IMG/VR virus record: IMGVR_UViG_3300023174_009192
Span: 1 to 24,653 of that record
DNA length: 24,653 nucleotides
Reading direction: 5' to 3' (one strand)
Source of the DNA: a virus
In this document: piece after piece, positions 1 through 24,653 of the stretch
Position numbering within the stretch: position 1 is the first letter of the stretch
Layout of the letters: each line of letters begins with the position of its first letter
Notes under the pieces: model-generated
What the model was told of the DNA's origin: nothing
Databases searched by the model: none
Seen by the model: the letters and a program-made list of their open reading frames with translations, nothing else
Made by a program: the position numbers and the translations under genes

Positions 1-35
1 CTTTTGCTGGGCTGTTGACCCATTTAGTTGCAAGT

Positions 36-50
36 TACCTCTTTAAGGTA
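36..50. other. Small perfect hairpin downstream of the Hc1-like gene
   Basis: A TACCT-N5-AGGTA inverted repeat lies about 10 bases past the stop of the minus-strand gene that begins at 259. It has no U-run, so it is at best a weak 3' end structure. I found no tRNA here. Confidence 0.3.
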
Positions 51-61
51 TACTTCAAACT

Positions 62-259
62 CTAAGCAGACTTAGCTTTGCGGCTGTTTCTTACTTCTGT
101 AATATTTTTGCGCTCAGCCTTGCAGACATCAGCAATTGCTTTTAACCCCTTGCGAAGGCGAGAAGAAGCTGCGTTCTGTTGTTTGACAAAAAACTTTTCA
201 TAGTCTGCTGTCAATGTGTTTGCTAATTCAACAATTTGTGTAATGAAGTTATTTTCCAT
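62..259 (-). CDS. Histone H1-like Hc1-family nucleoprotein
   Basis: This is a 65-aa very basic helical protein. The central and C-terminal part (residues about 20-65) follows the layout of the bacterial histone H1-like Hc1 family: an E-K-F segment, then an A-A-S-S-R-L-R-K-like segment, then a K-A-E-R-K segment and a Lys/Arg tail. Hc1-type proteins are common in Bacteroidetes and Chlamydiae and compact DNA non-specifically. I infer a DNA-binding role on phage or host DNA. I place the start at the ATG at 259. A TTG at 292 would add 11 hydrophobic residues that do not fit the family. The gene is transcribed away from the plus-strand ORF at 323. The family call is by eye from the pattern and length, so it is probable rather than certain. 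Confidence 0.6.
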   Translation of the reverse strand: MENNFITQIVELANTLTADYEKFFVKQQNAASSRLRKGLKAIADVCKAERKNITEVRNSRKAKSA

Positions 260-322
260 ATGACTAATTATAAGACATATAATTAAAATCAACTATTGTA
301 AAAGAAAATATTAAATATTATT

Positions 323-484
323 ATGAGTGAGCGGAAAAAAATTACCGCAGATTTAGTCTTGGATCTCTATCTAGAAGCAAAAAAAAACAAAGGAGTTAAG
401 AAAGAAGAGATTATGAAAAAGGTAATCTTTTTATCACAGCATCTAAACGATAGACTCGACTTACAGAAAATCGGAATCAAGTAA
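323..484 (+). CDS. Hypothetical small charged protein (53 aa)
   Basis: A complete ATG-to-TAA frame of 53 codons starts at 323. It is rich in Lys, Glu and Leu and would form helices. The leader is pure A/T, like the other genes of this phage, with no Shine-Dalgarno sequence. Its last 24 bases overlap the end of the convergent zinc-ribbon gene on the other strand. I recognise no family. Its coding status rests on the otherwise empty 200-base gap, its composition and its divergent position relative to the Hc1-like gene. Confidence 0.5.
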   Translation: MSERKKITADLVLDLYLEAKKNKGVKKEEIMKKVIFLSQHLNDRLDLQKIGIK

Positions 485-706
485 GCTTGTTCTGGGTTTG
501 TTTTTAAATTTTTTAGCAAGTTTTTTAATTAGTTTTTCTTGTTCATTAAATCTGTAACACGAACACACTGGGCATATGCTTGTTCTTTGTGATAGTATTG
601 ATTCACAACCATCACAGGATTTAAATAAGTCCCAATTTTCTACTACAAAATCACAAACCTCTTTACGGGTCATGGATTTTAATTTGTCCAATTTGGACTT
701 CTCCAT
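461..706 (-). CDS. Small zinc-ribbon protein
   Basis: This 81-aa protein has two CxxC-type knuckles: C-D-G-C at about residues 31-34 and C-P-V-C at about 45-48, with an additional Cys two residues later. Twelve bases or so of Ser/Gln/Arg codons separate the pairs, as in a compact zinc ribbon. A Lys-rich helix precedes and follows the ribbon. Such small ribbons in phages usually bind nucleic acid or act as adaptors, but no function can be assigned. Its ATG overlaps the first base of the late-promoter match that faces the opposite way at 706, so the two transcription units are divergent and share about 12 bp of control DNA. Confidence 0.6.
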   Translation of the reverse strand: MEKSKLDKLKSMTRKEVCDFVVENWDLFKSCDGCESILSQRTSICPVCSCYRFNEQEKLIKKLAKKFKNKPRTSLLDSDFL

Positions 707-713
707 ATAAATA
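706..713 (+). promoter_or_regulatory. T4-type late promoter (TATAAATA) for the gene at 719
   Basis: An exact match to the T4 late-promoter octamer lies 5 nt before the GTG at 719. With the T4 rule that transcription starts about 6 nt after the octamer, the mRNA would begin at or next to the start codon. This spacing supports the GTG start, because an in-frame stop lies immediately upstream. Confidence 0.6.
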
Positions 714-718
714 CTTAA

Positions 719-1192
719 GTGAACAGAGATGTCTTTTTAATAGAACAGGTATATCTTAACAAGCTTAAACCTAATGTTAATGCTAATCATACTGAAGTTC
801 AAACACAGAACATACCTGACAATGCCATAGCACCCATCGATTATAGAGACAATGAAGCTGAAGAAACTGCACCTGCGCAGCCTGAAAGAACCCGGGCAGG
901 CTGGATAGAGGAAATAAACAAAGTTGATTTAGATAAATCAAAAGTTAATGTGTCTGGTTTTGGTGTTGTTACTCTCGGAAGCTTAAAAGATAATGTAACG
1001 AAAAAATTTGAAGATTTAGCAAAAAGAATAACAGGCAATGAGCCTAATTTTGTCTATAAGAGACTGAAAGAAAAGCATGGCTTTTTAATGCATGCGGTTC
1101 GTGCTCTTATAGAAATAGAAAGAGATATAGAGAAGCTGAGACGCGCTGGTAAAATGCCTGGAATGCTAAAGAGATACAACTTTAACTCATAG
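719..1192 (+). CDS. Hypothetical late protein, 157 aa
   Basis: I do not recognise this protein. The start must be the GTG at 719, since an in-frame TAA precedes it directly and no other Met occurs in the first half. A hydrophobic/charged N-terminal segment (residues 1-16) is followed by an acidic, Pro/Ala-rich linker (about 20-60) and then a Lys-rich alpha-helical C-terminal domain (about 60-157). The late promoter immediately upstream suggests expression with virion genes. An unassigned structural or head-packaged protein is possible, but nothing in the sequence proves this. Confidence 0.65.
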   Translation: MNRDVFLIEQVYLNKLKPNVNANHTEVQTQNIPDNAIAPIDYRDNEAEETAPAQPERTRAGWIEEINKVDLDKSKVNVSGFGVVTLGSLKDNVTKKFEDLAKRITGNEPNFVYKRLKEKHGFLMHAVRALIEIERDIEKLRRAGKMPGMLKRYNFNS

Positions 1193-1225
1193 TTGATTTT
1201 TAATTTGTACAGCAGATAATAAAGC

Positions 1226-1663
1226 ATGAAGACGCTTTACACTTGGTACAGTATTTACTCACGTTGTGAAAAAATAGTAAAAGAACTTAAAGAAAAATAT
1301 ACTGATATAATGGACTATGAGATAGTTGGTATTAGCAGAGGCGGTCTTGTGCCTGCTGTAATTATTAGCAATCTTTTAGGCATACGTAAAGTATATTCAT
1401 TTGGGCTTAAAACATACAAAGACCAGGAGAAAGAAAGTGCTGAAATATATCAAATACCTTATCTAGCAAACAATAACAAAATTTTATTAATTGATGATAT
1501 CTCTGATACAGGTGAAAGCTTCGAAATAGTAAAGAAACTTTACAGTCATAAAGAACTTATAACTGTTTCTGTGTATATGAAAGAAAAGACAAAGTTTGCA
1601 CCAGATGTTGTTGGGGAGAATATTGATAATAATATTTGGGTGGTTTTTCCCTGGGAACCATGA
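1226..1663 (+). CDS. gpt: Xanthine/guanine phosphoribosyltransferase-like protein
   Basis: This is a 145-aa type I phosphoribosyltransferase. It should transfer phosphoribose from PRPP to a free purine base (guanine, xanthine or hypoxanthine) to give the nucleotide in the cytoplasm. The purine-PRTase motif G-I-S-R-G-G-L is at 35-41, and the PRPP-binding loop (L-L-I-D-D-I-S-D-T-G-E-S) is at 87-98. The C-terminus ends in W-V-V-F-P-W-E, the tail motif of Gpt-type enzymes that recognises the base. The length is normal for a small Gpt. It lies 13 kb from the deazaguanine operon but would act on the guanine that DpdA-type exchange releases. Exact base preference cannot be read from sequence. Confidence 0.85.
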   Translation: MKTLYTWYSIYSRCEKIVKELKEKYTDIMDYEIVGISRGGLVPAVIISNLLGIRKVYSFGLKTYKDQEKESAEIYQIPYLANNNKILLIDDISDTGESFEIVKKLYSHKELITVSVYMKEKTKFAPDVVGENIDNNIWVVFPWEP

Positions 1664-1701
1664 ATCGGCAGCTTTTTAAGCTTGAATCACTCTAGGTTTC
1701 C

Positions 1702-1728
1702 TGTATCATTAGATTAAATAATGATACA
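1702..1728. repeat. Perfect 10-bp inverted repeat (hairpin)
   Basis: TGTATCATTA and its exact complement TAATGATACA flank a 7-nt loop, midway between the phosphoribosyltransferase gene and the 3D-domain gene. There is no following U-run, so it may be an operator, an mRNA 3' stem or an RNA processing site rather than a classical terminator. Confidence 0.5.
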
Positions 1729-1761
1729 ACAACATATAGTTATTCGGCCTTTTTAGTGCCT

Positions 1762-1786
1762 ACTGCTTAAGCAGTTATTTTTTATT
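1762..1786 (+). terminator. Weak candidate terminator: palindrome plus T-rich tract
   Basis: ACTGC-TTAA-GCAGT forms a 5-bp stem with a 4-nt loop and is followed by a run of mostly T. It lies only a few bases before the start at 1789, so it could instead be a stem in the leader of that gene. Confidence 0.35.
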
Positions 1787-1788
1787 TT

Positions 1789-2352
1789 ATGAAAACAAAC
1801 AATAAAACACACATACTCCTCGCCACACTAATAGGACTAATGCTAACAACTCTGCCTTTTAGTTTCACATCTATGGCCAGTGGACCAACTAATGTGAAGG
1901 AACTAAAGAGAGAATTGAAGCAAGCTGCTCATAATGAAGAAACAAAAATGGCTAAATCCATTGTAGTGAGTAAGGAAGGTATTAAATTCAAGGGCGCTTC
2001 CATACCTGTAGTAAGTCAGGAAGTCAAGGTGCTCACAGTGAGATTGACTGTGTATTGGGCCAGAGGTAGTGGTACTGATTCTGATAGTCGCAAGATGAGA
2101 AGTTCCACAGGTTATACCCTTAAAGAAGGTGAATCTATTGCTGTAGACCCTAGAATTATCCCCTATAATAAAGAGGTTATCATACCTAATGTTGGTCTTG
2201 TAAAAGCTGTTGATACAGGAACTGCTGTAAAGGACAAAGTTGCTTCTGGTGGCAAGCTACCTGTGATTGATGTGTTCTTTGTCAACAAAAGAGATGCCTT
2301 GGATTTTGCTGATTCGCATCCTAAGATAGTTAAAGTTGCTGTACTTAATTAA
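1789..2352 (+). CDS. Secreted 3D-domain protein (double-psi beta-barrel, MltA/RlpA-like)
   Basis: This 187-aa protein starts with a classical signal peptide: a basic N-terminus, a hydrophobic core at about 8-28 and a likely cleavage site near A-S-G (30-32). A charged linker follows. The C-terminal half (about 82-187) matches the 3D domain named for three conserved Asp: an R-x-T-x-Y segment at about 84-88, A-V-D-P-R near 117, A-V-D-T-G near 140 and V-I-D-V-F-F near 159. Related domains occur in MltA-type lytic transglycosylases and in cell-wall-associated proteins. With a lysozyme gene 8 bp downstream, a role in host envelope degradation or lysis is likely. The distinction between an active enzyme and a wall-binding domain is not visible. 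Confidence 0.75.
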   Translation: MKTNNKTHILLATLIGLMLTTLPFSFTSMASGPTNVKELKRELKQAAHNEETKMAKSIVVSKEGIKFKGASIPVVSQEVKVLTVRLTVYWARGSGTDSDSRKMRSSTGYTLKEGESIAVDPRIIPYNKEVIIPNVGLVKAVDTGTAVKDKVASGGKLPVIDVFFVNKRDALDFADSHPKIVKVAVLN

Positions 2353-2360
2353 ATAATTAG

Positions 2361-2933
2361 GTGCAATTTTATAAGAGAATACGCAAGCTATTAGAAGCTG
2401 TTGCTGATGTACCGCCACCACCTTCATCAGCTATTGTGCAGAATGTAGCTGATACGCGCATTACTTTTGATGATGTATTGTCTTTAATTAAAAAGCATGA
2501 AGGACATAAGAACCATGTGTATCTCGATTCTGTAGGCAAAAAAACTATTGGCATAGGTTTCAATTTAACTAGACCTGATGCACCTGCTATACTCAAAAGC
2601 ATTGGTGCTGATTATAATAAAGTCCTCAATGGACAGCAGGATATAACAGATGAGCAAGCTAAAACATTATTTCAAATAAACATTAAGACAGCTTATAATG
2701 ATGCAAAAAAGTTTCTTCCACAGTTTGATGGACTTCCTAGAAATGTTAAACTAGCTGTGCTTGATATGTCTTTTAATCTTGGTTATACGCGACTGAGTAA
2801 ATTTACTAATACTAAACAACACATTGATGCAGGCAATTATAAAAAAGCAGGGGAAGAAATTTTAAACAGTAAGTGGGCTGCGCAAGTGAAAAATAGAGCA
2901 AATGAGCTAGCTAAGCTTTTCTTTTCTTCTTAA
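2361..2933 (+). CDS. T4-type lysozyme (glycoside hydrolase family 24)
   Basis: This 190-aa muramidase cleaves the MurNAc-GlcNAc bond of peptidoglycan. The catalytic triad has the exact T4 lysozyme spacing: Glu47 in the K-H-E-G segment, Asp56 in Y-L-D and Thr62 in K-T-I-G-I-G. T4 has E11, D20 and T26. Residues 1-35 are an extra N-terminal region with a Pro run (18-21). No Cys or signal peptide is visible. The start is GTG at 2361, the only plausible start. It follows the 3D-domain gene by 8 bp, so the two look like a lysis unit. It could alternatively be a virion lysozyme, since the gp5-like baseplate protein in this window has no lysozyme domain. Confidence 0.9.
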   Translation: MQFYKRIRKLLEAVADVPPPPSSAIVQNVADTRITFDDVLSLIKKHEGHKNHVYLDSVGKKTIGIGFNLTRPDAPAILKSIGADYNKVLNGQQDITDEQAKTLFQINIKTAYNDAKKFLPQFDGLPRNVKLAVLDMSFNLGYTRLSKFTNTKQHIDAGNYKKAGEEILNSKWAAQVKNRANELAKLFFSS

Positions 2934-3111
2934 TTTTCTTTTTCTTTGTTGGTAGATTTACGCTAATGCTCTTCAAAGAGCTAGGAAATGTATTCATTAA
3001 ATCTCCTGATGTCATTCCCTGATCAGGGCCCATGTTACTAGAAGCTTGCGGCATATTTCTACTAACAAACGGCGACACAAAGGCTTCCTTAAAGTATTCT
3101 TTGAATGTCAT
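2911..3111 (-). CDS. Small basic late protein (66 aa)
   Basis: The frame begins at the ATG at 3111, 5 nt after an AATAAATA late-promoter match. A longer frame to 3132 would start inside the promoter. The N-terminus is an aromatic/charged helix beginning M-T-F-K-E-Y-F. The middle is Ser/Met/Gly-rich and the C-terminus is a Lys/Arg cluster. No family is recognised. The last 23 bases overlap the 3' end of the convergent lysozyme gene. A structural or DNA-contacting virion role is possible because of the late promoter and the basic tail. Confidence 0.6.
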   Translation of the reverse strand: MTFKEYFKEAFVSPFVSRNMPQASSNMGPDQGMTSGDLMNTFPSSLKSISVNLPTKKKKIKKKRKA

Positions 3112-3116
3112 ATGTA

Positions 3117-3124
3117 TATTTATT
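3117..3124 (-). promoter_or_regulatory. Late promoter (AATAAATA) for the gene at 3111
   Basis: On the minus strand AATAAATA is followed by 5 nt and then ATG. This is the same geometry as at five other genes in the window, which supports both the promoter and the chosen start. Confidence 0.55.
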
Positions 3125-3128
3125 ACAA

Positions 3129-3731
3129 TCAATACTTTCTTGATGAAATAGGGTAACCAAGACCGGGTCTACAGTCATATTTATAGTCTGCACTACTTCC
3201 GTTCTTATCTACATAATGAAAGAATGCCTGAATTTGATAAGACCCTTCATTCACATCAAAAGCATCTCTCCAATGCTGTACTTCACATCCTTTGTATACA
3301 ATAGCATCACCAACTGAACACTTGGCAGTAATAGTTGCACCATCATTGTCTTTTATATGCATGTCCCAGCTATATCCTTGCACATTGGTAACATATTTGT
3401 ACCCCATACAGGCAGTGACACTTATCTCACATGCAGTTCGGTCTTTATGTATTGGTAGTGTGTCTCCTGGCTTATAGACACGATAATAAGAATATGTTGG
3501 GTAAAGATCTAGTTGTGTTATGTTTTCCACTTTTGGCTTTAATGATAATAAAATTGATTCCATTAATGTATCTGCATAAACTGCATGTGTACCTTCACGG
3601 TAAGAGACAGTTTCTGGAGAATATTCTAACACTTGTTTCATTAAAGCATATGTTGCTGCAGTCTCACAAATTTCCGGAGATACAAGCCCTAAAGCATGTG
3701 CATATTTTTTTTCATTAAAATTATAAGACAT
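3129..3731 (-). CDS. 2OG-Fe(II) dioxygenase-like protein
   Basis: This 200-aa protein fits the double-stranded beta-helix fold of 2-oxoglutarate/iron oxygenases. The iron ligands are visible as H95-x-D97 in the P-I-H-K-D segment and His153 in V-Q-H-W-R-D, after the G-D-A-I-V-Y strand at about 141-146. Such enzymes hydroxylate proteins, lipids or nucleic acid bases. Marine T4-like phages carry several, mostly of unknown substrate. It follows the sulfotransferase-like gene by only 2 nt, so the two are probably co-translated. I would not assign a substrate. Confidence 0.7.
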   Translation of the reverse strand: MSYNFNEKKYAHALGLVSPEICETAATYALMKQVLEYSPETVSYREGTHAVYADTLMESILLSLKPKVENITQLDLYPTYSYYRVYKPGDTLPIHKDRTACEISVTACMGYKYVTNVQGYSWDMHIKDNDGATITAKCSVGDAIVYKGCEVQHWRDAFDVNEGSYQIQAFFHYVDKNGSSADYKYDCRPGLGYPISSRKY

Positions 3732-3733
3732 TA

Positions 3734-4510
3734 TTATACTCTTACTACTATGCCTTGTGGCGATAATGTAATTCCTGGTGTTGTAATAGAACCATATAAT
3801 TTTAAATCTTTTTCATAATGGTTTATAATTGTGGCTTCTTGAGCAGGTGTAAATGTAATAGGTCTGACTATAGTAGAAGGTGCTTTTACCGGTGCAATGG
3901 GAAGTTGTAGATCACTTACTAGTTCATTAACATGGTCTGGATACCTGTAAAATTGAATACCAGAAAATATATTATCCAAAAGATCTACCTGTGAGATAAG
4001 TGTTTTATTTTTATACAAAAATGTTTCATTTGCATCTGTGTTTTTTAATTTATTCACAGCATCTTCAGTGCATGCATATACATCAAACTCATGATTTTTT
4101 ATATGCAGTTCAGGTACCTCACGGCTTATAAAGCTTCTAAATCTATCCACTGGATGTCGTATAAGAGCATGTGGGATGCCGCGTGTGGCTTCTGATGCTG
4201 TGGGTACAAAGATGTGTGGTGGTTTGTTTTCTACAAAAACGTAGTGTTCGTTCTTTAGCTTACTATAATAATAAACGACACCAGGTGCAGGTACAGGAAT
4301 TAGTTCATTAGGTACTTGTATTTTTTTAAGATCACCATTTGTGTTCTTTAATGCCTGTATAAAACCTTCTCTGCTCTCAACTGGTGTCATCATTTGTGAA
4401 TAAAGCTCAGAATAAAAAGATTTAAGAATTGCTTCACCCATGGCTGTAGTCAGTCCGTTCCTTCCGATTCTCACATATGATTTGTTGTTTGGTAATTTCC
4501 AGTATATCAT
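3734..4510 (-). CDS. Sulfotransferase-like protein
   Basis: In this 258-aa protein an R-I-G-R-N-G-L-T-T segment at 14-22 resembles a degenerate 5'-phosphosulfate-binding loop. The segment R118-H-P-V-D-R-F-R-S-F127 matches the 3'-phosphate-binding R-x-P-x-x-R-x-x-S motif of PAPS sulfotransferases. The C-terminal part ends with an N-H-Y-x-x-D-L-K-L-Y-G segment, also usual for that fold. I infer transfer of sulfate to a glycan, lipid or protein, possibly on the host surface or virion. It lies in a group with two oxygenase-like genes near the tail fibre genes. Family assignment is moderate, because the first loop is atypical. Confidence 0.55.
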   Translation of the reverse strand: MIYWKLPNNKSYVRIGRNGLTTAMGEAILKSFYSELYSQMMTPVESREGFIQALKNTNGDLKKIQVPNELIPVPAPGVVYYYSKLKNEHYVFVENKPPHIFVPTASEATRGIPHALIRHPVDRFRSFISREVPELHIKNHEFDVYACTEDAVNKLKNTDANETFLYKNKTLISQVDLLDNIFSGIQFYRYPDHVNELVSDLQLPIAPVKAPSTIVRPITFTPAQEATIINHYEKDLKLYGSITTPGITLSPQGIVVRV

Positions 4511-4517
4511 ACGTGTT

Positions 4518-4525
4518 TACTTATA
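4518..4525 (-). promoter_or_regulatory. Possible late promoter variant (TATAAGTA)
   Basis: One mismatch to TATAAATA on the minus strand, 7 nt before the ATG at 4510. It would drive the sulfotransferase-like and oxygenase genes. Confidence 0.35.
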
Positions 4526-4589
4526 AAATAATAGAACATTAATCAATTATATTTGTTGTTTTTCAATATTGTGTCTATACAATTAAAAA

Positions 4590-5216
4590 ATGAGCACTAT
4601 TATAACACCATTATTTAGCAGCCCACTGTATCATACCAATATTAAGAATGACTTGGATATTCAAGAAGTTGCTACAGTCTTTGATAATGCTAATTTGAAC
4701 AAGCAAGAGTTAATGCTTGAGAATATAGGAAATAAATTCACAAATGATCAAAATGTTTTAAATGCAAATCAAGATACAACTATTTATAAAGCTATTAAAA
4801 AACATGTTGATATTTATTTCTACGAATTATTAAGAGCAGAGAAAGATATTGAAATTTATATCACACAATCTTGGATTAACAAAAGTAGTCCTGGTGATTA
4901 CCATCAAGTTCACACACATCCTAATTCTTTTTTAAGTGGTACTTTTTATTATAAAACTGATATAAATGCTGGACATCTTACGTTTGCAGATCCAAAATAT
5001 ACTCCACTTGAATATAGAAAACAAGAACACACTGCATTTAATTCCAATTTGTGGAAAGTAATTCCAAATGAATATGATTTAGTTCTTTTTCCATCTTATC
5101 TTTTGCATGGGGTTGGAATTAATGTTTCATCTAATACAAGAATATCGCTGGCTTTTAATACCTATCTCAGGGGAATTATAAACAACAAGCCTACAACCTC
5201 TCTCAACTTAAATTAA
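4590..5216 (+). CDS. 2OG-Fe(II) oxygenase family 5-like protein
   Basis: This 208-aa protein resembles the putative 2OG-Fe(II) oxygenase family common in marine phages and bacteria. The central stretch from W95 through H108-T-H110-P-N-S-F-L-S-G to the F-Y-Y segment is the signature region. A distal iron ligand His173 in L-L-H-G-V and an Arg184 for 2-oxoglutarate follow at the expected distance. The start ATG has an A-rich leader and no Shine-Dalgarno sequence. It is a single plus-strand gene between minus-strand genes and overlaps the end of the adhesin gene by 4 bp. It is of a different subfamily from the oxygenase at 3129, so it is not a recent duplicate. The substrate is unknown. Confidence 0.75.
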   Translation: MSTIITPLFSSPLYHTNIKNDLDIQEVATVFDNANLNKQELMLENIGNKFTNDQNVLNANQDTTIYKAIKKHVDIYFYELLRAEKDIEIYITQSWINKSSPGDYHQVHTHPNSFLSGTFYYKTDINAGHLTFADPKYTPLEYRKQEHTAFNSNLWKVIPNEYDLVLFPSYLLHGVGINVSSNTRISLAFNTYLRGIINNKPTTSLNLN

Positions 5217-5935
5217 TAAGGTGCAGTTCTGTGCGCAGGGTTATTGATAGGGTCGCATGTATTTGCGCGCACGCCTCTATTGCCAGCAAACCACGGGTGT
5301 GTGCTAGCAGGATCAAATGTTAGTGACCAGCCATTTTTTATCAATGGTAAAACACCTACACCTTGACTAGGACAGTACGATGCACATCCACCTATCATAC
5401 CTAGCCCTGCTCCCCAACCAGATCCACCTGATCCGCCGCCACCTGTAAACTGGCCTCCAGGTCCACTGCCCTCTACAGAAAACCCTCCAGGGGAACCAGC
5501 TCCACCACCACCGTTTCCATCAGGACCTCCACGATCTGCGCCACAGCCACCACCTGCGCCAATAATACCGTTATTGACTATAGTTAAATTATATCCTAAT
5601 GAAATTGCAGAACCTGGCTCTGCGCCTCTTGCGGCTGATCCACCATTACCTAGAATCAATCCTTCAGGTGAACCTGCAAGTCCTGTATTTGCAGGTACAT
5701 TTAAAACTATTTCAGATCCTGCTATCCATGATCCTGTATACAATGCCACACCACTATTTTGAGTATTGCATCCAAGATTGCCTCGCATGGTGAACACCAC
5801 GCGCACTGGTCCTGAGGATCGAACACCAGGGTAATTTGCATCCATTATGGTAGCTAGATTTTGTGCTGTTAAAAACACACCAGGAGTGCCGAATGTTATC
5901 TGAAATTCACCATCACCTATTAGTCCGCCTAACAT
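5213..5935 (-). CDS. Glycine-rich tail fibre tip or adhesin (gp38-like architecture)
   Basis: In this 240-aa protein the N-terminal third looks like a beta-strand attachment domain. The middle (about 118-185) is extremely rich in Gly, often as GGG or GGGG with Ser, Pro and Asn. The C-terminus is a short Cys/Trp-containing cap. This layout resembles the receptor-binding adhesins of T-even phages, in which glycine-rich motifs form polyglycine-II helices tipped by variable loops. It follows the tail fibre gene by 14 bp in the same direction, which fits a fibre-tip protein. Sequence similarity to gp38 itself cannot be claimed. The assignment rests on composition and position. Confidence 0.55.
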   Translation of the reverse strand: MLGGLIGDGEFQITFGTPGVFLTAQNLATIMDANYPGVRSSGPVRVVFTMRGNLGCNTQNSGVALYTGSWIAGSEIVLNVPANTGLAGSPEGLILGNGGSAARGAEPGSAISLGYNLTIVNNGIIGAGGGCGADRGGPDGNGGGGAGSPGGFSVEGSGPGGQFTGGGGSGGSGWGAGLGMIGGCASYCPSQGVGVLPLIKNGWSLTFDPASTHPWFAGNRGVRANTCDPINNPAHRTAPY

Positions 5936-5949
5936 ATATTAATTTATGC

Positions 5950-7203
5950 TTATATATATTTATATCCAAAGGAAATGTCTACATTTGTAAGGCTTGTGCT
6001 AGCAATAAGACTGACTAATGTGCCTGCAGGTATGACACTATTTAATGTTATTGCGGGTGTAAAGGTAGGTGTACCGCCTGTAGCGTTTGCAGTTACAGCG
6101 GTAATGATTTGAATGTTATATGTCGCTCTAAAGAGAGGAATAGTACCAGCGTTTATTCTTGGAGAAGCAAATGTTGCCATGTTTTTAAGCGCGCCAAAAG
6201 TCGGTGATGTTATAAGACCTGTTACATCCAGGTTTCCACTTAATTGAGTAGTACCAGTTACATTTAATATACCCTGTATATAAGCATTCCCGCCTACTGT
6301 GAGATTACCACTTACTGCAGCATTGTTTGTTGCAGTGCTATTAGTACAGCTTAGATTACCTGTAACGGTTGTGTTTCTATTAATATAGAATTGGTTACTA
6401 CAAGCGATATAAGCTGGGTCGAGTTCAAATATAACACTCGCTGTGGTGGGTGTTATAATAAGTCCTGGACCAGGTGTATATGTAGCAGTATATAGTATTT
6501 GATTTATAGTTATTGATGTAAGACTGGATGTTGCAGTTCTGCCTACTATCTCACCAGGGCCTACATATTGAAGCACTGGAGGGTTAGTATTATTTGTTGA
6601 GTTAATATAGAGTGAGTTTTGATTTATATGTCTTAAGTGTTCAACGCCAATACCATTGCTTACAGATCCTAATGCAACACTGATAGGATTTGATGGTGCT
6701 GCTTTTGATATAGTTATACCATCTATTGTGTTGCTGTTTAAGTTTGTAACACCTACACCCTGTACTTGAAGATTTAACTTTAAATCTGAATCATAATAAA
6801 ATTGAGTTGAATTAACCAGTGTAGAAATATCAAATTTTGATAAGTCAGCTACAAGAGGTACATTACTTGTAGCAAAATTACTCCTGGCACTTAAGCTATA
6901 AATTGTTCTTGTATTGGCATCAAAAATTATATCGCCCACTTCAGCACCTTGGCTTGCAAATATATCATATGCTTCTTGACTGAATCCTGTGTTTAGATAT
7001 GATCCAAAAAGCGTTTCTACACGCCCTAGATTCTTTATGCTTACTGGTACACCACCAACTGTACCGTTTCCTACATATAGACGTTGAGTATCTGTACAGA
7101 AAGCTGGTTCACCTAAATTAAATGTAACTCCTGTTATATTTGCTGTTCTTCTCTGTGAATCTGTACCGTTTCTTATGATTATTTTTGTGATTTGATTGGC
7201 CAT
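5950..7203 (-). CDS. Tail fibre protein
   Basis: This is a 417-aa protein. Residues about 6-60 match the N-terminal phage tail-fibre domain with the pattern R-N-G-T...G-E-P-A-F-C-T-D-T-Q-R-L-Y-V-G-N-G, which is often found where a fibre attaches or at the base of major tropism proteins. The rest is Asn/Thr/Ser/Gly-rich repetitive beta-structure, including segments such as V-x-G-N-L-T-V-G-G-N-A near 300, typical of elongated trimeric shafts. The C-terminal 60 residues form a likely beta-sandwich tip. The adhesin-like gene follows. An AATAAATA late promoter lies upstream, which agrees with a virion gene. Confidence 0.8.
   Translation of the reverse strand: MANQITKIIIRNGTDSQRRTANITGVTFNLGEPAFCTDTQRLYVGNGTVGGVPVSIKNLGRVETLFGSYLNTGFSQEAYDIFASQGAEVGDIIFDANTRTIYSLSARSNFATSNVPLVADLSKFDISTLVNSTQFYYDSDLKLNLQVQGVGVTNLNSNTIDGITISKAAPSNPISVALGSVSNGIGVEHLRHINQNSLYINSTNNTNPPVLQYVGPGEIVGRTATSSLTSITINQILYTATYTPGPGLIITPTTASVIFELDPAYIACSNQFYINRNTTVTGNLSCTNSTATNNAAVSGNLTVGGNAYIQGILNVTGTTQLSGNLDVTGLITSPTFGALKNMATFASPRINAGTIPLFRATYNIQIITAVTANATGGTPTFTPAITLNSVIPAGTLVSLIASTSLTNVDISFGYKYI
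5957..5964 (-). promoter_or_regulatory. Possible late promoter (TATAAATA) before the adhesin gene
   Basis: An exact octamer on the minus strand lies 21 nt before the ATG at 5935 and overlaps the 3' end of the fibre gene. The spacing differs from the usual 5 nt here, so support is weaker. Confidence 0.35.
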
Positions 7204-7212
7204 ACTTTAAAT

Positions 7213-7220
7213 TATTTATT
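7213..7220 (-). promoter_or_regulatory. Late promoter (AATAAATA) for the tail fibre gene
   Basis: The octamer lies on the minus strand 9 nt before the fibre ATG. It is back to back with the TATAAATA of the plus-strand gene at 7247, so the 43-bp gap is a divergent late-promoter pair. Confidence 0.5.
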
Positions 7221-7233
7221 AAAACCACATAAA

Positions 7234-7241
7234 TATAAATA
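7234..7241 (+). promoter_or_regulatory. Late promoter (TATAAATA) for the gene at 7247
   Basis: Exact octamer, 5 nt (ACAAT) before the ATG. This is the canonical spacing in this window and predicts an mRNA starting at about the A of ATG. Confidence 0.65.
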
Positions 7242-7246
7242 ACAAT

Positions 7247-7483
7247 ATGGCAGCTAATTCAGGTTTTTCCGCTGTAGCAGACAGAGACACAATCAAAGTT
7301 TTTAATGTCAGCTCTGGAATTAAGGAGTATTCAATCCACCTTGCAGGGGAGAAGATATTCAATGGGCCTGTGGTCACAGGAGATGCATTGAGTTTTGTCA
7401 CTATTAATAGCAGAGGTGAAAAAAAAGGCAAAGTATATAACATAAATAAAGGTATACTTCGTTATAGTTTTAATGTGAAATAG
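7247..7483 (+). CDS. Small late protein, 78 aa, beta-rich
   Basis: This short protein has alternating hydrophobic residues and a Lys/Arg-rich turn near 60, with no recognised family. The exact late promoter upstream and the position beside the fibre gene suggest a virion or lysis role. It ends 1 nt before the start of the coiled-coil/transmembrane gene at 7485, so the two are probably translated together. Confidence 0.6.
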   Translation: MAANSGFSAVADRDTIKVFNVSSGIKEYSIHLAGEKIFNGPVVTGDALSFVTINSRGEKKGKVYNINKGILRYSFNVK

Positions 7484-7484
7484 T

Positions 7485-7880
7485 ATGAAAATGCGCAAAC
7501 CATCTAATAACGACACTGTTGCCACTTTGCGCAAAAATGTTGATGCACTATATAAAGCAGTTTATCAAGGAAATGGATCACCTTCCATTTTAACACAAAT
7601 AGCCAAATTAAATGAACAAGTTGTATCATTGGAAGAAAAAGTTGAAGCAAAGTTTCAAGCATTGGACAATGAAATGGGATTGAAATTTAAGAACGTTACA
7701 GATGTTGTTACAGAAAAATTTAGCAATTTGAGCGATCAGATAAACAGTGAGTTTAGCAAAGAAAAAACTGTGCTTGATAAAAGATGGAGCCACAAGACAG
7801 CCATTTTTACAGGAATTCTTGCATCATTTACATCCATAGCGGTTGTTGTTGCGTCAGAAATATTAAAAAGACTGCATTGA
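7485..7880 (+). CDS. Coiled-coil protein with C-terminal transmembrane segment, possible holin-type
   Basis: In this 131-aa protein residues about 30-100 have heptad-like spacing of Leu, Val and Phe with charged residues between, which suggests a coiled coil. Residues about 105-127 form one hydrophobic segment rich in Ala, Ile, Val and Ser, followed by a short Lys/Arg tail. This layout resembles XhlA-type and related small phage membrane proteins involved in lysis, but also tail-anchored proteins of other roles. Starts at 7485 or 7491 (both ATG) are possible. It is transcribed with the small late gene before it. The lysis assignment is a guess from topology. Confidence 0.6.
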   Translation: MKMRKPSNNDTVATLRKNVDALYKAVYQGNGSPSILTQIAKLNEQVVSLEEKVEAKFQALDNEMGLKFKNVTDVVTEKFSNLSDQINSEFSKEKTVLDKRWSHKTAIFTGILASFTSIAVVVASEILKRLH

Positions 7881-7931
7881 TTTACAAAAGAGCTACTATA
7901 ATATCAGTTTGTGATTAATTTGGTAAATAGT

Positions 7932-7952
7932 TCCTGTTTTCTTCCTTCAGGA
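7932..7952 (+). promoter_or_regulatory. Short hairpin covering a purine-rich leader of nrdA
   Basis: TCCTG (7932-7936) can pair with CAGGA (7948-7952) across an 11-nt pyrimidine-rich loop. The paired arm includes AGGAG, one of the few Shine-Dalgarno-like sequences in the window, but it lies about 13 nt from the ATG at 7967. Confidence 0.3.
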
Positions 7953-7966
7953 GAATAAATTATTTC

Positions 7967-10231
7967 ATGGCTATGAGTTCGCAGATTTCTGTTAAAAAAC
8001 GTGATGGTAAGTCAGAGAAATTTAATATAGAAAAAATTAATAAAGTTATTAGTTGGGCAACAGAGGGCATTTCTGGAGTTAGTTTATCAGAGATAGAAAT
8101 AAATGCTAACTTGAACATGGCAGATAATATTTCTACAAAAGAGATACACCAGGTGTTAATTGAATCAGCTGCAAACTTAATTTCTTTAGAAAAACCAAAT
8201 TATCAATTTGTTGCAGGTCGTCTTCTCAATTATCAATTGCGCAAGGATGTGTGGGGTGGTAAGCATGCACCCAGATTGATTGATGTAATCTTTACTGGGT
8301 TGAGAAAAGAGATTTATGATAAAGCAATTTTAGAAAAATATACAGAAGATGAAATAAACAAGATTGGTGAATTTATTGATCATGATCGTGATTTTCTTTT
8401 TACATATGCTGGTATTAAGCAGCTGTGCGACAAGTACTTGGTTAAAAATAGGGTCACAGATGTAATTTTTGAAACACCTCAATTTGCTTATATTCTCATT
8501 GCTGCATATGCTTTTATAAATTACCCCAAAGAAACAAGACTAGAATATGTTCGCAGGTTTTATAATGCAATATCAAGGCATAAAATAAATTTACCAACAC
8601 CTATTATGGCAGGTGTACGTACCAACTCTAAAAGCTATGCAAGTTGCTGTTTGATAGGTGTAGAGGATAATAAAGAATCAATTACAGCATCTGGTACAGC
8701 TGTCTCTATTGCTACTGCCAGTCGGTGTGGCATTGGTATAGACATTTCCAAAATAAGAGCAATTGGAGCTCCCGTCAATAACGGTGAAGTGGTACATACA
8801 GGTGTTATTCCATTTTTAAAGATCTTCGAAGCTTCAGTCAAAGCATGGCAACAAAATGGATTGAGAGGTGGTTCAGCTACTACCAATATTCAGTGGTGGC
8901 ATTATGAGATAGAGGATATTGTGGTTCTCAAGAACAACGCAGGGACCGATGATAATAGAGTGAGAAAACTTGATTATACGGTGGGTATGTCTAAGCTATT
9001 CTATGACAGAGTATTAAAAGACGAGCAAATCACACTCTTCTCTCCACATGAAGTGCCTGAATTGTGGGAAGCTTGGGGTACACCTAAGTTCGATAAGATC
9101 TATAAAGAACATGAAGAGAGCAGAAAAATAAAGCAAAAGAAAAAAATATCAGCACGAAAATTATTTGGGTTGATAGTCAAAGAGCGTGTTGAGACAGGCA
9201 GAATCTATATTCTCAATGTGGATACAGCAAATGAGCATGGTGCATGGTCTGATAAGGTAACCATGAGTAACTTGTGCACAGAAGTAATTCACCCCACCAT
9301 TCCCCTTAATGATTATAATGACCCGGAAGCAGAGATAGGCATGTGCATCTTGTCTGCTATCAACATGCTTGAAATAAAAGATTGGAAAGATCTGGAAAAG
9401 ACATGTGATCTTGTTGTTAGGTTTTTGGAAGAAATTATTGACATTCAAACTTATTTCAATAAAGCTGCAGCTAATTTTGCCAAAAAGCGCAGAAGCTTGG
9501 GAATAGGTATTACTAATTTTGCTGCATTTTTAGCTAGAAATGAAAAGAAGTATTCTGATAAATCAGCTTTGGCTCTTGTGGATGAATGGATGGAGCATTT
9601 TCAATATTATCTGCTCAAATCAAGCCTAACTCTCTCTAAGGAAAGAGGCCGTTGTGACAAGTTTGATAAAACTAAATATGCTAAAGGCATATTGCCTGTG
9701 GATACCTACAAGAGAAAAGTTGATGATGTCGTCAAGAGAAAGCTTTCTCTTGATTGGGAAGCATTAAGAAAAGAAATTAAAGAACATGGACTAAGACATT
9801 CAACTTTGTCGTGTGTTATGCCTTGTGAATCTAGTTCTGTTATTCAATGCTCTACCAATGGTATTGAACCAGTCAGATCATTAATAACGTATAAAACCTC
9901 TAAAATGGGGAAGCTCCCTGTTTTAGTGCCAGGCATAGGTAAATATGAATCCAACTATCAACTTGCTTTCTCCTTTGAGAATAACACAGACATCATTAAT
10001 ATAAACGCTGTTATTCAGAAGTACTTGGACATGGCTATTTCTACTAATATCTATTACAACTATGCACATTATCCCAATAATGTATTGCCTGATAGCAAAG
10101 TTATGAAAGAACTCATGTATGCATATAGCATGGGTCTTATTTCTCTGTATTATAATAATACTGATGATGGTGACAAGGAACAGTCCATGAATAAAGAATC
10201 AGATTGCACTAGTGGAGCCTGCAAACTATAA
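7967..10231 (+). CDS. nrdA: Ribonucleotide reductase class Ia, alpha subunit
   Basis: This 754-aa enzyme reduces ribonucleoside diphosphates to deoxyribonucleotides. It has an N-terminal ATP-cone (about 6-95) for allosteric activity control, then the ten-stranded barrel. The active-site residues follow E. coli numbering closely: Cys227/228 (C225 in E. coli), the S-N-L-C-T-E-V motif with Asn435, Cys437 and Glu439, and Cys460 in G-M-C-I-L-S. A Tyr-Tyr pair in the I-Y-Y-N segment is for radical transfer. The C-terminal C-T-S-G-A-C-K-L matches the redox-active C-x4-C tail that receives electrons from thioredoxin or glutaredoxin. nrdB follows after 17 bp. The length is standard, and it appears complete and functional. 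Confidence 0.97.
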   Translation: MAMSSQISVKKRDGKSEKFNIEKINKVISWATEGISGVSLSEIEINANLNMADNISTKEIHQVLIESAANLISLEKPNYQFVAGRLLNYQLRKDVWGGKHAPRLIDVIFTGLRKEIYDKAILEKYTEDEINKIGEFIDHDRDFLFTYAGIKQLCDKYLVKNRVTDVIFETPQFAYILIAAYAFINYPKETRLEYVRRFYNAISRHKINLPTPIMAGVRTNSKSYASCCLIGVEDNKESITASGTAVSIATASRCGIGIDISKIRAIGAPVNNGEVVHTGVIPFLKIFEASVKAWQQNGLRGGSATTNIQWWHYEIEDIVVLKNNAGTDDNRVRKLDYTVGMSKLFYDRVLKDEQITLFSPHEVPELWEAWGTPKFDKIYKEHEESRKIKQKKKISARKLFGLIVKERVETGRIYILNVDTANEHGAWSDKVTMSNLCTEVIHPTIPLNDYNDPEAEIGMCILSAINMLEIKDWKDLEKTCDLVVRFLEEIIDIQTYFNKAAANFAKKRRSLGIGITNFAAFLARNEKKYSDKSALALVDEWMEHFQYYLLKSSLTLSKERGRCDKFDKTKYAKGILPVDTYKRKVDDVVKRKLSLDWEALRKEIKEHGLRHSTLSCVMPCESSSVIQCSTNGIEPVRSLITYKTSKMGKLPVLVPGIGKYESNYQLAFSFENNTDIININAVIQKYLDMAISTNIYYNYAHYPNNVLPDSKVMKELMYAYSMGLISLYYNNTDDGDKEQSMNKESDCTSGACKL

Positions 10232-10248
10232 GTATATAATCAATTGCT

Positions 10249-11313
10249 ATGAAGAGTGTTCTCAATTTAAAAAATATAGATTCTGCCAAACAACCGTTGT
10301 TTTTTGGTGAAGATCTTAATTTGCAACGTTACGATAAATTTAAGTATCCTATCTTTTTTGAACTCTTCAAAAAGCAAGAAGAGTTCTTCTGGTGGCCTCA
10401 TGAAATAAGTCTGCAAAAAGACCGTGGTGATTACAAAGAACTAACAAATGAAGAACGGTTTGTATTTGATACCAATCTGAAATTTCAAACTCTTGGCGAC
10501 AGCATGCTTTCAAGGTCCATTCATTCCTTAAAAGATCATGTCTCAAATCCTGAACTTGAGATATGCATGAACACATGGCAGAGATTTGAAGGTATTCATA
10601 GTTATAGCTATTCTTATCTTCTCAACAATGTTCACCCAGATGCATCAGCTTTCTTTGATAGTATCATGGAAGACAAGGAAATAGTAAAGCGAGCTTCACT
10701 CATACGTGAAAACTTTGATAAAATTCTTAGCTCCAGTAAAGATAAGGATTCCAAGGAAAGCATTTTCAATTGTATCCTAGCAGTTAATTGCATGGAAGGT
10801 CTTGTTTTTTATGTTAGTTTTGCTTGTTCATTTTATTTTGGATACAGAGGCAAGATGGAGGGCAATGCTAAGATTATAAAATTTATTCAAAGAGATGAAG
10901 CGTTGCATTTTGCAACAACACAAAATCTTATAAAGATATTAAAAGAAGAAGACAAGGAAGGGTTTACATCTGTGGTAAAAAAGAATGAAGATAAGATTTA
11001 TGAAGTTTATGAAAATGCTGCTAAGAGTGAGATGGAATGGGCACAGTATCTGTTTAGTAAAGGTAGCCTATTGGGTCTTAATGCAGATGTACTAGGAGGT
11101 TATTCTAAATGGCTCTGTGATACGAGGTTGCGCTCTCTCGGTTACAAGAAGATCTTTAACCAGAAAGAAAATCCTATTTCAGGCTGGTTAGATAGTTATC
11201 TTGATAGCAGCAAGGTGCAGGTAGCGCCACAAGAGACAGAGATTGGTGCTTATAAAATTGGCGCTCGTGATACATCTATTTCTGACAAAGATTTTAATGA
11301 TATAGAACTATGA
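10249..11313 (+). CDS. nrdB: Ribonucleotide reductase class Ia, beta subunit
   Basis: This 354-aa subunit carries the di-iron tyrosyl radical. Ligand positions match E. coli almost residue for residue: Asp84 in T-L-G-D-S, Glu114 and His117 in R-F-E-G-I-H-S, and the radical Tyr121 in S-Y-S-Y. Later iron ligands lie in the N-C-M-E-G region near 180-185 and in the R-D-E-A-L-H segment near 215-220. The enzyme works with NrdA encoded just upstream to supply dNTPs during phage DNA replication. Its stop overlaps the next ATG (ATGA), so the small gene at 11310 is likely co-translated. Confidence 0.97.
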   Translation: MKSVLNLKNIDSAKQPLFFGEDLNLQRYDKFKYPIFFELFKKQEEFFWWPHEISLQKDRGDYKELTNEERFVFDTNLKFQTLGDSMLSRSIHSLKDHVSNPELEICMNTWQRFEGIHSYSYSYLLNNVHPDASAFFDSIMEDKEIVKRASLIRENFDKILSSSKDKDSKESIFNCILAVNCMEGLVFYVSFACSFYFGYRGKMEGNAKIIKFIQRDEALHFATTQNLIKILKEEDKEGFTSVVKKNEDKIYEVYENAAKSEMEWAQYLFSKGSLLGLNADVLGGYSKWLCDTRLRSLGYKKIFNQKENPISGWLDSYLDSSKVQVAPQETEIGAYKIGARDTSISDKDFNDIEL

Positions 11314-11540
11314 TACCCAATTGGTTTCTGGACAATTGCTCAGAAGTAGAAAAAGATATCTTATATGCCATTGTATGGCAAACATTTCAACCATGTGGAT
11401 ATGAGCCTTCCTTTCCATGTGTAAAGCTTTTGCGTAAAGAACCGCTTGTCAAAATTTTAAACAATTTAAAAAAACAAATTTTTGAAGAGCACTTACCAAC
11501 CTTAGAGAATCTTTTGAAAAAGGTTACTGAAGAACTATAA
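11310..11540 (+). CDS. Hypothetical 76-aa protein coupled to nrdB
   Basis: Its ATG overlaps the nrdB stop by 4 bp, so it belongs to the nrd transcription unit. The protein has Cys, Trp and Phe in its first half (including F-Q-P-C-G-Y) and a Leu/Lys helix in the second. It is not a glutaredoxin or thioredoxin: no CxxC. I do not recognise a family. Translational coupling suggests a job in nucleotide metabolism, but that is only position. Confidence 0.6.
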   Translation: MIPNWFLDNCSEVEKDILYAIVWQTFQPCGYEPSFPCVKLLRKEPLVKILNNLKKQIFEEHLPTLENLLKKVTEEL

Positions 11541-11543
11541 ATA
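11536..11543 (+). promoter_or_regulatory. Exact TATAAATA with no gene directly behind it
   Basis: The octamer overlaps the stop of the 76-aa gene. The predicted start of transcription (about 11549) is followed not by a start codon and ORF but by the G-rich hairpin element at 11570-11617. It may drive a short RNA, or it may be a chance hit in AT-rich DNA. Confidence 0.35.
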
Positions 11544-11569
11544 AATTCGAAGGAGCAGTTGTACATAGC

Positions 11570-11617
11570 TACACTAGGGGTGGGTTGGTGGGAACCTTTT
11601 TGAGGGTTACTAGTGTA
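11570..11617. other. G-rich hairpin element between nrd genes and a late gene
   Basis: TACACTAG (11570-11577) and its exact complement CTAGTGTA (11610-11617) flank a 32-nt interior. The interior contains GGGGTGGGTTGGTGGG, four G-runs with 1-2 nt loops that could make a two-tier quadruplex, and a GGTT/AACC inner stem. In this AT-rich genome such a G-tract is unusual. It may be a transcript end, a structured leader or a small RNA. I see no match to a riboswitch consensus. Confidence 0.45.
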
Positions 11618-11636
11618 AAGAAATGTTTTGGTTTTT

Positions 11637-11644
11637 TATAAATA
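11637..11644 (+). promoter_or_regulatory. Late promoter (TATAAATA) for the gene at 11650
   Basis: Exact octamer, 5 nt before the ATG at 11650. It decides the start: a longer frame from 11623 would begin upstream of the promoter. Confidence 0.65.
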
Positions 11645-11649
11645 TTTGT

Positions 11650-11841
11650 ATGTCACGAGCTGCCACTTTGAGTGGGGTCACCTCTTCAGATTTGTACAAG
11701 CGCTTCACAGAAGAGAGAGAGCATATCCTAAAAAACAAGTGGTTTTTAAGCGAAAAAGCTGGTAAGGATATAGGCTTTGAAAAAGCTTTAATTGATTGGG
11801 TTATGAATCACCGGCCCAAATGGATTAGTAAATTAAGTTGA
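11650..11841 (+). CDS. Small helical late protein (63 aa)
   Basis: A helical motif running from F-T-E-E-R-E through H-I-L-K-N-K-W-F-L-S-E-K-A-G-K-D-I-G-F to A-L-I-D-W-V resembles short domains seen at the end of various bacterial and phage proteins (DUF4032-like in feel). I cannot name the family with confidence. The start follows the late promoter by 5 nt. The 3' end overlaps the convergent baseplate gene by 9 bp. An exact late promoter for such a small gene suggests an abundant or virion-associated protein. Confidence 0.6.
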   Translation: MSRAATLSGVTSSDLYKRFTEEREHILKNKWFLSEKAGKDIGFEKALIDWVMNHRPKWISKLS

Positions 11842-14754
11842 TTGTTTGGATGTATTAGCAACAGGGCTTGCGAAGGCTGGCTCACCACCCACACCATTGT
11901 TTTCTCCATTGCTGTCTCTGTAGCTTTGCAGCGTACTAATTGCTTGCTCTCTCACTTGTTTGTTGGTTTGCTTGAGTGTGAGTGGCAAGTTTGCAAACAT
12001 GTGACTATGCTCTGGTATCATGATGCTGTCGTCATCTCTTCCTGAACCATATATTGCAAGTGGCATTGCTACAGCTGCTACACCACCTTTGCCAGGCACA
12101 AGCCCTGCATCAGATCCTTTAATACAACCTACACCGGGAATTCCTGTGCCACCCACAGGGCCTGTTGTCAGAAAGGAGCCAAAGCCGGATCCTAATACTG
12201 TTGTATCAAAACCTAATGTATTTCCAGTACTGGATGCAAATACCTTTACGTCTCCTGCTCCTGGGCCAGGAGCTGGTGCGCCCACCTGTGATGCAAGAAC
12301 AGGTATAGGTCCTGCAGCAACAACGGGTCCTGCAGAATTTGCTCCAAGAGGTGTTCCTGGGGCAATATACCCTATAGTTATTCCACCAGGTATAAACCCT
12401 ATGGGTAATCCGAGTGGAAGACGTCCACAAGGTACCAGTGCATCAGTATATCCTATATAAGGTGGACCTACAACCCCAGGTACTGGATTAGGCATCCAGC
12501 CTGAGCCTAGTGGGTTCTTGATAGGGAAGTTAGAAAGTGGTATGCCATAACCAATCACCTTGCCATTGCTATTGGAAGGATCAGTTGTAGCTGCACCATA
12601 GCAAAGCGTCTTGTTTGTATTTTGTATTTCCATTGGAGCTGTAACATGCTGTACGTGTAGTTCGCCTTCAAAATAACCACCACCCAACACAATTGAGTTT
12701 TTAGATACACCTAGAGAGCTATCAATTAATACTTGACGCTTATCTCTTTGACGTATTGATACAACATCGCCGGTAATAGAAACCCGCTTTCCACCATCAA
12801 TATTAATTTCATTCTCTGAGCCTACATTTACTTGCTCACCAGCTACATTGGTAATTGTACCTGAAATATTAACCAGACCAAAGCTTTTTATATTAACACC
12901 ACCAGCGCCTACAAGCAAATTATATCGATTACTTACATTGAGTGTATAATTGCCTCCGGGAAGATCTGTTACATGCACATATTCGTGCACAGGTGTAGGT
13001 TTTCTGTTCAAAAATGTACCATATTCAGCAATAACAACTTCTGAAGGTTCCATTTTGCCTTTATCATCTATGCGTATGGAACCAAAATCGTTCATTATAG
13101 TACCAATGGTTTCAAACTTGTGTTTTGATATTTCTATAATTTCGTTGCCCCCTAATCCTAATTGTTTTTCTATTTCAGATAGTCGTGCAATGTTGTTGTT
13201 AAAAAATTGATTTATGAGTTCTTCTTTAGTTTCTTTACTCCAGTTACCATCTTGTGATGACGGCGAAGTTCCTCTACCACCACATGCCGGGCAAGGCGTT
13301 CGTCCTAAAAAACTGCTTGGGGTTGAGTTGAAATTACTACCATCTACTGCTCCACCCAATTGAGTGACTGGTTGTGTGTTAACAGGCGTACCTGCAACAC
13401 CTACATATTTTAATGACTTATCAAAAAGATTTGTTTGACCATATGCATAATCACCACCTGCATCACTGAAAGATGTTTTAATAATATTATTGAACGAGTT
13501 ATTATAAGAGATATTATATATAAAATATGTATCTGCGCTTCCTCTACAAACAGGGCATGCAACTGGGGTGCCTACTTTATTTTGTTTTGTGGATGAGAAT
13601 TTAAGCAAATTGTTTTTAAATCTATCTGCTCTCTTAGTATCAAATAATTGTTTAACGTCAGCTAATTCTCTTACTATTCCCTTCCACTGTGAAGCAAGTG
13701 TACCATCTATTTTGCCTATTTTTTTATAAAAATTGCCTACAGTGTTTAAGTCGTAGTCGCGTCCTGTGTATTCATTTCTATCTCCCTGTACTGTGAGAAA
13801 CAAATCTTCCAATACTAGCTTTTGATCATTCTTAGTTGCAAGTTCAATATTTGTGAAATTGTTTAATTCTTTGAAAGATCCAGAATAATGAGACAGTTTA
13901 ACTGCTTCTTTATTGTCAGTATTGACAAAGGCTAGGGTACCGCCTTTTTGATTTATGATGTATTTGTTTCTATAGGTTTCTGCATCTAAAGGTGGGTCAG
14001 TTTCAGTTGATCGTTTATTTTCAAAATCGCCTGGGTAATCTACTCCTGAATCACAACGTGTTTTATTGCCATCAACATCTACTGCAGACCCTGCACTGTA
14101 TATACTACTCCAGTCTGCTTCACCAAAAGAAGATGCAAAATAAACAGGCTTGAGAGGGTCACCTGCAACAAAAAATACCCAGAGGTGGGCACCAACACAT
14201 GGTATGGCGAAAGAACCTTTAGCACTGTTGCTGTAGATGTCTGGTGTGTAGTTATAACTAAATTTGTTTACATTATTAACACTTGTTTCATCTGGATTAT
14301 TAAATGCATCTTTTAATTTAAAATAATTTATATCAAATACATTACCAGGCTTCTCACCAATGTCATCGTAGTTTTGAGAATATTTTGTAAGTGTTGATTG
14401 GTTGATATTAGTATTTGTAGTATTAGAGAGAAATTTTGTCTTCTTAGATGCATCACTTATGCTGCCAGCTGCTATAGATGCATTAAATCTGCCACTTGTG
14501 TTTTCACCTACAAGAGGGCTGGCACATTCAGCCCAAGGCATTATTTTTTTTAAATCATCTAAAATGTCTGTTAAGTCAGAGTTTAAGTTTTTCCCGACAA
14601 ACTTAAATCTCTTGTCTCTCTTTATTTCATTCCAACCAGAATAAATAGATGGAGAAACATGAGGTACAAATACTTTTACTCGGCCTCTTTTTAGCGGATC
14701 ATTGTTTTGTATAACAATACCCAAGTAGTTTCCATAATAACTGGATTCTTTCAT
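11833..14754 (-). CDS. gp5-like baseplate hub / needle protein without lysozyme domain
   Basis: This is a 973-aa protein. The N-terminus (about 5-35, with D-P-L-K-R-G-R-V-K-V) and the segment at about 178-210 (a G-A-H-L-W-V-F-F strand, then G-D-P-L-K-P-V-Y) are the OB-fold pattern of T4 gp5 and related spike proteins. A region with two CxxC-x-G knuckles follows at about 400-405 and 488-493. Then comes a beta-helical needle part (about 590-700) with repeating N-V/I-x-G strands, and a long Pro/Gly-rich C-terminal region with a final H-S-H motif. T4 gp5 has an internal lysozyme domain, which is missing here. A separate GH24 gene lies at 2361. The role would be the central membrane-piercing hub of the baseplate. 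It is divergent from the deazaguanine operon. Confidence 0.75.
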   Translation of the reverse strand: MKESSYYGNYLGIVIQNNDPLKRGRVKVFVPHVSPSIYSGWNEIKRDKRFKFVGKNLNSDLTDILDDLKKIMPWAECASPLVGENTSGRFNASIAAGSISDASKKTKFLSNTTNTNINQSTLTKYSQNYDDIGEKPGNVFDINYFKLKDAFNNPDETSVNNVNKFSYNYTPDIYSNSAKGSFAIPCVGAHLWVFFVAGDPLKPVYFASSFGEADWSSIYSAGSAVDVDGNKTRCDSGVDYPGDFENKRSTETDPPLDAETYRNKYIINQKGGTLAFVNTDNKEAVKLSHYSGSFKELNNFTNIELATKNDQKLVLEDLFLTVQGDRNEYTGRDYDLNTVGNFYKKIGKIDGTLASQWKGIVRELADVKQLFDTKRADRFKNNLLKFSSTKQNKVGTPVACPVCRGSADTYFIYNISYNNSFNNIIKTSFSDAGGDYAYGQTNLFDKSLKYVGVAGTPVNTQPVTQLGGAVDGSNFNSTPSSFLGRTPCPACGGRGTSPSSQDGNWSKETKEELINQFFNNNIARLSEIEKQLGLGGNEIIEISKHKFETIGTIMNDFGSIRIDDKGKMEPSEVVIAEYGTFLNRKPTPVHEYVHVTDLPGGNYTLNVSNRYNLLVGAGGVNIKSFGLVNISGTITNVAGEQVNVGSENEINIDGGKRVSITGDVVSIRQRDKRQVLIDSSLGVSKNSIVLGGGYFEGELHVQHVTAPMEIQNTNKTLCYGAATTDPSNSNGKVIGYGIPLSNFPIKNPLGSGWMPNPVPGVVGPPYIGYTDALVPCGRLPLGLPIGFIPGGITIGYIAPGTPLGANSAGPVVAAGPIPVLASQVGAPAPGPGAGDVKVFASSTGNTLGFDTTVLGSGFGSFLTTGPVGGTGIPGVGCIKGSDAGLVPGKGGVAAVAMPLAIYGSGRDDDSIMIPEHSHMFANLPLTLKQTNKQVREQAISTLQSYRDSNGENNGVGGEPAFASPVANTSKQST

Positions 14755-14755
14755 G

Positions 14756-14783
14756 TTGAATTAATATTATTTAATAGTATAAT
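14756..14783 (+). promoter_or_regulatory. Candidate host-type promoter of the deazaguanine operon
   Basis: TTGAAT (14756-14761), 16 bp, then TATAAT (14778-14783), placed in the 35-bp divergent gap. The predicted start would be at the ATG at 14790. A Bacteroidetes-type reading is also possible: a TTG, about 21 bp, then TA-n2-TTAT. The gap has no exact late octamer facing this way, so early or middle expression is plausible. Confidence 0.35.
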
Positions 14784-14789
14784 TTATAT

Positions 14790-15620
14790 ATGCTAATGAA
14801 AGTATCACATGAAACACCTATATCTCTACTCAATGATACATTAAGATTTAAAGACTTTAATTACAACGACTTTGACTATGCATTGGTGCATTTGTTTGAT
14901 AAATATCCTGAATATTATAAATTTTATAAAAATTCAAGACATGTCTATAACAGAGAAGTGCTTTTAGATAACTCTATTTTTGAATTGGGCAAAGCATTTG
15001 ATTCAGATAAATTTTTACAAGCAGCTATTGATCTGCAGCCAAACATGTTCATCGTACCGGATGTACTGGAAGATAGTTCAGCTACAGTAGACAGCTTCAA
15101 GAAATGGCAGAGTGGTAGGATAGATGCAGTAAAGGAAGTGTGTATTACAAAGGCTATAGGGGCTGTGCAAGGAAAGAATTGGCATGAACTCAAAGAATGT
15201 TACAAGTTTATGTCAGATAATGCTGATATGATTGCAATCAGTTTTGATTTCAGTTATTATCAGATCACAGGTGAAGGCAAGTCGCATCTTGAAAAATGGT
15301 GCTCTGGACGTCAGCGTTTTATTAACGACCTTATAAATACTGGAGTATGGAATTGGAACAAACCTCATCACTTACTGGGATGTTCATTAGCAAAGGAGTT
15401 TAGATATTATGTGGATAGAAATATTTGGAATATTGTTAGTTGTGATACCAGCAATCCCATTGTTGCTGCTATTCATGGATTAAAGTATGATGCAGATTAT
15501 GGTCTGCAGACCAAACCATCAACTAAATTAGCTGACTTAATTGAACATGTTTTTACATCTGATCAACTTGATTTAGTAGAGCATAATACTAAAATGTTCA
15601 AGAAAATTATACGTAGATGA
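14790..15620 (+). CDS. dpdA: DpdA-like DNA guanine transglycosylase (TGT superfamily)
   Basis: This 276-aa protein has the ordered motifs of the tRNA-guanine transglycosylase barrel: L-L-D60-N-S-I-F-E-L (compare D-S-G-G-F-Q), V-P-D91-V-L-E-D, A-I-G-A-V-Q-G-K (122-129, compare G-I-V-Q-G-G), L-G-C-S-L-A-K-E (196-203) and S-C-D219-T-S-N-P (compare D-C-V-x-P-T-R with the nucleophilic Asp). The Cys-cluster zinc site of tRNA enzymes is absent. DpdA proteins swap guanine in DNA for a 7-deazaguanine base. With queF and a formyltransferase in the same operon, DNA rather than tRNA is the likely substrate. The stop overlaps the next ATG. ATG at 14796 is an alternative start. The DpdA subfamily is not resolved. 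Confidence 0.85.
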   Translation: MLMKVSHETPISLLNDTLRFKDFNYNDFDYALVHLFDKYPEYYKFYKNSRHVYNREVLLDNSIFELGKAFDSDKFLQAAIDLQPNMFIVPDVLEDSSATVDSFKKWQSGRIDAVKEVCITKAIGAVQGKNWHELKECYKFMSDNADMIAISFDFSYYQITGEGKSHLEKWCSGRQRFINDLINTGVWNWNKPHHLLGCSLAKEFRYYVDRNIWNIVSCDTSNPIVAAIHGLKYDADYGLQTKPSTKLADLIEHVFTSDQLDLVEHNTKMFKKIIRR

Positions 15621-16186
15621 GACCTTGGGTGACTTTTTTCTCACAAACTGGTACTGAGATATATGATCTTAGTAAAGTGCTTGGTATATATCCTGATTGT
15701 ATCGTAACAAATAAACAAAATCATAAAACTACTAATGTTGGTCTATTTGAAACAACTAAGTTTAGATCTCAGAAGCTTAATGAAAATATTTGGATACAAT
15801 TACCACAGAAGCCGACAGTGGAGGATTATAAGAAGACTCTAAAAAACTTTAAGAACCCAGTCATCACCTTGCATGGATATTTAAGAATTATACCTAAGGA
15901 AATTTGTGAAAACTATGAAATGTATAATTTACACCCTGGGTTGATTGATAGATTTCCTGCATTGAAGGGGTTTAATCCACAAGAGAGAGCTTTTACCGAC
16001 GGGTATAAGTTGGCGGGGTGTGTAATACATAGAGTTATACCTGGTATTGATGAGGGTGAAGTATTGATGAGCCAAGGAGTGAGTATTGAGGGCATGAACC
16101 TTGATGGTGTTTATGGTGCTTTGCGTGATACAGCACTTGATCTCTGGAGAAGTTTCTTTACAGCTTATAAAATCCTAGAACGTTAA
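15617..16186 (+). CDS. dpdN: PurN-like formyltransferase, candidate preQ1 formyltransferase (DpdN-type)
   Basis: This 189-aa protein has a formyl-transferase N-terminal fold. The catalytic triad of PurN (N106, H108, D144) is present as Asn104 and His106 in Y-N-L-H-P-G and Asp145 in P-G-I-D-E-G. A G-Y-L-R-I-I-P segment (87-93) matches the folate-site strand. It would move a formyl group from 10-formyl-tetrahydrofolate to an amine. Phage formyltransferases beside queF and dpdA have been proposed to formylate the aminomethyl group of dPreQ1 in DNA, and I infer the same here. A role in purine synthesis (true PurN) is less likely, because the genes around it concern deazaguanine. It overlaps dpdA by 4 bp and is followed after 1 bp by guaC. 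Confidence 0.8.
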   Translation: MRPWVTFFSQTGTEIYDLSKVLGIYPDCIVTNKQNHKTTNVGLFETTKFRSQKLNENIWIQLPQKPTVEDYKKTLKNFKNPVITLHGYLRIIPKEICENYEMYNLHPGLIDRFPALKGFNPQERAFTDGYKLAGCVIHRVIPGIDEGEVLMSQGVSIEGMNLDGVYGALRDTALDLWRSFFTAYKILER

Positions 16187-16187
16187 T

Positions 16188-17147
16188 ATGGATATATCGT
16201 TACACTATGAGAATGTTTTTCTCAAGCCAAATTTTAATTCTATTCAATCTAGATCTGAAATAGATTCAAGTGTAATGTTTTGTGGGCATGAATTTAAGCT
16301 TCCTGTAGTGCCTGCTAATATGAAATGCTGTGTTGATGCAGATACTTGTAAGCTATTAGATAAACATGGTTATTTTTATATTATGCATAGGTTCGATGAA
16401 GATATACAGCATTTTGTACGATATGCTAATTCACAAAAATTTAATACTATATCCATGAGTGTTGGTATTCAGCAGAAAGATCAAAATTTTATTACTACTA
16501 TTTCACAGAGTATGATGAGAGTAGATTTTATAACTATTGATGTTGCACACGGTCACCATTCCAAAGTAGCAGATCAAATTGCGCACATTAGACAAGTATT
16601 GCCAGCTGCTAGGATTATTGCTGGCAATGTAGCAACATTTCAGGGTGTGGAGTATTTACATAGTGTTGGTGCAGATGCTGTGAAGGTTGGAATTGGTGGT
16701 GGTTATGCTTGTACTACAAAAGACAAGACAGGGTTTACATATCCTATGTTTAGTTGTATTATGGAGTGCGCTAAGGACAGAGATATACCGGTTATTGCTG
16801 ACGGGGGAGTGCGTTGTAATGGTGATATTGCGAAAGCTATTGTTGCAGGGGCCAGTATGGTGATGTGTGGATCTATATTTGCTGCTTGTTCTGATAGCCC
16901 TGCACCTCTTGTAAAAGATGCAAACGGTCGACGCTATAAACAGTACTTCGGATCTGCTAGTGTGCACAATAAGATTGAAAAGAAAAATATTGAAGGTACA
17001 ATGAAGCTTATGGATACAGATACTTTTACATACCTGGAGAAAATGGAAGAGATAAAGCAAGACTTACAGAGTGCAATTAGCTACGCTGGTGGTTGCAATC
17101 TCGGTGCTTTAAATTTAAGTAAAGTGGCTTACGGGGTAAGATTATGA
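16188..17147 (+). CDS. guaC: GMP reductase
   Basis: This 319-aa IMPDH/GMPR barrel lacks the CBS insert of IMP dehydrogenase. Motifs include L-P-V-V-P-A-N-M (38-45), I-T-I-D-V-A-H-G-H (115-123), I-A-G-N-V (144-148), K-V-G-I-G (166-170) followed by the catalytic Cys175 with Thr177 and K-T-G-F, A-D-G-G-V-R (204-209), E-Y/Q-Y-F-G-S-A-S near 252-258 and a C-terminal Q-S-A-I-S-Y-A-G-G (294-302). All fit the bacterial GuaC2-type enzyme, which converts GMP to IMP with NADPH and releases ammonia. It is unusual in a phage. Placed between the formyltransferase and DUF1599 gene, it may rebalance the guanine nucleotides affected by base exchange. Confidence 0.88.
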   Translation: MDISLHYENVFLKPNFNSIQSRSEIDSSVMFCGHEFKLPVVPANMKCCVDADTCKLLDKHGYFYIMHRFDEDIQHFVRYANSQKFNTISMSVGIQQKDQNFITTISQSMMRVDFITIDVAHGHHSKVADQIAHIRQVLPAARIIAGNVATFQGVEYLHSVGADAVKVGIGGGYACTTKDKTGFTYPMFSCIMECAKDRDIPVIADGGVRCNGDIAKAIVAGASMVMCGSIFAACSDSPAPLVKDANGRRYKQYFGSASVHNKIEKKNIEGTMKLMDTDTFTYLEKMEEIKQDLQSAISYAGGCNLGALNLSKVAYGVRL

Positions 17148-17491
17148 ATAAAGACGATATTGTTAAATATGTAGAAAAGAATTTTCCTGAAACATGTAAG
17201 GAGTTTCAAAAAATACAAGCTGAGCTGTATGAAACATTTTGCAAGAAACAGTTTGATTATGGTCCAGGTAATATTTCTCTTGGGTCTGATTTAGTAAAGC
17301 AAGAAGATAGATTTGCTGCTATATCTGCCATAGTGGTGCGACTCAATGATAAAATTCAGCGTTTAATTAATTTGGTGCTAAAGAAAAAAGCAATGAACTC
17401 TGCAAATGAACCAGTTATGGATGCATTTAGGGATTCAGCAGTATATGGCATTATTGCAGAAATAGTATATAATGGTAAGTGGGGCAAATGA
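17144..17491 (+). CDS. DUF1599-type (nucleotide-modification-associated) protein
   Basis: This 115-aa helical protein has D-Y-G-P-G-N (38-43), V-R-L-N-D-K-I-Q-R-L (65-74) and N-E-P-V-M-D-A-F-R-D-S-A-V-Y-G (88-102). These are the conserved blocks of the DUF1599 family, which comparative genomics has linked to phage nucleotide-modification loci. The acidic/Arg pattern resembles a small helical nucleotide-binding or pyrophosphohydrolase-like bundle, but the reaction is not known to me. It overlaps guaC upstream and the kinase downstream, each by 4 bp in an ATGA overlap, so the stoichiometry of the three may be coupled. Confidence 0.75.
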   Translation: MNKDDIVKYVEKNFPETCKEFQKIQAELYETFCKKQFDYGPGNISLGSDLVKQEDRFAAISAIVVRLNDKIQRLINLVLKKKAMNSANEPVMDAFRDSAVYGIIAEIVYNGKWGK

Positions 17492-18066
17492 TATTTACTT
17501 TTACTGGTCCACAATGTTCAGGCAAGACTACTCTGCTAAAGATGTGTAAAGAATACTATGGTTCAAAGCTTTTTTACATAGATGAAGTCACTAGACTAAT
17601 TAAACGTTGGCATAATTGTGACATAAATGAAGAGGGTGCAAATGATGTTACGCAGACATTAATTCTAAATAAAGAATTTGAAAATTTGTTTTATAATTAC
17701 AAAGGATTTAACTTTCAAGGCATATTGCATGATCGCTGCTTGATGGATGGAATGGTATATACAAGTTATTTTGCTAGAGATAAGTTAAATGATTTTCCTG
17801 TATCTAATAGTTTGGGTTTACTGTATTATACAAATTATATTAAAAAGTATGATCATATTTTCTATCCAAGCCCTCATGATGTTCCGCTAGTTGATGATGG
17901 TGAGAGAAGTGTTAATAAAGAATTTAGAGATGCAATTATTGATTTGTATGAGAATTTCTGGTTGTCAGATGAAAGATTAAAAGGAAAGGTAACTATTTTA
18001 AAAGGAACAGTGGAAGAACGCATGGAAGCAATTAAAATAAAACTTAATGAACACGGAATTAGATAA
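17488..18066 (+). CDS. P-loop kinase / AAA_28-type ATPase
   Basis: This 192-aa protein starts at the ATG at 17488; a GTG at 17479 lies inside the previous gene. Walker A is G-P-Q-C-S-G-K-T-T (7-15). A D-R pair (82-83) in H-D-R-C resembles the D-R-Y/S-x motif of nucleoside monophosphate and nucleoside kinases. The D-D-G-E-R-S segment (136-141) looks like a lid. The family resembles the NadR-type/AAA_28 kinases found in phage nucleotide-modification regions. Its substrate could be a (d)GMP, a deazaguanine (deoxy)nucleoside or something unrelated. Overlap with queF by 20 bp and with the DUF1599 gene by 4 bp makes it an integral member of the operon. Confidence 0.75.
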   Translation: MIFTFTGPQCSGKTTLLKMCKEYYGSKLFYIDEVTRLIKRWHNCDINEEGANDVTQTLILNKEFENLFYNYKGFNFQGILHDRCLMDGMVYTSYFARDKLNDFPVSNSLGLLYYTNYIKKYDHIFYPSPHDVPLVDDGERSVNKEFRDAIIDLYENFWLSDERLKGKVTILKGTVEERMEAIKIKLNEHGIR

Positions 18067-18967
18067 CAGTAATATATCAAAGCATCTTGGTAAAATAACA
18101 GGGTATAAGTGCACCTATGACCCCACACTCTTGGTTCGTGAGCCTAGAGCTAATAACAGAAAGCATTTAGGTATTAGCGATGAAAACCCTCCCTTCTATG
18201 GTTATGATGTGTGGAATGCTTATGAAGTGTCTTGCTTGACGAATGAAGGAATGCCTATTGCTGCTATTGCTAAGGTTATTTATCCTGCTACAAACAAATA
18301 TATTGTTGAGTCAAAGTCTATCAAGCTCTACATGAATTCGTTTAATATGGAGACATATCAAGGTAATATTATTAATGTATTGCAACAATTGGAAGCTGTA
18401 ATGGAGGCTGACTTATCTAAATTATTAGAGACAGAAGTTAAAGTTTGTGTCAGGCTTACAAAAGCTATTGATGATACGTTGTATTACCCACCTTTATTTT
18501 CTACTAGCTTATATCCTACACTTGAAAACAACATTGATGTTACCTCGATTAAGTCGAGAGGGTACAAAGAAGATCCTTCTCTCCTTGGCTGGACTAAAGA
18601 TGACTCCAATAAAGTACAACGCTTTCATTCAGCACTATTAAAAAGTAATTGCAGGGTCACATCTCAACCAGACTGGGGGGATGTTTATATTCACTACAAA
18701 GGACCTTATCAACTTAATCCAACCTCTTTATTACAATACATTGTCTCATTTAGAGATGAATGTCATTTCCATGAAGAAATTTGTGAAACTATTTACAAGC
18801 GTTTATACGATTTAGCTAAACCTGAAGAGCTCATGGTATCTTGCCTATATGTTAGGCGTGGTGGTATTGATATTAATCCTATTAGAACTAATAGTCAGGA
18901 GCTTTTAAAGCAGAATAGTGCTATGTGGGACAAGTGGAAGTACTTTACTAAAACTGTTAGACAGTAA
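18047..18967 (+). CDS. queF: QueF, NADPH-dependent 7-cyano-7-deazaguanine reductase
   Basis: This 306-aa, two-domain (E. coli-type) tunnelling-fold enzyme reduces the nitrile of preQ0 to the aminomethyl of preQ1, using two NADPH. The E-S-K-S-I-K-L-Y-x-N-S-F family motif is at 88-99. The C-terminal domain has catalytic Cys202 in L-K-S-N-C, Asp209 in Q-P-D-W-G and the S-F-R-x-E-x-x-F-H-E-E block (233-244). A late Y-V-R-R-G-G-I-D-I-N-P (268-278) is also family-diagnostic. The E. coli protein has 282 residues. It is the last gene of the operon and stops 1 bp before the convergent gene at 18968. No queC, queD, queE or folE is in the window, so preQ0 must come from the host or from elsewhere in the phage. 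Confidence 0.96.
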   Translation: MNTELDNSNISKHLGKITGYKCTYDPTLLVREPRANNRKHLGISDENPPFYGYDVWNAYEVSCLTNEGMPIAAIAKVIYPATNKYIVESKSIKLYMNSFNMETYQGNIINVLQQLEAVMEADLSKLLETEVKVCVRLTKAIDDTLYYPPLFSTSLYPTLENNIDVTSIKSRGYKEDPSLLGWTKDDSNKVQRFHSALLKSNCRVTSQPDWGDVYIHYKGPYQLNPTSLLQYIVSFRDECHFHEEICETIYKRLYDLAKPEELMVSCLYVRRGGIDINPIRTNSQELLKQNSAMWDKWKYFTKTVRQ

Positions 18968-19486
18968 TTAGCCGTTTAAATTCCAGAGCCTTAAGAAGTT
19001 ACTAACTGTTCTAATGTAATTGCTTGTCCCAGGGTCAGGGCTTACGGCACCTGGTGTATATTTATTAGGCACATCAATTACTGATGTTACTGAATTATTA
19101 TTCAGCTTGGTTGCAACAGGGTTTGCAGATACACTTATAACAGTATTTTGAAAACTACCACCATAGATTTGTAGGGTTGCTGTTATGGAGGAATTGCTTG
19201 GATAATATGTACCATCAGTTACATAACCACCATATGTATTCAAGCCGTCTTTACCTGATAAAGTTAAAAGCATAGAAGTTGCTGTAACAAGTGAACTTCT
19301 GTATCCAGATAGTGTTGCTTCAACAGACCCGCTAAAAAGTGTGCTGCTTCCTGAAAGGACATTGGCAGGAAACCCACCATCAACAGAACCTGAAATAGGT
19401 AGTCTAAACGTAAATGTTGTTAATTGACTACTAGCTGTAGAAGTTACTTGACCTGACGTTACTGCTGATGTTAGTATGCTTGCCAT
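18968..19486 (-). CDS. Ser/Thr-rich probable virion protein (172 aa)
   Basis: I do not recognise this protein. It is rich in Ser, Thr, Gly, Val and Leu with few charged residues, consistent with beta-sandwich folding as in capsid decoration or fibre proteins. The start is the second of two ATGs, at 19486, because a TATAAATA ends 7 nt before it. The ATG at 19492 is only 1 nt from the promoter. It lies downstream of the major capsid gene but beyond a terminator, so it has its own late promoter. Decoration protein is the best guess from place and composition. Confidence 0.6.
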   Translation of the reverse strand: MASILTSAVTSGQVTSTASSQLTTFTFRLPISGSVDGGFPANVLSGSSTLFSGSVEATLSGYRSSLVTATSMLLTLSGKDGLNTYGGYVTDGTYYPSNSSITATLQIYGGSFQNTVISVSANPVATKLNNNSVTSVIDVPNKYTPGAVSPDPGTSNYIRTVSNFLRLWNLNG

Positions 19487-19493
19487 ATACATA

Positions 19494-19501
19494 TATTTAT
19501 A
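19494..19501 (-). promoter_or_regulatory. Late promoter (TATAAATA) for the gene at 19486
   Basis: Exact octamer on the minus strand, 7 nt before the ATG at 19486. It gives the gene its own late transcript after the terminator that follows gp23. Confidence 0.6.
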
Positions 19502-19531
19502 TTTTTTGTGGTTATAAATTATAAAAAAAAC

Positions 19532-19563
19532 AAAAAAAAGGGCCCCGCAAGAGGCCCTTTTTT
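19532..19563. terminator. Bidirectional rho-independent terminator after the major capsid gene
   Basis: GGGCC and GGCCC pair around C-C-GCAA-G-A, which can close a further C-G pair on a GCAA (GNRA) tetraloop. Flanking A8 and T6 tracts extend the stem and give U-runs on both strands. It stops the strong gp23 transcript, as in T4. Confidence 0.85.
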
Positions 19564-19569
19564 AACTAT

Positions 19570-19585
19570 CCTAGGACGTACTAGG
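19570..19585. repeat. Short inverted repeat CCTAG-N6-CTAGG
   Basis: It lies between the gp23 stop and the terminator. With the terminator it could form a two-stem 3' end of the capsid mRNA. Confidence 0.4.
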
Positions 19586-19622
19586 TGAAATGTTTTTCTT
19601 TTGTTATCCCGATTTACTTTTT

Positions 19623-21128
19623 TTAGAAGTAAACAGACTGCTGACCAGGTAGGAAAGCAGTGCCAAGACCCTGTAGGATGATGACGTGATAGTAGAGGTT
19701 AGCACCAAAGATGTTATCGACAACACCGTAGCGGGTCAAGAGACCAACACGGGGAGCGAAATCATTGGGTCCAATTGTTCTTTGTACCATGACAGGGATG
19801 TACGGACAGTAGATGATACCAGTGTCATAGAATTCTGGTCCCTTGTAACCCAAGAGAGCATATTCGAGACGCTGTTGACGGTAGTTGGAAGCACCGAAGT
19901 TATTTCCAGTTGAACCGCTATAGTTACCACCCTGTGCAAGCTCAAACTGAGCTTCTGTACGTGTGTCACGGTAAACATTGAACCTACCACCAAGTGAACC
20001 AACCTTAGCGACCCCAACGGGCTGTGTATTGACGTTACCCTGGACTGGTGCCCACTGGAATTCAGGGAGCATTTCCAAGATAGCACAAACGCGAGGTGTC
20101 GCAACGATAAAGTTAGCGGAACCACGGCGATTGCGTACTGCAATACGGTTAGCCTCGACGATGAGCCTCTGATAGAAGTCACGGTTACGTTCAACTAGCC
20201 AGCGGCCGTCTGCGGAAGCAGGAGACCAAACAGAGAAACCGCGGTTAAACCCGCCATTTAGAGCTGTCTGGATCATTCTGATGATCATTTCACGATCGAT
20301 TTCGGCCTGTAGCTCATAAGACATTGCGTTTGTGAGCTCAGTGTCGATATCAATACCGTTCATGTTCTTCAAGTCCTGCTCGAGTTCAACAGACCAACGA
20401 GCAGCTAATCTACGTGTACCGGCTTCAACTGCTGTCTTCTCAAAGCTGACAACAATCTGAGGAATCTTGCTTGTTAACTCGAAGTTAGCGAGTAACTGAG
20501 CAACACCCTTATCTTGATCAACCATTGGGAAGTAAGTAGCATTACCAGAGAGCATGCCGGAAGAGGTACCAGTGTATCTAGTATCTAGATACTGATATCC
20601 AAGTTCGTTTCCGTCGGAATTAACCTGAGGATTGCTGAAGACCTGATCGGCTGTTAAGGAGCCATCAGGACCACCAGCAGTACCTGGATAGCCTAGTGCA
20701 TCGCTCTCATACTTGTAGCGGAGGGCGAAGGCTAGACCGACTGGACCACTCATAGGCTGTACACCAACGATTTCGTTAGTGATCAACTCTGGGAAGGTAC
20801 GTCTAATCATCGGAATGAGGATCTTAGGAAGACGGGAATCGTTAGGAGCATAAGCGTTATCATTCTGGGAAGGAATCTGATTTCCGTAGCCACCAGCATT
20901 AATTGTGTTATTGCTGAAAACTCCGGGGGTTCCACCAGCGACATTGCTAGCTTCAAAACACCACTTCTCTTGGTTTTCCAAGAGGATGGCGGTGTTCAAA
21001 CGAGTGTGATCATCTTCAATCGCTCTAACATTGGCTGAGGTGTAATCCAATACTGGACCCCACTTCTCAATCAATAGTTTGGCGCGATCTTCACTGATGT
21101 AAGACTGTGAAGGACGTATGTTTGCCAT
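19623..21128 (-). CDS. 23: Major capsid protein, T4 gp23 homologue
   Basis: This 501-aa HK97-fold capsid protein is close to T4 gp23 (521 aa) in length. The N-terminal E-K-W-G-P-V-L motif (21-27), the A-I-L-L-E-N-Q (47-53) segment, the I-P-M-I-R-R-x-F-P region (about 105-113) and the long E-L-E-Q-D-L stretch are typical of marine T4-like phages. A likely prohead-protease site is F-E|A at 59/60, giving a mature protein of about 440 residues (T4 is cut after Glu65). Its codons are visibly GC-richer than those of its neighbours, as expected for the most abundant protein. The leader has a GGAG-containing hairpin rather than a perfect late octamer. A terminator follows. Confidence 0.97.
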   Translation of the reverse strand: MANIRPSQSYISEDRAKLLIEKWGPVLDYTSANVRAIEDDHTRLNTAILLENQEKWCFEASNVAGGTPGVFSNNTINAGGYGNQIPSQNDNAYAPNDSRLPKILIPMIRRTFPELITNEIVGVQPMSGPVGLAFALRYKYESDALGYPGTAGGPDGSLTADQVFSNPQVNSDGNELGYQYLDTRYTGTSSGMLSGNATYFPMVDQDKGVAQLLANFELTSKIPQIVVSFEKTAVEAGTRRLAARWSVELEQDLKNMNGIDIDTELTNAMSYELQAEIDREMIIRMIQTALNGGFNRGFSVWSPASADGRWLVERNRDFYQRLIVEANRIAVRNRRGSANFIVATPRVCAILEMLPEFQWAPVQGNVNTQPVGVAKVGSLGGRFNVYRDTRTEAQFELAQGGNYSGSTGNNFGASNYRQQRLEYALLGYKGPEFYDTGIIYCPYIPVMVQRTIGPNDFAPRVGLLTRYGVVDNIFGANLYYHVIILQGLGTAFLPGQQSVYF

Positions 21129-21139
21129 AATTATTATAA

Positions 21140-21153
21140 ATCTCCAAAGAGAT
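21140..21153 (-). promoter_or_regulatory. Leader hairpin of the gp23 gene
   Basis: ATCTC-CAAA-GAGAT (plus-strand view) forms a 5-bp stem 11 nt before the gp23 ATG. The minus-strand copy holds GGAGA, one of few Shine-Dalgarno-like sequences in the window. Confidence 0.4.
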
Positions 21154-21205
21154 AATGTCGACCTTTAAATTTTTTCTGTTCAGGATTACCCTCAAGAAAA
21201 GGAAA

Positions 21206-22084
21206 TTAGTACTTGCTAAGCTCTGTCATGTAGTTTTTAAATCCAGGTTCATCTGTATTTTCTTCAACTACTGACTCAGCAATAACAGGCCTGTCTACTT
21301 TTTCAGAAACAGTTTGTTTAACTGCTTCTTCTTTAAGACCTGTTAGTCTCTCTTCTTCGGTTTTCTCGTAAAGCCCCAATGTATATTTGAAGTTTTCTGT
21401 AATAAAATCAGCAGATTTACCTTTAAGCATTTTTTTCATATATACTTTTTTATCTGTATCAAGGTCTTGAACAACCTTCTCCAGAGCGAGATCTGCTCTC
21501 ATTTTATTGAGCTCATTTGTTAGCTCATTTACCTTCTTATTTGAGGCTTCAAGCTGTTGTACAGCTTCATTGATTTTATTCTTACCATCCACTACAGCTT
21601 CTTTAATGCTATCATTAGAGAGGGCCATATCTACGGCAAGAGCTTCTCTCAAGTTAGTGAGCATGTTAAGAGCTTTTTTGTTCTTAACAGCTTGCTCAAT
21701 ATCAGCAAGAGGAAGCTTTTCATCTAAATACTTTTCGAGATATCTAGAAATTGTATTAACAAGTGTTTCTTTAAAGGAAGTGGCTTCAGTATGAAGAGCG
21801 GTTTCATACTTTTTAACAACCTGTTTTAATTTTTCAGCTCTGTCAGCATCAAGAGCTTCTACAACTTTGTCGAGCTTAGCTGTATGATCAGTATCAATTG
21901 CTTCAACAAGTTTTTCGAGCTTCTTGCTATAATCTTCATCTTGCTCCATGAGAGCTTTTTCTACATGAATTTTAACTTTTTGGTCCACTGAAGCATTAAA
22001 AGCTGTTTCTATTTCTTTTAAAACATCCTCAGTGAGGATATCTTTTGTTGCCTCTTTAAGTGTATCTGTTATTGTTTTTTCCAT
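21206..22084 (-). CDS. 22: Prohead core scaffold protein, gp22 homologue
   Basis: This 292-aa protein is highly charged (Lys/Glu), almost all helical and coiled-coil, as expected for the internal core that directs capsid assembly and is then degraded by the gp21 protease. Imperfect repeats of D-x-D-H-T-A-K-L-D-K-V-V-E-A-L (about 60-90) show internal duplication of heptad segments. The position between the protease (with the 58-aa gene) and gp23 is that of T4 gene 22. Its ATG lies 1 nt after the stop of the 58-aa gene, so translation is coupled. The gene has no visible promoter of its own. Confidence 0.85.
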   Translation of the reverse strand: MEKTITDTLKEATKDILTEDVLKEIETAFNASVDQKVKIHVEKALMEQDEDYSKKLEKLVEAIDTDHTAKLDKVVEALDADRAEKLKQVVKKYETALHTEATSFKETLVNTISRYLEKYLDEKLPLADIEQAVKNKKALNMLTNLREALAVDMALSNDSIKEAVVDGKNKINEAVQQLEASNKKVNELTNELNKMRADLALEKVVQDLDTDKKVYMKKMLKGKSADFITENFKYTLGLYEKTEEERLTGLKEEAVKQTVSEKVDRPVIAESVVEENTDEPGFKNYMTELSKY

Positions 22085-22085
22085 A

Positions 22086-22262
22086 TTAAAAAATTTCTTT
22101 TTTAGAAGCTGCTTGAATTTTAGCTTTTAGCTTAATGTCAAGTAGTTCCTGTAAATATTTATTGGCTTGAGCATATTTTTCTTGAGAAATATTGCTAATA
22201 AAATTAGAAAGAAAGGCTGTTTCTTCGGATGATGGTTGAGCATTATTGACTTCTTGATTCAT
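22086..22262 (-). CDS. 58-aa prohead protein (gp67/gp68-position gene)
   Basis: A complete frame of 58 codons starts with ATG at 22262, 5 nt after an AATAAATA late promoter that overlaps the gp21 stop. The product is acidic at the N-terminus and Lys-rich at the C-terminus, with one long helix. T4 encodes the small prohead core proteins gp67 and gp68 next to gene 21, and this may be a functional analogue in the core. I cannot claim homology. It ends 1 nt before gp22, which makes a coupled protease/core unit. Confidence 0.7.
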   Translation of the reverse strand: MNQEVNNAQPSSEETAFLSNFISNISQEKYAQANKYLQELLDIKLKAKIQAASKKEIF

Positions 22263-22267
22263 AAATT

Positions 22268-22275
22268 TATTTATT
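22268..22275 (-). promoter_or_regulatory. Late promoter (AATAAATA) before the 58-aa gene and gp22
   Basis: Minus-strand octamer with exactly 5 nt to the ATG at 22262. It overlaps the last codon of the protease gene. Confidence 0.6.
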
Positions 22276-22933
22276 ATAATCCTTTTATAAATTTGAGTAG
22301 TTGTTCCTTGAGAAATGAATTGACATCGTGCTTGGGAAGAGTTGCAATGCTTTTTGCAAAGCCATCATACATTTCCTCCAGTTCGCCGTTTGTCTTTAAT
22401 ACATATTGTCTACTCTCTAAAATTCCATTAACAAAAGCTTTGGGGCAGCTTGGATCGGCAACACAATCTACAGCAATCAGTCTCATGTTTGTTACTTTAT
22501 TAACGCCATTATCTTCTGATAATTCACCAAGAGCTCTGGAAGACATGCCAACACTCACACCGTCTTTAATGAGACATTCAACTATCTTGCCTGAAGGTGT
22601 GGATAGTACTTGTGATTTACCATATACAAAATTGCCTTCCATTCTAAGATTTGTAACAAGATGGCAAGCATTAGCAAGGTTCACATCAGCAGATTCTGGG
22701 TGATTTAGCTCTCCCATGGCTCTCTTTGATTCAACCATCTCTTTTGTGTATCTTGCAACTTCCTTAAACATGTCTTCTTTTGAATACATGCGTTTATTTT
22801 TGTTAACTGTTTCGCACATCATGTAAGGGCCAGAAATAAAAAGTTTTGGTTGGTCTTTATTATTCTTCTCTTCGTAGATATATTCGAAGTCTGTGTTATC
22901 TTGTGGTGTCTCCACTATAAGACGAAGCGCCAT
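22274..22933 (-). CDS. 21: Prohead core protease, gp21 homologue
   Basis: This 219-aa serine protease matures the prohead by cutting the core and the capsid protein. It shares the herpesvirus-assemblin-like fold. Visible catalytic parts are His78 in G-E-L-N-H-P-E, the serine (131 or 132) in V-G-M-S-S-R-A-L-G, and an acidic residue in the D-C-V-A-D-P-S segment (156-162). Its length equals the T4 protein within a few residues. The Lys-rich C-terminus may be removed by autocleavage. A late promoter lies 5 nt upstream of the ATG. Confidence 0.95.
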   Translation of the reverse strand: MALRLIVETPQDNTDFEYIYEEKNNKDQPKLFISGPYMMCETVNKNKRMYSKEDMFKEVARYTKEMVESKRAMGELNHPESADVNLANACHLVTNLRMEGNFVYGKSQVLSTPSGKIVECLIKDGVSVGMSSRALGELSEDNGVNKVTNMRLIAVDCVADPSCPKAFVNGILESRQYVLKTNGELEEMYDGFAKSIATLPKHDVNSFLKEQLLKFIKGL

Positions 22934-22938
22934 ATGAT

Positions 22939-22946
22939 TATTTATT
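22939..22946 (-). promoter_or_regulatory. Late promoter (AATAAATA) for gp21
   Basis: Minus-strand octamer with exactly 5 nt (ATCAT) to the ATG at 22933. Confidence 0.6.
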
Positions 22947-22957
22947 AAAAGAATGCA

Positions 22958-23416
22958 TTATTTTTTAAGACCTAGCTCTTTTTCTGTTAATATTAAGAAT
23001 TTCATATTTCTTTTATCACACCACTTTTTTGCCGCTTCCCACTTGGAGATATTCTGTAAATACCTATAATTTTCATAGTTTATTGTGCTTTTTCTCTTGT
23101 TACCGCTGGTAGGAACACTGAGTTGTGATGATGGTTTTATTTCAATAATATACTTTACAATATTATTTCCTTCTCTTATTGCAACAATACCATCTGTATA
23201 GTATCTATGTACCTTGCCATCTGCTTTGCTCACGTAAGGTATGATAACTGATTCACTGGCCCATTCAAGTACATTTGGATTATTATCACACCATCTGAAA
23301 AACTTTAATTCCCAACCAGAGCGAAAAACAGGTAAATCTTTGCCGATGTATTTGGATTTATTAACAGGTGTAAAAATACCTTGACGGTACTTTTCATCTC
23401 TTTTAAGAGGTAGCAT
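22958..23416 (-). CDS. 4: Head completion nuclease, gp4 homologue
   Basis: This 152-aa protein is the same size as T4 gp4 (150 aa). It keeps the core of a PD-(D/E)xK-type nuclease: W-E (35-36) in the F-R-S-G-W-E-L-K-F-F segment, E55 in A-S-E-S-V, D75 in Y-Y-T-D, and E92-I-K94 in I-E-I-K-P. A final segment with W-x-A-A-K-K-W and F-L-I-L-T-E (about 125-146) also matches. T4 gp4 completes filled heads before tail joining. Its place directly after gp13 and before gp21 differs from T4, where gene 4 lies elsewhere. The ATG follows the gp13 stop by 2 nt. Confidence 0.88.
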   Translation of the reverse strand: MLPLKRDEKYRQGIFTPVNKSKYIGKDLPVFRSGWELKFFRWCDNNPNVLEWASESVIIPYVSKADGKVHRYYTDGIVAIREGNNIVKYIIEIKPSSQLSVPTSGNKRKSTINYENYRYLQNISKWEAAKKWCDKRNMKFLILTEKELGLKK

Positions 23417-23418
23417 AA

Positions 23419-24507
23419 TTAACCAACAAAGAACATGGGTGGTGCAGCATCACCAAAACCTGCAGCTCCTTGTTGCATGAGAGTTGCTTCGAGTTGAGCT
23501 TTTTCAGCTTTACCGTCTTCTGCTATAGCTGCATTTATTGTACCGCCACCGAATAAATTTGTCCCCTGGTATTTACCTCTTATAGTACCAACTGTTATCT
23601 TAGATAACGCTAATGCATACTGATATACCCATTGTTCTTTAATTATGTCTCTCAAAGGGCGCTCTACATAACAAGAGATAATACCATAAAATCGAGATCC
23701 TGAACCGGGAGTACGGGGTGGTGGGTAGAATGTAAGATATTGTGTTCTTTGATCAAACGTAAAATATCTCCTTTGTGCTAAAAGTTTTTCACGGTCTTTT
23801 AACCAGTTCTTTAAAACATACCAGCTTATTAGATCAAAACCATAATTACCCATTGCATAACTAAAATATGTTTGCTGAGCTAAAGTTTGCTCAATAGTAA
23901 ACAGTGTATTAACACCACTTGAAGAACCTTCTTCAAAATCTACAATCTCAAGAACTTTTCTGTAATCCATTGTATCATAATCAAAGCTATTAACAAATTT
24001 TTCAGTATTACAATCTCTTGAGCCAGATGTATCAAATGATGAGCTCAGGGCAGAGCTAAAGCTTGTTATGGAGGAATAGGCTGTAGATTTAAATATTTGA
24101 TTTTTGAAGATACCACTCTCATATGTTGCAGATAGAGATGATGAAGCTAAAAAAGTAGTTCCAGGTATTGAAGTATTAGCGACATAGACGGTAGGTACTG
24201 TAGGGTCTACAACTTTATTAAATGAAGGTGTAATACTAAAGAGCTCGTCAAGCTTAAGACCTTTATTATCTATGTAGAGATCAGAATCAAATACAAGATA
24301 TTCTTCTGTATAGCCTGCAAATTTAGAAAACATTTCACATGCTAGGCTTATATTCTCGTACAATTGATCATGGTGGATTTCCACTGTTATTAATGGAGCT
24401 CCTAGAGCTCTCATAATTCTCTCACCTAGCCTATTAAAAGAGCAAATCTTACTATTTAGATTTGTGCTTTGAAAAGCTGTAATCGGGGTGATATCTGTAC
24501 AAGGCAT
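23419..24507 (-). CDS. 13: Neck protein, gp13 homologue
   Basis: This 362-aa protein is longer than T4 gp13 (309 aa). The N-terminal helical block R-I-M-R-A-L-G-A-P-L-I-T-V-E-I-H-H-D-Q-L-Y (about 30-50) and the C-terminal block E-Q-W-V-Y-Q-Y-A-L-A-L-S-K followed by G-x-I-R-G-K-Y and L-F-G-G-G-T (about 290-330) are the conserved gp13 signature in T4-like phages. An insert rich in Ser/Thr lies at about 100-170 and explains the extra length. The protein makes the neck between portal and tail. A late promoter lies 5 nt upstream of its ATG. Confidence 0.88.
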   Translation of the reverse strand: MPCTDITPITAFQSTNLNSKICSFNRLGERIMRALGAPLITVEIHHDQLYENISLACEMFSKFAGYTEEYLVFDSDLYIDNKGLKLDELFSITPSFNKVVDPTVPTVYVANTSIPGTTFLASSSLSATYESGIFKNQIFKSTAYSSITSFSSALSSSFDTSGSRDCNTEKFVNSFDYDTMDYRKVLEIVDFEEGSSSGVNTLFTIEQTLAQQTYFSYAMGNYGFDLISWYVLKNWLKDREKLLAQRRYFTFDQRTQYLTFYPPPRTPGSGSRFYGIISCYVERPLRDIIKEQWVYQYALALSKITVGTIRGKYQGTNLFGGGTINAAIAEDGKAEKAQLEATLMQQGAAGFGDAAPPMFFVG

Positions 24508-24512
24508 TTAAT

Positions 24513-24520
24513 TATTTATT
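24513..24520 (-). promoter_or_regulatory. Late promoter (AATAAATA) for gp13
   Basis: Minus-strand octamer with exactly 5 nt to the ATG at 24507. It overlaps the stop codon of the upstream gene. Confidence 0.6.
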
Positions 24521-24653
24521 AAGTTGGCAGCGCAGATCCGCCAGCTTCAGGGGCTGTTTCTGGTGCTGCTTCTGGAGCAGTTCCTCCAGCTGCAGGCTCT
24601 GATTCACCAGGTGCTTCTGGTGTGGGTCCAAAAGCTGGTGGTGTCCCTGCAGG
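24519..24653 (-). CDS. C-terminal end of a head gene cut by the window edge
   Basis: An open minus-strand frame of 44 codons enters from the right edge and stops with TAA at 24521-24519. The encoded tail is rich in Pro, Ala, Gly and Glu, with repeats of the type P-E-A-A-P-E-T-A-P-E-A. Such disordered tails occur at the C-terminus of portal (gp20) proteins in some marine T4-like phages, and portal would fit the position just before the neck and protease genes. Only the low-complexity end is visible, so identity remains open. Confidence 0.6.
   Translation of the reverse strand, partial: PAGTPPAFGPTPEAPGESEPAAGGTAPEAAPETAPEAGGSALPT

Follow-up and report, generated by a model that had tools for sequence, protein, structure and literature searches.

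The window analyzed here, the whole 24,653-nucleotide stretch of IMG/VR virus record IMGVR_UViG_3300023174_009192, contains six open reading frames between positions 14790 and 18967, all on the + strand, which we refer to as A to F (Table 1). The genes are tightly packed, with ATGA overlaps at the A/B (15617–15620), C/D (17144–17147), and D/E (17488–17491) junctions, the last provided that the kinase begins at that ATG, a 1-bp gap between B and C, and a 20-bp overlap between E and F (18047–18066). Our check of the open reading frames in the window reproduced the coordinates and junctions of the one-direction operon described in an earlier note on this DNA, and the detection of gp23 agrees with its description of the phage as T4-like. 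The GTG start at 17479 that the ORF finder listed for the kinase is probably unused, since ATG is the start in most homologues. Because the identical gene set and order were found again in dozens of viral contigs, the arrangement is not due to chance. Sigma-70 promoters and terminators did not exceed the level of shuffled sequence, TATAAATA sites were absent immediately upstream of the operon, and tRNA and Rfam scans of the whole window gave no matches.

Table 1 Operon genes and other features of the window
Feature	Coordinates	Strand	Basis
A: DpdA3-type guanine transglycosylase, 276 aa	14790..15620	+	AF2 model, Foldseek, homology, conserved residues
B: PurN-like formyltransferase, candidate preQ1 N-formyltransferase (DpdN-like)	15617..16186	+	Formyl_trans_N, N-H-D residues
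C: GMP reductase (GuaC), optional member	16188..17147	+	NF003966, IMPDH/GMPR
D: DUF1599 (nucleotide modification associated domain 1) relative	17144..17491	+	PF07659 via relatives; phrog_1485
E: P-loop (deoxy)nucleoside or nucleotide kinase	17488..18066	+	AAA_28, profile matches
F: QueF, preQ0 nitrile reductase making preQ1	18047..18967	+	QueF_N and QueF
Xanthine/guanine-type phosphoribosyltransferase	1226..1663	+	NF006613, 82 bits, under the cut-off of 138
Ribonucleotide reductase large subunit, on the operon's strand	7967..10231	+	PF02867, 4.5e-124
Ribonucleotide reductase small subunit	10249..11313	+	PF00268, 2.5e-54

Protein A received no named function via Pfam, NCBIfam, or PHROG. As the profile search against PDB chains gave no match and hhalign against E. 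coli TGT alone gave a marginal one, a fold model was required. The AF2 model (pLDDT 91.3) has TGTs as its top Foldseek matches (E = 9.4e-9, TM 0.69) and also matched the DNA preQ0 insertase DpdA (7ui4) at 5.7e-5. The predicted structure falls within the TGT fold rather than outside the TGT superfamily, which bears out the earlier reading of the protein as DpdA-like. In addition, A is 46% identical to a protein of Campylobacter phage CP220 (E = 6e-51) and 43% identical to the DpdA of Flavobacterium phage immuto (E = 2e-56), both of a type that we take to be subfamily DpdA3. Residues D60, N61, S62, D91, G128, G197, and D219 show no variation across 73 sequences, and Q127 is present in 71 of them. 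In our reading of the motifs, which is partly visible in the alignment, D60, D91, Q127, G197, and D219 would correspond to the acid, base recognition, and nucleophile Asp residues of TGT. The net charge of A was also considered as a sign of DNA versus nucleotide binding and proved uninformative, as TGT and further DpdA proteins are just as acidic as A.

An enzyme of this family could instead act as a tRNA-guanine transglycosylase in a pathway for queuosine precursors, with which the phage would improve host or phage tRNA. QueF and preQ0 genes are common to queuosine synthesis, and phages with queuosine-type genes but without DpdA have been suggested to boost Q (PMC6884629). However, A is nearest to proteins of DNA-modified phages or to proteins annotated as DNA guanine transglycosylases, and Campylobacter phages have DNA with a high level of dADG modification (cited in PMC6884629). 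Moreover, A is ~100 residues shorter than E. coli TGT, and a formyltransferase has no role in queuosine synthesis; we regard the tRNA explanation as very improbable.

The two genes that would shape the base are B and F. Protein F matches QueF_N (1e-33) and QueF (8.2e-23), and its NADPH motif ESKSIKLY, Cys202, and Asp209 are present in all 59 aligned relatives with data. The motif and catalytic residues of the nitrile-reductase type proposed earlier are thus intact, and TIGR03138, not reached at 264.9 bits over the full length (cut-off 293.45), is nearer than any other family. Protein B matches Formyl_trans_N (1.4e-15) and keeps N104, H106, and D145 in 57 of 57 sequences, so that its description as a PurN-like formyltransferase holds at the family level. 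The PurN equivalog itself was not reached (52.3 bits, cut-off 150.1), and 53 of the 57 relatives carry a Glu in the substrate phosphate loop; the missed cut-off and this Glu argue against a plain purine-synthesis role of B. If B were nevertheless an ordinary PurN, the DNA base would be unformylated preQ1. Cyanophages do carry purN-type genes (phrog_9240), and the PurN catalytic residues are kept in B. We consider this unlikely given the far lower equivalog score, the changed substrate loop, and the constant company of QueF, which accompanies the formyltransferase in 81 of 81 loci and occurs without it in 18, although these locus counts are not independent and the link represents few changes on the tree. 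The genetic link to QueF and DpdA is of the DpdN kind, and B is 44% identical to immuto gp204, whose gene adjoins the immuto DpdA. Both fdPreQ1 and DpdN were reportedly proposed by Cui et al. in 2023.

The window is a genome fragment in which no preQ0 genes of this phage are seen. Because 9 of 18 larger related viral contigs carry folE, queD, and/or queC, preQ0 is probably phage-made. In contig G004, a radical-SAM gene of the queE type lies near queD, and immuto carries folE, queD, queE, and queC. No folE, queD, or queC was present in contig G009 (146.8 kb, possibly incomplete), which may use host preQ0. Of the two sources that the earlier note had named, distant phage genes are mostly favored by the relatives, and host preQ0 is possible for G009.

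Protein C matches IMPDH/GMPR (7.9e-56); NF003966 is its best model, well above the IMP dehydrogenase models, at 339.3 bits against a cut-off of 344, which the relative in locus L059 exceeds (350.6 bits). The guaC gene is optional, with ~9 gains or losses on the tree. By itself, protein D gives no PF07659 match, and DUF1599 is reached through relatives only, 13 of 19 of which match below E 1 (best 1.8e-4); D also matches phrog_1485 and has a helical model (pLDDT 88.7). A MazG-like NTP pyrophosphatase was considered for D and rejected, as neither a MazG profile match nor a PDB fold match under E 1 was obtained. Phosphoribosyltransferases lie close to DpdA also in L059 and immuto, and the one in the window is a possible guanine salvage partner.

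Building on the gene identities, the TGT fold, the conserved active-site residues, the conservation of the operon, and the preQ0 genes of larger relatives established here, we consider it quite likely that the operon makes a modified guanine, formyl-preQ1 (or preQ1), and places it in the DNA of the phage itself for nuclease resistance. FolE, QueD, QueE, and QueC, whose genes probably lie in another part of the phage genome, would provide preQ0, which QueF would convert to preQ1. Formylation of the aminomethyl group by the formyltransferase would take place at the base stage or follow insertion, and guanine would be exchanged for the formylated (or preQ1) base by the DpdA3-type transglycosylase. 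Some or all guanines of the virion DNA would thereby be replaced, and the modified DNA would resist host nucleases; the restriction systems of hosts are the target of such modification (PMC6884629). GMP reductase, the DUF1599 protein, the kinase, and the upstream phosphoribosyltransferase would handle the nucleotides consumed and released. The TGT fold, the formyltransferase, QueF, and a gene order as in immuto support the overall idea of preQ1 or formyl-preQ1 modification, and N-formyl-preQ1 appears to be the best reading of the gene content. However, the formyltransferase could formylate another substrate, and the base chemistry in this phage group is predicted from the genes, as are the sequence of reactions, the share of guanine replaced, and the protection of the DNA.

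Protein E matches AAA_28 (4.1e-12), and its profile matches include deoxynucleoside kinase, NadR kinase, and thymidylate kinases. In a co-occurrence survey seeded with protein A alone (88 distinct loci), DpdA occurs together with the kinase in 87, whereas QueF (82) and the formyltransferase (65) are less constant. The kinase is present in loci with formyltransferase and QueF, with QueF alone, or with neither, and it shows one change on the A tree. It is the most constant DpdA partner, a point absent from the earlier note, and we know of no such pairing in Cui et al. 2023.

This pairing bears on where the exchange happens. Known DpdA proteins work on DNA by a mechanism described as post-replicative (PMC12707154; PMC6884629). 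There is about an even chance that DpdA3 likewise swaps guanine in DNA after replication, with the kinase, GMP reductase, and phosphoribosyltransferase recycling the large guanine release or feeding GTP to FolE; the absence of an HD or MazG hydrolase from 15 related viral contigs is consistent with this. Crippen and colleagues reportedly saw no dADG phosphates during Campylobacter phage infection (2019), and Cui et al. (2023) are said to have concluded that insertion is post-replicative, which would agree. However, post-replicative exchange does not explain why the constant kinase is of a deoxynucleoside/NadR/thymidylate type rather than a guanylate kinase, nor why no annotated kinase adjoins DpdA in phages 9g and Dp-1.

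Alternatively, and we offer this tentatively, DpdA3 would act on a monomer, exchanging the base of dGMP or else of dG or a different guanine nucleotide. The kinase next to it would phosphorylate the deaza product toward the triphosphate, and the polymerase would insert it. Nucleotide hydrolases would supply dGMP and remove dGTP, and GMP reductase and phosphoribosyltransferase would dispose of guanine. The near-constant kinase, whatever the base chemistry, and its single change on the tree favor such monomer exchange. In L042 and L046, moreover, the intervening genes are missing and A and the kinase overlap tail-to-head, and among 50,697 phage records the kinase query matched only Campylobacter phages and immuto. 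In Cellulophaga, Chryseobacterium, and, with weak support, Bacillus phages, distant homologues of DpdA also have P-loop kinases, and sometimes NTP hydrolases, as neighbors: phiST has MazG, a small protein, an AAA_18 P-loop protein, and then DpdA, and MA9V-3 has AAA_18 and then DpdA. Similarly, the order in CP220 is HD-AAA_33, DpdA, AAA_28, and immuto has PRA-PH two genes upstream. On the other hand, the known substrates of TGT-family enzymes are polymers, and the reported lack of dADG phosphates speaks against monomer exchange. Most members show no enzyme that would remove dGTP, any activity of DUF1599 is putative and its model did not match a MazG fold, L071 is without the kinase family, and CC_R7 has kinases but no DpdA. 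Furthermore, 89 Streptomyces phages carry distant relatives of the kinase, and in BSP7 and Youna2 the kinase is only weakly assigned.

It is conceivable, at somewhat under even odds, that DpdA3 proteins are nucleotide transglycosylases whose product is activated by a dedicated adjacent kinase and built by the polymerase into guanine-free DNA. If so, a TGT-family enzyme acting on monomers would explain total guanine replacement, as opposed to the fractional replacement by other DpdA enzymes; with the near-constant kinase, the way in which DpdA3 phages reach total replacement becomes testable with two purified proteins. At least 567 related stretches were confirmed, much of the group being T4-like, and the operon marks a large environmental group that likely has deazaguanine DNA of the formylated or aminomethyl kind. 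Resistance to many restriction enzymes is expected of such DNA, and the proteins that make it could serve for the production of base-modified DNA.

Among known systems, Flavobacterium phage vB_FspM_immuto (NC_055915) shares the DpdA–formyltransferase–kinase–QueF order; unlike the window, it has no GMP reductase or DUF1599 gene that we found, a PRA-PH-type hydrolase upstream, and a family A polymerase. The fdPreQ1/DpdN system reportedly proposed by Cui et al. likewise combines a formyltransferase, DpdA, and QueF. The Campylobacter firehammervirus CP220, a T4-like phage with dADG DNA and presumably a DpdA3, has the 46% identical DpdA followed by a related kinase, whereas QueF and the formyltransferase do not adjoin and an HD-AAA_33 protein lies upstream. 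Phages 9g and Dp-1 share the TGT-family exchange of guanine in DNA and adjoining preQ0 genes, but their guanines are partly replaced (1.7% in Dp-1; PMC6884629). They also differ in the lack of an annotated kinase beside dpdA. Z-genome (2-aminoadenine) phages use PurZ, MazZ, and DatZ, that is, a made-to-order monophosphate, kinases, and hydrolysis of the canonical dNTP. This working scheme resembles that of monomer exchange, although their base differs, their base-forming enzyme is not homologous, and in the present case the nucleotide would be the product of a transglycosylase.

The window is a fragment of a T4-like phage, a full IMG/VR record of 24,653 bp that encodes a gp23 major capsid protein and a prohead protease. 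Its operon of six genes lies on the + strand, flanked by a baseplate-type gene and − strand structural genes. The operon proposed in the earlier note is borne out, and so, very probably, is its broad function, namely the synthesis of a 7-deazaguanine, possibly N-formyl-preQ1, and its insertion into phage DNA. The junctions are likewise as described there (ATGA overlaps at three, a 1-bp gap at one, and a 20-bp overlap at one), and the kinase starts with the ATG within the third ATGA. The window holds 9 copies of TATAAATA, the motif of T4-type late promoters, versus 3.4 expected, and several of them lie immediately 5' of genes.

Coordinates of features in the window and in the loci compared with it
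Feature	Record	Position	Strand
Product matching PHROG labelled ferrochelatase (phrog_2954, 5.8e-44)	window	3129-3731	-
Product with Mtd_N domain (major tropism determinant N-terminal, 1.2e-9)	window	5950-7203	-
Third ATGA overlap	window	17488-17491	+
TATAAATA copies	window	706, 3178, 4781, 5957, 7234, 11536, 11637, 15332, 19494	
Repeat-rich 330-aa ORF between DUF1599 and kinase genes, on the opposite strand	L014	12688-13680	-
Two kinase homologues	L089 (CC_R7)	3001-3537	
DUF1599 relative and neighbouring genes	L092 (Microcystis phage Mel-JY01)	8791-13929	
P-loop-like protein, DpdA homologue, polymerase	L324 (Bacillus BSP7)	5336-8692	
P-loop-like protein, DpdA homologue, polymerase	L325 (Weizmannia Youna2)	5393-8725	
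MazG-type gene to distant DpdA homologue	L326 (Cellulophaga phage phiST)	4576-6738	

The first gene, encoding the DpdA3-type transglycosylase, matched no named family in the family libraries searched; its product is 46% identical to gp056 of the Campylobacter phage CP220 and 43% identical to a Flavobacterium phage immuto protein annotated as a DNA guanine transglycosylase. An AF2 model built from 54 relatives (pLDDT 91.3, pTM 0.89) has tRNA-guanine transglycosylases as its top structural matches (E 9.4e-9) and also matches the DNA preQ0 insertase DpdA, 7ui4 (5.7e-5). The model thus places the protein within the TGT superfamily; a fold outside it, which the earlier note had named as refuting its proposal, was not observed. 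Residues D60-N61-S62, D91, Q127-G128, G197, and D219 are fully or nearly invariant, and we read them as the set that provides the acid, base recognition, and nucleophile in TGTs.

The PurN-like formyltransferase keeps its N-H-D residues in 57/57 relatives, reaches 52 bits with the PurN model (cut-off 150), and has Glu instead of Asn in 53/57 relatives in the loop with which PurN binds the substrate phosphate. By sequence, the third gene is predicted to encode GMP reductase and not IMP dehydrogenase, the fourth probably belongs to the DUF1599 neighbourhood, and the fifth is a predicted P-loop kinase placed between the deoxynucleoside kinase, NadR, and thymidylate kinase groups. The DUF1599 model is a helical bundle with no match in a PDB fold search. 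Gaps of similar size to that holding the L014 ORF separate the DUF1599 and kinase genes in loci L024 and L027. The closest DUF1599 relative among phage records (45%) is in Mel-JY01, about 4 kb from GuaB/GuaC-type, SAM synthase, and glycosyltransferase genes; there is no DpdA3 match, and the set possibly serves another base modification. QueF and QueF-L are hard to separate by overall similarity (PMC6884629). The NADPH motif ESKSIKLY, Cys202, and Asp209 are present in 59/59 relatives with data, a pattern that favours preQ1 synthesis over the amidotransferase QueF-L. Several loci (L006, L007, L008, L009, L019, L023, and others) have a QueF just 32-36% identical to that of the window with a DpdA above 70%; in this clade, the gene looks swapped in place for the QueF of another lineage.

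A search with the transglycosylase alone yielded 88 distinct loci that extend 4.5 kb or more downstream; 87 of them carry the kinase, 82 QueF, 65 the formyltransferase, 52 DUF1599, and 23 GMP reductase. The transglycosylase tree shows one change for the kinase, three for QueF, four for the formyltransferase, and nine for GMP reductase. The formyltransferase was always accompanied by QueF (81/81) in a larger pool of 106 loci, which includes loci from kinase- or formyltransferase-seeded searches and is therefore biased toward those genes. Of 75 newly fetched kinase-seeded loci, 65 carried the transglycosylase, and the other 10 end just upstream. By gene content, there is a formyl-preQ1 type (transglycosylase, formyltransferase, kinase, and QueF, with or without GMP reductase and DUF1599), a preQ1 type (transglycosylase, kinase, and QueF), and a type without QueF (transglycosylase and kinase), to which CP220 belongs. 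A high level of dADG modification has been reported for Campylobacter phages (cited in PMC6884629). All three types share the kinase, whose role is therefore linked to the DpdA3 step instead of to a particular base.

Two routes could accommodate this pairing. The base may be exchanged on a nucleotide, with the kinase activating the product for incorporation by the polymerase, which would explain both complete guanine replacement and a kinase more constant than QueF. However, dADG phosphates were reportedly not detected in Campylobacter phage infection (work of Crippen, 2019), the TGT family habitually acts on polymers, and a search of the large related contigs found no HD or MazG hydrolases; we regard this route as possible but somewhat doubtful. 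On the conservative reading, the base is exchanged in DNA that has already been replicated, which is the mode accepted for DpdA (PMC12707154), and the additional genes recycle guanine; this reading has about an even chance of being correct.

A search of 50,697 phage records with the kinase of the window matched only Campylobacter phages and immuto. One of these, CC_R7 (180 kb), lacked a DpdA3 match; it has two homologues of the kinase, and a queE gene has been described in it (PMC12398825). A more distant kinase query also matched 89 Streptomyces phages, and the wider family is therefore not limited to DpdA phages. In phiST, a MazG-type pyrophosphohydrolase, a small protein, and an AAA_18 P-loop protein precede a distant DpdA homologue, with a DNA polymerase III alpha gene after it. 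An AAA_18 P-loop protein lies immediately 5' of DpdA in Chryseobacterium MA9V-3, CP220 has an HD-AAA_33 protein upstream and an AAA_28 kinase downstream, and in immuto the gene two places 5' encodes a PRA-PH-type protein. In BSP7 and Youna2, a 183-187-aa P-loop-like protein, a DpdA homologue, and a family A DNA polymerase form a row with overlapping gene ends; weak similarity hints that the first may be a kinase (dNK 0.013, hhalign probability 66%).

As the earlier note had observed, folE, queD, queE, and queC are absent from the window. Among 18 related viral contigs searched, folE, queD, and queC were each found in 9, and all three are found in immuto and CP220. The 157-kb relative G004 has a queE-type radical-SAM gene near queD. 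In G009 (L055, 146.8 kb), none of folE, queD, and queC was found although DpdA3 is present; this phage may rely on host preQ0, or the contig may be incomplete. Another large DpdA3 contig, G010 (L071), gave no match to folE, queD, queC, or the kinase family; a radical-SAM gene lies immediately upstream of its DpdA.

Phages 9g and Dp-1 differ from this group in that no kinase is annotated beside their DpdA genes, and about a quarter of guanines are modified in 9g. In Dp-1, the figure is 1.7% (PMC6884629). The set of DpdA, formyltransferase, kinase, and QueF is already carried by immuto. Formyl-dPreQ1 and DpdN were reportedly proposed in a 2023 study. To these known systems, we add the pairing of the kinase with DpdA3 and its implication for the mechanism of total guanine replacement.
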